From assembly GCA_026003175.1 (NCBI GenBank), contig BPGT01000001.1, forward strand, positions 472,839 through 536,838: a DNA stretch of 64,000 bases, written 5' to 3'. The notes beneath the pieces are model-generated. The model did no database searches. It was not told the origin of the DNA and was given only the letters and a program-made list of their open reading frames with translations. The position numbers and the translations under genes were made by a program. This DNA is from Armatimonadota bacterium (GTDB lineage: Bacteria; Armatimonadota; HRBIN16). Numbering within the stretch: the first letter of the stretch is position 1; every line of letters begins with the position of its first letter. Below, piece by piece: positions 1-64,000 of this stretch.

Positions 1-8
1 GGAGAGCA

Positions 9-617
9 GTGCAGGTCGATAATGCTCTAAGCAAAGCCTTGCGTAGAAACCGCTTGAAAAACCGTTTGCCATCTGAGATGAAAAGGTTGTCCGATATTTT
101 AGGGAGAGCTGTGGATATCGCTCAAGACGTAGAAACAGCCGACTCGGAGGAGCAGTTTGAGAGGTATCTACAAGCTCTTGAAGAATGCAGAGAGGGTAAG
201 CGCTATCACTTTTACCTAAAAGCACCAGCAAGAGGTCAGCGGGTGGTCAAGCGAGTTCTAGCTCAGTTGAAGGCTAATGTTGTTGAGGTGCCAATGCGGT
301 TATATTGGCAGGTAGGGGTAGATATTGTTGCGGTGCGGATTATGAGTACGGAAGTGTTCGACCATGCGTTGGCTCTTGTCAGCCTTGACCAGAACGACTT
401 GTATGTTTCCACTCTAGATGACAGTACTGGTATGTACCTAAGTTACTATACAGAGCGTGTTGCTGGTGCATCTCGTAGTGAGTACGAGATGATTATTTGG
501 GGTAACCAGTTTACCGCGTTGCTGCTATCACTCTGGGAGCAGGGGGTCGGTGACATTGGTCTCGTGACACCAGTAGCCCAGTTCGCACGGCAGAGGGATG
601 AGTCTTTTGAACAATAA
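9..617 (+). CDS. Hypothetical protein, possibly immunity-like or foreign
   Basis: A 202-residue ORF from a GTG. The frame stays open to the window edge, so the true start may lie upstream, although a GGAGAG stretch sits just before this GTG. No family is recognised. The N-terminal third is Lys/Arg/Glu-rich and probably helical; the rest looks like a mixed alpha/beta domain with no signal peptide or membrane segment. The DNA is visibly more A/T-rich than most of the window, which suggests transfer. It lies about 0.8 kb from a truncated RHS gene, so an orphan immunity protein is one idea, but nothing in the sequence proves it. Confidence 0.5.
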   Translation: MQVDNALSKALRRNRLKNRLPSEMKRLSDILGRAVDIAQDVETADSEEQFERYLQALEECREGKRYHFYLKAPARGQRVVKRVLAQLKANVVEVPMRLYWQVGVDIVAVRIMSTEVFDHALALVSLDQNDLYVSTLDDSTGMYLSYYTERVAGASRSEYEMIIWGNQFTALLLSLWEQGVGDIGLVTPVAQFARQRDESFEQ

Positions 618-791
618 ACACAGCCTCAGGCGACCCGAACCTGCTACTAGCAAGATGTCGCTCTCTCGGGCAGTGGATAGACGCTAACATCCTTTTTCTC
701 ACTTTCAACTCTCGGAGGTATCATGCGTCCAAACGTGCTGGCGAACTGCTAAGGCAACAGCTGCGAGAACGAGAAGACATCTGAGAGAGAC

Positions 792-1019
792 TCACACCCC
801 CACGAGCGCCCGCGCGTGCAAAATCTCGCCTTGCCCCATCGGGCGCACTTCACCTTTGCCCAGCGTCAGCACCGCCACCGTGCGCCCGTCCGCCGCCACG
901 AACTCCACCTCATACGCTTCACCACCCGCATAGCAGTACACCACCACCCCCACATCTCCCCGCTGCAGACCATGTTCGGGAATGTCGCGGGTTAATACCA
1001 CCAGATCGTGTTCCTTCAT
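792..1019 (-). CDS. DUF4926 family small protein
   Basis: A 75-residue protein beginning MKEHDLVVLTRDIPEHGL, the style of DUF4926: a small beta-barrel-like domain with alternating hydrophobic strands and a GDVGVVV turn. The frame is open for 23 more codons upstream. I chose the inner ATG because it overlaps the stop of the DUF6883 gene as ATGA, the usual sign of translational coupling. Function is unknown. From memory, DUF4926 genes often sit directly beside DUF6883 genes, as here, so the two proteins probably act together, possibly as a toxin/antitoxin-like or polymorphic-toxin pair; that role is inference. Confidence 0.7.
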   Translation of the reverse strand: MKEHDLVVLTRDIPEHGLQRGDVGVVVYCYAGGEAYEVEFVAADGRTVAVLTLGKGEVRPMGQGEILHARALVGV

Positions 1020-1375
1020 CGTTCGTTTTCCTCCTGTGGATATGCCGTCACCAAACGCGGTGCCGATTGCCCCCGTTCCATCATCCACACGGTGCGCACT
1101 GCCACCCGCCTGCCGGATGGCGTGTGCAACCGGCCGTCCACCACATACTTTGTACCATATTCGGTGCTCACCTGTTGCGTCACTTCCCCGTGCCGAGCGA
1201 TAGACAACAAGCCACGCTCTAAGGCGGCGGGGTCGGAGGGGCTAAACCCTACAGTCGCAAAGAAAGCAGCCTTTGCCCTGCCGACAGTGTGTGTGGGCGA
1301 GAGCAAGTAATCTTCTATTTTGCCTTGGGGCACGTAGGCTTTTTCGGCATGGGGTAGACGTTTGCGCTCCTGCAT
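1016..1375 (-). CDS. DUF6883 family protein
   Basis: A 119-residue protein starting MQERKRLPHAEKAYVPQGK. The segment 'KIEDYLLSPTHTVGRAKAAFF' in the N-terminal half and the C-terminal 'VRTVWMMERGQSAPRLVTAYP' match the DUF6883 pattern, a small domain found alone and at the tips of polymorphic toxins. The frame runs 34 codons further upstream, but that part is antisense to the RHS fragment and looks non-coding, so the inner ATG is preferred. Its stop overlaps the DUF4926 start by four bases. The pair points away from the truncated RHS gene, and the gap between them is only about 70 bases. Confidence 0.65.
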   Translation of the reverse strand: MQERKRLPHAEKAYVPQGKIEDYLLSPTHTVGRAKAAFFATVGFSPSDPAALERGLLSIARHGEVTQQVSTEYGTKYVVDGRLHTPSGRRVAVRTVWMMERGQSAPRLVTAYPQEENER

Positions 1376-1444
1376 CACGCAGGCATTTTGGCATACCCTG
1401 TGTCCCTCTGTCAACTCCTGCGCCACTTGCGCTCCCCGGCAGGA

Positions 1445-2437
1445 ACGCGGTATGATGTGATGGATGGTCTGGGTCACACCCGCTTGCTCCTTGACAGTTC
1501 GGGCAACATCACCGACCGCTACAGTTACGACGCCTGGGGCAACCCGATAGAGCAGGCTGGCACCGCCTTCAACCCCTTCCGCTGGAACGGGGCAGCGGGT
1601 TATGAGTATGTGCTCTTCACAGGCTTATACCATGTCGGCGCAAGGGAGTACGACCCGCGCACGGCAAGGTGGCTGCAAAGAGACCCGATAGACGCGGCTT
1701 CGGGCGACCCGAATCTCTATCGGTATGCAGGGAATGATCCGGTAAATGGAGTAGACCAGAACGGTCTGATCGCCTTTGTGCCCGTCATCGTTGGAGGGGC
1801 TGCAATCGGGGCATTGTCAGGAGCACTGATTAGTGGCTTATATGAACTTCACGGCTACTTGCAGGGGCAAAGTTGGGATTGGCGTCATATCGGACATGGC
1901 GCTGTTCTGGGAGCAATTGGAGGTGCTGTGGCGGCACCGGTTATTTCCCTGTTGGCTCCGGTTCTACCTGTAGGGCTGTCCGGTGGCATCATTGGCGGAG
2001 CGGTGGGGGCGGTACCTGCTAACCTTGTACAACAAGGTTTCAGCTGCGTAGTAGGTTGGCAACAGGGCTTTGACCCATATCAGTTAGGATGTGCCTCTGT
2101 GTTCGGGGCACTGGGTGGCAGCGTTGCGCTACGTCCGGGGTTGTTTGCCAGAGGAACCATCACTGTCACTCACTGGTCTCCTGGTGGCAGACTGGCTCCT
2201 GGACCGGGCAAGTGGGTGATGATCGGTGGACGCACGTGGCGAAACTACTTGTTCAGTGGATGTGATTTACGTAGCGTTCTGGTGGTCAGTCTACTGGTGT
2301 CTCGCTCTGCGATGGTATCCGTACTGGCTGTTCTGGCGCGGCTTTCTGCACCCCTGTTACCGCGAGCAGATGCTTCCGGGAATGATGTTCTTAGGACATC
2401 CTCTATCCCCTTACACAGTCTGGGTGCTCTGGAGTGA
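1445..2437 (+). pseudogene. 5'-truncated RHS-repeat protein tip (core domain plus C-terminal region)
   Basis: The product has the RHS-associated core: 'YDVMDGLGHTRLLLDSSGN', 'YSYDAWGNP', 'GLYHVGAREYDPRTARWLQR' and 'DPNLYRYAGNDPVNGVDQNG'. A full RHS protein carries many YD repeats and a secretion region before this core; here similarity begins abruptly at the left end and nothing upstream in frame looks like RHS. After the core comes a glycine-zipper hydrophobic stretch (six or more GG/GA pairs), then a THWSPGG...GKWVMIGG...NYLFSG linker typical of RHS tips. Beyond about 2265 the reading frame turns into an atypical Val/Leu/Ser-rich tail, so a frameshift or replacement of the toxin end is likely. 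Judged a displaced, non-functional tip. Confidence 0.7.
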
Positions 2438-2807
2438 GCAATCTGTCAATGCGCTAAGAGCACTTCTGACGATGTGTGGTCTAGACAGATGTATGCAAAG
2501 GTTTCTCAAGAAGAGAGAACTATTGCAAAGGGTTTCGCCAGGCAGAGCACTGCATGGTTTCTATCAATATTCCATCTGTAGAAGCCCAGAGCAGATACAG
2601 CTGGCGCTACAGCAATGGTGTGCCTTGTCTAATCGCTGGAGTGTGTATGAGTGGTGTCAGCGAGATAGGTCATCATGGGAGCAGCTTCCCCAGGCAGAGC
2701 GTGACCTTCTCGTCATAGTGGATGGCAGGGTATCAGCGCTGCAGTTTGACATTCAGACAGTGTTAGAATACCTGAGTAGTAGAGGTGGCTGGTGTGGGGA
2801 CGAGTAA
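2226..2807 (+). CDS. Hypothetical protein downstream of RHS tip (possible immunity protein or toxin remnant)
   Basis: A 193-residue ORF overlapping the RHS fragment in another frame; the GTG used is only the first possible start. Residues of about 14-60 are very rich in Trp, Tyr and Phe and could form one or two membrane segments. The remainder is a soluble helical domain with several Trp and Cys residues ('WSVYEWCQRDRSSWEQL'). No family is recognised. Two explanations fit: a separate gene encoding an immunity partner of the RHS toxin, or the shifted continuation of the RHS C-terminus after a frameshift near 2250. Confidence 0.4.
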   Translation: MDARGETTCSVDVIYVAFWWSVYWCLALRWYPYWLFWRGFLHPCYREQMLPGMMFLGHPLSPYTVWVLWSEQSVNALRALLTMCGLDRCMQRFLKKRELLQRVSPGRALHGFYQYSICRSPEQIQLALQQWCALSNRWSVYEWCQRDRSSWEQLPQAERDLLVIVDGRVSALQFDIQTVLEYLSSRGGWCGDE

Positions 2808-2951
2808 TGAACAGGAGAAATATCGCTGGCTCCTGCAGGATTTTGGCAGAATATTGAAGCAGGAGATACACACTGCAACGCAACTGCGCCAGCGAGCTTA
2901 CGGGCGACGCGCAGAAAACTATCCATACATATCGGGTTACTTGACTGGGAC

Positions 2952-2968
2952 AAAACCCCCTTCGGGGG
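2952..2968 (-). terminator. Rho-independent terminator for the ABC permease operon
   Basis: Read on the minus strand this is CCCCCGAAGGGGG followed by TTTTGT: a five-pair GC stem with a tight GAA loop and a short U run. It lies about 115 bases past the stop of the minus-strand permease gene. Confidence 0.6.
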
Positions 2969-3003
2969 TGGATAACCTGCGTCAGCAGGTTTCGTTCCCT
3001 GTT

Positions 3004-3066
3004 GCCAGCGATTTTCGTCTACCTCCTTCGTGGGGATCCCGAATCGGGGGTAGACGACTCGCTGGC
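3004..3066. repeat. Long imperfect inverted repeat downstream of the permease
   Basis: GCCAGCGA and CGTCTACC on the left arm (3004-3023) pair with GGTAGACG and TCGCTGGC on the right arm (3049-3066), with a small internal bulge and a loop of about 25 bases. It lies between the permease stop and the terminator and would form a stable 3'-UTR hairpin in that transcript. It could protect the mRNA 3' end or be a remnant of a small mobile element. Confidence 0.55.
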
Positions 3067-3081
3067 GACAAAAGGCAGACC

Positions 3082-4917
3082 TCATTTCATCGTGGGCACG
3101 ATGATACCGCGCAGGATGACCCTCTGCGCGAAGATGAACACCAGCAGGGTGGGCAGGGCGGCAATGACCAGACTCGCCATCCATACCCAGGGGTAACTGT
3201 CCCGCCCCAGCTGCCACAGGAAGACCATCATCGTCCACATCTCGGGCTTTTGCACTACCAGAAACGCCCACATAAAACCGCCATACGCCGAGGTAAACGC
3301 GCTCAGCGCAATCACCGCCAGAATAGGCATAGACAGCGGCACGGTGATGTTCCAGAACATGCGCAGTTCGCCCGCGCCGTCCAGCATCGCCGCCTCGTAT
3401 AGCTCGCGCGGCAGGCTGTCGAAGTAGCCTTTGAGCAGGAAGATGCCCATGCCGCTCGCCAGACCGGGCAGCACCAGCGCCCAGTAGGTGTTCAGCAAGC
3501 CCAGCTCCTTAATCAGCAGGAAGTTCGGAATCATCGCCACCTCGGCGGGGAACGCCATCGTCGCCAACAAGAAGAGCAGAATCTTGTGCGCGTAGGGCAG
3601 GTTAAACCGCGACAGCCCATACGCTGCCAGCGGTTGCACCGTCAAATGCCCCAACACCGTCATCAGCACCAGCACGAAGGTGTTCCACAACGCGCGCCCG
3701 TGAAACAGGATGTAATCCAGCACCAGCCGATAGTTACGGGTGAGGAATTCACGCCGAATCTCCTGCTTATAGCGCCAGAAGGTGAGCACGTCCGTCTCGG
3801 CGCGAGGGGGATACACTTCCTCCCAGCGTGTCCACGACGTGCCGTGTGCGGCGTTGACTGCCTGTAGCGTGCCGTACTTGCGGCGCAGCCACTGACGCCA
3901 CAGACCTTCTACCGTCGTCAACCGCTTCGCTTCAGGGGGTACCACCGTGTCCACAAACAGCACCCAGTCGGCGAAGCGCAGGTCGTCCTGCGGTAGGGTA
4001 GGTGGAAAATGCACCAGTGGCGCGGACAGCGGGCGATGCGGATGCCTCTCTCGCAGGAAGCGTTGCCACTGCGCATCCCAGTTCCCCTCCACACGCACGA
4101 AAAGCAACGGGAACCGTTCGCGCACGTAGCGGTCCCACAATGTGCGCCAGCGAGGGTCTTTTGGGCGTTCTGCGGGGAACAGCACTTCGTTCAGCGACCG
4201 GTAGCGCGTGCCCAGCATGGTGTTCAACTCGTTCACCCCGCCGATATGCCGTTCCACCCACGCCAGGAAGCCATCGGTCGCCAGCACCGCCATCAGGTCG
4301 TGCGCCGGCAGCGCGCGGCGGAACTCCAAATAGAGGTTGCGTAGAGGCGAGGTCTCCCGACGCGATTTGTGCGTCAGGTCATATTCAAAGGGCGCGACTT
4401 CGGTGAAGCTGGTGTACACCGTGCCATACTGCCGATTGAACGCCTCGATATCGTTGTGGTAACGTCGCATAAGCCAGCGGGCATAGCGCTGGTTGGTCAA
4501 GCGGGTGCGTTTGTCGTCGATGAAGTGCGCCTTCACCCACTCGTCGGGCAGGGTCTTAACGCACTGCAACCAGTCTTCCACACGCCGAACCACCTTCGGG
4601 TCGTTCACATGGTAATCGGGTATCTTTTCCAGGAAGCGGAAGCTGGTGACATCCAGCCGATGGATTCGGCGGGCGATGTTGAAGTCGGCGCCGTAGCGGT
4701 CGTTCATCCACTTACGGAACAGCGCGGTGTCGTCGCGCAGGTAGGCGGGGATGACTCGCCAGTCATCGAAGTCGGTATCGGTAGTGATGGACGCACCCAG
4801 CATCAGCAGGAAGGGATATATCATCGTCACCGAGCCGATAATCAGCACGGTATAGATGCAGGCATACACCGCGCGAGCGGTCAGCGTGCGTTGTTCGCAG
4901 GGTCCGAACAGCGCCAT
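3082..4917 (-). CDS. MalG-type sugar ABC transporter permease with a large extracytoplasmic insertion
   Basis: A 611-residue protein, about twice the usual 280 of this family. TM1 is at about 20-43. Roughly 350 residues then intervene before the permease core resumes near residue 405. The core keeps the cytoplasmic EAA loop (YEAAMLDGAGELRMFWNITV) that docks on an ATPase, and ends 'QRVILRGIIVPTMK', a typical C-terminus. By topology the insertion should face outside. It contains three copies of a W-x(4)-Y-G...N-x(3)-GT...EV motif (about 147-174, 219-245, 342-368), like a segment in GH42 beta-galactosidases. It starts three bases after the stop of the fused binding protein/permease gene, so the two form one transporter. 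No ATPase gene is adjacent. Confidence 0.85.
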   Translation of the reverse strand: MALFGPCEQRTLTARAVYACIYTVLIIGSVTMIYPFLLMLGASITTDTDFDDWRVIPAYLRDDTALFRKWMNDRYGADFNIARRIHRLDVTSFRFLEKIPDYHVNDPKVVRRVEDWLQCVKTLPDEWVKAHFIDDKRTRLTNQRYARWLMRRYHNDIEAFNRQYGTVYTSFTEVAPFEYDLTHKSRRETSPLRNLYLEFRRALPAHDLMAVLATDGFLAWVERHIGGVNELNTMLGTRYRSLNEVLFPAERPKDPRWRTLWDRYVRERFPLLFVRVEGNWDAQWQRFLRERHPHRPLSAPLVHFPPTLPQDDLRFADWVLFVDTVVPPEAKRLTTVEGLWRQWLRRKYGTLQAVNAAHGTSWTRWEEVYPPRAETDVLTFWRYKQEIRREFLTRNYRLVLDYILFHGRALWNTFVLVLMTVLGHLTVQPLAAYGLSRFNLPYAHKILLFLLATMAFPAEVAMIPNFLLIKELGLLNTYWALVLPGLASGMGIFLLKGYFDSLPRELYEAAMLDGAGELRMFWNITVPLSMPILAVIALSAFTSAYGGFMWAFLVVQKPEMWTMMVFLWQLGRDSYPWVWMASLVIAALPTLLVFIFAQRVILRGIIVPTMK

Positions 4918-4920
4918 CGC

Positions 4921-7674
4921 TCATGCCTCCACGGCGTGTGCTGCGCGGAACTCCACGCGCTTGAGGATGCGCAGCTGCAGGATGGTGAAGCCAATCAGCA
5001 CGGAACCCAACACCCACGCCATCGCCGTGGCATAGCCGAAGCGCAGGTACAAGAAGGCGTTCGTCCAGATATGAATGCCCAGCACCATCGTGGAGTTAGC
5101 GGGACCACCCCCTGTCATCACGAACACGTTCTGCATCGCATGGAAGCTGCCGATGAACGCGCCGATGAAGTTAATCATGATGAGCGGCTTGAGCGAGGGG
5201 AACATGATGTACCACATCTTGTGCCAGAAGTTGCCGCCATCTACCGCGATCGCTTCGTACAGGTCTTCGGGCACGGTTTTCAGCGCGGCGAGGTAAATCA
5301 GGCTGCCCGGTCCCGCCCCCGCCCACACGCCGGGTATCACCACGCACAACATCGCCAGCCCGGGCGTATGCAGCCAGTCGATATACTTCACTTCGGGCGA
5401 CACCACGCCCAGCGCGTGCAGGACAGGCATCATGATACGGTTCAGGAAGCCGTAGGGCGAGGGGTCGTAGAACATCTTCCACAGGAACATGATGACCAAT
5501 CCGGTGGTGACCGCTGGCAGGTAGAAGATGACACGGAACAGGATTTTGCCCCGCGGCACCTCGTGCAACAGCAAGGCGAGAAAGATGGGCGCGACGAAAC
5601 CGATAGCGAGATTTAGCCCCACGTACAGCACCGTCGCCCGCACCGAGTTCCAGAAGTCGGGGCTGGTCATCACCTCGATGAAGTTCGCCAGCCCCACGAA
5701 CTGACTGTTGCCGTAGATTTTGTAATCGTAGAACGCCATCAGCGTACCGCGAATGAGGGGCACATATTGCCACAGTACCACCGTCAGCAGCGCAGGCAAC
5801 ATCATCGACCACGCCAGCATGGTGGTCACCCTGCGCCGCGCCCCGGAGCCGACTACCTGCGACGCCTTCTGTTGCAATGCGCCCACATGCACTTCCGACT
5901 GCTCGCGCATCGCCCACACGAAGCCGTATACTACCAGTGGAGCCACCAGCAGGAAGATGATGGTGCCCAGCAGGTTGCGCCGGTGTTCCACTTCAGGCGG
6001 CACCACCCGATACAGCTTCGCGTTCACCTCGTTCATGCTGGTCCGAATGACCTGCGCGGGGTCTTTGTACTGCCCACCGTCGTAGAGGATGGTATCGATG
6101 GGAACCGCCAGCTCGTGCCCCTCCACGTGCTGGTAGTAGGGGTCGTGCGGCTGGATACGCCCGTATTTCGGAGCCTCCTCCATCGCCCGGCGGAAGGTGG
6201 GTTCGTAGTCCTCGTACTCTTCTATAAAACCGAACTTCTTCAGCATCTGCGGGCGGATAAGGTGCGGGTAGCCGCCTTTCACATACACTTCCGTGATGAT
6301 GCGCTGCGCCTCTTCGCTACATCGGAACACAAGGTACTCCCACGCCGCCTGAAGCACCTTCGGGTCGCGTGCGGCGCGTGCACTAATCACCCAGGCGCGT
6401 CCTCCGGTGAGCGCAGCGCGCACTCCACCCTCTCCTGCGCTGGGAGGCGGTCCCAGCCCTATCTGGTCGGGACGCAAACCGCCCTGCGTGAGCACCTGGT
6501 CTATCACCTGCGGGTTGATGTGGTCCAGCATCATGGCGATTTCGCCGCGCAGGAACATTTCCACTGGGTCACCCCCCACGCGCACCACCCCAGTATACAC
6601 CGGCAGTGCACGCAGGTCGCGCCCGCACTGCTTGCAGCGGAAGCGGGTCTGCTCGCGCTTCACCGGTATCAACGTGCCGCACACGCGGCAGCTGAGACGC
6701 TCCACCTCGCCGCGAATGGGGTTCTCTTCTTTGCATTTCGGGCACACCGCGACCGGCAGGTTGTTGGGCGTCTGGCAGTCGGGACAGCGCGTCCACTCCG
6801 TCCAGCGCAGCTTCTTGTAGAAGCGCAACGCCCTTTGTCCCGGCTCGCGCCCGTAAGCTACCTTCCAGCGTCGGGGTTGGTCTGCCAGACTGCGTCCGCA
6901 CTTGCGGCACAGGCATTGCTTATCCTCCTGCTTGAACTCGTTCACTGTGCCGTCGACGGGGCAGGTGCGCTCCTGCAGGGTCATGTCGCCGCCCGCCTGG
7001 TACACGAAGTTGGTGAAGATATAGCCTGCGGTGTAGCCGGTGCGGAGGGCGGTTCCGTACTGCCCCGTCTGGAATCGCGCTCCCTTCACCTGCTTCTCTG
7101 GGTGGGTAAGCCGTTGCGCGAACTCGAAGTACTCCTGCCAGTCCTGCGGTGGTCGCGGCGGCACGATGCCTGCTTCCTCAAACAGGTCGCGTCGATACCA
7201 TAGCCCCAGAATCCAGTAGTCGCTCACGATGGCGTACAGTCTGCCATCGGGTCCGCGTGCGGCGTCGTAGTGGTGTTCGGTCAAGCCCAGCGAGGGCGGT
7301 TTCCAGTGTGGATTCTTCTTGCGGTATTCGTGAATCAGGTCGTCCAGAGGCAGGATTAGCCCTTGTCGGATATAGTTTTGCACCTGCCGGATGCTGAGGT
7401 CAAACACATCCGGGGCGCGATCGGCGGCGAACGCCATCATCTGCTGCGCCTCTGCCAGCCCTTCCGGCAAGGCGAGACCGGTCACGCGCTCGTAGCGGTA
7501 GTTCGGGTGCTTGCGGAAGAAAGCGTCAAACACTGCCAGCTCCGCCTGATTCTGCACGCCCGTCGCACTGCGCAGGGGGATATTCGCCAGGCGGATGGTG
7601 ACCACGTTTTTGTCTTCAGCACGCGCTCCCGACACCAACAGCAACGCCATGAGCAGCAGAGCCAGCCTGAGCAC
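4921..7674 (-). CDS. Fused extracellular sugar-binding protein and MalF-type ABC permease with zinc-ribbon insert
   Basis: About 917 residues from a GTG that opens a clean signal peptide (LRLALLLMALLLVSGARA, then EDKN). Residues of about 25-560 form a family-1 solute-binding domain ('YAIVSDYWILGLWYRRDLF', 'PQVIDQVLTQGG'). At about 235-350 this domain is interrupted by Cys pairs (CLCRKC, CPDC/CPKC, CRVC/CKQC) that look like three zinc ribbons. A membrane segment (about 570-590) leads to a MalF-like permease with an EAA-type loop (YEAIAVDGGNFWHKMW). The frame is open another 218 codons upstream, but that part is a translated 93-bp tandem DNA repeat and is rejected as coding. An ATG nine codons downstream is an alternative start; neither has a strong ribosome site. 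Confidence 0.85.
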   Translation of the reverse strand: MLRLALLLMALLLVSGARAEDKNVVTIRLANIPLRSATGVQNQAELAVFDAFFRKHPNYRYERVTGLALPEGLAEAQQMMAFAADRAPDVFDLSIRQVQNYIRQGLILPLDDLIHEYRKKNPHWKPPSLGLTEHHYDAARGPDGRLYAIVSDYWILGLWYRRDLFEEAGIVPPRPPQDWQEYFEFAQRLTHPEKQVKGARFQTGQYGTALRTGYTAGYIFTNFVYQAGGDMTLQERTCPVDGTVNEFKQEDKQCLCRKCGRSLADQPRRWKVAYGREPGQRALRFYKKLRWTEWTRCPDCQTPNNLPVAVCPKCKEENPIRGEVERLSCRVCGTLIPVKREQTRFRCKQCGRDLRALPVYTGVVRVGGDPVEMFLRGEIAMMLDHINPQVIDQVLTQGGLRPDQIGLGPPPSAGEGGVRAALTGGRAWVISARAARDPKVLQAAWEYLVFRCSEEAQRIITEVYVKGGYPHLIRPQMLKKFGFIEEYEDYEPTFRRAMEEAPKYGRIQPHDPYYQHVEGHELAVPIDTILYDGGQYKDPAQVIRTSMNEVNAKLYRVVPPEVEHRRNLLGTIIFLLVAPLVVYGFVWAMREQSEVHVGALQQKASQVVGSGARRRVTTMLAWSMMLPALLTVVLWQYVPLIRGTLMAFYDYKIYGNSQFVGLANFIEVMTSPDFWNSVRATVLYVGLNLAIGFVAPIFLALLLHEVPRGKILFRVIFYLPAVTTGLVIMFLWKMFYDPSPYGFLNRIMMPVLHALGVVSPEVKYIDWLHTPGLAMLCVVIPGVWAGAGPGSLIYLAALKTVPEDLYEAIAVDGGNFWHKMWYIMFPSLKPLIMINFIGAFIGSFHAMQNVFVMTGGGPANSTMVLGIHIWTNAFLYLRFGYATAMAWVLGSVLIGFTILQLRILKRVEFRAAHAVEA

Positions 7675-7733
7675 CAAATAGAGGTTGCACGAACCACCTG
7701 TCGGGCGAACCTCATGGAGCCTGTTTAGCCGCA

Positions 7734-7764
7734 ACGTGGAGGGCGAGGCTCCCGCCGAGCCGAC
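7734..7764. repeat. Dispersed 'GGAGGGCGAGGCTCC' intergenic repeat, copy 1
   Basis: GGAGGGCGAGGCTCCCGCC followed by GAGCCG. The same motif recurs at about 22426 and 22516 (plus orientation) and about 46248 (reverse), always between genes. Confidence 0.6.
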
Positions 7765-7810
7765 GGAGCAGTAGCCGTTCCCTCCCAAACGACGCCAGCC
7801 TGCGCTGACT

Positions 7811-8310
7811 AACTCCCCTCTCCCTGTGGGAGAGGGGCAGGGGGAGAGGTGCAGCGATAGATGACCTAACCCCCAATCCCCCTTCCCTGCGAGGGAAGGG
7901 GACAACTCCCCTCTCCCCGTGGGAGAGGGGTTGGGGGAGAGGTGCAGCGATAGATGACCTAACCCCCTATCCCCCTTCCCTGCGAGGGAAGGGGACAACT
8001 CCCCTCTCCCCGTGGGAGAGGGGTTGGGGGAGAGGTGCAGCGATAGATGACCTAACCCCCAATCCCCCTTCCCTGCGAGGGAAGGGGACAACTCCCCTCT
8101 CCCCGTGGGAGAGGGGCAGGGGGAGAGGTGCAGCGATAGATGACCTAACCCCCTATCCCCCTTCCCTGCGAGGGAAGGGGACAACTCCCCTCTCCCCGTG
8201 GGAGAGGGGTTGGGGGAGAGGTGCAGCGATAGATGACCTAACCCCCTATCCCCCTTCCCTGCGAGAGAACCTGTGGGAGAGGGGCAGGGGGAGAGGTACC
8301 ACCGATTGAG
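7811..8310. repeat. 93-bp tandem repeat array, just over 5 copies
   Basis: Copies begin at 7811, 7904, 7997, 8090 and 8183, exactly 93 bases apart and nearly identical, followed by a truncated, diverged copy to about 8310. Each unit contains two GC-rich palindromes, CCCCTCTCCC...GGGAGAGGGG and CCCTTCCCT...AGGGAAGGG, separated by GGTCATCTATCGCTG-type spacer. Because 93 is a multiple of three the array stays open in frame with the ABC gene, creating a false N-terminal extension. Together with 7675-7810 it fills the 666 bases without a gene between the ABC fusion gene and the deacetylase gene. Related single copies occur near 9260 and 34711. Confidence 0.9.
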
Positions 8311-8340
8311 GCGACTGCGCCTGCTCATACCGACCGCTTC

Positions 8341-9156
8341 CTACTCCGCTCGATGCAAATCACCATAGCTGATGAGATGAATAGCACGCTCGCGGACGCG
8401 CTGCATCACCTTTTCACTGGTAAAGGCGTACGTGACCGCCGCGCGCTCTTCTGCGACGTGTTCATACCCGGTATGCCATAAGGCACGCATCTCTGGCGTA
8501 TCCAGCCCCGGATGGTCCACGATGAGCCACGTACCCGGCGTCAGGCTGTCCAGAATCTCCAACAGAATCGCTTCCTTACGCTGTGCATCTGCCTCCTGCC
8601 CGCCGAGGTGCCCGGCGAACTGTAAGCCCTCGTGCTCTAGCGGAAGCTGATACTCGCTCGAGAGCTTTTGCGTCATCTCGCGCAGCTCCGGCGAAGCCAT
8701 GGGCGTGCCCATGTGGCAGGAGAGGTGAGAGACCTGCGGGATGTCCTCCAGCGCGATTTCAATCTGCGCACGCAGTTCCGCTTCCACCTCTTCTATGCGG
8801 TAGCCGCTTTCCAGAAAGCCCGTGCCCGGCGGGAAATCGTCGCGCTGGCTGGTCATCGGCAGGAAGTGTCCACGTCGGTCGCACAGGCTGGGTGCGCGGG
8901 TGACAGGTCCCCACTTACAGCCTTCCCACTCGCTGGTAAGGGTCAGGTGCACGCCCACATCCAGCCTGGGGTGCTCTCGCAGCATGCGCACCGCCTCTGG
9001 GTACCACGGCGCAGGAACCATCACCTCCACGCTGCGCAGGATACCCTTCTGGTAGCATCGGATACATGCCTCGTTTGCTGCATGACACGACCCCATGTCG
9101 TCGCCTCGCACGATGAGGCGAATCTCGTCTGTGCTGTGCATCGCTTCGGCTGCCAT
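8341..9156 (-). CDS. ChbG/HpnK (YdjC-like) carbohydrate deacetylase
   Basis: A 271-residue protein, the normal family length. It has the metal-binding 'IVRGDDMGSC' near the N-terminus, 'LDVGVHLTLTSEW' and 'SHLSCHMGTPMASPEL', corresponding to the conserved Asp and His ligands, plus a late 'IVDHPGLD' motif. Members remove N-acetyl groups from chito-oligosaccharides or related amide-linked sugars in the cytosol. It lies upstream of the sugar ABC system on the same strand, separated by the tandem repeat, so a shared role in amino-sugar use is plausible but not proven. A second in-frame ATG lies five codons in. Confidence 0.85.
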   Translation of the reverse strand: MAAEAMHSTDEIRLIVRGDDMGSCHAANEACIRCYQKGILRSVEVMVPAPWYPEAVRMLREHPRLDVGVHLTLTSEWEGCKWGPVTRAPSLCDRRGHFLPMTSQRDDFPPGTGFLESGYRIEEVEAELRAQIEIALEDIPQVSHLSCHMGTPMASPELREMTQKLSSEYQLPLEHEGLQFAGHLGGQEADAQRKEAILLEILDSLTPGTWLIVDHPGLDTPEMRALWHTGYEHVAEERAAVTYAFTSEKVMQRVRERAIHLISYGDLHRAE

Positions 9157-9259
9157 AATGTGACCATCCAGTTAACCGAATAATCATATGGATGATTCGT
9201 GAAGCGCAGGGTATCTCCTTCTCAATGAAGTGCGTGCACCGAACTACACGACTTGACCT

Positions 9260-9320
9260 ATGCCCCCCTCCCCTGCGAGCATCCCCTCTCCTACGAGGAG
9301 AGGGGATGGGGGAGAGCACG
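9260..9320. repeat. Single copy of the CCCCTCTCC palindromic intergenic repeat
   Basis: CATCCCCTCTCCTACGAGG followed by AGAGGGGATGGGGG forms a strong stem; the preceding CCCCCCTCCCCTGCGAG resembles the second palindrome of the 93-bp unit. It lies between the deacetylase start and the phosphofructokinase stop, and may also act as a transcript end. Confidence 0.6.
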
Positions 9321-9329
9321 CAGGGTAAA

Positions 9330-10988
9330 CTATCCACGCTCCAGTTGCAGAGTGAGGGTGGGCGCGTCGCATACCTCGCTCGGGCCGAAGTACTGGATAG
9401 GTCCGGGGAAGCGGTAGTCGTCTTCTATCGCCCACTTCTCACGCTGCTGGGCAAAGGTCTGGAACGGCTTGCCGTTCAGGTCTACCAGCGCCTTGCGGAT
9501 AACGGGTGTAGGTTTGCCCTTGCGTATCTCGATGTGCAGCATCATCGTCACGGGCACGCCACCTGCTACCCACTCGTTCGCGCTCTTCGTCAAGTTGCGC
9601 ACGTACACGGTATAGCCCGTTAGCCCCGCGCGAATCAGCTGCGCTGCTGCATAGCCTAGTGTGTAGGCGTAATCGGCGTCGAAGTTAGACGGCGCGGCGC
9701 ACCGCCCCTCGTAGCCGAAGAAGTGGCTCAGCGGGCTAAACTCTACCTCTTGTACTTCGCCCTTCGCCTGCAGCTCGCGGATTCGGTCGGACACGAGGTC
9801 GATCAGCAGTCGCTCGGTCTCCACCTGCGACAGGGGCACGTTGCCGTGGCTGTCGCGCCTTAACAGCACCGCCTGAATATCCTGCGGCAGCGAGCTGTAC
9901 ACTCGAGCGCTGTGGTCGCTGAGCTTGGTGCTGAGGTACTGCACGCGCTCCGAGTGGTCGGGCAGACTGTGGATGTACTGTTCTTCCTGCCCGAGTATCG
10001 CGCTGAGCTCGTCGATCAGCGTCTTAATCTCGCCGATGAACTCCACCAGCCCTTCAGGTACGAGCGCAATGCCATAGTTCTTGCCTGCCTGCGCCCGCTT
10101 TACTACCGACTGCACAATCTGCTCCACAATCTGATCGAGGGTGATGCCCTTCGCCTGCACCTCTTCCGAGATGAGCGCGATGTTCGGATGGGTCTGCAGG
10201 GCGCATTCCAGCGTCACGTGGCTGGCGGCTCGTCCCATCAGGCGGATGAAGTGCCAGTACTTGACGGCGGAGGTGGCGTCACGAGCGATGTTGCCGATGA
10301 GCTCCGAGTACACCTTACTGGCGGTGTCGAAGCCGAAGGAGGCTTCGATGAGGTCGCTCTTCATATCGCCGTCGATGGTCTTGGGCACGCCGATAATGCA
10401 GGTTGGCGAGCCGACCGAGCGCAGGTACTCGGCAAGCACCGCTGCGTTGGTGTTCGAATCGTCTCCACCGATGATGACCAGACCGTCCAGTCCCATCTGC
10501 TCGAAGTTCTTCCGGCAGGCTTCCAGGTCTTCGGGCTTTTCGATCTTGTCGCGCCCGGTCATAATCATGTTGAAACCGCCGGTGTTGCGGTACTGGTCGA
10601 TGATGTCGGCGGTGAGCTCGATGTAGTTACCTTTGATGACGCCCCTGGGTCCTTTCAGGAAGCCGTACACCTTGCTGTCGGGGTTCGCTGCCCTCAGCGC
10701 ATCGAACACACCTGCAATGACGTTATGCCCACCGGGGGCGGGACCGCCTGAAAGCACCACACCCACCTTGAGCGGTCTGGTAGCAAGGTCGCTTTTGCCT
10801 TCCACCAGCGTGGCGATGGGTTGACCGTATGTATGGGGAAACTGTTTGCGAATCTCTTCCCTGTCGGCTGTCGGTTCAGTGGGTTCGCCCAGCTGCACAG
10901 CGATATTTCCCGTACGAAGCGCGGGAGGCAGCTTCGGCTGATAGGATGCTCGTGCTTGCTGTAGCGGAGATTTGCTGTCTGTTGTCAT
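9330..10988 (-). CDS. pfp: Pyrophosphate--fructose-6-phosphate 1-phosphotransferase
   Basis: A 552-residue long-type PPi-dependent phosphofructokinase. It interconverts fructose 6-phosphate and fructose 1,6-bisphosphate reversibly, using PPi instead of ATP. The N-terminal 'GVVLSGGPAPGGHNVIAG' is the phosphoryl-donor loop. 'VIIGGDDSNTNA' carries GGDDS (ATP enzymes have GGDGS), and 'GVPKTIDGDMKS' carries the PKTIDGD motif with the Lys expected in PPi users. A later 'LMGRAASHVTLECAL' is the substrate loop. A strong AAGGAGAGG ribosome site precedes the ATG. Monocistronic by appearance. Confidence 0.95.
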   Translation of the reverse strand: MTTDSKSPLQQARASYQPKLPPALRTGNIAVQLGEPTEPTADREEIRKQFPHTYGQPIATLVEGKSDLATRPLKVGVVLSGGPAPGGHNVIAGVFDALRAANPDSKVYGFLKGPRGVIKGNYIELTADIIDQYRNTGGFNMIMTGRDKIEKPEDLEACRKNFEQMGLDGLVIIGGDDSNTNAAVLAEYLRSVGSPTCIIGVPKTIDGDMKSDLIEASFGFDTASKVYSELIGNIARDATSAVKYWHFIRLMGRAASHVTLECALQTHPNIALISEEVQAKGITLDQIVEQIVQSVVKRAQAGKNYGIALVPEGLVEFIGEIKTLIDELSAILGQEEQYIHSLPDHSERVQYLSTKLSDHSARVYSSLPQDIQAVLLRRDSHGNVPLSQVETERLLIDLVSDRIRELQAKGEVQEVEFSPLSHFFGYEGRCAAPSNFDADYAYTLGYAAAQLIRAGLTGYTVYVRNLTKSANEWVAGGVPVTMMLHIEIRKGKPTPVIRKALVDLNGKPFQTFAQQREKWAIEDDYRFPGPIQYFGPSEVCDAPTLTLQLERG

Positions 10989-11119
10989 CGTCGCCTCTCC
11001 TTTTTCACGCTGTTAGTCAAGTATATCTTACAACACAAGCCGTAAAAAATTCTATAAGGGTGCCACGAAGCATGGCGAAGCGCACAGTGCTGAAGATTCA
11101 CTACGCAACACTATAGGAG

Positions 11120-11154
11120 AAGCAAAAGAAGCCCCCTCTGGCAGAAGAGGCTTC
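11120..11154 (-). terminator. Terminator after hpf
   Basis: On the minus strand GAAGCC...GGCTTC closes a 13-pair imperfect stem (with a TCTTCTG/CCAGAGG inner part), followed by TTTTGCTT. It starts about 20 bases after the hpf stop. Confidence 0.65.
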
Positions 11155-11174
11155 CGGGAAACACGAACTGGGTA

Positions 11175-11747
11175 CTATTCCTCGCCTATCAGCAAGCCGT
11201 ATGTTCCGTCCTTGCGACGGTACAGTACCCGCACGCCCTGTGTCTCCATGTCCAGAAAGACATGGAAGTCGTGCTGTAGCATCTCCATCTCCATCGCTGC
11301 CTCTTCGAGCGTGGAGGGTTTGAGCGTGAATCGCTTAATGCGCGCCACCCGGAAAGGAGGCACCTCTTCACCCGGTTCTGGCGTGGGTTCCTCGCCGGCT
11401 GCTTCCAGCATCAGCATAATCTCTTCCGCATGGAGCATGTCCTCCCGCTCGCGCTTCGCCAGAGAACGGAAGCGTTTGCCTTTGAATCGGGCAATCTGCG
11501 CCTCCAGCTTGTCTATGACACGGTCTACGGTGGCGCGCAGGTCGCTGTTGCTGTCTTCCGCTCGCAGTAGCACACCATCGCCGTTCAGGGTGATTTCAAC
11601 GGTGTGTCTGCCGCGAACCTCCTCATGAACAACCGATGCACTGCGCAAGTTCTTGAAGTGTCGTTCCAGCTTGCTTATCTTCTTCTCCACATACTCGCGT
11701 ACCGACTGGGGAAACGAATCTTCTCTGTCACGATACTGCACTTGCAT
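11175..11747 (-). CDS. hpf: Ribosome hibernation promoting factor, long form (HPF/RaiA)
   Basis: About 190 residues. The N-terminal part (1-100: 'MQVQYRDREDSFPQSVREYV', 'EKKISKLERHF', 'VEITLNGDGVLLRAED') is the beta-alpha RaiA fold that sits in the decoding centre of idle ribosomes. A variable acidic/proline linker joins a C-terminal dimerisation domain ('RIKRFTLKPSTLEEAAMEME', 'HDFHVFLDMETQGVRVLYRR', 'DGTYGLL'), the arrangement of long HPF that makes 100S dimers. The inner ATG at 11747 is chosen because GAGAGG sits at ribosome-site distance before it; the ATG five codons upstream overlaps that site. Confidence 0.93.
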   Translation of the reverse strand: MQVQYRDREDSFPQSVREYVEKKISKLERHFKNLRSASVVHEEVRGRHTVEITLNGDGVLLRAEDSNSDLRATVDRVIDKLEAQIARFKGKRFRSLAKREREDMLHAEEIMLMLEAAGEEPTPEPGEEVPPFRVARIKRFTLKPSTLEEAAMEMEMLQHDFHVFLDMETQGVRVLYRRKDGTYGLLIGEE

Positions 11748-11762
11748 CGTTGCGCCTCTCAT

Positions 11763-12074
11763 CTGGCTATGATGTCATGCCTGCTATACCTTATTACGGA
11801 TATCATTCGCCATCGGTTGCAGGTAAACCTCTGTCGCGGGGAAATAATTTATGAAACGTTCCATCTTTTACCTCCGTCTATGAAACGGAACAACATGGTC
11901 AGGAGCGCTGGGATAAAACGGTATGTAGATTCAATCTTCAGGCTGGAGCTTGCGACTACCGAAACTCTATGCACATTACCCCAAAATTTCTGCACATACT
12001 CTATGTAACAAGGTAAATTTGTAATATAATACAAGTGGATGAATATTTCACCAAGGTGAAGGAGGAAGCATCTG
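11763..12074 (+). promoter_or_regulatory. Intergenic region with probable promoter for the CxxCH gene pair
   Basis: 312 bases between two divergent genes. I see no convincing ORF. A consensus TATAAT lies at 12025-12030, about 45 bases before the first CxxCH gene, with a poor -35 (TATGTA at 12002). A GAAGGAGG ribosome site follows near 12058. The rest is A/T-rich and contains two ATGAAACG direct repeats near 11850 and 11880. Confidence 0.4.
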
Positions 12075-12413
12075 ATGAAAGTCAAGTTTCTGGTGAGCAC
12101 CGTGTTAGCGCTGGGAGTGATGGTAAGCGCACTGGCAACCCCCAAGTATCTGGCTGCGTTCTGGAAAGCCTATCCTTCCGCAAAAAGCACCGCGGTTGGT
12201 AAGGCAAAATGTACCGTTTGCCACGTGAAGGGTAAGGAGCTCAACGTCTATGGCAAGGATGTGCAGAAGGTGTTGCAGGAGAAGAAAACGAAGGATTTGA
12301 CCGCAGAGATCCTCAAGTCCATCGAGAAGCTCGATTCGGATAAGGACGGCGTTTCCAACGGCGACGAACTCAAGGCGGGAACCTTGCCCGGCGACCCCAA
12401 GAGCAAACCGTAA
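12075..12413 (+). CDS. Secreted small CxxCH (c-heme-like) protein with an EF-hand loop, copy A
   Basis: A 112-residue protein with a signal peptide (VKFLVSTVLALGVMVSALA, cleavage near ALATP). The mature part has one CTVCH motif, the covalent heme c site, then a Lys-rich helix and a perfect 12-residue EF-hand calcium loop DSDKDGVSNGDE, ending GTLPGDPKS. A distal axial ligand is not obvious, so heme binding is likely but not certain. It is a close paralogue of the next gene. A GGAGG ribosome site precedes the ATG. Confidence 0.75.
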   Translation: MKVKFLVSTVLALGVMVSALATPKYLAAFWKAYPSAKSTAVGKAKCTVCHVKGKELNVYGKDVQKVLQEKKTKDLTAEILKSIEKLDSDKDGVSNGDELKAGTLPGDPKSKP

Positions 12414-12498
12414 GCCAGATAAGATCTTGCGTGGGGATACACTTTATTGGCATAATGCTGGTCGCATAGAACCCATTAAAAACAGGAGGAACAACAGC

Positions 12499-12873
12499 AT
12501 GAAGAGCAACAAAATACTCGTAAGCACCTTGCTCGCTTTTGGGCTGATGGTAGGTGCACTGGCAACGCCCAAAATGCAAGCGGTGTTTGTGAAGACCTAT
12601 CCCGCCCCGAAAGATAGCGACCTGGCGAAGGCAAAATGTACCGTTTGCCACGTGAAGGGTAAGGAGCTCAACGTCTATGGCAAGGATATGCAGAAGGCGT
12701 TGCAGGAGAAGAAAACAAAGGATTTGACCGCCGAGATCCTCAAGTCCATCGAGAAGCTCGATTCGGATAAGGACGGCGTTTCCAACGGCGACGAACTCAA
12801 GGCGGGAACCTTGCCCGGCGACCCCAAGAGCAAGCCGGCGGAGACGAAACCTGCCGAGGGCACAACCCAGTAG
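12499..12873 (+). CDS. Secreted small CxxCH (c-heme-like) protein with an EF-hand loop, copy B
   Basis: A 124-residue paralogue of the preceding gene, with an AGGAGG ribosome site nine bases before the chosen ATG. Signal peptide, CTVCH motif and DSDKDGVSNGDE calcium loop match copy A. The signal peptide and first mature residues differ, but from about 12630 onward the DNA is almost base-for-base the same, pointing to recent duplication or gene conversion. It carries an extra C-terminal tail rich in Pro, Ala, Glu and Thr. Likely a periplasmic or surface electron carrier or calcium-dependent structural protein. Confidence 0.75.
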   Translation: MKSNKILVSTLLAFGLMVGALATPKMQAVFVKTYPAPKDSDLAKAKCTVCHVKGKELNVYGKDMQKALQEKKTKDLTAEILKSIEKLDSDKDGVSNGDELKAGTLPGDPKSKPAETKPAEGTTQ

Positions 12874-12911
12874 CGCAGGTCTTGAACTCGAGACTTCCGT
12901 ACCTGCAGTTT

Positions 12912-12933
12912 GCGGCGCCGTGCCCGGCGCCGC
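12912..12933. terminator. GC hairpin between convergent genes
   Basis: GCGGCGCC, loop GTGCCC, GGCGCCGC: an eight-pair perfect stem centred between the stop of the second CxxCH gene (plus) and the stop of ppc (minus). There is no strong U run on either side, so efficiency is uncertain. Confidence 0.5.
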
Positions 12934-12940
12934 TTCCCTG

Positions 12941-15775
12941 TTACCCCGTACTTTGCATCGCAGCGGCAATGCCAGCGATGCTCAGCAGAATGGCGTCATG
13001 CCAGAGGCTCTGCGCTTCACGGTCTGCCTGCTTATCCCAGAGGTCCAGCAACGCCAGCTGTAACTTGCTCAGAGGCATCACCGCCGGATTGCGCAGTTGC
13101 ACCGTACGCTGCACAACCTTCGCGTTTTGCATCAGCTCGTTCTGCTCCGTGACGCGCAGTACCCATTCCACAGTGCGCCGGTACTCCTGCTCAATGAGGG
13201 TGTGAAGCCGCTGCCCCAGCTCGCGGGGATGTACGCGCGACGCGTAGAGCCGTGCCGTAGGAAGATGCGCTCGCGTCAGCTCCAGCTGGGCGTTGTCAAT
13301 CACCATGCGAAAGAAGAGCCACTGTCGATACATCTGCTGAAGCAACGCGAGGTTCTGGGCAGATTGCGAGCCAAACCATTCTAGCGCGCTGCCCACCCCA
13401 TACCAGCCTGGTAGCACGTAACGACACTGTACCCATGCGAACACCCATGGGATAGCGCGGAGGTTTTCCAGACCAACAATATCGCCGCGCGGGCGGAAGA
13501 CAGGACGCGAGGCAATAGGTAATCGACTGATGTGAGAAATGGGCGTTGCCTGCGTGTAGAACGTCCAGAAGTCGGGGTCATCGTATACCAGCGCGCGGTA
13601 GACTTGCAGGGAGTGCTGCGCTAGCTGCTCCATCGCCTCCTGCCAGCGGCGCGGGATGCGTCGGCGAGCGTGCCCTGCGGTAGCCAGCAGCACCGCGTTA
13701 GCAATCTGCTCCAGATGCCTGTGTGCGATGGGGGCAAGACCGTATCGGAACGAAACCACCTCTCCCTGCTCGGTAAAGCGAATGCGACCGTTCATGCTGC
13801 CCGGCGGCTGAGACAGAATCGCCTGATTCGCGCGCCCTCCGCCCCGCCCGATGGTACCGCCGCGCCCGTGGAACAGGCGAAACTCCACCCCCGCTTTGCG
13901 GCAGGTCTGCGCCAGATGCGTCTGCGTTTTGTGAAGCGACCAGTTCGCCGCCAGATAGCCACCGTCTTTACTGCTGTCCGAGTAACCCAGCATAATCTCC
14001 TGAAAGTTGCCGCGTGCCTGAAGGTGGTGACGATAAGCACGATTGGCGAACAGGTCGCGCATTAGCGTGTGGCAGGTATGCAGGTCGTGAATGGTCTCAA
14101 ACAGTGGTACCACGTCGATATCGCTCTCCAGTTGCCCGTCACGCCAGCGCAGCAACCCGGCCTCCTTTGCCAGAAGCAAGACCTCCAGTACGTCGCTGAT
14201 GCCGTGCGTCATCGAGATGACGTAAGCCCTTACCGACTCCCGCGAGATGTAGCGCAAAGCGTGTTTAACCACTTCCAGCACCTGCAACACCGACTGGGTG
14301 TGAGGTGACCCCTCCCACTCGCGTGGCAGCAGCGGACGGGTGTGACACAGCTCACGGGTGAGCAAGCGGACTTTCTCCTCCTCCGGCAGGTCGCTATAGT
14401 GCGTGCCTGCTGGTAACACCTGTGCGGCTTCCAGTATCTCATCCACCGCTTTGGCGTGTTCGTCACTGTGCTGGCGAATGTCCAGCGTCGCCAGATGAAA
14501 ACCAAACGCCTGTACCTGCGTGACCAGGTTCGCTAAGCCGCCCTCATCTGCCAGAACGCTTGCGCGGCTCTCATGCAGGCTCCGCTGCAACAGCCGCAGG
14601 TCTGCCAGCAACTCCTGGCTGTTCTGATAAGCAGGGAAACGAGCAACGAAGGAAGGTCCCTCGGCGTGGAAGTCGGTCAGGGCATCCAGATGTCGCAGGG
14701 TAGCCTTGAGACGCACCTCCACAAAACAGAGCTTCAGTGCGTATGGTTCGCGAGCATGGCGGCGCAGGATATGCTCGGGTAGAGTGATATGTTCTTTGTC
14801 GTCTTCCAGAGAGAGAAGCAGTTCCTCGCTGGCTGGTACCAGGCGTGTGCTCTGTGTCAGGTCGCGTCGCAGGTCGTGGACGCGACGCAGATAGTGTTGC
14901 AGGACGAGCTTCTTGTGCATCAGCAACGTCCACCAGGTGACTTCCGGTGTGACATTGGGGTTGCCATCGCGGTCGCCACCGACCCAGGAACGGAAGCGAA
15001 TGAATGGGGGTATCTCGAACACCGTATCCGGGTATGCCTGCTTCAGGGCGGCTCGCAAATCGTCTACCAGCCATGCCACCACGTCGAGGATAGTGTGCTG
15101 GAAGAAATAGAGCGCGTGGCGTACCTCGTCCTGCGGCGTGACCGCAGTGGAGCTGAATTCATCCGTCTGCCACAGTGCGGTGAGCGTGCGGTGCAGCTCG
15201 CCCTCGGCGATGCCTATCGTGTTCAACGGCAGGTCCAGACGAGGCATATTGGGAGGCAGAGCGCGTTCCGCCAAATACTGGGCGATACGATATAGCTTGT
15301 CCAGCACGGAGCGACGGCGTGCCTCGGTGGGGTGCGCGGTAATGGTAGGGCAAATATCCAGCTGATACAGCAGTTGCTGCATCTGTTCGGCGGTCAGTCC
15401 GCTTTCTTTCAAACGCATTACCGCCTCGCGAATCGACTCCGGGCGCGGTATGCCCGTCGCCTGTACCTGTCGCTCGCGGTTCACCCGCACGATCTCCTTC
15501 TGCTCCACCGTGTTCAACAGCTGGAAGAGCACGGTATACGCCCGTAACAGCCGGTGCACAAAGCGAGGCTCCTTCAGGTCGGGAATGCGCTCCATTAGCG
15601 CGAGGGATGCTTCCGTCTCGGATTCATGATAGAGCTGGCGGGCGATATGAAGCAGGTGCTCGCCCTCCTGCTCCTTCAGCACCTCTCCCAACAAACGGTC
15701 TACCAGTTCAATATCCTCACACATCGAGGGCGACAGCCCGAGGCTTTCTGCCGATAGCCCCAGAAAGGGTTCCAT
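12941..15775 (-). CDS. ppc: Phosphoenolpyruvate carboxylase
   Basis: A 944-residue bacterial-type PEP carboxylase that fixes bicarbonate onto PEP to make oxaloacetate, feeding the TCA cycle. Visible signatures: 'TITAHPTEARRRSVLDKL' (catalytic His), 'WVGGDRDGNPNVT', 'MLGYSDSSKDGGYLAANW', 'LFHGRGGTIGRGGG' and the C-terminal '...AGIAAAMQSTG' that binds the allosteric inhibitor aspartate. The length is normal. A GGAGGG ribosome site precedes the ATG. Adjacent genes are not metabolically linked, so it is probably transcribed alone. Confidence 0.97.
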   Translation of the reverse strand: MEPFLGLSAESLGLSPSMCEDIELVDRLLGEVLKEQEGEHLLHIARQLYHESETEASLALMERIPDLKEPRFVHRLLRAYTVLFQLLNTVEQKEIVRVNRERQVQATGIPRPESIREAVMRLKESGLTAEQMQQLLYQLDICPTITAHPTEARRRSVLDKLYRIAQYLAERALPPNMPRLDLPLNTIGIAEGELHRTLTALWQTDEFSSTAVTPQDEVRHALYFFQHTILDVVAWLVDDLRAALKQAYPDTVFEIPPFIRFRSWVGGDRDGNPNVTPEVTWWTLLMHKKLVLQHYLRRVHDLRRDLTQSTRLVPASEELLLSLEDDKEHITLPEHILRRHAREPYALKLCFVEVRLKATLRHLDALTDFHAEGPSFVARFPAYQNSQELLADLRLLQRSLHESRASVLADEGGLANLVTQVQAFGFHLATLDIRQHSDEHAKAVDEILEAAQVLPAGTHYSDLPEEEKVRLLTRELCHTRPLLPREWEGSPHTQSVLQVLEVVKHALRYISRESVRAYVISMTHGISDVLEVLLLAKEAGLLRWRDGQLESDIDVVPLFETIHDLHTCHTLMRDLFANRAYRHHLQARGNFQEIMLGYSDSSKDGGYLAANWSLHKTQTHLAQTCRKAGVEFRLFHGRGGTIGRGGGRANQAILSQPPGSMNGRIRFTEQGEVVSFRYGLAPIAHRHLEQIANAVLLATAGHARRRIPRRWQEAMEQLAQHSLQVYRALVYDDPDFWTFYTQATPISHISRLPIASRPVFRPRGDIVGLENLRAIPWVFAWVQCRYVLPGWYGVGSALEWFGSQSAQNLALLQQMYRQWLFFRMVIDNAQLELTRAHLPTARLYASRVHPRELGQRLHTLIEQEYRRTVEWVLRVTEQNELMQNAKVVQRTVQLRNPAVMPLSKLQLALLDLWDKQADREAQSLWHDAILLSIAGIAAAMQSTG

Positions 15776-15833
15776 GTTTCCCTCCGTTAGTGGTCTGCAC
15801 GATGTTATTGTACCGCAACCGGAGGGGTGAGGG

Positions 15834-17018
15834 TTACGCCAGCGTGAACAGTTTTCCCTCGCCGGGCAGCAGCCTGGTCTGCAAGCGATGGCTATCCGCG
15901 TCGTATGGAACAGGCTGCACCAGCCCGTTCATCTGGTTCACCTCGCCCACCTCGCGTACGAAAGCGCGCAGACGAAGCACAGCACGCTGGCTCTGTCGGA
16001 ACGAGCGGTTTACCACCCACAGGTAATCCTGGCGCTGCCCATCGCGCAGCCAGCCGATCAGCATCTGATCGACGTCGCATTCTGCAACCGGCGACCTGTT
16101 ATCCAGAGCGACTGCGCCCTTCGGCAAAGGCGATGTATGGTAGACCCCCACGCTGCGCAGACGCATCTGCGTGCGGGCAAGGCTTCGGATGCGCCCGTGC
16201 AGGTCCTTCAGGATAGTATACTTGGAGGAAGGCACACCCTTTTCGTTGATAATTGCATTGCGGAAACGCCACTGCGGGTCAAAGGGCGGCGTCCAGTAGG
16301 TGAACCAGAGGATACCCTTCGCACCGTATGCCAGCGTGGTGTATATCTGCCAGCGCAGGTCGGCTTCATCGGGGTCGCGATACGGACCATGTGGTACCGT
16401 CAGCACGATTTGCACAAAGGGCAGTTTCGCTTGCAGACAGTGCTTGCGCACAATCTCCAGGTTCTCGAAGTAGATGTCGCGCTCGCCGTTTTCGAACAGC
16501 GCGTAGTGATCCCAGCTCACCAGTGCGGGCTGTACCTCCCTGAGGTAGCGTGCGATGTACTCATCGTAGGTCTTTGTGCCAAGTTGCTGCTCGTTGGCGT
16601 AGTTCGGAAAGAGGTTGATGTATGGCAGGTGTTTCGGGTCTTTCTGCTGCAGATAGCGGTTTACCGCGCCCAGCAAAGGGAAGGCAGAGGCACTGGGTTC
16701 GTCCATCAGGAAGTAACCCGCCAGCGCGGGATAGTGCCCGTAGTCGGCTATCACTGTGTCGAGGTTGTGTGTGAAATCGGGGTCTTCAGGCTGCTTAGCA
16801 AGTATTCTACCGTCGCCCACGATTGCTTTCAGACCCGTTTTCTGGCACAGGTCCAGAATCTGGCGGTTCAAATCCACGCTCCACGCGCTGCATGGTGGCA
16901 ACACCACGTTGAAGCCGCACTCGGCGATTTCGCGGTAACGTTGCAGATTCGTCTCCTCGCCCGGCGGAGCGCACCAGAACGAAAGCATAAACTGTTTACA
17001 GATGTCCGGCTGAGGCAT
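15834..17018 (-). CDS. Putative TIM-barrel glycoside-hydrolase-like protein
   Basis: About 394 residues with no signal peptide. The order 'FNVVLPPCSAW', 'LKAIVGDGRILA', 'LAGYFLMDEPSASAFPLLG', 'YINLFPNYANE', 'LVSWDHYALFENG' and 'AKGILWFTYWTPPF' follows the strands of a GH-A-like (beta/alpha)8 barrel; the Glu in MDEPS sits where the catalytic acid is expected. A beta-sandwich-like C-terminus follows. Specificity cannot be read. It begins 17 bases after the permease stop with a GGAGAGGAG site before this ATG; another ATG at 17039 overlaps the permease stop as ATGA. It is therefore the third gene of a sugar transport operon and probably acts on the imported sugar or a derivative. Confidence 0.65.
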   Translation of the reverse strand: MPQPDICKQFMLSFWCAPPGEETNLQRYREIAECGFNVVLPPCSAWSVDLNRQILDLCQKTGLKAIVGDGRILAKQPEDPDFTHNLDTVIADYGHYPALAGYFLMDEPSASAFPLLGAVNRYLQQKDPKHLPYINLFPNYANEQQLGTKTYDEYIARYLREVQPALVSWDHYALFENGERDIYFENLEIVRKHCLQAKLPFVQIVLTVPHGPYRDPDEADLRWQIYTTLAYGAKGILWFTYWTPPFDPQWRFRNAIINEKGVPSSKYTILKDLHGRIRSLARTQMRLRSVGVYHTSPLPKGAVALDNRSPVAECDVDQMLIGWLRDGQRQDYLWVVNRSFRQSQRAVLRLRAFVREVGEVNQMNGLVQPVPYDADSHRLQTRLLPGEGKLFTLA

Positions 17019-17035
17019 TGCTCCTCTCCTATCGT

Positions 17036-18028
17036 TCATTTCTTACGAGCCAGCCATTGCTGCTGCAGGCGGTTGAGCACAGCGGTTATCAGCAGGATAG
17101 TGCCCACTACCGTGCCCTCCCAGTTGGACGCTCCCTGCTGGATCACGAAGCTGATACCGCTGAGTATCACATTGAGCAAACCCGCGCCGATAACCGCCCC
17201 GATAACCGTGCCCTGTCCTCCGCTGAGGCTACAACCGCTCACCACCGCCGCGGCGATCGCCTTGAGCTCATAAGAGAGCCCGCTACCCGGGATGCCCTGT
17301 CTTTGGTAGGAAGCGTACAGGATACCTGCTAGCCCTGCAAGCAGACTGCACAGCCCGTAGGCAATCGTCTGCGTGCGTAATACGCTGATACCCGACAGGC
17401 GCGTGGCTTCCTCGTTGTTGCCCAGCGCGTAGATATGCCTGCCGATGACCGTGAAATGCATCAGCACCGACACCAGCGCCAGCACGCCCAGCATGATATA
17501 AACCGGCACAGGTACGTTCCATATCTTACCGTTGCCCAGAAACTGAAACGCCTCCGAGTAGGGCGAATCCTGCGGCGAGACGGGAATGGGCACGTTATTG
17601 GTCATCAGTTGCCCTGCGCTGAGGAAGATAAACAACGACCCCAGCGTGACGATAAACGGCAATAGACGGAAGCGGTTAATCAGCAGGGCATGAAGGATAC
17701 CTACTCCTGCCGAGAACGCCAGCACCGCCAGGATACTCGCGCCCAGCGACCAGCCCGCCCGCGCCAGCAACCATGTGCACAGCACACCCGAAAACCCAAT
17801 CAGCGTGCCCACCGAGAGGTCAATCCCTCCGGCGATAATCACCACTGCCTCGCCGATGGCAAACACACCCAGCAGAGCAATCTGGCGAGAGAGGTTCTGC
17901 AGGCTGATGGGACCCAGAAAGGCGCCCCCTTTTTCGGTGGAGCTGATGAGCAGCACCAGCAGTATCAGCACCACCACCACGCCGAACTCGCGGGTGCGTA
18001 AAATGCGTCCTGCCCAGTAGCGCAGCAT
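17036..18028 (-). CDS. Ribose/simple-sugar ABC transporter permease (RbsC-like)
   Basis: A 330-residue inner-membrane protein with about nine or ten hydrophobic segments. Motifs typical of the BPD_transp_2 family include 'GEAVVIIAGGIDLSVGTLIG', 'FIVTLGSLFIFLSAGQLM', 'ALGNNEEATRLSGI' and 'SGCSLSGGQGTVIGAVIGAG'. It imports a monosaccharide with the lipoprotein encoded nine bases upstream. The matching RbsA-type double ATPase is not in this window. Confidence 0.9.
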   Translation of the reverse strand: MLRYWAGRILRTREFGVVVVLILLVLLISSTEKGGAFLGPISLQNLSRQIALLGVFAIGEAVVIIAGGIDLSVGTLIGFSGVLCTWLLARAGWSLGASILAVLAFSAGVGILHALLINRFRLLPFIVTLGSLFIFLSAGQLMTNNVPIPVSPQDSPYSEAFQFLGNGKIWNVPVPVYIMLGVLALVSVLMHFTVIGRHIYALGNNEEATRLSGISVLRTQTIAYGLCSLLAGLAGILYASYQRQGIPGSGLSYELKAIAAAVVSGCSLSGGQGTVIGAVIGAGLLNVILSGISFVIQQGASNWEGTVVGTILLITAVLNRLQQQWLARKK

Positions 18029-18037
18029 TGGCTATTC

Positions 18038-19072
18038 CTACGATGACTTAATGCCCAGCTCTTCCAGCCGCTTCAGGTACTCTTCGATGTTCTGAGGGGT
18101 GATAATCTCCACGCCGGTGTCGATAACGTTGCCGGGCGCGACCTTGTAGCCTGATTCGGCTTCGAACTCCTTCAGCGCCTTGTCCACATCGCCCAGTGTG
18201 ATAATCTTGTAGAGCAGTTGCACCGAGCGGTAGCCGAACTCATAGGGTTTTTGCACCACGGTGGCGTCGATTTCGCCGCGCTTGAGATGGTTGATGGTCT
18301 CCGGCTCGGCGTCGAAGCAGAGGATTTTGACCTTGCCGAGCATCCCTGCCTCTTTCACCGCCGCCGCAATCTGGGGACCGTCGTATGAGAACAACCCCAG
18401 CAGCATCTTCACGTCCTTGTGCGCCTGCAGCACGTTCTCCACGTTGGCACGTGCTTTGGCGGGGTCTTTGTTGTCATCGAACACGTCTACTAGCACGATG
18501 TTCGTGCCTTTCACCGCCTCTTTGAAGCCGGCGATACGCTCGCGGGCGTTGGGAGCGTTCTGGTTGCCCACGAAGCCGAATACCTTACCGCCTTCGGGGA
18601 GCAGCTTCTTTGCCGCTTCGCCTGCTGCCTTACCCGCCTCGAAGTTGTTCGTGCCGATGTAAGCGATGCGCCTGGAGTTCGCCGCGTCCGAGTCGAAGGT
18701 GATGACCTTAATACCGCTGTTCATCAGGTCGTCGATAATTGGACCAATGGTGTCCGATTCGATGACCGAAATCCCGATGCCATCCACCTTCTGTGCCTGA
18801 TATTCTTCGATAATTTGCCTTTGCAGGGCAGGGGAGTCGGTGGTAGGGCGGCGGGAGATCGCCTCACAACCGAGCTCTTCCGCTGCTCTCTTCATACCCA
18901 CTTCCATCGGGTCCCAGAAAGGCGAGCTGCCGTTCGTGATAAGCACAATGCGCACCTTTTTCTCGCCTGAAGGAGCTTGCGTGGTGGCAGTCGTGCTTTC
19001 CCTCTTCGCACAGCCGACCAGCCACAGGGCTATCGTTGCTATCCACAACATTGTCCAGCGATATGTTCTCAT
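18038..19072 (-). CDS. Sugar ABC transporter substrate-binding lipoprotein (RbsB-like)
   Basis: A 344-residue protein with a lipoprotein signal (IALWLVGC; the Cys is the lipidation site) and a two-lobed periplasmic-binding fold: 'IVLITNGSSPFWDPMEVG', 'QKVDGIGISVIESDTIGP', 'GGKVFGFVGNQNAPNAR', 'ILCFDAEPETINHLKRGEID' and 'VVQKPYEFGYRSVQLL'. The closest styles are ribose/xylose/allose binders. A GGGAGGTAG ribosome site precedes the ATG. It is first in an operon with the permease and the TIM-barrel gene. The ligand cannot be told from sequence alone. Confidence 0.9.
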   Translation of the reverse strand: MRTYRWTMLWIATIALWLVGCAKRESTTATTQAPSGEKKVRIVLITNGSSPFWDPMEVGMKRAAEELGCEAISRRPTTDSPALQRQIIEEYQAQKVDGIGISVIESDTIGPIIDDLMNSGIKVITFDSDAANSRRIAYIGTNNFEAGKAAGEAAKKLLPEGGKVFGFVGNQNAPNARERIAGFKEAVKGTNIVLVDVFDDNKDPAKARANVENVLQAHKDVKMLLGLFSYDGPQIAAAVKEAGMLGKVKILCFDAEPETINHLKRGEIDATVVQKPYEFGYRSVQLLYKIITLGDVDKALKEFEAESGYKVAPGNVIDTGVEIITPQNIEEYLKRLEELGIKSS

Positions 19073-19189
19073 GTTGTCTCTACCTCCCTGCGTTGTTCCC
19101 TGTGTTTATTCGCGACGGTAGAGGGCCAATCCTGCGGGGACACCGCCAGCGGTAGGTTGCTGAGATGGGTATAGCAAACCATCGGCTAC

Positions 19190-21142
19190 CTACCGTTCGA
19201 ACAGCGTTGCCCGGTGGATATCCCGCAGGCGTTTGGTGAGGGGCGCAAACCTGCGTACCAGCGCGAGCACCACCACATTCTCCGCGCTGAGCGGTGGGGA
19301 AACGGGCAGATTCTTGGCTATCTGATCCAGCAAGCCCGCTTCTTGCTGAGTAAAGGTGTTGGTGCGAAAGCGCAATGCCAGCACATAAAGCGGCTTGTTG
19401 GTGTATTGCTTCATCACCTTGCGTACAAGGTAAGCCGCGCGTATCTGCGTGTATTGCCACAGGTACCTGCGCAGAGCAAGAGCCTGTGTGGGGGTGATGT
19501 CTGCCGGTTCGAACTGATCATCCGGGCTGATTTCGGTGCGCTCATAAATCGCCTCGGAGACTTTCGCATAGTATTGTTGACCTTGCAGGCGATACCGTTC
19601 TGCTTTTTCCATCTCGCCCTGCCCAGCCCAGTATCCGGCAAGGAGCTCACATGCCAGCAGTGTATAGGATTCGTCTAGCTGCATCGCACGCTCGAGAAGA
19701 GGGATAGCCTGTTCCGGCTGCTCGTCAATGAGCAAGCCGCCCAGCACGTAGTGCGCAGCTGCATGTTGGGGGTAGCTCTGTAGAACCGATTGGGCGTAGG
19801 CAATTGCCTGTTCGCGGGAACGAAAATTGGCTGAGAGCATTAGCCGTTCCTCTATCTCTTCACCTGTCAGTTGTGTTTTGCCCTCAAGCACCGCGAGGCG
19901 ACCTTTGGCTTCTTTTATCTGCTGGAGGACTTCATGCCATTGCGGCAGTACGTTCTCACGCCAGAAAGTAAAGACCGCCTGTGAGATAGAAGCACGGCTA
20001 TCACCCAGCAGAAACTCCGCAGCGGTTTCCGAAGAACGAGGAGGCAATTCCACTTTTGCAGGCGTCAAAGGGTCAGTCTGTATAGGCAGATAGCCTATCG
20101 CGTGCAGGCGATTGCGCAAAGAGGGATGTGGGTCGTATGGGTCGTTCGATTCCAGCAGTTGTAAGCCAAGCCATCTTTGAAAGCGCGGAGAGGGGTAATG
20201 TTGCTCCCAAGACTGGCGCAAGTTATCGAAGGGGTTTATTATCCTGTACAGCTCCTCTTCCAGGATACGGTTCCAGTAAACTTGAGAAAGCCATCTGTCG
20301 CCAAGACCAAGAAGAATCAGCGACTCACCGTAGGCTTTGGGTGTGCCCACTGCAGCAGCCACCCGGTCCGCGTGTTGCTCCCACTGCCTTTCGGCAATCT
20401 GTGCCAGGAGATGAAAGCGAGGTAACAGCCATGAGTAAAAGGACAGCATAGCTGGCGCGACAAATGCTCCGTGCTCATCGCTTTCAGCAAGGTCTACCAT
20501 CTGCTTCCAGAACTCGTAAAGGCGCAACGCTTTGGCAAACGTACCCTGTTCATCCCGGGATCGTAGCAGGTGGGCTAACTCATGTGCTACGACAGCCCGC
20601 ATCTGGTCTGGGCTGAGGATATCCATCAAAGGCAGTCCCAGTACCAGGCTGTACCTTACACGTCGGAAGGTAGTCTGCGCTGTCCATGGGGCAATCGCCG
20701 CATTCAGGTCAGGGGTGATGACCACTTCTTCAATCGGATAGGTGTCCATGCGCTGGCACATCTGGTCTAGGATACGAAAAAGGCGTGGTGCATCGGCACG
20801 GGTGAGGAGTACGCCGTTAGGTGGAGGGATTTGCGGAGCGAAGAGCGATTGCACAATCTGCTTCGTGCCGTAGAGCAGAGCCAGCACGATACTCGTCGGC
20901 ACCACAGCAGCGTATACCGCAAAGCGCAACAGTAGCGGATACAGGATGAATATCTTCCATGAAACGTAAGCAATGCCTGCCGAGATAAGCAACGCTAGCA
21001 CAACGAGCACGACGGCAAACAGCAAAGGGAATAATGTCCCTAACGCCATCCACGTCCTCAGGTGGAACCGGTAGGTTGCCGGACGATGTGCAGCCAGTTG
21101 CTCCCAGTACAGGTATTGCTCATCCCAAGAACGCCTGGCCAT
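19190..21142 (-). CDS. M48-type zinc metalloprotease with C-terminal TPR-like region
   Basis: A 650-residue membrane protein. Two or three hydrophobic segments at about 35-105 anchor it. The catalytic zinc site is 'VVAHELAHLL' (HExxH), and the third ligand Glu lies in 'RQWEQHADRVAA' about 70 residues later, the M48 (HtpX/Ste24) arrangement. From about residue 420 helical repeats resemble TPRs ('YAQSVLQSYPQHAAAHYVLG', 'AIPLLERAMQLDES'). Such proteins usually degrade damaged membrane or envelope proteins. It is divergent from the PhyH gene and has its own AGGAGA ribosome site. Confidence 0.85.
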   Translation of the reverse strand: MARRSWDEQYLYWEQLAAHRPATYRFHLRTWMALGTLFPLLFAVVLVVLALLISAGIAYVSWKIFILYPLLLRFAVYAAVVPTSIVLALLYGTKQIVQSLFAPQIPPPNGVLLTRADAPRLFRILDQMCQRMDTYPIEEVVITPDLNAAIAPWTAQTTFRRVRYSLVLGLPLMDILSPDQMRAVVAHELAHLLRSRDEQGTFAKALRLYEFWKQMVDLAESDEHGAFVAPAMLSFYSWLLPRFHLLAQIAERQWEQHADRVAAAVGTPKAYGESLILLGLGDRWLSQVYWNRILEEELYRIINPFDNLRQSWEQHYPSPRFQRWLGLQLLESNDPYDPHPSLRNRLHAIGYLPIQTDPLTPAKVELPPRSSETAAEFLLGDSRASISQAVFTFWRENVLPQWHEVLQQIKEAKGRLAVLEGKTQLTGEEIEERLMLSANFRSREQAIAYAQSVLQSYPQHAAAHYVLGGLLIDEQPEQAIPLLERAMQLDESYTLLACELLAGYWAGQGEMEKAERYRLQGQQYYAKVSEAIYERTEISPDDQFEPADITPTQALALRRYLWQYTQIRAAYLVRKVMKQYTNKPLYVLALRFRTNTFTQQEAGLLDQIAKNLPVSPPLSAENVVVLALVRRFAPLTKRLRDIHRATLFER

Positions 21143-21228
21143 CGCCTTTCTCCTGACGGATTATTATTATCGCTATCTTCGCAGCACAATGTAATCTTTC
21201 CTGCTTGTTGGCGAACCTGGAAAAGCGG

Positions 21229-21257
21229 TTGACAGTGAATGCTTGCTAATATATAAT
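21229..21257 (+). promoter_or_regulatory. Sigma70-type promoter for the PhyH-family gene
   Basis: TTGACA (21229-21234), 17-base spacer, TATAAT (21252-21257): a perfect consensus match, 39 bases before the ATG of the dioxygenase gene. Confidence 0.85.
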
Positions 21258-21296
21258 CTAGCATCACTCAACACACCTGATGAGGAGGGGTTTAGC

Positions 21297-22115
21297 ATGT
21301 TCACTACCTTCATCACCGACGAGCAGTGGTGCGAATACTTCAAGAACGGATACCTGCGATTGGGCAAGGTGATGACCGATGCGGAACTGGAGCAGATGCG
21401 TCAGCGCATCGACGACATCATGCTGGGCAAGGCAGACATCAACTATGACCGCTTGCTGATGCAGCTGGACGGCGAGACAGGGCGTTATGAAGACCTGCCG
21501 GATCAAACATTAGGCTTTAAGGGACCGACGCTGAACTATCGCAAGATCCAGAACCTGGAGTACGACCCCGTATTTTTGCGCTATATGCAAAAGCCTATCT
21601 TCCGTGAGATTTGCGCTACGGTGTACGGCGCGCACGTTCCCATCGCCTGCTATCGCGCTATGTTCATGAACAAACCCGCACAGAAGGGTACGGTGTTGCC
21701 GTGGCACCAGGATGCGGGGCTACAGTGGGGGCTAGACCGCGATCCGGTGGTAACTATCTGGACGGCGTTAGACCCCGCTACGAAAGAGAACGGCTGCGTG
21801 CGCGTAGTGCCCGGCACGCATCGGCTGGGCTTGCTCAGTGAGTGGGGACATACCATCACCCCTGAACAGGAGGCAATGTACTGCCCGGAGGACAAAGTGG
21901 TGTACCTGGAGGCGGAGGCAGGCGAAGCCATCTTGCTGCATAACTGGTTGTTACATGGCTCTGGCGTGAATACCATTGACATCCCGCGTCGTGCTTTCAG
22001 CGTGTGCTATATGGACGGACGTACCCGCCGCCTGAGCGATGGTGGAACCTTCCCTATCATCTTCGGTAAAGGCGCGCTCAACCCAGACGATCTGGAAGTG
22101 GGCACTCCCGTTTAG
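21297..22115 (+). CDS. Phytanoyl-CoA dioxygenase (PhyH) family Fe(II)/2-oxoglutarate oxygenase
   Basis: A 272-residue cytosolic double-stranded beta-helix protein. 'LPWHQDAGLQWG' supplies the HxD iron ligands, 'ILLHNWLLHGSGVN' the distal His, and the following Arg in 'IPRRAFSVCYMDG' the 2-oxoglutarate anchor. A GAGGAGGGG ribosome site fixes the ATG; 18 codons of open frame upstream overlap the promoter and are not coding. Substrates of bacterial members are diverse (small-molecule hydroxylation or halogenation), so the substrate is open. Confidence 0.85.
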   Translation: MFTTFITDEQWCEYFKNGYLRLGKVMTDAELEQMRQRIDDIMLGKADINYDRLLMQLDGETGRYEDLPDQTLGFKGPTLNYRKIQNLEYDPVFLRYMQKPIFREICATVYGAHVPIACYRAMFMNKPAQKGTVLPWHQDAGLQWGLDRDPVVTIWTALDPATKENGCVRVVPGTHRLGLLSEWGHTITPEQEAMYCPEDKVVYLEAEAGEAILLHNWLLHGSGVNTIDIPRRAFSVCYMDGRTRRLSDGGTFPIIFGKGALNPDDLEVGTPV

Positions 22116-22179
22116 CCTCGCACCGTATATAATAGACAGGGAAGACGTGGTAACGCCTTGCCCAAGGAGGTGCATGCTC

Positions 22180-22416
22180 ATGGCAAAGAACATGGGAGTT
22201 GCCGACCGCGTGATACGGGTGATTATCGCGGTGATTTTCGCCCTGCTCATCCTGCTGGGTACGGTGAAAGGCGTTGCGGCGTGGGTGCTCGGCATCATCG
22301 CGCTGATTCTGCTGGTGACGAGTATCGTGGCTTTCTGCCCTTTGTATAAGGTGCTGGGCATCCGTACGCTAAAGGAGGGAGGCAGCCCGCAAGGTGAGAC
22401 AACCGCGACAACGTAG
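22180..22416 (+). CDS. DUF2892 (YgaP-like) small inner-membrane protein
   Basis: A 78-residue protein with two membrane helices (about 13-30 and 34-55), and 'VADRVIRVIIAV' and 'FCPLYKVLGIRTL' matching the DUF2892 ends; the CPLY motif is diagnostic. The second ATG is chosen because AAGGAGG lies nine bases before it. Function is unknown; in YgaP this domain anchors a rhodanese, but here it stands alone. A TATAAT at 22128 lacks a clear -35. Confidence 0.85.
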   Translation: MAKNMGVADRVIRVIIAVIFALLILLGTVKGVAAWVLGIIALILLVTSIVAFCPLYKVLGIRTLKEGGSPQGETTATT

Positions 22417-22423
22417 CGCTGCT

Positions 22424-22545
22424 GGAGGGCGAGGCTCCTGCTAAGCGGTTGTGTGGTGTGATGTTCGGCTCACCGGGAGGTTCGCCCTCCAGTCTTGTGC
22501 ACGTAATCATCCCACTTGGAGGGCGGGGCTCCTGCCGAGCCGTTT
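22424..22545. repeat. Two copies of the GGAGGGCGAGGCTCC dispersed repeat
   Basis: CTGGAGGGCGAGGCTCCTGC at about 22424 and TTGGAGGGCGGGGCTCCTGC followed by CGAGCCG at about 22515, with a reverse-like GGTTCGCCCTCCAG between them, so this 198-base gap can fold into a large hairpin. It occupies the space between convergent genes. Confidence 0.65.
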
Positions 22546-22614
22546 ATGGGGGGTACGCTACAGCGAGTCCCTAAGATTTTTTGTGCACCTCAGGATAGCA
22601 TACAGCCGGGGTGA

Positions 22615-23931
22615 CTATCCTTCCTCCCGCCGCGGTGCGAGCAGGGTGAGCACCACCGCCAGCACCAGAAAACTTATCTCTACCACTCCTCCCGAACCCC
22701 ACCGCACGAACCAGTTGCCCTCGCCAGGCGTGAACAACACAGGGGGCAGAAACTTCACCCACGTCAGCCCCGTTTGCATCCACACTGTCCACAGCCACCA
22801 GGTGCGTGTGGGCGCGTTGCGCCGAAACCAGAGCGCGGCGAGATAGGCGGTGATAAACAGCAGCACCACCAGACCTGCAAAGCCCCAGCCGCCAGCGAAA
22901 AGCGCTTTCTCGTCGGTCAGGTAGCGCACGGTATCGGTCGCAGAAACCAGCGTGACCGCCACACCCGTGCCAAACGGCGCCCATCCCGTGCCCGCAAGGC
23001 TTCCCAGCAGACCAAACAGCATCCACAGGAAAGGCAGGTTCGCCCACGATTGCGCCCAGCTCACGTCCTGCTCCACCGCCAGTGTAGGTATCAGCCAGAG
23101 CAGGATGGTGAGGTCGTCCCAGCGGCGGTGCCAGGTGGCAGGTTGAGGCGGTAGATTGGCTGACAACCCGCTCATCTTCCAGCCGATGCCCAGTCCCGCG
23201 CCCGCGATGAAGCCGAAGGTCATCTCCATCACCTTCCACCAGTCCATCCATCGCTGCACCGCCTCGCCAAAAGGTTTCTGGTGCATACCCCATGCCTGCA
23301 GTACCTCTCCGAAGCTGAAGCCGATAGCCCCTGCCACGATTCCCCCTAGCGCCATCGCTACTGCCTGCCGGTGCTTGCGGAACGCGCCAGTGTACACCAT
23401 CAAACCGATGAGCGCAGACCACAACCCACCCCACCACTCCACGCGCGGTTTCGCGGAGTTGGGGTCGGAGAAATAGATGAGCGGAAGTTGTTCCGGCGGG
23501 TTGTGTGGGCGATTCAGCAGCTGCACCCCAATAGCCCACAGCGCCAGCATACCCAGCAGCATCAGCGCGAGTTCTTGAGGACGGTAGCGGTCGCTGGCGG
23601 CGATTGCCAGAAAGGCGCCGACGATACCAATCCACACCCCACCTTTGATAGCCAGTCCCAGCAACCCCCACCAGTAGGTCGGCGAGGGGTACTGGTTCTG
23701 CACCAGTCCAATGGTCTGCCCGTAGGTCATCATCCCGCCCAACGAGCAGGCGAAGGCAGCGACCGCCGCCAGGCGCACCGCCTCTTTGCCGCGCCAGCCC
23801 GCCAGCATCGCCAGCGCCAGTCCCACCATCGCGCCGGGCACCATCGCGCCCGTCTCGCCTCCGAACTGCCCGCGAATGCCCCACCCCAGACACATCGCCA
23901 GGGCGGGCAGCAGAACAAACAGAACGTTCAT
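22615..23931 (-). CDS. Polytopic membrane protein of unknown function
   Basis: 438 residues with about 10-12 hydrophobic segments and many Trp and Gly residues. The N-terminus 'LAMCLGWGIRGQFGGETGAM' is distinctive, and I associate it loosely with uncharacterised membrane proteins of Planctomycetes, Verrucomicrobia and Armatimonadota. No transporter, enzyme or sensor motif is visible. It faces away from the giant helicase-repeat gene. Confidence 0.7.
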   Translation of the reverse strand: MNVLFVLLPALAMCLGWGIRGQFGGETGAMVPGAMVGLALAMLAGWRGKEAVRLAAVAAFACSLGGMMTYGQTIGLVQNQYPSPTYWWGLLGLAIKGGVWIGIVGAFLAIAASDRYRPQELALMLLGMLALWAIGVQLLNRPHNPPEQLPLIYFSDPNSAKPRVEWWGGLWSALIGLMVYTGAFRKHRQAVAMALGGIVAGAIGFSFGEVLQAWGMHQKPFGEAVQRWMDWWKVMEMTFGFIAGAGLGIGWKMSGLSANLPPQPATWHRRWDDLTILLWLIPTLAVEQDVSWAQSWANLPFLWMLFGLLGSLAGTGWAPFGTGVAVTLVSATDTVRYLTDEKALFAGGWGFAGLVVLLFITAYLAALWFRRNAPTRTWWLWTVWMQTGLTWVKFLPPVLFTPGEGNWFVRWGSGGVVEISFLVLAVVLTLLAPRREEG

Positions 23932-24028
23932 GCCAGCCCTCCTGCGTGATTACTCTCGTTCCTTTTCGCGATTGGGAAAACAGCTCCTGTCACGATACGA
24001 AAATCCCCTCTTTTTGTCTGCAAACCGC

Positions 24029-24058
24029 TTGCATTCTGCATAGAGGTTGTGCTATGAT
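24029..24058 (+). promoter_or_regulatory. Promoter of the giant helicase-repeat gene
   Basis: TTGCAT (24029-24034), 18-base spacer, TATGAT (24053-24058), followed by an AGGA about nine bases before the ATG. Good but not perfect consensus. Confidence 0.6.
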
Positions 24059-24090
24059 GGGGCGAAAGAGTATTTGTCAGGACGTTCGCC

Positions 24091-27000
24091 ATGTTGCACA
24101 CAGTGCTCTTCCATCGCAGGGTAGAAAAGAAGCTGAGGCAGAAGTCGCTACCTCGCGCTCAGGTCGCCAAGTGTGTGAGCCTGCTCGCCCAGGGGCGGAC
24201 TGAGGGAATCGGCTTGCGCATGAAACGCCTGAAAGGCATTGACCTCCCCGTGTTCGAGGCGCGCGTGAACGACGATGTGCGCCTGATATTTACGAAGCAA
24301 CCGGCGTACACTTACTCCAAAGATAGCACGAAGGATAGAGACCATTTGACCCACCAGATGGTGGTCTGGGATGTAGACCACCATGACGACGCCCTGGACG
24401 CCGCTAGGCGTATCTCGTATGACTCGCTCCGGCAGGCGGAATATCTGAACCTGGCAGCCCTCTTGCACACGGACGGCGTGCTGGAGGAGATGGAGATTAG
24501 CAAGCTGCCCGAGTATCCCACTGTGCCTATCTCGGTGGTGCAATCCGCCGTGAAGACGGCGAAGAACGTCCTTCCCCAGTATGTGCGCCTGCATTACCGC
24601 GGCGAAGAGTGGTGGATGGAGCAGGCAATCAACGCCGAGCGGGAAAGCCTGTACGACGCTCAGGAGTTTGTGGAGATTGACCTCGACCGCATTGAAGAGG
24701 AGATAGAGCGCATCGCCCAGACCGATGAAGACTTCCTGCTGCGCCTGTTGCCGGAGCAGATGCAGTTTGTGCGCAGGACGGGTCCCCTGTTGCTGAGCGG
24801 CACGGTAGGAAGCGGTAAAACGACCATCATGCTGTACCATCTGTACCGCCAGGCGCGCGCCAACCCGGCGGGCAGGTACCTTGTGGTCACTTACTCCCCC
24901 ACGCTCACCGCCCTGTGCCAGATGCTGTTTGAACACCTGCCGCGTGGACGCGAACTGCTACAACAGGTGGACATCCTCAGCTACGAAGACCTCCTGCGTC
25001 GCCTGGCTCCTGACAGGCAGATGTTGAGCTACGCAGAGAGGCGTCAGCGGTTTCACGAGGCATATCAGCGCCTGAAGGAAGCATGGAAGCTGGCTAACTT
25101 CCAGGAACCACTGAGGTCGCTCAGAAAAAAGCACAAGCAGCTCCCCTGGGACGAGGAGACGCTGTGGGCGGAGTACTGGGACGTGCTGAAGGGACAGCTG
25201 AACTGGCATACCAGCCAGCTGCTGGACAGGGACGGATATCTGCACAGTGCGGAGAGCGATTTCTCGACGCAGGAACGTGAGTACCTGTTTGAGGTCATGC
25301 AGACCTGGTTCAACCTGGAGGGGACAGATGAGCTAGACCTCACGCGCGAGCTGTGGGAAGCGCGCGCTCATCTTGAGCCGATGTACGACGGTGTGTATGT
25401 GGATGAGATTCAGGACCTGTGCGAAGTGCAGTGGATGCTTCTCATCAGGCTGGTCAAACACCGGGCAGGGTTATTCCTCACCGGCGACCCGTTCCAGGCG
25501 TTGCGTCCCTCCGGCTTTCACTGGAAGAGGCTGGTGGCTCGCCTTTCTCAAGCAGTCACCGTGCAGGAGGGTTCGCTGCAGCTGAACCTGCGCAACAGCC
25601 GACAGATTGCGCAGTTTGTGCAGCAGGAGCTGGAGCGGGTCAGCAAGGGTTACGGACTGCATGAAACGCCCGATTACCACGTCACCGCGCTGCTGGACGG
25701 TTTGCCCCCGGCTTACATGCTGCTGGAAAATCACTGTGATACCCCCATGCAAGCGGTGGCGGACTGGCTGCGCGACCAGGGAGCCGTGCTGGTGTGGGAT
25801 GAAGAGCACGAGAGCCATCCCAACGCTCAGCAGTTTGCCCAGCGCGGCGCACTGCTTTGCACGGTGGACGAGGCGAAAGGGCTGGAGTTCGACCGCGTGG
25901 TACTCTTCAACATCTACGGTGCGTTGCAGGAACAGATGAAGCAGTCTACCGTGATTCGCCAGCAGGCACTTTCCCGGCTGTATGTGGCTTTGACGCGAGC
26001 GCGGCGGGGCATGATCTTGGTGGAAACGAGTAAAAAGCATTTGCCGCCGGGCTTGCATTCGGTGAGTGACGGATGGTGGCAGGTGTGGCAATCCATACCA
26101 CCCGTGATGGTGCGTAGCGTGGAAGCGGTGAATCCCCAAAGACGGCTAGCGCGCCGTATGGAGCAGGAAGGACGATACTTGGAGGCGTCAGTCGCCTACG
26201 AGCAGGTGAGGGATTATGCAAACGCAGCCAGGTGTTACGAACAAGCAAAGGATTATGCGAACGCGGCAAGGTGCTACGAGCAGATGGGGGATTATGCCAA
26301 GGCAGTTGAGTGTTACGTGTTGGCGAAAGACTACGCGAACGCAGCACGCTGTTACAAACAGGTGGGAGATTATGCAAGCGCAGCAAGTTGCTACGAGCGA
26401 GCAAAGGATTATGCAAATGCAGCACGCTGTTACGAGCAGATGGGGGATTATGCGAACGCGGCAAGGTGCTACGAACAAGCAAAGGATTATGCGAACGCAG
26501 CCAGGTGTTACGAACAAGCAAAGGATTATGCGAACGCAGCAAGGTGCTACGAGCAGATGGGGGATTATGCCAAGGCAGTTGAGTGTTACCTGCTGGTGAA
26601 AGACTACGCGAACGCAGCACGCTGTTACGAGCAGATGGGGGATTATGCGAACGCGGCAAGGTGCTACGAACAAGCAAAGCATTATGCGAATGCAGCAAGG
26701 TGCTACAAACAAGCAAAGGATTATGCGAACGCAGCACGCTGTTACGAGCAGATGGGGGATTATGCGAACGCAGCAAGGTGCTACGAACAAGCAAAGGATT
26801 ATGCGAACGCAGCACGCTGTTACGAGCAGATGGGGGATTATGCGAACGCAGCAAGGTGCTACAAACAAGCAAAGGATTATGCGAACGCGGCAAGGTGCTA
26901 CGAGCAGATGGGGGATTATGCCAAGGCAGTTGAGTGTTACGTGTTGGCGAAAGACTACGCGAACGCAGCACGCTGTTACAAACAGGTGGGAGATTATGCA

Positions 27001-30000
27001 AGCGCAGCAAGTTGCTACGAGCGAGCAAAGGATTATGCAAATGCAGCACGCTGTTACGAGCAGATGGGGGATTATGCGAACGCGGCAAGGTGCTACGAAC
27101 AAGCAAAGGATTATGCGAACGCAGCCAGGTGTTACGAACAAGCAAAGGATTATGCGAACGCAGCAAGGTGCTACGAGCAGATGGGGGATTATGCCAAGGC
27201 AGTTGAGTGTTACCTGCTGGTGAAAGACTACGCGAACGCAGCACGCTGTTACGAGCAGATGGGGGATTATGCGAACGCGGCAAGGTGCTACGAACAAGCA
27301 AAGGATTATGCGAACGCAGCAAGGTGCTACAAACAAGCAAAGGATTATGCGAACGCAGCCAGGTGTTACGAACAAGCAAAGGATTATGCGAATGCAGCAA
27401 GGTGCTACGAACAAGCAAAGGATTATGCGAACGCAGCAAGGTGCTACGAGCAGATGGGGGATTATGCCAAGGCAGTTGAGTGTTACCTGCTGGTGAAAGA
27501 CTACGCGAACGCAGCACGCTGTTACGAGCAGATGGGGGATTATGCGAACGCGGCAAGGTGCTACGAACAAGCAAAGGATTATGCGAATGCAGCAAGGTGC
27601 TACAAACAAGCAAAGGATTATGCGAACGCAGCCAGGTGTTACGAACAAGCAAAGGATTATGCGAATGCAGCAAGGTGCTACAAACAAGCAAAGGATTATG
27701 CGAACGCAGCACGGTGTTATGAGCAGTTAGGGGATTATGCCAAGACAGTCAAGTGTTACATGTTGGTGAAAGACTACGCGAACGCAGCACGCTGTTATGA
27801 GCAGTTAGGGGATTATGCCAAGGCAGTCAAGTGTTACGTGTTGGCGAAAGACTACGCGAACGCAGCACGCTGTTATGAGCAGTTAGGGGATTATGCCAAG
27901 GCAGTTGAGTGTTACGAGCAGTTAGGGGATTATGCCAGCGCAGCAAGGTGTTACGATCAGGCAGGGGATTATGCCAGCGCAGCAAGGTGTTACGACCAAG
28001 TGGGCGATTATGCAAACGCAGCGCGGTGTTACGAGCTTGCAGGGGATTATGGCGATGCAGCGCGGTGTTACGATCTTGCGGGGGATTATACCAAAGCAGC
28101 CAGGTGTTACGAGCTTGCAAAGGATTATGCCAAAGCAGCCCAGTGTTGCGAGCGTGCGAAGGATTATGTCAAAGCAGCCCAGTGTTACGAGCGGTTGAAG
28201 GATTATGCAAACGCAGCGAGGTGTTACGAGCAGGCAGGGGATGTGCAATCTGCAGCGCGGTGTTGGGGGTTGTTTCACAAGCAGCAGGGAAACTGGTCGG
28301 AAGCTGCAAGGAGGTTCGAGGAAGCTGGTCTACCTGCACAGGCAGCCCAGTGTTACGAACAGGCAGGGGATGTGCAATCTGCAGCGCGGTGTTACGAGCA
28401 GTTGAAGGATTATGCAAACGCAGCGCGGTGTTACGAGCTTGCGGAGCATTATGGCGATGCAGCGCGGTGTTATGAGCTTGCAAAGGATTATGCCAATGCA
28501 GCGCGGTGTTACGAGCGTGCGGAGCATTATGCAAACGCAGCGCGGTGTTACGAGCAGGCAGGGGATGCGCGATCTGCGGCGCGGTGTTGGGGGTTGTTTC
28601 ACAAGCAGCAGGGAAACTGGTCAGAAGCTGCAAGGAGGTTCGAGGAAGCTGGTCTACCTGCACAGGCAGCCCAGTGTTACGAGCAGGCAGGGGATTATGG
28701 CGATGCAGCGCGGTGTTACGGACTTGCGGAGCATTATGGCGATGCAGCGCGGTGTTACGAGCTTGCAAAGGATTATGCGAACGCAGCCCAGTGTTACGAG
28801 CGTGCAAAGGATTATGTCAATGCAGCCCAGTGTTACGAGCGTGCAAAGGATTATGTCAATGCAGCCCAGTGTTACGAGCAGTTGAAGGATTATGTCAATG
28901 CAGCGCGGTGTTACGAGCTTGCGAAGGATTATGGCGATGCAGCCCAGTGTTACGAGCGTGCGAAGGATTATGGCGATGCAGCGCGGTGTTACGAGCTTGC
29001 GGGGGATTATACCAAAGCAGCCAGGTGTTACGAGCTTGCAAAGGATTATGCCAAAGCAGCCCAGTGTTACGAGCAGTTGAAGGATTATGCCAATGCAGCG
29101 CGGTGTTACGAGCGTGCGGAGCATTATGCAAACGCAGCGCGGTGTTACGAGCAGGCAGGGGATGCGCGATCTGCAGCGCGGTGTTGGGGGTTGTTTCACA
29201 AGCAGCAGGGAAACTGGTCAGAAGCTGCAAGGAGGTTCGAGGAAGCTGGTCTACCTGCACAGGCAGCCCAGTGTTACGAACAGGCAGGGGATGTGCAATC
29301 TGCAGCGCGGTGTTACGAGCAGTTGAAGGATTATGCAAACGCAGCGCGGTGTTACGAGCTTGCGGAGCATTATGGCGATGCAGCCCAGTGTTACGAGCGG
29401 TTGAAGGATTATGCAAACGCAGCGCGGTGTTACGAGCTTGCAGGGGATTATGCAAACGCAGCGCGGTGTTACGAGCTTGCAGGGGATTATGGCGATGCAG
29501 CGCGGTGTTACGAGCTTGCAAAGGATTATGCCAAAGCAGCCCAGTGTTGCGAGCGTGCGAAGGATTATGTCAAAGCAGCCCAGTGTTACGAGCGGTTGAA
29601 GGATTATGCAAACGCAGCGCGGTGTTACGAACAGGCAGGGGATGTGCAATCTGCAGCGCGGTGTTACGAGCGGTTGAAGGATTATGCAAACGCAGCGAGG
29701 TGTTACGAACAGGCAGGGGATGTGCAATCTGCAGCGCGGTGTTACGAGCGGTTGAAGGATTATGCAAACGCAGCGCGGTGTTACGAGCTTGCGGGGGATT
29801 ATACCAAAGCAGCCCAGTGTTACGAGCTTGCAAAGGATTATGCCAAAGCAGCCCAGTGTTGCGAGCTTGCAAAGGATTATGCCAATGCAGCGCGGTGTTA
29901 CGAGCTTGCGGGGGATTATACCAAAGCAGCCCAGTGTTACGAGCAGTTGAAGAATTATGCAAACGCAGCACGGTGTTACGAGCTTGCAGGGGATTATGGC

Positions 30001-32496
30001 GATGCAGCGCGGTGTTACGAGCTTGCGAAGGATTATGCGAACGCAGCCCAGTGTTACGAGCGTGCAAAGGATTATGTCAATGCAGCCCAGTGTTACGAGC
30101 TTGCAGGGGATTATGGCGATGCAGCGCGGTGTTACGAACTTGCGAAGGATTATGGCGATGCAGCGCGGTGTTACGAGCGTGCGAAGGATTATGGCGATGC
30201 AGCGCGGTGTTACGAGCTTGCGGGGGATTATACCAAAGCAGCCAGGTGTTACGAGCTTGCAAAGGATTATGTCAAAGCAGCCCAGTGTTGCGAGCTTGCA
30301 AAGGATTATGCCAAAGCAGCCCAGTGTTACGAGCAGTTGAAGGATTATGCAAACGCAGCGAGGTGTTACGAGCAGGCAGGGGATGTGCAATCTGCAGCGC
30401 GGTGTTACGAGCGTGTGGGGGATTATGGTGATGCAGCGCGGTGTTACGAGCAGTTGAAGGATTATGCAAACGCAGCGCGGTGTTACGAGCAGGCAGGGGA
30501 TGTGCAATCTGCAGCGCGGTGTTACGAGCGTGTGGGAGATTATGGCGATGCAGCGCGGTGTTACGAGCGTGTGGGGGATTATGGCGATGCAGCGCGGTGT
30601 TACGAGCTTGCGGGGGATTATACCAAAGCAGCCAGGTGTTACGAGCTTGCAAAGGATTATGCCAAAGCAGCCCAGTGTTGCGAGCTTGCAAAGGATTATG
30701 CCAATGCAGCGCGGTGTTACGAGCTTGCGAAGGATTATGCGAACGCAGCCCAGTGTTACGAGCGTGTGGGGGATTATGTCAATGCAGCCCAGTGTTACGA
30801 GCAGTTGAAGGATTATGGCGATGCAGCGCGGTGTTACGAGCGTGCGGAGCATTATGCAAACGCAGCGCGGTGTTACGAACTTGCGAAGGATTATGGCGAT
30901 GCAGCCCAGTGTTACGAGCGTGCGAAGGATTATGGCGATGCAGCGCGGTGTTACGAGCTTGCGGGGGATTATACCAAAGCAGCCAGGTGTTACGAGCTTG
31001 CAAAGGATTATGCCAAAGCAGCCCAGTGTTGCGAGCGTGCGAAGGATTATGTCAAAGCAGCCCAGTGTTACGAGCAGTTGAAGGATTATGCAAACGCAGC
31101 GCGGTGTTACGAGCTTGCGGAGCATTATGGCGATGCAGCGCGGTGTTACGAACTTGCGGGGCTTTCAGAGAAGGCTATAGAGTGCTACGTAAAGGCAGAA
31201 AGATGGCAGGATGCCGCTCGGTGTTGTGCATGTATCGGACAGATGGAAAAAGCTGGTGAATACTACGAGAAGGCAGGTTTACTTGATGAATCTGCTGGAT
31301 ACTACGAAAAAGCAAACAGATTCGGCAGGGCAGCTCCGCTTTATGAACATCTACGAAAGTACGAAGAAGCTGCACGATGTTACGAGAGGGCAGGTATACC
31401 TGAAAAGGCAGCAGCATGTTATGAGACTTCAGGCAATTATGAGCGAGCGGCGCATCTCTTCGAGCAGATAGAAAAGTATAACGACGCCATACGATGTTAC
31501 GAGGCAGCAAATATGTTGCAAGGCGTGTGGAGGTGCAAGGGAAAGAAAGCGTACAAATCGGCAAGATACCTTGAGGCAGGAGAATACTTCTCGCAGGCGG
31601 AGATGTACCAAGAGGCTGGTGAAAGCTACCGCAAGGCTGGGAAGTGGGACAAAGCAGCAGAGAGCTTTCAGCGAGCGGAGAGGTTTAAAGAAGCAGCAGA
31701 GTGTTATGAGAAAGTGCCAAACTTTGAACGGGCAGCCTTGTGCTACAAAAAGGCAAAAATGTTCTCTGATGCAGGACGTTGTTATAAAGAGATTCTTCAG
31801 TATTGCGAAGCAGGCAGGTGTTACGAAGACGCAAAGGATTACTTGAGTGCTGCACTGTGTTACATTTACGCTGAGGAGTGGGCGAGTGCGGGAAAATGCG
31901 CGGAGCGGATAGAAGACTATCACACGGCAGCGGTTTTATACAGAAAAGGTGGTGATTACCTGAAGGCTGCAGAGTGCTATGAGAAAGCAGGCAAACTCGT
32001 CAAGGCTGCAGAGTGCTATGAGAAAGCAGGCAAACTCGTCAAGGCTGCAGAGTGCTACGAAAAGTCCAAGCGTATTCAGGACGCTTGGCGATGCTGGGCA
32101 ATCGACAAAGAACATAAGCGTAAGTACCGTGAGGCGGCGGAGGCTTACAGAAATGCAGGCTTGTTGGACAAGGCGGGGGCGTGTTACGAGCTTGATAAGG
32201 ACTATCCGAATGCTGCCATTTGTTTTGAATCAATCTACGATTACGCGAGGGCAGCAGAAAACTACAAGCGAGCTGGCATGTATAAAGAAGAGGCGCGGTG
32301 CTTAGGAAGGAGATGGGAGAGCGAGGACCCTTACAAAGCCGCTACTTACTACGAGAAAGCAGGTTTGTTTGCCGATGCAGCTCGATGCTATGAGAAGGTG
32401 GGTTTGTATGCAAACGCGTGGAAGTTTTATGAAATGGCACACATGAAAAAGGATGCCGAGCGCTGTCGCCGTCTTGCCTTACAGGGGCATCCGTAG
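24091..32496 (+). CDS. Giant SF1 (UvrD-like) helicase with about 160 TPR-like 13-residue repeats
   Basis: 2801 residues. Residues 1-80 ('RRVEKKLRQK', 'LPVFEARVNDDVRLIFTKQ') resemble a RelE/ParE-like fold. A superfamily-1 helicase follows: Walker A GTVGSGKTT (237-245), Walker B VDEIQD (437-442), LNLRNSRQIAQF (motif IV-like), VDEAKGLEFDRVVLF (from 592, motif V-like) and YVALTRARRGM (631-641, motif VI). From about residue 700 to the end the protein is built of 13-residue units with consensus DYANAARCYEQAK, most carrying one Cys. Units up to about residue 2355 are near identical; later ones diverge (KAAECYEKAG). The overall plan recalls animal TRANK1 (UvrD helicase plus TPRs). The start is fixed by the ribosome site. 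It stands alone. A role in nucleic-acid handling or defence is only inference. Confidence 0.9.
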   Translation: MLHTVLFHRRVEKKLRQKSLPRAQVAKCVSLLAQGRTEGIGLRMKRLKGIDLPVFEARVNDDVRLIFTKQPAYTYSKDSTKDRDHLTHQMVVWDVDHHDDALDAARRISYDSLRQAEYLNLAALLHTDGVLEEMEISKLPEYPTVPISVVQSAVKTAKNVLPQYVRLHYRGEEWWMEQAINAERESLYDAQEFVEIDLDRIEEEIERIAQTDEDFLLRLLPEQMQFVRRTGPLLLSGTVGSGKTTIMLYHLYRQARANPAGRYLVVTYSPTLTALCQMLFEHLPRGRELLQQVDILSYEDLLRRLAPDRQMLSYAERRQRFHEAYQRLKEAWKLANFQEPLRSLRKKHKQLPWDEETLWAEYWDVLKGQLNWHTSQLLDRDGYLHSAESDFSTQEREYLFEVMQTWFNLEGTDELDLTRELWEARAHLEPMYDGVYVDEIQDLCEVQWMLLIRLVKHRAGLFLTGDPFQALRPSGFHWKRLVARLSQAVTVQEGSLQLNLRNSRQIAQFVQQELERVSKGYGLHETPDYHVTALLDGLPPAYMLLENHCDTPMQAVADWLRDQGAVLVWDEEHESHPNAQQFAQRGALLCTVDEAKGLEFDRVVLFNIYGALQEQMKQSTVIRQQALSRLYVALTRARRGMILVETSKKHLPPGLHSVSDGWWQVWQSIPPVMVRSVEAVNPQRRLARRMEQEGRYLEASVAYEQVRDYANAARCYEQAKDYANAARCYEQMGDYAKAVECYVLAKDYANAARCYKQVGDYASAASCYERAKDYANAARCYEQMGDYANAARCYEQAKDYANAARCYEQAKDYANAARCYEQMGDYAKAVECYLLVKDYANAARCYEQMGDYANAARCYEQAKHYANAARCYKQAKDYANAARCYEQMGDYANAARCYEQAKDYANAARCYEQMGDYANAARCYKQAKDYANAARCYEQMGDYAKAVECYVLAKDYANAARCYKQVGDYASAASCYERAKDYANAARCYEQMGDYANAARCYEQAKDYANAARCYEQAKDYANAARCYEQMGDYAKAVECYLLVKDYANAARCYEQMGDYANAARCYEQAKDYANAARCYKQAKDYANAARCYEQAKDYANAARCYEQAKDYANAARCYEQMGDYAKAVECYLLVKDYANAARCYEQMGDYANAARCYEQAKDYANAARCYKQAKDYANAARCYEQAKDYANAARCYKQAKDYANAARCYEQLGDYAKTVKCYMLVKDYANAARCYEQLGDYAKAVKCYVLAKDYANAARCYEQLGDYAKAVECYEQLGDYASAARCYDQAGDYASAARCYDQVGDYANAARCYELAGDYGDAARCYDLAGDYTKAARCYELAKDYAKAAQCCERAKDYVKAAQCYERLKDYANAARCYEQAGDVQSAARCWGLFHKQQGNWSEAARRFEEAGLPAQAAQCYEQAGDVQSAARCYEQLKDYANAARCYELAEHYGDAARCYELAKDYANAARCYERAEHYANAARCYEQAGDARSAARCWGLFHKQQGNWSEAARRFEEAGLPAQAAQCYEQAGDYGDAARCYGLAEHYGDAARCYELAKDYANAAQCYERAKDYVNAAQCYERAKDYVNAAQCYEQLKDYVNAARCYELAKDYGDAAQCYERAKDYGDAARCYELAGDYTKAARCYELAKDYAKAAQCYEQLKDYANAARCYERAEHYANAARCYEQAGDARSAARCWGLFHKQQGNWSEAARRFEEAGLPAQAAQCYEQAGDVQSAARCYEQLKDYANAARCYELAEHYGDAAQCYERLKDYANAARCYELAGDYANAARCYELAGDYGDAARCYELAKDYAKAAQCCERAKDYVKAAQCYERLKDYANAARCYEQAGDVQSAARCYERLKDYANAARCYEQAGDVQSAARCYERLKDYANAARCYELAGDYTKAAQCYELAKDYAKAAQCCELAKDYANAARCYELAGDYTKAAQCYEQLKNYANAARCYELAGDYGDAARCYELAKDYANAAQCYERAKDYVNAAQCYELAGDYGDAARCYELAKDYGDAARCYERAKDYGDAARCYELAGDYTKAARCYELAKDYVKAAQCCELAKDYAKAAQCYEQLKDYANAARCYEQAGDVQSAARCYERVGDYGDAARCYEQLKDYANAARCYEQAGDVQSAARCYERVGDYGDAARCYERVGDYGDAARCYELAGDYTKAARCYELAKDYAKAAQCCELAKDYANAARCYELAKDYANAAQCYERVGDYVNAAQCYEQLKDYGDAARCYERAEHYANAARCYELAKDYGDAAQCYERAKDYGDAARCYELAGDYTKAARCYELAKDYAKAAQCCERAKDYVKAAQCYEQLKDYANAARCYELAEHYGDAARCYELAGLSEKAIECYVKAERWQDAARCCACIGQMEKAGEYYEKAGLLDESAGYYEKANRFGRAAPLYEHLRKYEEAARCYERAGIPEKAAACYETSGNYERAAHLFEQIEKYNDAIRCYEAANMLQGVWRCKGKKAYKSARYLEAGEYFSQAEMYQEAGESYRKAGKWDKAAESFQRAERFKEAAECYEKVPNFERAALCYKKAKMFSDAGRCYKEILQYCEAGRCYEDAKDYLSAALCYIYAEEWASAGKCAERIEDYHTAAVLYRKGGDYLKAAECYEKAGKLVKAAECYEKAGKLVKAAECYEKSKRIQDAWRCWAIDKEHKRKYREAAEAYRNAGLLDKAGACYELDKDYPNAAICFESIYDYARAAENYKRAGMYKEEARCLGRRWESEDPYKAATYYEKAGLFADAARCYEKVGLYANAWKFYEMAHMKKDAERCRRLALQGHP
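26208..31160 (+). repeat. 39-bp tandem repeat array inside the giant gene
   Basis: About 127 in-phase copies of a 39-base unit (13 codons), e.g. GATTATGCGAACGCAGCAAG plus GTGCTACGAACAAGCAAAG. Two sub-families are visible: an upstream one (to about 27930) using GCGAACGCAGCAAGGTGCTAC and a downstream one using GCAGCGCGGTGTTACGAGC. A 624-base (16-unit) segment is duplicated: 26311 onward repeats at 26935, and 26584 at 27208. A longer unit with 'CWGLFHKQQGNWSEAARRF' interrupts the downstream block three times (near 28260, 28585 and 29180). Confidence 0.95.
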
Positions 32497-32504
32497 TCCC
32501 TTCC

Positions 32505-32990
32505 TCACACCTCCCACACTTTCGGCTCCAGAGTGTGCGTGTCCAGAGTAACTACAGTGCATTTGCCCGTGAGCCAGCCGCCGGTCTCGCCGGGGTTGAT
32601 AATCAGCACGCTCCCCTCGCGGCGGATGTCTAGCCTGTGGGTGTGACCATACACCAGCACGTCCAGCGCGTTGCCTGCGGCGATGGGCGCGACCAGTTCG
32701 TCCTGATGCACGACGCCCACCTGCTTGCCCTCCACCTCTACCGTGGCGATACGCGGATGCACCGCGCCGATGGGTTCAAACGCCTTCGACAAGCCGATAC
32801 GCTCGCCGTCGTTGTTACCGAACACCGCTACCACCCGACAGGGCGCACCGTGCATCGCCCGCACCGCAAAAGGTGCGACGAAATCGCCCGCGTGGATGAT
32901 CAGCCCCACGCCCTCCCGCGCGAACAGCTCCATCGCCGCGCGGATTTTGGGCAGGTTGTCGTGACTGTCCGCCATGATGCCTATCTTCAC
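32505..32990 (-). CDS. YfcE/MJ0936-type metallophosphoesterase
   Basis: 161 residues with all calcineurin-like metal motifs: 'GIMADSHDN', 'IIHAGDFVAP', 'AVFGNNDGE', 'GVVHQDEL' (weakened GxxHG) and 'VYGHTHRLD'. Family members cleave phosphodiesters, cyclic nucleotides among them, in the cytosol. The gene begins inside the stop of the MBL-fold gene (ATGA overlap), so the two are co-translated. It converges on the giant gene with only eight bases between the stops. Confidence 0.9.
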   Translation of the reverse strand: MKIGIMADSHDNLPKIRAAMELFAREGVGLIIHAGDFVAPFAVRAMHGAPCRVVAVFGNNDGERIGLSKAFEPIGAVHPRIATVEVEGKQVGVVHQDELVAPIAAGNALDVLVYGHTHRLDIRREGSVLIINPGETGGWLTGKCTVVTLDTHTLEPKVWEV

Positions 32991-34531
32991 AGGGGTATCT
33001 CCTTTCCGACTTCGGGAATGACCACTTTACATATACCCGAAAACCGTTCGATAAAGGTAGCAGGTTCGGTGGTGTGTACGGGAATGAGCGTGCGTGGGCG
33101 CACCGTTTCTATCACCCGGCTCAGTTCCTCGCCGGAGGCGTGCCCCGAAACGTGCAGGGGAACGCTCTCATCGTCGGCATCGCCCTGCGGGGGATGGCGC
33201 GTGAAGCCAAAGCGCTGCAGCCAGCGGTTGAGGCGCTGGTCGTCGATGCGCTGCTCTTCCGTCATCGGCTCGCTGAAGGACTGTATCCACAAGCCCTCGT
33301 TCACCTTCAGGTACGGCAGCTCGTTGAGGTCAAAGTAGCCAAAGCAGAGCAGGTACTGTTCGGGATGGCGGGCAATCTCTTGCGCGGTGATGCAAAGGCG
33401 GCCATACCGTTCGTGCAGGGCTTTCTCCCACGATTCGGAGGGCGGCTTGCCCACCCCCTGATACCACAGCAGGGAACCGTCCTCCAGGGACAGGTTGTGA
33501 CCGCTCTCCCGCCACGCATGGAGCAGGTACAGGTCTTTCGGGTTCACCACCACCTGCCTGCCGCATTCGCACGCCGCCCGCCAGAAACGCTTCATGCGCT
33601 CCAGGTGGGTCATGGAGAAGTTCGCGCTCACCAGCCTGCCGCGGTGTTGCTGGAGCAGCTCTGCAAAGCGTTGCTGCACATCGTCTTCCGTGTACCCCGA
33701 ACCCGAGCGCGAGATGCGTGTGCCCTCGATAATCAGCGCAACAGGTTTGAGCTGCGCGGCTTCCTCTGCAAACCGCTCGGTGAGATGGCGCCGCTCGCCA
33801 CGGAAGCGCAGGTCGCCCGTATACACTACCCAGCCCGCACTCGTTTCCACCGCCCACGCGCCCGCACCGGGGATAGAGTGGTCTAACGGGAAGAAGCGCA
33901 CCCGGTAGCCGTTGATTCGACCGCTGAAGGTCTGCAGCGATTGCACCTTGCATTTATCGTGGTGTCCACCGGGCAGCTCGCACCAGAAGGACTGCATGTG
34001 CTCGGTGTTGCCGTCGGCGGTCAGCACGGGGCGGTAGGTTGCCAGCGGGGTGTCCCTGCGGTTCCAAGCCAGCTTCCTGAACTCGCCGTCCCTGAGTTCG
34101 AACTGGCGCACGTAGATGGTGCCATCATCCAGACTGTTACAATCCTGTAGGGCACGTAGTAGCAGCGCGCTCTCAGCAGAGCATATCAGCGGGATGTCGG
34201 GCACGAGGTATTGCAGGTCGCCCGCGTGGTCGGAATGCGCGTGAGAAAGCAAAACCGCGTCCACCCTATCCAGCCGGGTGCGCCATTTGTCAAAGCGGTA
34301 TTCGTCCAGAAAGCGGTCGTGGTAGATACCTTGCACAGGAGGCAGTAAGTCCATCACAAACAGCTCGTACAGCCCCCGCCCCTTCTGGGGTTTGAGGTAC
34401 TCCTCATAGTAGTCCATCAGGCGGCTCAGGTTCTGCCCGAAGTCCAGCCACAGGGTCAGGTAGTCATCCTGCAGCAGGATTTTGTTGCCCCCGACGCATC
34501 CAGCGCCGTCCCAAACGGTCACACGGGTCAT
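32987..34531 (-). CDS. MBL-fold metallohydrolase, RNase J/beta-CASP-like
   Basis: 514 residues. The dinuclear metal site is 'LLSHAHSDHAGD'; further ligands lie in 'FFPLDHSIPGAG' and 'VVYTGDLRFRG'. A Thr/Ser-rich middle ('NFSMTHLERMKRF') and the C-terminal 'VSGHASGEELSRVIETVRP' followed by 'TLIPVHTTEP' match RNase J-like nucleases. It probably acts as an RNA exonuclease or endonuclease; being longer and more divergent than RNase J itself, the exact substrate is uncertain. It overlaps the phosphoesterase gene by four bases, suggesting a joint nucleotide or RNA turnover role. Confidence 0.8.
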   Translation of the reverse strand: MTRVTVWDGAGCVGGNKILLQDDYLTLWLDFGQNLSRLMDYYEEYLKPQKGRGLYELFVMDLLPPVQGIYHDRFLDEYRFDKWRTRLDRVDAVLLSHAHSDHAGDLQYLVPDIPLICSAESALLLRALQDCNSLDDGTIYVRQFELRDGEFRKLAWNRRDTPLATYRPVLTADGNTEHMQSFWCELPGGHHDKCKVQSLQTFSGRINGYRVRFFPLDHSIPGAGAWAVETSAGWVVYTGDLRFRGERRHLTERFAEEAAQLKPVALIIEGTRISRSGSGYTEDDVQQRFAELLQQHRGRLVSANFSMTHLERMKRFWRAACECGRQVVVNPKDLYLLHAWRESGHNLSLEDGSLLWYQGVGKPPSESWEKALHERYGRLCITAQEIARHPEQYLLCFGYFDLNELPYLKVNEGLWIQSFSEPMTEEQRIDDQRLNRWLQRFGFTRHPPQGDADDESVPLHVSGHASGEELSRVIETVRPRTLIPVHTTEPATFIERFSGICKVVIPEVGKEIPL

Positions 34532-34634
34532 CGTGCATCACCGGAAGACAAGCAGTGTCAACCTCATTCGCAGTGGGAGACGGGGAATCCTGTCTGCGCT
34601 TCAGGTTGTTTGCTATTTCGCGCAACGAGGGGGT

Positions 34635-34820
34635 GAGGGTGTTCGAGAATTGTTGAGAAGTTGGTTGTAGCGCAAGGAGAGAGGTGTTCTTGCTATCCCT
34701 GCCTTACCTCACCCCCGTCCCCTCTCCTACGAGGAGAGGGGCGTTCCCCCTTCCCTTGCAGGGAAGGGGGCAAGGGGGTTAGGTTATCTATCCATTCAAC
34801 CAGCAATTTCGAACACCCTC
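34635..34820. repeat. MITE-like element with inverted ends and internal REP palindromes
   Basis: The left end GAGGGTGTTCGAGAATTG (about 34635) is inverted at the right end as CAATTTCGAACACCCTC (about 34804-34820); GGTTG/CAACC extends the pairing inward. Inside are two palindromes, CCCCTCTCC...GGAGAGGGG and CCCCCTTCCC...GGGAAGGGGG, followed by GGGGGTTAGGTTATCTATCC, the same parts as the 93-bp array. It lies in the 361-base gap between divergent genes. Confidence 0.65.
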
Positions 34821-34828
34821 CGAGGGGG

Positions 34829-34858
34829 TTGACCTTTATTGTTGAGTAAGTGTATAAT
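34829..34858 (+). promoter_or_regulatory. Sigma70-type promoter for the sulfurtransferase
   Basis: TTGACC (34829-34834), 18-base spacer, TATAAT (34853-34858), 35 bases before the ATG. It begins about eight bases after the inverted-repeat element ends. Confidence 0.8.
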
Positions 34859-34892
34859 CTTAGTCAAGATAAACATTCAGGAGGTGTCCACG

Positions 34893-35780
34893 ATGAGTGC
34901 CACGACGACGCATCCAGATGTACTGGTCACCACGGAGTGGGTGCAGCAGCATCTGGGAGACCCGAATATCCGGCTGGTGGAGGTAGATGTAGACACTACA
35001 GCCTATGATTCAGGGCACATCCCGGGCGCGATAGGCTTTAACTGGCAGACGCAACTACAGCATCAGGTGAGGCGCGACATCATCACACGCGAGGAGTTCG
35101 AGCAACTGCTCAGCGAATCGGGCATCGGCAACGAGCACACAGTAGTGCTCTATGGTGACAACAACAACTGGTTCGCCGCCTATGCTTTCTGGCTGTTCAC
35201 CATCTACGGTCATGAGAATCTGTATCTGATGGACGGCGGGCGGAAGAAATGGGTCGCCGAGGGACGTCCGTTGACCACCGAACGCCCGAGCTACCCGCGT
35301 ACGCGATATCGCGCGAAGGAACCCAATCTGAGCATACGTGCGTTCAGCACGCAGATCATGCAGAGTCTGAACAACCCGCATTTCGCGCTGGTGGATGTGC
35401 GCTCGCCGCAGGAGTTCACCGGCGAGGTGATCGCTCCTCCCGGCATGACCGAGACCGCCCAGCGCGGTGGACATATCCCAGGCGCAGTAAACATCCCCTG
35501 GTCGCAGGCGGTCAATGAAGACGGGACCTTCAAGAGCAAAGAAGAGTTGCGCGCGCTGTACGCTGGCAAGGGGGTCACCCCGGACAAGCAGGTGATAGCC
35601 TACTGCCGTATCGGCGAACGGTCGTCGCATACGTGGTTCGTGTTGCGTTACCTGCTGGGCTATCCTGACGTGCGCAACTACGACGGCAGCTGGACGGAGT
35701 GGGGCAATCTGGTAGGCGCACCGATTGAGCGTGAACTACCTGCCGCGAAAGCTTCTGCCGAAGCACCATGTCCGCCCTAA
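34893..35780 (+). CDS. Thiosulfate/3-mercaptopyruvate sulfurtransferase (two rhodanese domains)
   Basis: 295 residues with two rhodanese domains (about 10-140 and 165-285). The first is inactive-type. The second carries the catalytic Cys in '[17 protein letters not shown]', the loop CRIGERS being typical of SseA/TST-like enzymes, and ends '[11 protein letters not shown]'. It transfers sulfane sulfur from thiosulfate or mercaptopyruvate to cyanide or thiols. An AGGAGG ribosome site and a consensus promoter support the start. Its stop overlaps the convergent PEP-CTERM gene by four bases. Confidence 0.92.
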
Positions 35781-36604
35781 ACTCGCTTAGCTCTTCGTAC
35801 CAGTATAAGTGTACCGCCTGCAATTACCCAGAGCACCAGCGAGGTAGGCTCAGGTACGGCAGAAGGAGGTGAAGAACCTCCACGCCCCGGCGCCCCCCCG
35901 CCCAGCGAAACCAGACCGCTCGCGCCAACCATGAACAGCGGGGTGAGCGTGGCAGGGGCTGCATAAGCCACCGACGAGATGTGGGACACAGGCAGGTCGG
36001 GCGCGGATAGCGCAACATCCGCTTCCCATAGAACAGGTTCCATCGCCTGTGTCTGCACCAGCGCAGGGTCCTCAAAGACATCCGGCGAGGGTGAGTGTAC
36101 TGGTGGTGGCAAAGAAGCCTCCGGTGCCTGCTCGGTCGGGGTGATGACCGTTCTAGCCGGCTCGAATGGGGTTACGCTACGCGATGCTGGCGCAGAGTAT
36201 CCGGGCAGGCTGGTGCCCATTGGGTTACCGCACTCCGCCAGCAGCACCGGTTTGTTGGTGCGCAGGTGCATGAACACTGCCGTGCCCTGACGCAGTCTGC
36301 GCACGCTGCTTCCCATGGTGCCACCTTTCTTGACGAAGAACACCCTGTAGCTGCCGCCGCTTTGGAGATGGCGCAATCCCAGCTGACTCCGGACATAACT
36401 GGCAAACTGAGCGGCTGGAACGCCGAAGTGCTTTTCATACCGGGAGGCAACTATCGGGTCGCGCTGCACTTGCGAAGCCAGCTGTGCTGCACTGTGCGCT
36501 GGTTGTCTGAGGAACGATCCACGAGGCATTCGTGCGCTCCACACCGGCGTCTGCTGAGCGAGCAACAATGACATCAAAAGAAGAAATACGTATCGCTTGA
36601 GCAT
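35777..36604 (-). CDS. PEP-CTERM sorting-domain exported protein
   Basis: About 275 residues. A signal peptide ([20 protein letters not shown]) starts it; the C-terminus is the tripartite PEP-CTERM tag: '[14 protein letters not shown]', a hydrophobic helix, then RRAKR. The N-terminal half has a small conserved-looking domain ('[19 protein letters not shown]', '[11 protein letters not shown]', 'ECGNPM') followed by a Pro/Glu/Ser-rich spacer. Exosortase should cut the tag and fix the protein at the surface; no exosortase gene is in the window. The ATG is chosen over a GTG two codons upstream because of the distance to GGGAG. Confidence 0.8.
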
Positions 36605-36732
36605 ACACACTCACTCCCTCACAAAAGCTTTCACTTCATTAGACAGCAAGATGTGAGCCAGAAGTGGATGTGTGGCGTCAGTATTGTTACCGGTTTCTCC
36701 AGAAAAACGGTAGAAAGAACAGGAAAAATGAG

Positions 36733-36765
36733 AAGGGAACCCGGTTGCACCCCGCCGGGTTCCCT
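36733..36765 (-). terminator. Terminator after the sigma-GGDEF gene
   Basis: AAGGGAACCCGG pairs with CCGGGTTCCCTT (12 perfect pairs, 9-base loop); on the minus strand it is followed by CTCATTTTTCC. It starts 21 bases after the sigma factor stop. Confidence 0.75.
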
Positions 36766-36785
36766 TCGGTGGAATGGATGAGGGG

Positions 36786-38102
36786 TCAGGCAGCCATATC
36801 CTGTTGCACTGTGCCCCAGAACGCCTGCAGTTTGCACTGCGTCTGGTGTATAAACTCTTTCGGGTTTACCCAGCCCTCCGTGTAGTTGCTCGCGCTTTCC
36901 ACCCACAACCCGGAATCGAGCAAGTTCTCTTCCCTGAGCATCCGCAGAGTCTCCTCGCTCAGCCTCTGCCGCACCACCTCCGCCTGCTCGCCGGTGTAGG
37001 GGAGGATGATTGCCATGTCGGAAACATCGATGCGTGCCGGGATGTCGGCTTTGCGGATTTTCGCCCGCAGACGCGGTGTAAGCCTTGCTATCACACCCTC
37101 AAACAGGTTCAGCCCGTACTGCCGGATGAACATCTGCGCACCGCCTATGCGGATGATTACCACCCCCAGTGTGTAGCCGTATCGGCTGGCGCGATTGATC
37201 TCCTCATCCAACCGGCTTTCGAAGTAGCGGCGATTGTAGCACCCGGTAATCGGGTCCACAATGGAAGGCTGCGTCAGTTCGGCTTCGGTGGTCATCATCC
37301 GCTGTTGCATCCGCATCATCTGCGCTTGAGCGTCCTTCAGCTCCTCGGTGACCAGTATCTTGCGCAGCTTCTTGGTGGAGTTGCGCAGGATGTGCGATAC
37401 ATAGTTGCAGGATACACCCAGTTGCTGGGCGATTTCGGTTTGTGACAGCTCTTCATAGAAGAAAGCGTACAGCACCTTGCGCTCGATCTCTTTGAGCCGT
37501 TCCATCGCATGTTCCAGCACCACCCGCTCTTCGGTAGCAACCTGCATGGTCATGCTGTCTGGATGTTCCAGTTTCTCGATGTCTGCGCCGGAAAAGTGGT
37601 CTTCCTCTTCGCCCTCACCGCTCTCCAGCGAGGCGACCCGGAACAGCTCGCTGGTGGAGAGCAGGTGTTCTACCTGCTTCTCATCCATGTTCATCACCGC
37701 ACCGATTTCGGCAGAGGTGGGTTGTCTGCCCAGCTGCTGCGAGAGCGAGTCGACCACGCGCGTCAGCTTCTGATGCAGCTCTTGAATCCATGCAGGCACT
37801 TTAATAATCTTACCTCTGTCGCGCAGGTAGTGTTTGATTTGTCCGATGATAAAATGGGTGGCGTATGTAGAGAACTTGGTACCCTTATCGGGGTTATACA
37901 GATCGATGGCATTCAATAACCCCAAGTAGCCTTCCTGAATCAGGTCCTCAAGAGGTTCGCCCGTGTTGACGAAGCGTCGGGCAATGCTCTCCACAAGAGT
38001 AGGAAATTGTGCCACGATACGCTCGCGGATTTCCAGATCACCTGTTCGGTGGTACTCGATAACGAGCTGTTGCACTTCGTTGTCGTTATATCTTTTGGAC
38101 AT
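36786..38102 (-). CDS. Sigma70-family sigma factor fused to a degenerate GGDEF domain
   Basis: 438 residues. Residues 1-260 are a group-3 (SigB/SigF/FliA-like) sigma factor: region 2 'FVNTGEPLEDLIQEGYLGLL' and 'FSTYATHFIIGQIKHYLRDR', region 3 'PAWIQELHQKL', region 4 'LKEIERKVLYAFFYEELSQT' with the helix 'AQQLGVSCNYVSHILRNS'. A coiled linker (about 255-280, Gln/Met-rich) joins a GGDEF-like domain: 'DPITGCYNRRYFESRLDEEI', with 'RIDVSDMAII' where GGDEF should be (near residue 358). It therefore cannot be an active diguanylate cyclase, but could sense nucleotides or dimerise. Start supported by AGGG before the ATG; terminator behind. Confidence 0.9.
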   Translation of the reverse strand: MSKRYNDNEVQQLVIEYHRTGDLEIRERIVAQFPTLVESIARRFVNTGEPLEDLIQEGYLGLLNAIDLYNPDKGTKFSTYATHFIIGQIKHYLRDRGKIIKVPAWIQELHQKLTRVVDSLSQQLGRQPTSAEIGAVMNMDEKQVEHLLSTSELFRVASLESGEGEEEDHFSGADIEKLEHPDSMTMQVATEERVVLEHAMERLKEIERKVLYAFFYEELSQTEIAQQLGVSCNYVSHILRNSTKKLRKILVTEELKDAQAQMMRMQQRMMTTEAELTQPSIVDPITGCYNRRYFESRLDEEINRASRYGYTLGVVIIRIGGAQMFIRQYGLNLFEGVIARLTPRLRAKIRKADIPARIDVSDMAIILPYTGEQAEVVRQRLSEETLRMLREENLLDSGLWVESASNYTEGWVNPKEFIHQTQCKLQAFWGTVQQDMAA

Positions 38103-38208
38103 CCCTGTCGCTCCCTCTGTATTGCTTTCGATGTTGTGGAACGCATCCGGCGTTCCGCGAAGGGGCTACACTGGTATTATCGGCAGAGGCAGGGCGATTT
38201 TCACAGGG

Positions 38209-39192
38209 CTACTGGATGGTGCTCACCGGCAAAGGCGGCGACAGGCGACTGGACGGAGAAGCATGGAACAGGCGGTCTACCAGAGCGCGCGCCTCATCTT
38301 CATCCGCGTAGACATAGCTGCGCCCCGGTCGGCAGGGCAGCGTGACCATCTCGATATTGCGCGAGGGCACCGATTTGGCGAACCACGCCAGTGCAAGCAT
38401 TTGACCATAGCTGAGCGTCGTTTTCAGGTTCTCGTCCACCGCGTCCAGCAGTTGGGGCAGCTTCAGGTAGGTGCTGGGATGGCGGAAATGCTCCTTGACC
38501 GCCGCCAGGAACTTCTGCTGGCGTTCAATGCGTCCGAGGTCGCTGTCCACGCTACGAATGCGCACGTAACCCAGCGCCTGCTCGCCGTTCAGATGATGCA
38601 ACCCCGGCTCCAGATGTACATGCAAATCGCCCCAGTTATCGTCGTAGTGCAGGGGCTTGTCGATGTAGATATCAACACCGCCCAGCAGGTCCACCGCACG
38701 ACGGAAGGCGCTGTAGTAGATGACCACATAGTGGTCTACCGGCACGTCCAGCCATTGGCGAATCGTCTCGGCAGTCAGTTCCGGTCCCCCCAGAGCCATC
38801 GCGGCGTTGATTTTGTGGGTTCCGTGATCGGGGATGTGCACGCGCGTATCCCGAGGGATGGAGAGTACACTGATGCGCCTGTTCACGAAATCGAAGTGCG
38901 CCAGCATGATGGTATCGCTGCGGGTGCGCTTAGTATAGATGCGCTTCTGGTTGTCGCGGTTTTCATCCGAGCCAAGCAGCAACACCGTTACGGAAGACTG
39001 TCCGGGGAAAGCCTGTGCCACATCCAGCCCGCGGTACTGCCACAGCGCGCTGACCGTTTTGCGTACCGCTTTGCTGGAAGCATAGAAATAACCGCTGAGC
39101 GTGCCGACCGACAGCGCACCCAGCATCAGCAGAAAGAGAACGACTCGCCAGAACAGACTCCGACGTTTTGCTGGTTTTCCGCTCGCTCGCAA
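38209..39192 (-). CDS. LytR-CpsA-Psr (LCP) family envelope protein
   Basis: About 327 residues from a TTG: a basic N-terminus, one TM segment (LFWRVVLFLLMLGALSVGTL), then the LCP domain outside: 'VTVLLLGSDEN', 'RTRSDTIMLAHFD', 'ISVLSIPRDTRVHI', 'HKINAAMALGG' and 'LGYVRIRSVDSDLGRIERQQ'. These include the Arg and Asp residues that bind the polyprenyl phosphate. LCP enzymes attach glycopolymers to peptidoglycan or proteins. The frame is open to 39240, but a sigma70 promoter occupies 39212-39240, and GGGGGTGAT precedes the TTG, so the shorter form is favoured. Probably linked functionally to the Wzm/Wzt exporter further along. Confidence 0.88.
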   Translation of the reverse strand: MRASGKPAKRRSLFWRVVLFLLMLGALSVGTLSGYFYASSKAVRKTVSALWQYRGLDVAQAFPGQSSVTVLLLGSDENRDNQKRIYTKRTRSDTIMLAHFDFVNRRISVLSIPRDTRVHIPDHGTHKINAAMALGGPELTAETIRQWLDVPVDHYVVIYYSAFRRAVDLLGGVDIYIDKPLHYDDNWGDLHVHLEPGLHHLNGEQALGYVRIRSVDSDLGRIERQQKFLAAVKEHFRHPSTYLKLPQLLDAVDENLKTTLSYGQMLALAWFAKSVPSRNIEMVTLPCRPGRSYVYADEDEARALVDRLFHASPSSRLSPPLPVSTIQ

Positions 39193-39211
39193 CTTATCAC
39201 CCCCGCTGGGC

Positions 39212-39240
39212 AGTATACCAGAACTGTCGCCCTTTTTCAA
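39212..39240 (-). promoter_or_regulatory. Promoter of the LCP gene
   Basis: On the minus strand TTGAAA (39240-39235), 17-base spacer, TATACT (39217-39212), about 20 bases before the TTG start. Confidence 0.7.
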
Positions 39241-39249
39241 ACAGCGGAG

Positions 39250-39570
39250 CTATTCCACAATCACTGCTGTGCCACTAATGGTCACCATTAGCATGGAGCC
39301 ACCCTGCCCAAGCACTTCGTAATCGAGGTCAATCCCGACAATGGCGTTGGCACCCATAGCCTCAGCACGCTGAACCATCTCTTGCATCGCGATACTCCGT
39401 GCTTTCTGCAATTCTTCTTCGTAAGCAGCGGATCGCCCTCCTACGATGTCGCGGATGCCAGCAAACAGGTCTTTGAAAATGTTGGCTCCGACGATGGCTT
39501 CGCCAACCACCAACCCCAAATACTGTTTGATGGTCTTGCCCTCCACCGAGGGCGTTGTGGTCACCAGCAT
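39250..39570 (-). CDS. YbjQ/UPF0145 family protein
   Basis: 106 residues starting [19 protein letters not shown] with '[20 protein letters not shown]', '[15 protein letters not shown]', '[15 protein letters not shown]' and '[12 protein letters not shown]': the YbjQ family (heavy-metal-binding-like fold, pentameric in solved members). Cellular role unknown. GGGAGG precedes the inner ATG, which is preferred over the longer frame. It follows the membrane protein gene by 16 bases, so they may be co-transcribed. Confidence 0.9.
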
Positions 39571-39586
39571 CGCGTTTGACCTCCCT

Positions 39587-40456
39587 TTATCTGAGTGTCC
39601 AGAAGGCAAAGGCGATAATACCCCCTACCAGCACTGCTACTACTGCCATTGCCCGCTTCTCTTCGCGCGAAAAACGGAAATACTTTCGGTTGACAATCAG
39701 AAGCACCACCGCCATTGGCACCAGACCGGGCAGCATATCCACGGCGTCCATAAAACGCGGCGTCAGTGAGCCCACCACATTTTGAAAGACCATGTACCCT
39801 GCCAGCGCGATAACCATCCAGATGTAGGTTGCCCGCGCCGCCATGTTGAATCGCCATACACAGGCAAAGTAAAACGCCAGAAACACAAAATCCGCGGGCC
39901 CGATGATACCAATAGGGCGTAGTCCTGTTGGCGTCGGTTTCGCGCCCACCTGCGGCACGTGCACCGCGATTGCGCTCAGCGCCTGAGGTGCCGCCTGAAT
40001 CACGCGCGGTATCCACAAGCTCACCACCGCGAAGTCCACCAGCGCAGCGAACAGGGCAGCCGGGGCGAGAATGTTCGGCTCACGGATGATATGCGACACT
40101 GCCAGCCCCAACATGCTTGCCGCCAGCACCATCAGCGTGTCACTGACGCCCAGCACCACCTCCAGCGCCACAGGGCTTTCGCGCAGAACAGGTATAAACG
40201 CCGGCGACAGGCGCACCGCGAAAAACAACAGTAGAGATAGCACCATCCATCCCAGCGCTACCAGCGGACGCAGAGCAAGCGCTGAGGCGCGCATGACCAA
40301 CCACGTTGCCAGAGCCATAAATGCCAGCGTAGAGAGCGCAACCTGCAGGAAACCCTCACCCAGGAAGGTAACCAGCGGCGCTCCCACGCGGTAGAGCAAA
40401 TAGACCAGTGCCGCTACCCCAAACAGACGGTAGCGGTCGCGTGAGGTCTCCTCCAT
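39587..40456 (-). CDS. Polytopic membrane protein of unknown function
   Basis: 289 residues with about eight hydrophobic segments and a short basic C-terminal loop ('[14 protein letters not shown]') before the last helix. A charged Asp lies within two helices ('[12 protein letters not shown]' and '[14 protein letters not shown]'), a pattern that loosely recalls intramembrane aspartyl proteases, but the GxGD signature is not met (GPAD), so no function is assigned. It sits between the lyxose isomerase gene (three bases upstream) and ybjQ in one apparent operon. Confidence 0.65.
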
Positions 40457-40459
40457 GCG

Positions 40460-43058
<2,599 letters not shown>

Positions 43059-43206
43059 GATTGCTCTCCCTTTACTCAGGTGGTCTAAGGCAGTTTTTCG
43101 TGAGCCAGCACGGCACGTCCTTCCGAAGGATTCCGCAGAACGCGGGGAGAAGAACAATCACGGCAAGAAGGAGCGCAAGCGCTTGCTCTGAAAGGGACCT
43201 TCGCGA

Positions 43207-45207
43207 TTGCCGAGTGTAGACACCGTAGAAGCCATCCAGTCTGCAGAAGCGGAGAGGCAAGCTGCCCACCTATGGACCGGGCGGGCAGTAACCTGGCGTG
43301 CGCTGTTGGTGGGCACGGTGCTGGTTCCGCTCAACGCCTACTGGGTGGTGCAGATGGAGATTATCCGCTACTCCGCGCACCCTACCACCATTTCGCTCTT
43401 CTTCAACGTCATCTTCATCATCCTGGTGCTGGCAGTGCTGAACCTGCTGGTGGCGCGAATCCGCCCTCGCTGGGCGCTGACGCAGGCGGAGCTGATGGCA
43501 ATATACATGATGCTTGCGCTTGGCTCCGCATTGTGTGGGCACGACATGGTGCAGGTTCTTACGCCCACCCTTGCCTGGCCCTTCCGTTTCGCCGATTCCT
43601 CCAATCGCTGGCAGGAGCTGTTCTTCCAGTACCTGCCGAAGTGGCTTATGGTCTCCGACCCGAAGGTATACACCGGCTACTTCCAGGGCAACGACACCTT
43701 CTATCGCCTGCAGTATATCCTGGGCTGGGCAGTGCCTGTGCTAATGTGGACGCTGTTCCTGTGCGCTTTGCTGTTCGTGATGTTGTGTATCAATGTGTTA
43801 CTGCGCAAGCAATGGACCCATCGTGAGCGCCTGACCTACCCCGTTATTGCCTTGCCTCTGGTCATCACGGAAGGGGTGGAGCAGGGGCGTGTGCCCTCTG
43901 TTTTTCGCAACCGCCTGTTCTGGTCCGCTTTCCTGCTGGCGGGAACGGCGGACACGCTGAACATCCTGCACCTGTGGTTTCCGTCAGTTCCACGCGTGCT
44001 CAGCCCAGGGCTGGGCGACCTGAGCTACTTTGACCTCGGTCCTCTGGTAACCCAGAAGCCCTGGAACGCCATCGGCTGGACGCCACTGTCGTGGTATCCG
44101 TTCATGGTAGGCTTCGGCATGTTGTTGCCGGTGGACTTCTTGTTCTCCTGCTGGTTTTTCTATATCGTCTGGAAGATGGAGCGGGTGCTGTCGGTAGCGA
44201 TGGCGTGGGACCGCGACCCGCGCTTCCCTTACGACAACAACCAGTGCTTCGGCGCGTATCTGATGTTCTTCCTGTTCAGCATATGGCTCAGTCGCGACTA
44301 CCTGCGCCAGGTGCTGCGACGGGCAACAGGCTTGCCCTCCACTGTGGACGACTCGGACGAACCCATCTGCTACCGCTGGGCGGTGCTGGGCATTCTCGCA
44401 GGGATGGCGTTTCTGGTGTACTTTGGCAATCTGCTGGGCATGAACTGGGGGCTGGGTATCGCCTTCTTCGCGATATATTTCGTGCTCGCTGTCGCCATCA
44501 CGCGCATGAGAGCAGAGTTCGGCACGCCAGTACATGACCTGCACTTCACCGGTCCCGACTCCATCTTGCCCGAAGTGTTCGGCACACGACAGTTTAGCAA
44601 TTCGGACTTAACCGCCATGTCACTGTTGTACACGATGAACCGCGCCTACCGCAGTCACCCCATGCCCCACCAGCTGGAGGCGTTCAAGCTGGCGGAACAA
44701 ACTCGCTCCAACCTGCGCGGCTGGTACTGGGGGATAATGTTCGCGGGCATCATCGGCTCGCTGGCGGCGTTCTGGGCGATGCTGCACCTGAACTATGACT
44801 ATGGCGCAGTCAGCAAATCGCGAGCCTCGTTCGGCGGAGAGTCCTACACCCGCCTGAGCACATGGCTGCAGATGCCTACCGACGCTAACATCACTGCGAC
44901 ACTCGCTATCGGCGTGGGGTTACTGATTTCCTTTTTCCTGCAGTGGATGCGCACGCGCTTCACCTGGTGGCCCTTCCATCCGCTGGGCTTTGCGGTAAGC
45001 GGCAGCTGGGAGATGAACCTGGTGTGGATGCCCCTGTTTATCGCGTGGCTGGTGAAAGTGTTGTTATTGCGCTACGGTGGGCTAAGGCTGTATCGGCGTT
45101 CTCTGCCTTTCTTCTTCGGATTGATATTAGGGCAGTTTGTGATAGGCAGTATCGCCAACATCGTGGGCATCCTCTACGACGTGCCTACCTATCAGTTCTG
45201 GCAATAG
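43207..45207 (+). CDS. DUF6785/DUF6784 family polytopic membrane protein
   Basis: 666 residues starting at a TTG with an AGGGA about ten bases before it. About 14 hydrophobic segments; notable motifs are 'RPRWALTQAELMAIYMML', 'KQWTHRERLTYPVIALPLVI', 'YDNNQCFGAYLMFF' and 'FTWWPFHPLGFAVS'. I recognise the general type (OPT-transporter-like proteins frequent in Armatimonadota and Planctomycetes) but substrate and function are unknown. It shares a divergent 148-base promoter region with the GH42 gene, so a role in oligosaccharide uptake is possible. Confidence 0.8.
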   Translation: MPSVDTVEAIQSAEAERQAAHLWTGRAVTWRALLVGTVLVPLNAYWVVQMEIIRYSAHPTTISLFFNVIFIILVLAVLNLLVARIRPRWALTQAELMAIYMMLALGSALCGHDMVQVLTPTLAWPFRFADSSNRWQELFFQYLPKWLMVSDPKVYTGYFQGNDTFYRLQYILGWAVPVLMWTLFLCALLFVMLCINVLLRKQWTHRERLTYPVIALPLVITEGVEQGRVPSVFRNRLFWSAFLLAGTADTLNILHLWFPSVPRVLSPGLGDLSYFDLGPLVTQKPWNAIGWTPLSWYPFMVGFGMLLPVDFLFSCWFFYIVWKMERVLSVAMAWDRDPRFPYDNNQCFGAYLMFFLFSIWLSRDYLRQVLRRATGLPSTVDDSDEPICYRWAVLGILAGMAFLVYFGNLLGMNWGLGIAFFAIYFVLAVAITRMRAEFGTPVHDLHFTGPDSILPEVFGTRQFSNSDLTAMSLLYTMNRAYRSHPMPHQLEAFKLAEQTRSNLRGWYWGIMFAGIIGSLAAFWAMLHLNYDYGAVSKSRASFGGESYTRLSTWLQMPTDANITATLAIGVGLLISFFLQWMRTRFTWWPFHPLGFAVSGSWEMNLVWMPLFIAWLVKVLLLRYGGLRLYRRSLPFFFGLILGQFVIGSIANIVGILYDVPTYQFWQ

Positions 45208-45441
45208 CGAGACAGCCTTGATACCCTATTGCGTACAGCGATGAAACCCACCTTGCGCGATTATTTGCCGGGGTTTTCCAACCTCCGGTGTAAAAGCCCG
45301 CACAGTGCGTCTGGAAAAAAGCGCTAACAGACTACGAGAGGCAGCAGAAGGCAAGTGAAATTATGTAAAAATGATACAATTTTGCCCAAACTTGCGGTAT
45401 ACTAACTGTAGATTGAGATACATTCTGGAAGGTGTGAGCCT

Positions 45442-46143
45442 ATGGAACAAAATCTGGCGAAAGATTTTATGCAGCGCATCGATGTACTTTCCGCTCTAGA
45501 CGGACGCATCGCCCGCAAACTGGAGCAGGAAGCACAGGAGCGGTTTGTACGCCGTCGTGACCCCGTTTTTGAGCCCGGCGACCCCGAAAATGAGGTGTAC
45601 ATCGTTAAGGAGGGGCGCGTGCGGGTGTATCGCCAATCTCCTGCGGGCAAAGAGATTTCTCTGGCGCTGTTTGACCCGGGCGAGATGTTTGGCGAGATGG
45701 CGCTGTTCTTCCCCTCAACGCGGGTGAACACCGCCGAAGCGCATGAGGACACCGAGCTGTACGTGGTGCCGGTTGAGACCTTCCAGCGCTGGATGCAGGA
45801 AGACGATGAGATTAAGCAGCTGGTGCTGTACATCATGGCGGACCGACGACGCGCGATGGAGCAGAAGGCGGCGGAGCTGGTAGCGCTGGAAGTGCCTCAG
45901 CGTATGGCAAAGACCATCCTGTGGCTGTTCGACCGCTACCGCACCGATATTATCGCCGGTAAAATCGCACTCAACATTCGCCTGACACACCACGAAATCG
46001 CCAGCCTGTCGGGCACCACGCGTGAGACCGCAACACTCATCCTCAACCGCTTCCGTCGGGATGGTTACATCGACTTCTTCGGGCGGCGGATGATACTGTT
46101 GAACGAAGCGGAACTGGTTCGCATTGCCACAACGTACGAGTGA
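45442..46143 (+). CDS. CRP/FNR family transcriptional regulator
   Basis: 233 residues. Residues of about 20-140 are a cyclic-nucleotide-binding barrel ('PVFEPGDPENEVYIVKEGRV', 'SLALFDPGEMFGEMALFF', the latter being the phosphate-binding cassette region), then a long dimerisation helix, and a winged helix with recognition segment 'HHEIASLSGTTRETATLILN'. It lacks the Cys cluster of FNR and the exact RAS residues for cAMP, so the ligand is unknown. A GGAAGGTG site precedes the ATG. The 234 bases upstream hold no gene and an A/T-rich stretch with TATACT near 45396. Confidence 0.92.
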   Translation: MEQNLAKDFMQRIDVLSALDGRIARKLEQEAQERFVRRRDPVFEPGDPENEVYIVKEGRVRVYRQSPAGKEISLALFDPGEMFGEMALFFPSTRVNTAEAHEDTELYVVPVETFQRWMQEDDEIKQLVLYIMADRRRAMEQKAAELVALEVPQRMAKTILWLFDRYRTDIIAGKIALNIRLTHHEIASLSGTTRETATLILNRFRRDGYIDFFGRRMILLNEAELVRIATTYE

Positions 46144-46199
46144 TGGCTGCGCTGGGTAACTGGTAGCCAAGCCGAATATGATGATGACAATGTGAAGAG

Positions 46200-46264
46200 C
46201 GAAGGCTCCGTGTACCTTGTTCTGCTCACTGCACGCGAACGGTTTGGACGGAGCCTCGCCCTCC
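46200..46264. repeat. Dispersed GGAGGGCGAGGCTCC repeat, reverse copy
   Basis: GACGGAGCCTCGCCCTCCAC at about 46249-46264, with GAAGGCTCCGTGTACCTTG upstream able to pair with part of it. Lies between the crp-like stop and the argC stop. Confidence 0.55.
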
Positions 46265-46277
46265 ACATACTTGCATT

Positions 46278-47336
46278 CTATGGAAAGACCGGCGGCATCT
46301 CCAGCCCGCGCGACTCCACCAACCCCAGCATCAGGTTCATGTTCTGCACCGCCTGTCCCGCTGCGCCCTTCACCAGATTATCTATGACGCTGGTGACCAC
46401 CAGCCGCCCGGTGCGTTCATCCACCGTCAGGCTGAGGTGGCAATAGTTCGTACCGGCAACATGTTTGGTGGCGGGAAAGTCGCCTGCGTCGCGCACCACC
46501 ACGAAGGTCTTGTCCTGATAGAATCGGCGGTAGTGCAGGGTCAATTCCTGCGCCGAGATAGAGCGTGACAGCCGGGCATACGCGGTGCACAGGATGCCGC
46601 GCGTGATAGGTATCAGGTGGGGTGTGAAGGTGACGGCAATCTGCCTGCCTGCTACCTCCGACAGCATCTGCTCGATTTCCGGCGTGTGGCGATGGGTGGG
46701 CACGCCGTAGGCACGCATACTCTCGTTGAGTTCGGCGAAGTGATAGTCCAGCCCGAATTTGGACCTGCCCGCGCCCGACACGCCCGATTTGGCGTCTATC
46801 ACCAGTGAGTCGGGTTCCACCCATCCCTGCGCCAGCACGGGAGCCAGCGCGAGCGCAGCAGCAGTAGGGTAGCAGCCCGGGTTCGCCACCAGCCTCGCCT
46901 CGCGCAATTGGCTGTGCGGCATCAGCTCCGGCAAGCCGTATACCGCCTCGTCCAGCAGGTCTATCGCGGAGTGCTCGCGTTTGTACCACTGCGCGTAGAC
47001 GGCAGGGTCGCGCAGGCGGAAGTCGGCGGAGAGGTCAATCAGGCGCACGCCCGCCTCCAGCAACGGTCTGGCAACCTGCATGGCGAAACCCGTCTCACCC
47101 GCCAGAAAGAGGATGTCGGCCTTCTGCGCTGCCCGTTGCACGTCGAACTCTTCCAGCGGCGGCAGGTGGTGTGCTGCGAGACCGGGGAAGGCGGTGCTGA
47201 TGGATTTACCCGCGTAGGTGTGTGAGCTCAGATAGGTAATCTGCACATCGGGGTGTTGTAACAGCAGGCGAACCAGCTCACCCCCTGCATAGCCCGACGC
47301 GCCGCCGATGCCCACATGTATCTTTCGGTGTCTCAT
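46278..47336 (-). CDS. argC: N-acetyl-gamma-glutamyl-phosphate reductase
   Basis: 352 residues, third step of arginine synthesis: NADPH-dependent reduction of N-acetylglutamyl phosphate to the semialdehyde. The nucleotide-binding 'HVGIGGASGYAGGELVRLLL', the catalytic Cys in 'VANPGCYPTAAALALAPV', 'DAKSGVSGAGR' and the His in 'FTPHLIPITRGI' are all present. Other arg genes are not adjacent. The inner ATG is used; the 20 codons upstream are not family-like. Confidence 0.96.
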   Translation of the reverse strand: MRHRKIHVGIGGASGYAGGELVRLLLQHPDVQITYLSSHTYAGKSISTAFPGLAAHHLPPLEEFDVQRAAQKADILFLAGETGFAMQVARPLLEAGVRLIDLSADFRLRDPAVYAQWYKREHSAIDLLDEAVYGLPELMPHSQLREARLVANPGCYPTAAALALAPVLAQGWVEPDSLVIDAKSGVSGAGRSKFGLDYHFAELNESMRAYGVPTHRHTPEIEQMLSEVAGRQIAVTFTPHLIPITRGILCTAYARLSRSISAQELTLHYRRFYQDKTFVVVRDAGDFPATKHVAGTNYCHLSLTVDERTGRLVVTSVIDNLVKGAAGQAVQNMNLMLGLVESRGLEMPPVFP

Positions 47337-47412
47337 ACATTGAGTGTATCGCGCGTGGGCGCGAGTCGTCAAGGGGAGCACAGGCGATTTGAACAATCAC
47401 CGCGGAACCCGA

Positions 47413-47634
47413 TTAAAACGGTCGGCGGGCACACCAGCACCTCGCGCGATTTGATGTAGGGTACAAAGTGGTGAAAGTCGGGCGGCGGTGTATCCTGGTA
47501 ATCACAGGTTGTTCATGCACTGTGTTGCGCGCGCCGACGAACAGCGGGAACAGCAGTGCGGCTATCAACGCGATAATCGCGATCACTATGAGCAGCTCCA
47601 GCACGGTGAAGGCGGTTCGTGTTACGCGAGCCAT
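47413..47634 (-). pseudogene. Degraded copy of a type IV prepilin-like gene
   Basis: The first 35 codons (MARVTRTAFTVLELLIVIAI and the rest of the N-terminal helix) are nearly identical to the intact prepilin at 48154-48837. After 'GAR' the frame goes wrong: the DNA still resembles the intact gene (GTTGTTCATGCACTGTGTT, ATCCTGGTAATCAC, CACACCAGCACC) but short deletions put it out of frame, and it ends at 73 codons. The rest of the gene is missing. Confidence 0.8.
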
Positions 47635-48128
47635 TCCGGAATCCCCCTGTTGAGGAACAGAATGAGTTTCTCCAGTAACGCTGCCCAAATGAGATTGATA
47701 GCAAACACAAACACGTTCAGCAAGAACAGTGCCCACAGTCTGGCGCCCGGTACATGCATCCACCCCCAGAGCATAGCAGGCGGATAGTCCACGATGATCA
47801 AGGTTGCAAGCGCAAGTCCGGGCAGCAGCCACATATTTCTCAGGACACTCTCATCCTCAGCCCGGCATCGTGCGTGTAGCAGCAGCCCCGCCAGGGCGCC
47901 GTAGCCAATGAATAGCAGCCACCCTGTCCACGTGGTTTGTTGCCACCAGCCTGTTATACCGTTCCATATCTCCTGTGTCGTAGTGGGCATCGCAATCTTT
48001 ACGCCGGGGGGTAAAGGAGGTGTCCATACCTGATACAATGCACCATTGAGCACAAGCTGCGCCTGCTTGCGCAGGAGGAAAGTGACCACACCTGCTACTG
48101 CTGCGGCAAGCCAGTGCACGCCTTGCAT
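47622..48128 (-). CDS. Small membrane protein of unknown function
   Basis: About 168 residues with four hydrophobic segments ('WLAAAVAGVVTFLL', 'TGWLLFIGYGALAGLLL', 'WLLPGLALATLIIVDYPP', 'LWALFLLNVFVFAINLIWAA'). The start at 48128 is preferred because purine-rich AGGAGAAAGAAGGCAGGG lies before it and it clears the prepilin stop; ATGs at 48179 and 48212 would overlap the prepilin gene. Sandwiched between the intact prepilin and its degraded copy, and same strand. No family recognised. Confidence 0.55.
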   Translation of the reverse strand: MQGVHWLAAAVAGVVTFLLRKQAQLVLNGALYQVWTPPLPPGVKIAMPTTTQEIWNGITGWWQQTTWTGWLLFIGYGALAGLLLHARCRAEDESVLRNMWLLPGLALATLIIVDYPPAMLWGWMHVPGARLWALFLLNVFVFAINLIWAALLEKLILFLNRGIPEWLA

Positions 48129-48153
48129 CGTTTGCTGCCCTGCCTTCTTTCTC

Positions 48154-48837
48154 CTACCTCGTGCAGATAATGGTGCCATGGCAAATCTCTTCAGGACCGC
48201 CTTCCTTTCCATGGTCAGGCGGCATAGGCAAGTCGGTTAATAATTCCCATGCACAGCGCCCCTCTTTTCCCCAACCTGGGCCAACGTCCAATCGGCGTAC
48301 AGGTACTTCTTTCACCTGGGTGGAGCCATCTCGTCTGACCCGTATCACCTTTCCGCAAAAGGCATGTTCTGTCGGGTGAGGTAAGCCCGGATAGAGCAGG
48401 CGTCCGTGAAGGTAGCAGAAAAGGAACCCAAAATTAGGATCCTTTTCGCGGATGTCGCGAATGCTCTCAAGCGGTTTGGGCAGAGGCCCATTATCGAACA
48501 TTAACCCCTTGTAGTCGTAGCTGACGGGCGTTTTCGCATGCGCAGTGGCATCGGTGTTAAAACCGCCGTAGTAGTCCAGCGGACACACCAGCACCGCGCG
48601 ATCCTTGACGTACGGCAAAATAAAGTCAAGCGCGATTGGTGCGGTGTCCTGGTAATCACTGGTGTATAAGCTCCACGCGACGTATACCTGGTGCAGGTTG
48701 TTCATGCACTGTGTTTCGCGCGCCTTTTTGCGCGCGCCGGCGAACAGCGGGAACAGCAGTGCCGCTATCAGCGCGATAATCGCGATCACTATGAGCAGCT
48801 CCAATACGGTGAAGGCGGTTCGTGTTACGCGAGCCAT
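48154..48837 (-). CDS. Type IV prepilin-like (pseudopilin) protein
   Basis: 227 residues with an N-terminal prepilin helix 'TAFTVLELLIVIAIIALI'; in place of the usual Gly-Phe at the processing site there is Ala-Phe, and Glu is at +5 as required. After 'GARKKARETQCMNNLHQVYV' comes a globular domain like the DUF1559/H-X9-DG group ('LVCPLDYYGG', 'TEHAFCGKVIRVRRDGST'), common in multi-copy in Planctomycetes and Armatimonadota. GGAGG precedes the inner ATG. Expected at the cell surface or in a type II secretion-like machine. Confidence 0.85.
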   Translation of the reverse strand: MARVTRTAFTVLELLIVIAIIALIAALLFPLFAGARKKARETQCMNNLHQVYVAWSLYTSDYQDTAPIALDFILPYVKDRAVLVCPLDYYGGFNTDATAHAKTPVSYDYKGLMFDNGPLPKPLESIRDIREKDPNFGFLFCYLHGRLLYPGLPHPTEHAFCGKVIRVRRDGSTQVKEVPVRRLDVGPGWGKEGRCAWELLTDLPMPPDHGKEGGPEEICHGTIICTR

Positions 48838-48925
48838 TTCAGTGTCCTCCTTCTCGGATTCTACGCTGGGATGCCCCTGCTGCGCCATCGCGCAGGCTTT
48901 GGAATGGGGCGAGTTTGGCAGACCA

Positions 48926-49390
48926 CTATGGACAACTACCCGGAGTTACTGTCTCACACAGGATCTCGCCTGTATTGTCACATGGTGGTTCTGAGTACTG
49001 CCCAGGCGCACAGCATAGATTGGTCGATGTCCATTGGCCGCAGGCAACATACGTATTGCCATCCCCACAGTTATACCAGCATTTGTTGCGGACCACCATC
49101 CTGTAAGTTACAGGATTCGTCGCACAAGGTAGACTGGCGATATACCAACTGTTATTGGGGTCGTTGTAAGTCTTGCGACACCCTCTGCAGTCCACGAATG
49201 CTGGTGCCAAGTGCAAACCGTCCTGCTGGTACATCGCTATCTGCCTATCTACGCCTTCTCCGCACCCACACCCCTCACTCGCTCCCCCCGCCGCGACGGG
49301 CACGAAGCTGTTTGCGGTGATGGGCAACATCATCAGGTTCGCCAGCGCCAGTATGAGGGCGGTGCTCAAGAGGTAAATCCGTCGTCGCAT
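48926..49390 (-). CDS. Cys-rich secreted protein of unknown function
   Basis: 154 residues. Signal peptide (IYLLSTALILALANLMMLP). The mature part has about 14 Cys, mostly paired: CGCGEG, CRGC, CWYNCGDG, CCAPG and single Cys near the end, suggesting disulfides or a metal cluster. GGAGGAGAG is well placed before the ATG. The first 116 bases overlap the 3' end of the sigma factor gene in another frame. No family recognised. Confidence 0.7.
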   Translation of the reverse strand: MRRRIYLLSTALILALANLMMLPITANSFVPVAAGGASEGCGCGEGVDRQIAMYQQDGLHLAPAFVDCRGCRKTYNDPNNSWYIASLPCATNPVTYRMVVRNKCWYNCGDGNTYVACGQWTSTNLCCAPGQYSEPPCDNTGEILCETVTPGSCP

Positions 49391-49973
49391 GGCTGTTCTC
49401 TCCTCCGTCAGGTGTGTAGGCGATCTCGCCCGCTAGAGTGCTTCCAATAAAGAAATCGTTCGATGGGGAAGATTCGTCACAGGTTACGCCCAGTTTTTTC
49501 CGCGCCTGTTCGATGCCTCTTTGAAAGCGCATCTTTGCCGCGCTCACCCCCAAGCCCGTCGCCTGGGCAATCTCGTACCATGAACATTGTTCGTAAATGC
49601 GAAGATACACCACTTCTCGGCAGTTTCCGGGTAAAGCATCCCAGATCTCATCAGCCAAGAGGAGTGTAAAAGATCGTTGTTCAGAGTCGAAAACGGACAG
49701 CTGTTTTATCCATTCGGCGATAGCGTGTTGCTCGCACCGCTGGTGACGATAGTGGTCGGCGACGCGCTTCCGCACCACCGCTTCAAACAGAGCGGGGGGC
49801 AGATGGAGTGACAAATCGTCTGCTATCTCGTCAAGGTATTGACGACGTAGCCAACACAAGCAGGTGGCGAGCGATTCACTCGCGATATCGGTCGCCTCCT
49901 CGGTGGTCATACCAGGCAGCCCTCGCAGGCGAGCGGCACACCGGCGCAGGAGTTGGAGCAAGGTATCGGACAT
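49275..49973 (-). CDS. ECF-like sigma factor
   Basis: 232 residues from an ATG preceded by GGAGGTG. Region 4 is clear ('LPGNCREVVYLRIYEQCSWY', 'EIAQATGLGVSAAKMRFQRG'); region 2 is weak ('LSLHLPPALFEAVVRKRVAD'). After region 4 about 50 residues of low-complexity Gly/His/Arg-rich sequence form the tail, which overlaps the Cys-rich protein gene. No anti-sigma factor gene is adjacent, and the Cys-rich exported protein is the only downstream partner, so it may be the target or signal. Confidence 0.75.
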   Translation of the reverse strand: MSDTLLQLLRRCAARLRGLPGMTTEEATDIASESLATCLCWLRRQYLDEIADDLSLHLPPALFEAVVRKRVADHYRHQRCEQHAIAEWIKQLSVFDSEQRSFTLLLADEIWDALPGNCREVVYLRIYEQCSWYEIAQATGLGVSAAKMRFQRGIEQARKKLGVTCDESSPSNDFFIGSTLAGEIAYTPDGGENSHATTDLPLEHRPHTGAGEPDDVAHHRKQLRARRGGGSE

Positions 49974-50088
49974 GGGTGCACCTCCGTTTCCACACAAATA
50001 GCGCACACCCTGTAAGAACCCCCAGCACACTCACCTTACATCAAATCCAGAAGGAAGACGGTTTTCATGCGATTAAAGTTTCTATAAG

Positions 50089-50856
50089 ATGCTCGAAGTC
50101 ACTAATCTCTACAAATCCTTTCGGAGCGTGCGGGCGGTCAACGGGCTGAGCCTGCATGTGCAACCGGGCGAGATAGTGGGCTTACTCGGTCCCAACGGTG
50201 CAGGCAAAACCACTACCCTGCGTTGCATTTGCGGTATCCTGCGTCCCGACGCAGGGCAAATTGTCGTCGGTGGATACGTTCTCGCCAAACAGGAGCAGCA
50301 GGCAAAACGGCTGATGGCATTTATCCCTGAAGTGCCTAACCCCTACGAACTGCTCACCGTGCGCGAACATATCCAGTTCGTCGCCATGTGCTACGACACG
50401 ATGGATACCTTCCGAGAGCGCATTGGGGAACTGCTGCACCGCTTTGACCTGAAGGAGAAAGAGCATGATCTGGTAGCCACCCTCTCCAAAGGCATGAGGC
50501 AGAAGCTGGCAGTGGCATGCGCCTTTGTACACAACGCGAAGGTATTCCTGTGTGACGAGCCGCTCATCGGCATCGACCCTAAGGGGCAACATGAATTGAA
50601 GAGCGAGTTGCAGCGGCTACGCGATGAAGGATGTGCCATTCTGGTCAGTACGCACCAGCTGGACACCGCGGAGCGGTTGTGCGACAGGGTGATTATTATG
50701 CAAGCGGGGCGCAAGCTGGCGGAGGGCACACTGGCAGAACTGCAGGCGCAGGCGCAGATGGCGGACAGCACGCTGGAGCAGGTGTTCCTGCGTTTAACCG
50801 AGGAGGCGGAGGATGTGGGCGCTGTGGTTTCTGACGTGGCGACTTCTGGTCAATAG
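50089..50856 (+). CDS. ABC exporter ATP-binding protein
   Basis: 255 residues. Walker A 'GPNGAGKTTTLRCI', a Q-loop 'FIPEVPNPYELLTVREH', the signature 'LSKGMRQKLAVACA' (variant LSKGM), Walker B 'VFLCDEPLIGIDPKGQ' and H-loop 'LVSTHQLDTAERLC'. It powers the permease encoded next, which overlaps it by 44 bases. Together they form an ABC-2 type exporter; cargo unknown. No clear ribosome site precedes the ATG. Confidence 0.93.
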   Translation: MLEVTNLYKSFRSVRAVNGLSLHVQPGEIVGLLGPNGAGKTTTLRCICGILRPDAGQIVVGGYVLAKQEQQAKRLMAFIPEVPNPYELLTVREHIQFVAMCYDTMDTFRERIGELLHRFDLKEKEHDLVATLSKGMRQKLAVACAFVHNAKVFLCDEPLIGIDPKGQHELKSELQRLRDEGCAILVSTHQLDTAERLCDRVIIMQAGRKLAEGTLAELQAQAQMADSTLEQVFLRLTEEAEDVGAVVSDVATSGQ

Positions 50857-52507
50857 CGTGCGCCGTACGCTGCGCCAGCCGGTGCGGGCAGTGTTTTTCG
50901 CACTGATGGTCGCTTTCTTTGGCTTCTCCTTTGCGGTGAGCGTTGTGCAGAACCTGTCCGATGCCAGATCGGCTTACCCTCCACCTCCCTCTTCTGTCAT
51001 GCCCGGCGACCAGCTGGTTGCGCTGGTGATGCTGGTGCATTTGTTCATGCTCGGGTCTGCCCTGTCGCCAGCAGCGGGGTCCTCCATGATGCCTGTCTTC
51101 ACTCCAGCTGATGTGCATTTTGTGTTCCCCTCGCCGCTCCGGCGACTACATGTGTTTTTCTTCCTGCTGCTGTCTCGCGGCATGTTCTCCAGTATCTTTG
51201 CACTGCTCGTTCTGGTGGTGGTAGCGCTTGGGGCAGGTAACGAACTGATTGCGCGGCTGCTTACGGAACGACATCGGACGCAAGCAGGGGCTGCCTGGGC
51301 ATATCCGGCGATGTACCTGCTGGCGTTTATCGGGCTGCTGGCTACGGGCGTACTCCTCCTGTTGAAAGAGGAGCGGCAAGAAGGTTTTCGCGCCCGTCTC
51401 CGCATTCTCTTCTGGGGGACGTTCGGATTGCTCGGCGTGGTGCTTATAGGGTTCGCCGTGAAGGCATATCTGGATGGCGAAAATGCACTGCATGCTGTCG
51501 TGTGGCATGTGCTGTATAACCCCTGGATTGCCACGCCACTGATACCCCTGCGCTCTCTGGCGGAGGCTGCGCTAGCCTTCTATCAGGGGTGGACTACCTA
51601 CATCACCATCGGTTTTGTGTTTTGGGGTGGTGTTGCTGCGTGTGCTTTCGTATTGCTAGCAAGACAGGAGATATGGTTGTATGAGGTCGGCACGAAGCTG
51701 GCTTCCATAGCGACGACCTATCGGACGCAACGGCAAAACCCGTTGATACGGGCACAGGACTTTGCCGTCCGACGTGCCAGCAGGCGGGTGAGAAAAAAGG
51801 CATGGAGCCTGTTCGAACGCTGGACACCGAAGGGCGTGTGGGCTTTGTGGTGGTGCAACGGTGTTCTACTGCTGCGCATGGGAGGCTATTTGTTGACCTC
51901 GGTACTGCTGATGCTGCTGGGCATCATCTCGATGACTCTTGTCAGTGTCATGTCTGATCGCGATACTTCGGTAGATCCGGCGATGATCATGATGTTGCAG
52001 CATTCAGGAACCCTGTTCGTGCTCACTTTCTCCCAAACGTGGATCAGCAACGCACTGAAGCGAGCTGAACTGACCAAGTCGCTGCCCTTTCCCGCGCGAC
52101 AGGTGGTGCTGGCGGAAGTTCTACCTACTACGCTTCTGCTGATCCTTTTCCTGACGGTATACTGGGGGGTGTGTTGTTTCCTGTTGCCCGGGCAGTTTGG
52201 TCTGCTGACCTATAACTATGCTGTGGGAGTTTCTCTCGCAGTACCTTTGAATTTGTGTGTGATGCTGGTATCGCTCGCCAATCCTGACCCCAGCGACTAC
52301 ACGCAACGGATGCTACAGAGCCTTTTGCTCTTCCCTGTGCTGTTGATTGCGGTATTGCCCACTATCGTGGTAGTGGTGGTCGCTTTAATCCTGGGTTTAC
52401 CGCTCTGGTTGAATGCCCTGCTGGTGGCGGCGGTGAATCTGGGGATGACGTGGGTGCTTATGTCCGCTGCTGGCGAGATCTACGCGCTGATGAACCCGGC
52501 GGAGTAG
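50813..52507 (+). CDS. ABC-2-type exporter permease ('putative ABC exporter' family)
   Basis: 564 residues with about 12 hydrophobic segments in two halves; the ends of the halves carry 'FTPADVHFVFPSPLRRLHVF' and 'LTKSLPFPARQVVLAEVLPT', the paired 'P-x-P...R' loops typical of this family of long permeases. It starts within the ATPase gene and is translated with it. Substrate cannot be predicted. Confidence 0.88.
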   Translation: MWALWFLTWRLLVNSVRRTLRQPVRAVFFALMVAFFGFSFAVSVVQNLSDARSAYPPPPSSVMPGDQLVALVMLVHLFMLGSALSPAAGSSMMPVFTPADVHFVFPSPLRRLHVFFFLLLSRGMFSSIFALLVLVVVALGAGNELIARLLTERHRTQAGAAWAYPAMYLLAFIGLLATGVLLLLKEERQEGFRARLRILFWGTFGLLGVVLIGFAVKAYLDGENALHAVVWHVLYNPWIATPLIPLRSLAEAALAFYQGWTTYITIGFVFWGGVAACAFVLLARQEIWLYEVGTKLASIATTYRTQRQNPLIRAQDFAVRRASRRVRKKAWSLFERWTPKGVWALWWCNGVLLLRMGGYLLTSVLLMLLGIISMTLVSVMSDRDTSVDPAMIMMLQHSGTLFVLTFSQTWISNALKRAELTKSLPFPARQVVLAEVLPTTLLLILFLTVYWGVCCFLLPGQFGLLTYNYAVGVSLAVPLNLCVMLVSLANPDPSDYTQRMLQSLLLFPVLLIAVLPTIVVVVVALILGLPLWLNALLVAAVNLGMTWVLMSAAGEIYALMNPAE

Positions 52508-52579
52508 AGGTGCCCGGCAGGGATCGCGCGTGTTCGTGGCGAAGTTATCTTTAAAACAGCAAGGAGGGAGGCGAACACG

Positions 52580-53551
52580 ATGGAGTACGTTCGTCTGGGA
52601 CGTTCCGGTCTGCGTGTTAGCCGCTTGTGTCTCGGCACGATGAACTTCGGTCCCCTCACCAGCGAAGAAGACAGCCATGCGATTATGGATCGCGCTCTGG
52701 AGCTGGGTATCAACTTCTTTGACACCGCCAACGTGTACGGCTGGAAGCTGGGCGAGGGAATCACCGAGCAGATTATCGGGCGATGGTTCGCTAAGGGCGG
52801 CGGACGACGTGAGAAAGTGGTCATCGCCACCAAGGTGTACAACCCGATGGGCAACTGGCCCAACGAGTCACGCCTGTCTATCTTGCACATCAAGCGCGCT
52901 TGCGAGGACAGCCTGCGTCGCCTGCAGACAGATTACATCGACCTCTACCAGATGCACCACGTCGACCGTGACTGCCCCTGGGAAGAGGTGTGGCAGGCGA
53001 TGGAGCAGCTGTATCGCGAGGGCAAAATACTGTATGTAGGCAGCAGCAACTTCGCGGGGTGGCATATCACGCAGGCACAGGAGATTGCCAAACAGCGCCA
53101 CTTCATGGGGCTGGTGTCCGAACAGAGCCTATATAACCTCACTGCCCGCATGATCGAGCTGGAGGTCATCCCTGCCTGCCAGGCGTACGGTATCGGCATC
53201 ATCCCGTGGAGCCCGCTGGCTGGCGGACTGCTGGGAGGCGTGTTGCAGGGTGTCAAAGAGGGACGACGCGCCTCGGAGGGCATCCAGAAACGCATCGAGC
53301 AGATGCGCGACAAGCTGGAGGCATGGGAGAATCTGTGCAAGGAGCTGGGCGAGTCGCCTGCTAACGTCGCCCTGGCGTGGTTGTTGCACCAGCCTGCGGT
53401 CACCGCGCCCATCATCGGTCCCCGCACGGTGCAGCAGCTGGACGAGACCATGCGTTGCCTGGAGATTAAGCTGAGCGAAGAGGTGCTGAAGAAGCTGGAT
53501 GAAATCTTCCCCGGTCCGGGCGGTCCCGCGCCGGAAGCGTATGCCTGGTAA
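52580..53551 (+). CDS. Aldo/keto reductase
   Basis: 323 residues, NADPH-dependent. 'GLRVSRLCLGTMNFG' opens the barrel, the catalytic tetrad includes Asp and Tyr in 'NFFDTANVYGWKLGEG', Lys in 'VVIATKVYNPMG' and His in 'DLYQMHHVDRDCPWEE'; 'IIPWSPLAGGLLGG' binds the cofactor. This resembles the YajO/Kv-beta-like group acting on small carbonyls or sugars. AAGGAGGGAGG gives a strong start. Probably monocistronic; hairpin behind. Confidence 0.95.
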   Translation: MEYVRLGRSGLRVSRLCLGTMNFGPLTSEEDSHAIMDRALELGINFFDTANVYGWKLGEGITEQIIGRWFAKGGGRREKVVIATKVYNPMGNWPNESRLSILHIKRACEDSLRRLQTDYIDLYQMHHVDRDCPWEEVWQAMEQLYREGKILYVGSSNFAGWHITQAQEIAKQRHFMGLVSEQSLYNLTARMIELEVIPACQAYGIGIIPWSPLAGGLLGGVLQGVKEGRRASEGIQKRIEQMRDKLEAWENLCKELGESPANVALAWLLHQPAVTAPIIGPRTVQQLDETMRCLEIKLSEEVLKKLDEIFPGPGGPAPEAYAW

Positions 53552-53560
53552 TCCTGTCTG

Positions 53561-53582
53561 CCCGCAGGCGATTGCCTGCGGG
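53561..53582 (+). terminator. Hairpin after the aldo/keto reductase gene
   Basis: CCCGCAGGC GATT GCCTGCGGG, nine perfect pairs, ten bases after the stop; the following AGGATTTACTCC has only a weak U run. Confidence 0.55.
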
Positions 53583-53622
53583 AGGATTTACTCCTCAAGA
53601 TCCGCCTTGCTCATCTATTCTG

Positions 53623-53652
53623 TTGACAATCGCCTGTCTAAACCTGTACAAT
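53623..53652 (+). promoter_or_regulatory. Sigma70-type promoter for DUF2905-queA
   Basis: TTGACA (53623-53628), 18-base spacer, TACAAT (53647-53652), 24 bases before the ATG of the DUF2905 gene, followed by GGAGGAGG. Confidence 0.75.
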
Positions 53653-53675
53653 TTGCACACGGAGGAGGAGCGCGG

Positions 53676-53915
53676 ATGCTGGGCTCTTTGGGGAAAACGC
53701 TGATTCTGTTTGGCGCGATGTTGATCCTGTTCGGTGCGCTGATATGGGCACTAGAGCGGTTCGCCGGCGCACGGGCGGGTGGTGGCTTGCTACCTGGCGA
53801 CTTCGTCTGGCGCAAGGGCCATTTTACCGTAGGCATCTTTCTGGGAACCAGCATCGCGCTTAGCATCCTGCTAACAGTGATTCTCTGGGTGATTGGATGG
53901 TTGAGCAGACGGTAG
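53676..53915 (+). CDS. DUF2905 small membrane protein
   Basis: 79 residues with two membrane helices and 'GGGLLPGDFVWRKGHFTVGI' between them, the DUF2905 signature (LPGD). From memory, the family often sits beside ruvB/queA in other bacteria, as here with queA, but its role is unknown. GGAGGAGG precedes the ATG, and its 3' end overlaps queA by 19 bases. Confidence 0.88.
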   Translation: MLGSLGKTLILFGAMLILFGALIWALERFAGARAGGGLLPGDFVWRKGHFTVGIFLGTSIALSILLTVILWVIGWLSRR

Positions 53916-54931
53916 AAGAGGCAGCACGATTGCTGGAAGAGTACCACTACGACCTGCCGGAGGAGCACATCGCACAGCAGCCCGCAGAGCCTCGAGATGG
54001 CTCGCGCCTGCTGGTACTGCACCGCCAAACCGGACAGCGCGAGCATCGTATCTTCCGTGACATCGTACAGTACCTGCACGCGGGCGACACGCTGGTACTG
54101 AACAATACGCGCGTGAGCGCTCGTCGCCTGCGTGGCGTCAAAACCACCGGCGCTCGAGTGGAAGTACTGTTGTTGCGCGAGGTGGAACCAGGCATATGGG
54201 AAGCGCTGGTGCGTCCGGGCAGGCGATTGCTGGTGGGCAGTCAGGTGATTCTGGAAGGACGATTGCAAGCGGAGGTGACCGCCTGCTTGCCGCAGGGGGT
54301 GCGCCTGTTGCGTTTTGAGGACGCCACAGCGGTACATTGCCAGCCGCTGGGCGAGATACCCTTGCCACCATACATCCGGCGTAAGCTGGAGAACGAGGAG
54401 CGTTATCAAACGGTGTACGCGGCGGTCAACGGCTCCGCAGCCGCTCCAACCGCCGGGTTGCATTTCACCCCGGAGCTGCTCCAGCGCATTCGTGAGATAG
54501 GCGTGCGTATCGTGTACATCACCTTGCATGTCGGCATCGCCACCTTCCGTCATCCCGAACCGGAGCAGCTGGCACAGGAGCGCCTGCACCCGGAGTGGTA
54601 CACCATCTCCGAAGAAGCTGCTGAAGCCATCAACAACACGCCCGGACGTATTGTGGCGGTGGGCACCACTTGTGTGCGTGCACTGGAGAGCGCAGCGACA
54701 GGCAAACGACAGGTACAGGCATGCTCTGGCAGTACCGAGCTATTCATTATGCCGGGTTTCCGGTTCCAGATTGTGGAAGCGTTAGTAACCAACTTCCATC
54801 TGCCTGCCTCCACACCACTTCTGCTCACCTGCGCCTTTGCGGGCAAGGAAAGGGTTTTCGAAGCCTATCGCGAGGCGATTGCGATGGGCTATCGCTTCCT
54901 GAGCTTTGGAGACGCCATGCTGATACTCTAG
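53897..54931 (+). CDS. queA: S-adenosylmethionine:tRNA ribosyltransferase-isomerase
   Basis: 344 residues. Transfers and isomerises the ribosyl part of SAM to preQ1-tRNA, forming epoxyqueuosine at the wobble base. Family markers: 'YDLPEEHIAQQPAEPRDGSR', 'VLNNTRVSARRLRG', 'APTAGLHFTPELLQRI', 'ITLHVGIATFRHPEP', 'VAVGTTCVRALES' and 'GFRFQIVEALVTNFHLPAST'. Coupled translation with DUF2905. No preQ1 riboswitch is apparent upstream. Confidence 0.97.
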   Translation: MVEQTVEEAARLLEEYHYDLPEEHIAQQPAEPRDGSRLLVLHRQTGQREHRIFRDIVQYLHAGDTLVLNNTRVSARRLRGVKTTGARVEVLLLREVEPGIWEALVRPGRRLLVGSQVILEGRLQAEVTACLPQGVRLLRFEDATAVHCQPLGEIPLPPYIRRKLENEERYQTVYAAVNGSAAAPTAGLHFTPELLQRIREIGVRIVYITLHVGIATFRHPEPEQLAQERLHPEWYTISEEAAEAINNTPGRIVAVGTTCVRALESAATGKRQVQACSGSTELFIMPGFRFQIVEALVTNFHLPASTPLLLTCAFAGKERVFEAYREAIAMGYRFLSFGDAMLIL

Positions 54932-54943
54932 GGGGATTGCACT

Positions 54944-55840
54944 GTGAGAACGCTGGAGGACTGGTTCAAATATCTGGAACAGCAGTACGTGGACGAAAAG
55001 GCGCAAAAGGAACCCAAGCCTTCGCCAGAACAAACATCTCAGAAGCAGCAGCCGGCGCGACCGGAGCCGGTGACCGGTAGGGGAACGATGGCTCCCGTTC
55101 GGGAGCCGAAGCATGGGGAAGTACCCAAAGCACGTCCTGCATCTATACCGCCCACTCTGGAGCACGTGCAGGTCACGGAGGTGTCCGTACCCGATCCGGC
55201 GGACTACATATTCACCCTTCGTCGCCCCGCGGGCGAGCCTGTCGTCGTTGAAGAGGCAGCCAAGCCAGAAACGAGCGAGCATGCAGAGCCGACGCCGGAG
55301 AAAGAACAGCCTGTTGTCCAGGCTACCGCGCCAACGGCGCAGGAACAGAAAGAGCCTCCTGCTCAAGAACCTGCAGAAGAGGTTACCGAGTCATCCGCCC
55401 AAAAGGCTCAACCCGAAACTGTTGCCCAGCGAACGGAACACGCACAGCGTGCAAAGCCCGTGAGGCGCGCTCCATACACCCGCAGCGTGCGCCCGATTCC
55501 GCCGCCTCAAACGATCGAGGAGCTCTGGAAGCGCGTGCCGAAACACGTGCGCCTGCTGGTGGAACTCGGCGATGACGAGGTAACGCAGAAGTACTACGAC
55601 CGACAGTTCAAAGAAAGCCGACAGGAGCTGGTGGAGCGCCTGCTGAACCCCTCGCTGACGCTGGAGGATACCGCCCGCTTGCTGGGAGTGTGTCCAACGA
55701 CGGTGCGCCGCTACACCGAGCGCGGGTTGCTGAACCACTACCGCACGCCCGGCAACCAGAGACGGTTCCGCCTGTCCGACGTCATCGCCTTCTTAGAAGC
55801 GAGGCAGCAAGCACAAGAAGCCCGGAGGCGAAAGCGGTAG
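54944..55840 (+). CDS. MerR/BldC-like helix-turn-helix protein with a long disordered N-terminus
   Basis: 298 residues from a GTG 12 bases after queA, preceded by GGGGG. A short N-terminal helix, then about 150 residues rich in Glu, Pro, Ala, Lys and Gln (probably unfolded), then a domain from about 190: a Lys/Glu helix region, and finally a BldC/MerR-type winged HTH, 'LTLEDTARLLGVCPTTVRRY' and 'LNHYRTPGNQRRFRLSDVIA'. It probably binds DNA as a regulator. Its start lies in the queA operon. Confidence 0.75.
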   Translation: MRTLEDWFKYLEQQYVDEKAQKEPKPSPEQTSQKQQPARPEPVTGRGTMAPVREPKHGEVPKARPASIPPTLEHVQVTEVSVPDPADYIFTLRRPAGEPVVVEEAAKPETSEHAEPTPEKEQPVVQATAPTAQEQKEPPAQEPAEEVTESSAQKAQPETVAQRTEHAQRAKPVRRAPYTRSVRPIPPPQTIEELWKRVPKHVRLLVELGDDEVTQKYYDRQFKESRQELVERLLNPSLTLEDTARLLGVCPTTVRRYTERGLLNHYRTPGNQRRFRLSDVIAFLEARQQAQEARRRKR

Positions 55841-55846
55841 AGCGCG

Positions 55847-57016
55847 GTGCATATCGCCATCTTCTCCGAATCGTATCCGCCTGTCACCAACGGGGTGGCG
55901 GTATCCGTCAGCACCCTGCGCCGTGAGCTGCTGCGAAGGGGGCACCGCGTGACAGTGATCACCGCGCGCCATCCGCAAGCGCCCGCGCAGGAGGAGGATG
56001 TGATTCGGCTGCCTTCGTTTACCTGGTTGTTTGCGCCTGATTATCCTCTGCCTCAGCCCCGCCCTCTACCCGGGTTGCATCGCTTCTTCCGCGAGAACCG
56101 CGTGGACGTGATTCACGTACAAATCCCGTTCCTGTTGGGGGTTATCGGCTTGCGCATGGGCAGGCGGTATGGGATACCCGTGGTGGCGCACTATCACACG
56201 CTGTACGACCGCTATCTGCACTACGCACCGGTAGCGCCTCAAGGAGCGTTGCGTGCACTGCTATGGTGGCATCTACGGCGGTTCTACCGGCGTGTGCAGG
56301 CGGTGATTGTACCTTCGCGCTTCGCCGGTCAGTATCTGCAACGCTTTGGGGTACAATCTCGTGCTGTAGAGGTGATACCGACCGGCGTGCAGTTTCATCC
56401 GCTGGTGGTGGCACGGGATGAGGCAAGAACACGCTATGCTCTGCCTCCAGATTGTCCGATACTGGTATACGTGGGTAGACTGGCTCGTGAGAAGAACCTG
56501 AATCTGCTGCTGGAGATGTTCGTGCTGGTACGGCGTGACGTGCCGAATGTCTTGCTATGGCTGGTGGGTAGCGGCAACGCAGAAGAGGCTCTCCAGAAGC
56601 AGGTTCAACGCATGGGGCTGTCCACGGCGGTGCGTTTGCAAGGCAGAGTTCCCCACGAACACATCAGCGCGGTGTACGCAGCGGCGGACCTGTTCGTCTT
56701 TCCCTCGGTCACCGAGACGCAGGGGCTGGTGCTCTGGGAGGCGCAGGCGCATGGTCTACCCTGCGTGGTGGTCAACGAAGGCGGCGCGCCCGAATCGGTG
56801 CGAGACGGTGTGGACGGCTTGCTGGTGCCTGATGAAGCAAAGGCGTTCGCACAGGCGGTAGTTCGCCTGCTGAAAGATGACGCTCTGCGCCAGCAGATGA
56901 GCCGGAACGCCCTGTGCTCGCCGCGGCTGACGCCGGGCGAAATGGCAGAAAGGGTACTGGAAGTGTATCGGCGGGTGCTGGTGCACCCGCCTGTAAACCA
57001 GCAGACAGGAGGTTGA
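55847..57016 (+). CDS. Glycosyltransferase family 4 (mannosyltransferase-like)
   Basis: 389 residues from a GTG six bases after the HTH gene. GT-B fold: N-terminal 'IFSESYPPVTNGVAVSVSTL', 'DVIHVQIPFLLGVIG', then the donor half 'LVYVGRLAREKNLNLLLEMF' and the EX7E motif in 'SVTETQGLVLWEAQAHGLPC'. It resembles the PimB/alpha-mannosyltransferase or diacylglycerol glucosyltransferase subgroup (GNGVAV loop). It uses a nucleotide sugar at the inner membrane face, building a glycolipid or polysaccharide. Consistent with the DedA and polysaccharide export genes that follow. Confidence 0.9.
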   Translation: MHIAIFSESYPPVTNGVAVSVSTLRRELLRRGHRVTVITARHPQAPAQEEDVIRLPSFTWLFAPDYPLPQPRPLPGLHRFFRENRVDVIHVQIPFLLGVIGLRMGRRYGIPVVAHYHTLYDRYLHYAPVAPQGALRALLWWHLRRFYRRVQAVIVPSRFAGQYLQRFGVQSRAVEVIPTGVQFHPLVVARDEARTRYALPPDCPILVYVGRLAREKNLNLLLEMFVLVRRDVPNVLLWLVGSGNAEEALQKQVQRMGLSTAVRLQGRVPHEHISAVYAAADLFVFPSVTETQGLVLWEAQAHGLPCVVVNEGGAPESVRDGVDGLLVPDEAKAFAQAVVRLLKDDALRQQMSRNALCSPRLTPGEMAERVLEVYRRVLVHPPVNQQTGG

Positions 57017-57017
57017 A

Positions 57018-57653
57018 TTGGTAGATAGCATCCTTAAACCCATCGCCGAGTGGGTGATAGCGGTTATCTCCTCGATGGGGTACCCGGGCATCGTGCTCCT
57101 GATGGCGATAGAGAGCGCATGCATTCCTCTGCCCAGTGAGATTATCATGCCGTTCTCGGGTTATCTAGTATATACTGGTCGATTTGACCTGCACGCGGCG
57201 TCGTTCGCCGGCGCACTGGGTTGTGCAGTCGGCTCGGCAGTGGCTTACTGGGTAGGCATCTGGGGCGGCAGACCGTTTTTAGAAAAGTATGGTCGTTATG
57301 TGTTGATACGGCGTAAAGACCTGGACGCTGCCGACCGTTTCTTCGAACGATGGGGAATGTGGGCGGTGTTCATCGCCAGACTGCTACCCATTATCCGCAC
57401 CTTTATCTCGCTGCCAGCAGGTATCAGCCGGATGCCTTTCGTTCCGTTTCTGGTGCTTTCCTTCGTGGGGTCAGTGCCGTGGTGCTACCTGCTGACGTAC
57501 GTGGGCAAGGTGCTGGGCGAGAACTGGCAGAGCATTCGCAGCTACTTTCACGGGGCGGACGTAGTCGTCGGCATCGCCCTGGCAGCAGGTTTCGCCTTCT
57601 GGTTGTGGCACCACCTGAAGCCCGAACCGGCGGAAAGCGAGACACAGAGATAG
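57018..57653 (+). CDS. DedA family membrane protein
   Basis: 211 residues, starting at a TTG preceded by AGGAGG. The DedA/SNARE-associated core is visible: 'AIESACIPLPSEIIMPFSGY', 'GCAVGSAVAYWVGIWGGRPF' with the Gly/Arg motif 'FFERWGMWAVFIARLLPIIR' and 'ISLPAGISRMPFVPF'. Members flip undecaprenyl phosphate or phospholipids across the inner membrane. That fits its place just before the exporter genes. Confidence 0.92.
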   Translation: MVDSILKPIAEWVIAVISSMGYPGIVLLMAIESACIPLPSEIIMPFSGYLVYTGRFDLHAASFAGALGCAVGSAVAYWVGIWGGRPFLEKYGRYVLIRRKDLDAADRFFERWGMWAVFIARLLPIIRTFISLPAGISRMPFVPFLVLSFVGSVPWCYLLTYVGKVLGENWQSIRSYFHGADVVVGIALAAGFAFWLWHHLKPEPAESETQR

Positions 57654-57714
57654 GTCGAATTGCAAATTGACGAGCAGGCTCGCTCCTGTTATAATGAGCA
57701 AAGGGTGGTGAGTA

Positions 57715-57886
57715 TGGCATTGCCGCAGGCGATGGAACCCGGACGCAGGAAAATTACTTTTGAGCAGTTTGTGCAGGCACTGAATGAAGATACCTGTCGG
57801 CAATAGATGGGCTGGCGTTGCCTGTAGAGTGGCTTTGGAATCTGCCTCCACTGGTAGAAGCTTTGCAGAAGCTGGGGCTGGTTTAA
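57715..57886 (+). pseudogene. Uma2-family gene with a large internal deletion
   Basis: An ATG-started stub 'MEPGRRKITFEQFVQALNED' matches the N-terminus of Uma2 (restriction endonuclease-like fold) proteins; after a stop, the frame-shifted tail 'LPVEWLWNLPPLVEALQKLG' then LV-stop matches the C-terminus. The intervening portion of roughly 150 residues with the catalytic site is gone. Confidence 0.65.
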
Positions 57887-57901
57887 TCTTTCGGGGTAGC
57901 C

Positions 57902-58759
57902 ATGCTTGAGGAACTGCGTGAGCTATATCGCTACCGTGAATTGCTTTGGACGCTGGTACTGCGCGAATTGCGCGTGCGCTACAAGAACTCCTATCTAGGC
58001 TTTTTCTGGTCGCTGATCGTTCCCCTCGTGACGGTTGCAGTGCTCACCGTTGTTTTCAAGCGCGTGATGGGCATGGTCATCCCGAACTACTCAGCGTATG
58101 TGCTGGCGGCGTTTCTGCCCTGGATGTACTTCCAGACGGCGTTGCTGGATTCGTCGCAGTCGGTGTTAGCGCAGATACAGCTGGTGAAAAAGGTGTACTT
58201 TCCGCGCGAGGTGCTACCTCTGGCAGCGGTGCTGGCGAATCTGATACACTTCGTGCTCGCGCTGCTGGTGTTTTTCGTCTACCTGCTGGGTTATGTGAGA
58301 GCACCCTTAATGCCCGGTGTGGTGTTGCTACCTGTGCTGGTATTTTTCCAGACGCTGCTGATTGCCGGGCTGAGCCTTATCATCTCCTGCCTCAACGTGT
58401 TTTATGAGGACACCAAATATATCGTCAGCATCGGCTTGCAGCTGATGTTTTATCTGGTGCCGGTTATCTATTTCTCGGAACAGGTATACCACGCACAACT
58501 CGCCTCCCCGGAGTTACAGCACTGGATATACCTGGTATACCACCTGAACCCCATCGCCATGCTGATGACCGCTTACCGCAAAATCCTGCTCCCGCCCATC
58601 ACCGTTCAGCAGATAGGTGCGGTACAGAAACAAACGTTTGTCTCACTCCCGATGGACTGGGGGTTGCTGGTGGTGGCGTGCGTGGCGTCGGTGGTTATCT
58701 TTGTGTTAGGCTACGCTTTCTTCAACAGACGCAAGTGGGACTTTGCGGAGCAGCCATGA
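57902..58759 (+). CDS. Polysaccharide ABC exporter permease (Wzm/TagG-like)
   Basis: 285 residues, six membrane helices. 'LRELRVRYKNSYLGFFWSLI' at the N-terminus is the family signature, with 'QLVKKVYFPREVLPLAAVLA' in the first cytoplasmic loop region. Exports a lipid-linked glycan (O-antigen, teichoic acid or similar). Four-base ATGA overlap with the ATPase gene. Confidence 0.93.
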   Translation: MLEELRELYRYRELLWTLVLRELRVRYKNSYLGFFWSLIVPLVTVAVLTVVFKRVMGMVIPNYSAYVLAAFLPWMYFQTALLDSSQSVLAQIQLVKKVYFPREVLPLAAVLANLIHFVLALLVFFVYLLGYVRAPLMPGVVLLPVLVFFQTLLIAGLSLIISCLNVFYEDTKYIVSIGLQLMFYLVPVIYFSEQVYHAQLASPELQHWIYLVYHLNPIAMLMTAYRKILLPPITVQQIGAVQKQTFVSLPMDWGLLVVACVASVVIFVLGYAFFNRRKWDFAEQP

Positions 58760-59514
58760 AAGACACCGCTATTTTGCTGGAACATGTCTCCAAGAGCTAT
58801 CGTCTATCACATCAGCCGTACGCGTCGCTGAAGGGTATTTTACTGTCGATGTTCCGGTACCGGCGGCGCATTGAGGTGCATCAGGCGCTCAACGATGTGA
58901 GCCTGACCATCCGGCACGGTGAGACGGTGGGCTTAATCGGGGTCAACGGCAGCGGCAAATCTACCCTGCTGGCGATTATCGCGCGTGTCGTTCGCCCCAG
59001 TGCGGGCAAGGTTCAGGTAAACGGGCGAGTGGCGCCGTTGTTGCAGCTGGGCGTCGGTTTTCATCCTGACCTGACCGGGCTGGAGAACGTGTATTTTAAC
59101 GGCATCATTTTAGGGCTGACGCGCCAGCAGATTGCGGAGAGACTCCCCTCCATCGTCCGGTTCGCAGAGCTGGAAGAGTTTATCGACACGCCGGTACGCG
59201 CTTACTCATCGGGCATGGTGCTCCGGCTGGGTTTTGCCGTGGCGGTGCATACCGACCCGGAGATTATCCTGATGGATGAGGTGCTGGCGGTGGGCGACGA
59301 AGCATTCCAGCATAAATGCTTGCGAAAAATACAGGAATTCCAGCATGAAGGTAGAACCATCTTATTAGTATCACATGACATGAATCAGGTGCGTCAGGTA
59401 GCTACCCGCACGGTGTGGTTGCATCAAGGGCGCGTTATGGCTGATGGCGCCACCGACGAGGTAGTGAAACGGTATCTGGCGTTTACCGAGGAGTTAGAAA
59501 AGCAAGCGATATAG
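58756..59514 (+). CDS. Polysaccharide ABC exporter ATP-binding protein (Wzt/TagH-like)
   Basis: 252 residues. Walker A 'GVNGSGKSTLLAI', signature 'AYSSGMVLRLGFAVA' (YSSGM, typical of this subfamily), Walker B 'EIILMDEVLAVGDEAF', H-loop 'ILLVSHDMNQVRQ'. It lacks the C-terminal carbohydrate-binding domain of long Wzt proteins, so substrate chain-end recognition is not expected here. The pair exports the surface glycan probably made with the nearby GT4 and anchored by the LCP protein. Confidence 0.94.
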   Translation: MKDTAILLEHVSKSYRLSHQPYASLKGILLSMFRYRRRIEVHQALNDVSLTIRHGETVGLIGVNGSGKSTLLAIIARVVRPSAGKVQVNGRVAPLLQLGVGFHPDLTGLENVYFNGIILGLTRQQIAERLPSIVRFAELEEFIDTPVRAYSSGMVLRLGFAVAVHTDPEIILMDEVLAVGDEAFQHKCLRKIQEFQHEGRTILLVSHDMNQVRQVATRTVWLHQGRVMADGATDEVVKRYLAFTEELEKQAI

Positions 59515-59571
59515 TAAATACCCGTGTTCGTTTGACCGATACCTCTAGTACTATAAGAAGGTTGATTAGCA

Positions 59572-62217
59572 ATGGGTAACTACTTGCACACTGTCGAGGC
59601 GCATCACGCTTTTATTCAGAGGCAGATTCATCACATTTCATCGCGCACAGTGGACGTGGTGAGCGAGGTTCTGCTGGCGGATGCTCAGCAGTACTTTGCC
59701 GCAGTGCAGGCAGCGCTATGGACGGTAGATGTCGGCGCGCGCCAGGCGGTGCTCGTAAACGCCGCGCCCCGGTTCGTACCCGAAGACCAGTTTCCCGCCG
59801 ACGCTCTTGTGGAAGCCGTTTTGCAAACGGCTGAAAGCGGAGATCTTCGTCTCGTCACGCTGGGCAGATTCTCCGCCTGGTTGCACGCCTTTACTGTGGA
59901 ACCCTACCGTGCGATGTACGTAGCCAGCCTCCTCACCGAGGAACCACTGCCGGAATGCTTGCAAGAGGTGCTACAATCGTGGCTTGCCCTTCTGCGCATT
60001 TCGATCGAGCAGCTGCAGGCGCAGGAACACCTTCGTCAAGCGCAACAGCACCATGACAAACGTCTGCAAGAGGTCACCGCGCTGTATGAAATCGGGCAGG
60101 CGATGGAGGGGGGCGACCTGCAGGCTCTGCTGAATATGATCACCCGCAAAGCCGCCGAGGTGATGGAAGCACAGGCTTGTTCGCTGATGCTTCTTGATGA
60201 AGATGGTCAAACACTGGTCATTCGCTCTAGCTACGGCTTACCAGAAACCATCATAGAGCAGACGCGCGTGCCGTGGGGACAAGGGATTGCTGGCAGAGTA
60301 GCTGCCAGTGGTCAGGCGATGTTAATTACCGATCCGCGTAAAGACCCGCGCCTCGCCGGTGAAGATGTGCCATATCGAGATGACATCGAGGCGTCGCTCT
60401 GCGTACCGTTACGCGATAGCCATGGCGGGGTGATTGGGGTGCTCAATATTCACCGACGCAAGCCCGCCCCCATCTTTACGGAGCAGGATATGCGTCTGTT
60501 CGGCGTATTTGCGATGCAGGCGGCGTCCGCTATCAAACATGCCCAGCTCTATCGCGACCTCAAACAGCGGGTGAACGAGCTGTCGGTACTTTCCGAGCTC
60601 AGCGCAGCGGTCAATTCTACGCTGGAGCTCGAGCAGATTTTGCAGCAAACGGCAGATGGTATCGTAGACACCGTGCGATTTGACCGATGCGCTATCTTTT
60701 TGCTGGACGACTCGGGGAAGCTGGTCATGCCTCGCGCCGTTCGCGGTTACCGCCGCGAAACGCTGGGTAGCACGCCGGTTCGCGTGGCGGATGGCGTCAT
60801 CGGGATGGCAGTGCGCACCAAAGAACTGGTGCTCATAGAAAACGCCCAGCGGTCCAGCCAGCCAGCACGGGGGTTTGGCAGGATGCTGGGTACCAATGCG
60901 TTCCTGGTCGTGCCTATTCTGGCACGCAATCGCGTCATCGGTGTGGTAGTTGCCGACAATAAGCCGTCCGGACGCCCCATTGACCAGGCTAACATCCAGC
61001 TGCTTTCCACTTTCATCAACCAGGCAGGCATGGCTATCGAGAACGCCCGCCTGTATCACGACCTGGACCGGCGCTTTAACGAACTGCATAATCTGTGGGA
61101 GTATACGCGCAATCTGCTCAGCAGCATCGGCGTAGGGGTGGTGAGTATCGACAGAGACGAGATTGTGCTGACATGGAACAACGCCGCCGAACGTATCACC
61201 ACTGTGCCCCATGAGAGAGCGTTGGGGTATAAACTGGAGGACCTTTTTGCCTACTTCTTCCTGCCTGAGGAAGAAAAGAATATGCTCCTGGAGATTATTC
61301 GCCTTCCCTTCCAGACCGGCGAAAGGCATTCGCGTTTCAAATGCGCCCTACACCCGTATCAACGCGGTGAGATGTACTTTAACTTCGAGAGTTCTCCCTT
61401 GCGTGCCCCTAACGGCTCTGTGCAAGGTGTGGTGTTCATCTTTGAAGACATTACCCATGAGGTGCGCATGGAGGCGGAGGTACAGCGCATCGGGCAGCTG
61501 GCGGCAGTAGGGCAGCTCGCCTCTACCATTGCGCATGAGCTGCGCAACCCGCTCAGCTCCATTCGCGCCTCCGCCCAGCATCTGCGAAGCGAATACGCCG
61601 GCATCCCCGAACTATGTGAATTTCTGGACATCATCATCAACGAGGTGGATGCGCTGAACACCAAAGCCACCGAGTTCCTGCGATTCGCTCGCCCTGTGGA
61701 ACCGGTGTTCCAGGAGGTCAACCTCTCCGACCTAATACATAACACCGTTCAGTTCATGCGCTCCTATATCGAGGAACAGGGGATTCAGGTGGAAGTGAAC
61801 GTTTCCGTGCCGTCCACAATCAAAGCAGACCCGAACCAGCTGAAAGAAGCGCTTCGCAACCTGATTATCAATGCGGTACAAGCCATGCCGGAAGGCGGAA
61901 CCCTGTCCATCAGCGCCGCACCCGCTCCAGGTGATGCGGTGAGTATTGTGGTCAAAGACACTGGCGTCGGTATACCACCTGAAAACATAGACCGTATCTT
62001 CGCACCGTTTTATACTACCAAGGCAAAGGGGTCAGGGTTAGGGCTGGCGAACGTGCAGAAGATTGTGGAAAGTCACGGTGGCACCATTAGCGTGCAAAGC
62101 GAGGTGGGTGCAGGCACCGAGATGCGTATCACCCTGCCGGTTCATCCGGTGCGACGCACCCGCCATATTGACCTGGGAGGCGGAGACAACCTCCGCACCA
62201 TGATACCAGACCTCTGA
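59572..62217 (+). CDS. GAF-GAF-PAS sensor histidine kinase (NtrB-like)
   Basis: 881 residues, cytosolic by appearance (no TM helix). An N-terminal region without clear identity (1-155) is followed by two GAF domains (about 165-325, with 'RIMLIT'-type core 'GRVAASGQAMLITDPRK', and about 340-500), a PAS domain (about 510-625, 'IGVGVVSIDRDEIVLTWNNA'), HisKA with the phospho-His in 'STIAHELRNPLSSIRASA' (about 655), and HATPase: 'LRNLIINAVQAMPEGG' and 'DTGVGIPPENIDRIFAPFYT'. Partner of the sigma54 activator 38 bases downstream. GAF ligands unknown. Confidence 0.93.
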   Translation: MGNYLHTVEAHHAFIQRQIHHISSRTVDVVSEVLLADAQQYFAAVQAALWTVDVGARQAVLVNAAPRFVPEDQFPADALVEAVLQTAESGDLRLVTLGRFSAWLHAFTVEPYRAMYVASLLTEEPLPECLQEVLQSWLALLRISIEQLQAQEHLRQAQQHHDKRLQEVTALYEIGQAMEGGDLQALLNMITRKAAEVMEAQACSLMLLDEDGQTLVIRSSYGLPETIIEQTRVPWGQGIAGRVAASGQAMLITDPRKDPRLAGEDVPYRDDIEASLCVPLRDSHGGVIGVLNIHRRKPAPIFTEQDMRLFGVFAMQAASAIKHAQLYRDLKQRVNELSVLSELSAAVNSTLELEQILQQTADGIVDTVRFDRCAIFLLDDSGKLVMPRAVRGYRRETLGSTPVRVADGVIGMAVRTKELVLIENAQRSSQPARGFGRMLGTNAFLVVPILARNRVIGVVVADNKPSGRPIDQANIQLLSTFINQAGMAIENARLYHDLDRRFNELHNLWEYTRNLLSSIGVGVVSIDRDEIVLTWNNAAERITTVPHERALGYKLEDLFAYFFLPEEEKNMLLEIIRLPFQTGERHSRFKCALHPYQRGEMYFNFESSPLRAPNGSVQGVVFIFEDITHEVRMEAEVQRIGQLAAVGQLASTIAHELRNPLSSIRASAQHLRSEYAGIPELCEFLDIIINEVDALNTKATEFLRFARPVEPVFQEVNLSDLIHNTVQFMRSYIEEQGIQVEVNVSVPSTIKADPNQLKEALRNLIINAVQAMPEGGTLSISAAPAPGDAVSIVVKDTGVGIPPENIDRIFAPFYTTKAKGSGLGLANVQKIVESHGGTISVQSEVGAGTEMRITLPVHPVRRTRHIDLGGGDNLRTMIPDL

Positions 62218-62255
62218 ACAACTATCACACGCAGGTTTGGGGGGTATAAGCAGCT

Positions 62256-63482
62256 ATGGCAAGAGAAGTAATGGAGAAATCATCGCCGTTGACTTTACTC
62301 ATCGTGGAGGACCAATCCAGTCACCGCCGCGTGCTGGAGGCGCATTTCTCCAAACATTACCACGTACTGACTGCCGAACATGGTGCGCGTGCGCTGGAAA
62401 TCGCTTCGGAACAACCTGTGCACCTGGTAATTATCGACTTGATTCTTCCCGGCGCACTGAACGGGATGGAAGTGTTGCAGAAGATACGGGAGATGCACCC
62501 GAACGCGATGGCTATCATGATTACCGCACATCCTACCGTTCGTACCGCGGTACAGGCGATGAAAGATGGCGCGGTAGACTACATCGAGAAACCCATTGAC
62601 CTGGACGAACTGAAGGCGAAAGTGGACAAAGCGGCGGAGCAGTATCGCCAGAAGGAAGAGGCTGCGCAGCAATCCCAGCCTCAGCCAGCAAGTGCTGCTC
62701 TGGACCTTCGCGGTATTGTGGGCAACAGTGAGGCGATGCAGAAGGTGTATGATATGATTCAGAAGGTGGCAGCCAGCAATGCCACTGTGCTGATTCGCGG
62801 TGAAAGTGGCACCGGCAAAGAGCTGGTTGCTAAAGCCATCCATCACAACAGTAGCAGGGCAAAGGGACCGTTTATCGCTGTGTCCTGTGCCGCTTTGCCG
62901 GAGACTCTGCTCGAAAGCGAACTGTTCGGACACGAGAAAAACGCCTTCACCGGCGCGACGGCGCAAAAGCCGGGACGCTTCGAACTAGCACATAAAGGCA
63001 CTCTGTTCCTCGACGAAATCGCAGAGGTTACCCCGGCTATCCAGGTGAAGCTGTTGCGCGTGCTACAGGAACACGAATTTGAACGGCTCGGAGGTACCAA
63101 AACCATCAAGGTGGATGTGCGCCTCATCGCCGCGACCAATAAGGACCTTGAGGAGATGGTCAGGAAAAATGCCTTCCGTGAAGACCTGTACTATCGCCTG
63201 CATGTTATCGAGATTTATCTGCCGCCCTTGCGTGAACGAAAAGAGGATATTCCACTTCTGGTGGAACACTTTCTGAAGCGGTACAGTGGGGAAAACGGCA
63301 AGCGGATCAAATCGGTCGCCCCCGAAGCGATGGATATACTGATGAAATACCGCTGGCCGGGTAACGTGCGCGAGCTCGAAAACACCATCGAGCGCGCTGT
63401 GGTGCTTGCTGAAAGCAACGTCGATGTGCTGACAACTGACCTTCTGCCTCCATCCATCACTGCAGCAGCGCAAAATATTTGA
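62256..63482 (+). CDS. NtrC-like sigma54 activator lacking a DNA-binding domain
   Basis: 408 residues. Receiver domain (about 10-130; phospho-acceptor Asp in '[10 protein letters not shown]', the conserved Lys in 'DYIEKPIDL'), a linker, then the AAA+ core: Walker A GESGTGKE (near 183), the sigma54-contact loop in variant form 'NAFTGA' (usual GAFTGA), Walker B 'LFLDEIAEV', and '[20 protein letters not shown]'. It ends at '[12 protein letters not shown]' right after the AAA+ lid and has no Fis-type HTH, whereas usual NtrC proteins are 60-80 residues longer. It may activate from solution, as HTH-less activators such as FlgR do. Confidence 0.92.
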
Positions 63483-63517
63483 GATTTTTCGCTCGATTCC
63501 GGTAAAAACGCGCCGAG

Positions 63518-63533
63518 TGGTACGGAACTTGCA
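63518..63533 (+). promoter_or_regulatory. Sigma54 (-24/-12) promoter
   Basis: TGGTACGGAACTTGCA: GG and GC separated by exactly ten bases, differing from the TGGCAC-N5-TTGCA consensus by one base. It lies 36 bases after the activator gene and about 85 bases before the response regulator. Confidence 0.8.
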
Positions 63534-63617
63534 GTTATTTATGGGCGGATACATTTCCAGAGGGAAACCTGTTAAAAGTGCAGGAGTTGTGAGTTATTGA
63601 TAAAACGATGTAAGGGG

Positions 63618-64000
63618 ATGCCGAAAGGGGAAGAGAAAGTGTCTGCGCCTGCAGTACTGATAGCGGACGACGAGGTAAACCTGTGCAAGGTACTGGCTGC
63701 AAGGTTGCAGCAAAGTGGATTGCAGTGCGTGATTGCGCATGACGGCGTGCGCGCGCAGGAAATCCTTCGCTCCCAACCGATAAGCGTGGCAGTGCTGGAT
63801 GTTCGGCTTCCGCGCAAGAACGGTGTACAGGTACTGCGAGAGATTCGGCGCGCCCAGCCGCGGCTGCCCTGTATCCTCATTACCGCTTTCGATGACGTCG
63901 AGCTACACGAGGAAGCAGTGCGCTTGGGAGCGAATGCTATATTGCAGAAGCCGTTTGACCTGGAAGCGTTCACGGAGCTAATCTGGCGCGAAATAAGCGC
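63618..64000 (+). CDS. Response regulator (receiver domain), truncated by window end
   Basis: At least 127 residues and running off the window without a stop. From the ATG at 63618 (or a GTG at 63639 with AAAGGGGAAGAG before it, which is better placed) comes a receiver domain: 'VLIADDEVNLCKVLAARLQQ' (acidic pocket), 'VAVLDVRLPRKNGVQVLREI' (phospho-Asp in LDVRLP), 'CILITAFDDVELHEEAV' (Thr), 'ANAILQKPFDLEAF' (Lys). The output domain is beyond the window. It follows the sigma54 promoter and is probably expressed through the upstream kinase/activator pair. Confidence 0.88.
   Translation, partial: MPKGEEKVSAPAVLIADDEVNLCKVLAARLQQSGLQCVIAHDGVRAQEILRSQPISVAVLDVRLPRKNGVQVLREIRRAQPRLPCILITAFDDVELHEEAVRLGANAILQKPFDLEAFTELIWREIS

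Follow-up and report, generated by a model that had tools for sequence, protein, structure and literature searches.

The window, the whole 64,000-nucleotide stretch that was analyzed, contains at positions 24091 to 32496 of its forward strand a gene that runs from ATG to TAG through 2,801 codons with no internal stop. The 2,801-residue protein belongs to a hot-spring Armatimonadota bacterium, and the gene, which has orthologs in the genus, sits within a 1.63-Mb contig of a 4.1-Mb genome assembled in seven contigs. Four parts, all on the forward strand, are predicted in the product: a RelE/ParE (BECR)-like domain (residues 1 to 106, 24091 to 24408), a helical linker (residues 107 to 210, 24409 to 24720), an SF1A helicase core (residues 211 to 690, 24721 to 26160), and an array of about 159 single-helix units of 13 residues with the consensus DYANAARCYEQAK (26173 to 32481).

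The start codon lies 159 bp from the upstream neighbor, a minus-strand gene for a 438-residue protein without a Pfam family (22615 to 23931), and the downstream neighbor is a minus-strand gene for a 514-residue metallo-beta-lactamase/RNase J-like protein (32987 to 34531). Both flanks are conserved in the genus, and no antitoxin-like gene adjoins. An extended −10-like element, TGCTATGAT (24050 to 24058, forward strand), is found about 33 bp 5′ of the start codon by sequence comparison; similar elements precede the orthologs in G003 and G004, and the variants TGCTATAAT and TGTTACAAT precede those in G002 and G007. An automatic consensus promoter scan lists no such element. Neighboring genes encode transport, peptidase, dioxygenase, RNase J-like, rhodanese, sigma factor, and glycosidase proteins. 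No defense operon was found among the scanned neighbors, where the sole defense match is a sigma factor resembling MzaA. The enrichment in defense islands anticipated by the sequence-only reading was thus not seen, as the gene stands alone among housekeeping-type neighbors.

Two other features of the window were recorded. The 438-residue product of a minus-strand gene at 36786 to 38102 has sigma-70 regions 2, 3, and 4 and, at its C terminus, a GGDEF domain, and looks like a sigma factor fused to a diguanylate cyclase. The start of the minus-strand ORF 4921 to 8328 contains, at 7811 to 8269, 4.9 copies of a 93-bp tandem repeat with 96% matches and an abundance of inverted C/G-runs, and translation of that gene may in fact begin further in.

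The helicase core carries motifs I to VI intact and in SF1A order: Walker A (motif I) GTVGSGKTT (residues 237 to 245, 24799 to 24825), motif II VDEIQD (residues 437 to 442, 25399 to 25416), motif III LTGDPFQ, motif IV NLRNS (499), motif V AKGLEF (595), and motif VI VALTRARRG (residues 632 to 640, 25984 to 26010), those with coordinates all on the forward strand. A Pfam search with residues 1 to 700 returned UvrD-helicase (3.1e−9) and UvrD_C_2 (7.3e−7), and in the VIA structure comparison residues 211 to 666 matched UvrD, PcrA, and Rep with Z values of about 15. Among PADLOC models, the helicase matched GajB best (2e−15), followed by RTasHel (8e−12). HelD/HelR and UvrD were among weak matches. 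These results identify a complete UvrD/Rep-type SF1A motor at about residues 211 to 690. They uphold the motif positions and the nucleic-acid motor proposed by the sequence-only reading, and the domain search, which might have returned an unrelated P-loop family, returned SF1A. Motifs IV and V are separated by 96 residues here versus 286 in a UvrD of the phylum; judged from this spacing only, a 2B subdomain of UvrD size appears to be absent or much reduced. The linker is conserved in the genus and modeled with low confidence. Residues 106 to 242 and 465 to 552 have pLDDT values below 50 in the 976-residue AlphaFold2 model, and for this reason the packing of the RelE-like domain against the motor was left unread.

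In the AlphaFold2 model, at moderate pLDDT, residues 1 to 106 have strands and helices in the order seen in RelE (PMC11980606). A profile of 12 related N termini matches YoeB (7v5y) in the PDB with an E value of 6.9e−6, and Pfam searches with relatives returned HigB-like toxin (1.4e−5), ParE toxin (5e−6), and ParE_like (0.009). Residues 1 to 106 of the window protein alone match no Pfam family. RelE structures are missing from the VIA and Foldseek lists, which the motor and the array fill, making those lists uninformative on this domain. Across the 12 aligned sequences R64 is invariant and R58, H98, and D99 are nearly so. The catalytic residues of YoeB fall only partly inside the profile alignment; R64 and H98 are kept, and the YoeB glutamate has no clear counterpart. 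By fold and sequence profile, the domain belongs to the RelE/ParE (BECR) superfamily, with YoeB nearest, in agreement with the RelE-like N-terminal fold first suggested. Unlike the RelE/ParE toxins, with which it has the strand and helix order and a significant profile match in common, it is fused to a motor and has no antitoxin. Helicase fusions of RelE/ParE toxins are unmentioned by Gerdes (2025).

A scoring scan placed 158 to 159 units of 13 residues at residues 695 to 2797, with only six spacings other than 13. Most of the array is homogeneous: TRF reported a 39-bp period at 26197 to 31151 (126 copies, 73% matches), and the final ∼1.3 kb (31152 to 32481), comprising divergent C-terminal units and a cap, ends in RCRRLALQGHP, as does the G004 ortholog, a protein of about 930 residues. 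Self-identity of the array at lags of 13, 26, 39, and 52 is 0.58, 0.58, 0.54, and 0.51, above chance, and amino acid identity among units 1 to 126 averages 64%. The homogeneous part contains an exact 440-nucleotide duplication, 16 units apart, which is recent. AlphaFold2 modeled each unit as a 10-residue helix and a 3-residue turn (pLDDT, 83 to 90); for the last 601 residues, modeled from the single sequence, pLDDT was 47 and only the last ∼50 residues were usable. Units are about as similar to the next unit as to the next but one (identity of 0.66 at lag 1 and 0.68 at lag 2) with no A/B alternation, which indicates that the repeat is one helix and not a hairpin. The array is therefore predicted to be a single-helix solenoid and not a canonical TPR, which has 34 residues and two helices. 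The nearest shapes in Foldseek and VIA are TPR and IFT-A solenoids, with matches including OGT, IFT-A, and LGN, in which, as here, short helices pack into a superhelix. Pfam matches to PhoU, Clathrin, DDE_Tnp, and ArnB_C in the array were set aside as products of composition or of the solenoid. The repeat number of about 160 and the very long alpha-solenoid given by the sequence-only reading were thus reproduced by the scan and the model; its term “TPR-like” holds for the style of packing and fails for the unit.

Since a 39-bp period holds other frames open too, the uninterrupted frame, itself correctly read from the start, is weak evidence of coding, and other long frames of 641 residues (forward) and 624 residues (reverse) do cross the array. 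A pN/pS ratio of 0.48 was obtained between units in the protein frame, versus 1.36 and 0.76 for the two remaining frames, and this shows, together with selection on the motor, that the array is real coding sequence. Selection falls on the helix core, where positions 5, 6, 8, and 10 have pN values of 0.01 to 0.14 versus pS values of 0.18 to 0.82; positions 3, 4, 7, and 11 to 13 are more variable, and per-position comparison of pN and pS gave no clear sign of positive selection at the unit surface. The array contains 153 cysteines; almost all units have one at position 8, where the consensus units of the genus orthologs have a cysteine as well.

The gene is present in 7 of 10 genomes from the genus. 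As the sequence-only reading had foreseen for homologs, array length varies among orthologs with intact helicase motifs: 159 units in the window genome (G000), 47 in G007, 18 to 19 in G004, and 12 to 13 in G001, with at least 19 in G005 and about 10 in a broken G003 copy. The G002 copy has stops in the motor region, the G003 copy a stop plus a frameshift where the array lies, and the G001 copy a frameshift near the N terminus, although these are metagenome-type assemblies in which some breaks may be sequencing errors. Unit identity is higher within genomes (0.50 to 0.61) than between them (0.41 to 0.44), except in the closest pair, G000 and G004 (0.54 for both), and this within-genome likeness is a sign of array turnover, with a consensus specific to each species.

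The orthologs mostly occupy the same chromosomal site: the same two genes flank the gene in G000, G002, G003, and G004, while in G001 the upstream flanking gene is on another contig and the contigs of G006 and G009 run out before the site or next to it. In G008, the two flanks stop at the borders of the gene, on different contigs, so that loss, replacement, and rearrangement are indistinguishable and we did not score this genome as a plain empty site. Where the relatives have the helicase gene, G008 has a gene for a phage terminase large subunit (phrog_2, 4.6e−35), which adjoins the RNase J-like gene on contig C149 (L073, 1 to 1197). Simple Nei-Gojobori estimates between G000 and G004 gave a dN/dS of 0.27 and a dS of 0.63 for the first 700 residues versus dS values of 0.28 and 0.37 for the flanking genes. 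The motor thus evolves faster than both flanks yet is under purifying selection. By the same estimates, dS is 0.74 in the helicase versus 0.24 in the linker, which hints at replacement by recombination.

Beyond the genus copies, only one of 291 phylum genomes, G036, has a protein that passes an E value of 1e−20 over most of the model; it combines RelE and SF1 with 28 units of the 13-residue type in a two-unit alternation. A longer second subfamily is represented by a 1,528-residue frame on G003 contig C8 (E value, 1e−22). Proteins of this subfamily, about 1,500 residues long, occur in two Armatimonadota genomes (L026, 7256 to 11755, and L020) and have an SF1 motor, a long helical tail, and an N terminus that by eye looks like a degenerate RelE. 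Repeat-free RelE-UvrD proteins of about 680 residues are also present in the genus, including the window genome (L002 on G000 contig C6, and L021). Outside the phylum, cross-phylum counts being incomplete, RelE, SF1, and 13-residue units are found together on Crinalium and Euhalothece (cyanobacterial) plasmids, a Paraclostridium (clostridial) plasmid relative has a tail annotated as TPR, and a Polymorphobacter (alphaproteobacterial) plasmid relative has an ankyrin tail. Two contigs of a viral collection carry relatives: an ankyrin-matching one lies between a MuA transposase and phage repressor on one side and a replication-type gene on the other, and the other, whose similar tail is cut by the contig end, adjoins tail baseplate genes. 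Searches of annotated phages, and of viral contigs with A2 and the Crinalium protein as queries, found no relative. Matches on Shigella/E. coli plasmids span only the motor (about residues 214 to 676) and lack RelE. In a tree of 18 motors, a small sample with several long branches from which we claim the split and not the order inside, 12 repeat-bearing proteins separate with support of 100/99 from repeat-free RelE-UvrD, ARMADA-like, NERD-UvrD, and UvrD proteins. Within the one repeat-bearing clade, tails have been exchanged among 13-mer, TPR, and ankyrin arrays. That relatives are carried by plasmids and lie in phage-like DNA suggests that these proteins form a little-studied bacterial family with a role in conflict, probably in immunity.

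RelE-SF1 fusions are already known in ARMADA. ArmD of ARMADA type II is a GajB-like UvrD helicase with an N-terminal RelE-like domain; its deletion or the Walker A mutation K266A abolishes phage defense in E. coli, and D454N weakens it (PMC12458937). ArmD has the same order of RelE-like domain and SF1A motor as the window protein, with similar Walker A/B spacing (K243 and D438 here), and an ARMADA-like Pseudanabaena protein has a similarly short motif IV-V gap (117 residues versus 96). Unlike ArmD, which works in a four-gene operon, the window gene has none of the type II partners (YprA-like and BrxHII-like helicases and a PglX-like methylase) among its scanned neighbors; in the motor tree the ARMADA-like protein falls outside the repeat-bearing clade, and ArmD itself is likened by description, not by sequence. 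GajB of Gabija lacks the UvrD 2B gating helix and the GIG motif, and it binds GajA to form a complex and displays no helicase activity (PMC10681800). It has a UvrD-like core in common with the window motor, but it has no described RelE domain or solenoid, and no GajA (OLD-TOPRIM) gene was found among the scanned neighbors of the window gene. The claim that such a system was previously undescribed is therefore wrong for the RelE-UvrD fusion itself. Within a partial literature search, it stands for three things on which no papers were found: the clade with repeats, the swapping of 13-residue, TPR, and ankyrin tails, and the single-helix 13-residue solenoid. As for the animal protein TRANK1, of which the sequence-only reading was reminded and which has both TPR and ankyrin repeats alongside a UvrD-like motor, the ankyrin repeats of some relatives make it a better lead; the same partial search found no paper linking TRANK1 with UvrD.

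We consider it about an even call that the gene encodes a single-gene conflict protein, probably anti-phage or anti-plasmid, of a RelE-SF1-repeat family. This reading draws on the need for ArmD, the nearest functional analogue, in anti-phage defense, on the GajB and RTasHel matches, on relatives of the same layout on plasmids and in phage-like DNA, and on a repeat-free RelE-UvrD gene inside a Druantia/ARMADA-like cluster on a Pseudanabaena plasmid. Tail swapping is what would be expected of a recognition module, and arrays whose consensus is species-specific and whose length runs from 12 to 159 units, a recent duplication, a fast motor under purifying selection, patchy presence, and broken copies all fit. 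Against it are the housekeeping-type neighbors with no defense match save the MzaA-like sigma factor, the mostly conserved site, the missing antitoxin-like gene, the incomplete match to the RelE catalytic residues, and the absence of clear positive selection at the surface. We infer a target and an order of events as follows. The solenoid arm, as sensor or scaffold, would bind a protein or nucleoprotein of the invader or dock on the ribosome or RNA polymerase; this binding, or a blocked track, would alter the ATP-driven movement of the SF1 motor, the switch; and the altered motor would free the RelE-like effector to act, by cleaving mRNA if it has the activity of a BECR RNase. There is precedent in Hachiman for a helicase that can restrain and then release a nuclease (PMC12278908).

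How much of the array such a protein would need is a separate matter. Growth to 159 units may have been mostly neutral, through slippage or recombination, with a functional motor for which 12 to 20 units are enough; we find this plausible though short of an even chance, and it is compatible with any functional reading. The close ortholog G004 with its 18 to 19 units, the 12 to 13 units of G001, the recent exact duplications, and the stops or frameshifts in some relatives all favor it, but helix-core positions 5, 6, 8, and 10 keep their amino acids despite many silent changes, and the in-frame pN/pS is 0.48. We regard as unlikely a role in housekeeping surveillance, in which the motor would clear stalled RNA polymerase, R-loops, or stalled mRNA, with the RelE-like domain at the ribosome and the solenoid as a scaffold. 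The fixed site in most genus members, the conserved promoter-like element, the weak HelD/HelR and UvrD matches, and purifying selection would all be expected of such a gene, but it is absent from nearly all of the 291 phylum genomes, decayed in some members, and fast-evolving in motor and array, with relatives on plasmids and in phage-like DNA. Less probable still, RelE-SF1 proteins might help plasmids or prophages persist in the cell, leaving the chromosomal copy as a domesticated relic. RelE-family toxins form addiction modules, the cyanobacterial and Paraclostridium plasmid homologs (L049, L050, and L079) lie near parA/parB-type genes, and an ankyrin relative is inside a Mu-like region; however, none of the copies read has an identified antitoxin gene next to it, most genes on a small plasmid are close to parA anyway, and the chromosomal gene is under purifying selection. 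Misassembly, with a wrong number of units or wrongly joined ones, is very improbable: tandem repeats are easily misassembled, and the G005 contigs break within the gene and those of G009 stop beside it, but the frame is open end to end in a big contig of a seven-contig assembly, 110 of 158 DNA units are distinct, and G007 has 47 units within one frame.

Returning to the conflict-protein reading, the HIC repeats of fungal NLRs offer a comparison. Those repeats, whose units are 80 to 100% identical (PMC12222747), are likewise tandem repeats of a multidomain switch protein that change in length and turn over in concert; the window units, at 64% in the homogeneous part, fall below that range, and the motor is SF1 whereas HIC proteins have NACHT. 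We put forward only tentatively that the family comprises NLR-like bacterial immune receptors, with an SF1 helicase switch, a RelE RNase effector, and a rapidly rebuilt sensor of 13-residue, TPR, or ankyrin repeats. If the conflict-protein reading is right, it would add to the single-gene conflict proteins of bacteria a combination of an RNase-fold domain, a motor, and an exchangeable repeat arm, and such arms become longer and change in sequence from one species to its close relatives. Arrays of 12 to 159 units are a natural series on how a single-helix solenoid grows and what its length does. Should the resemblance to TRANK1 reflect kinship, the family would provide a tractable bacterial relative of an animal protein whose function is poorly known.
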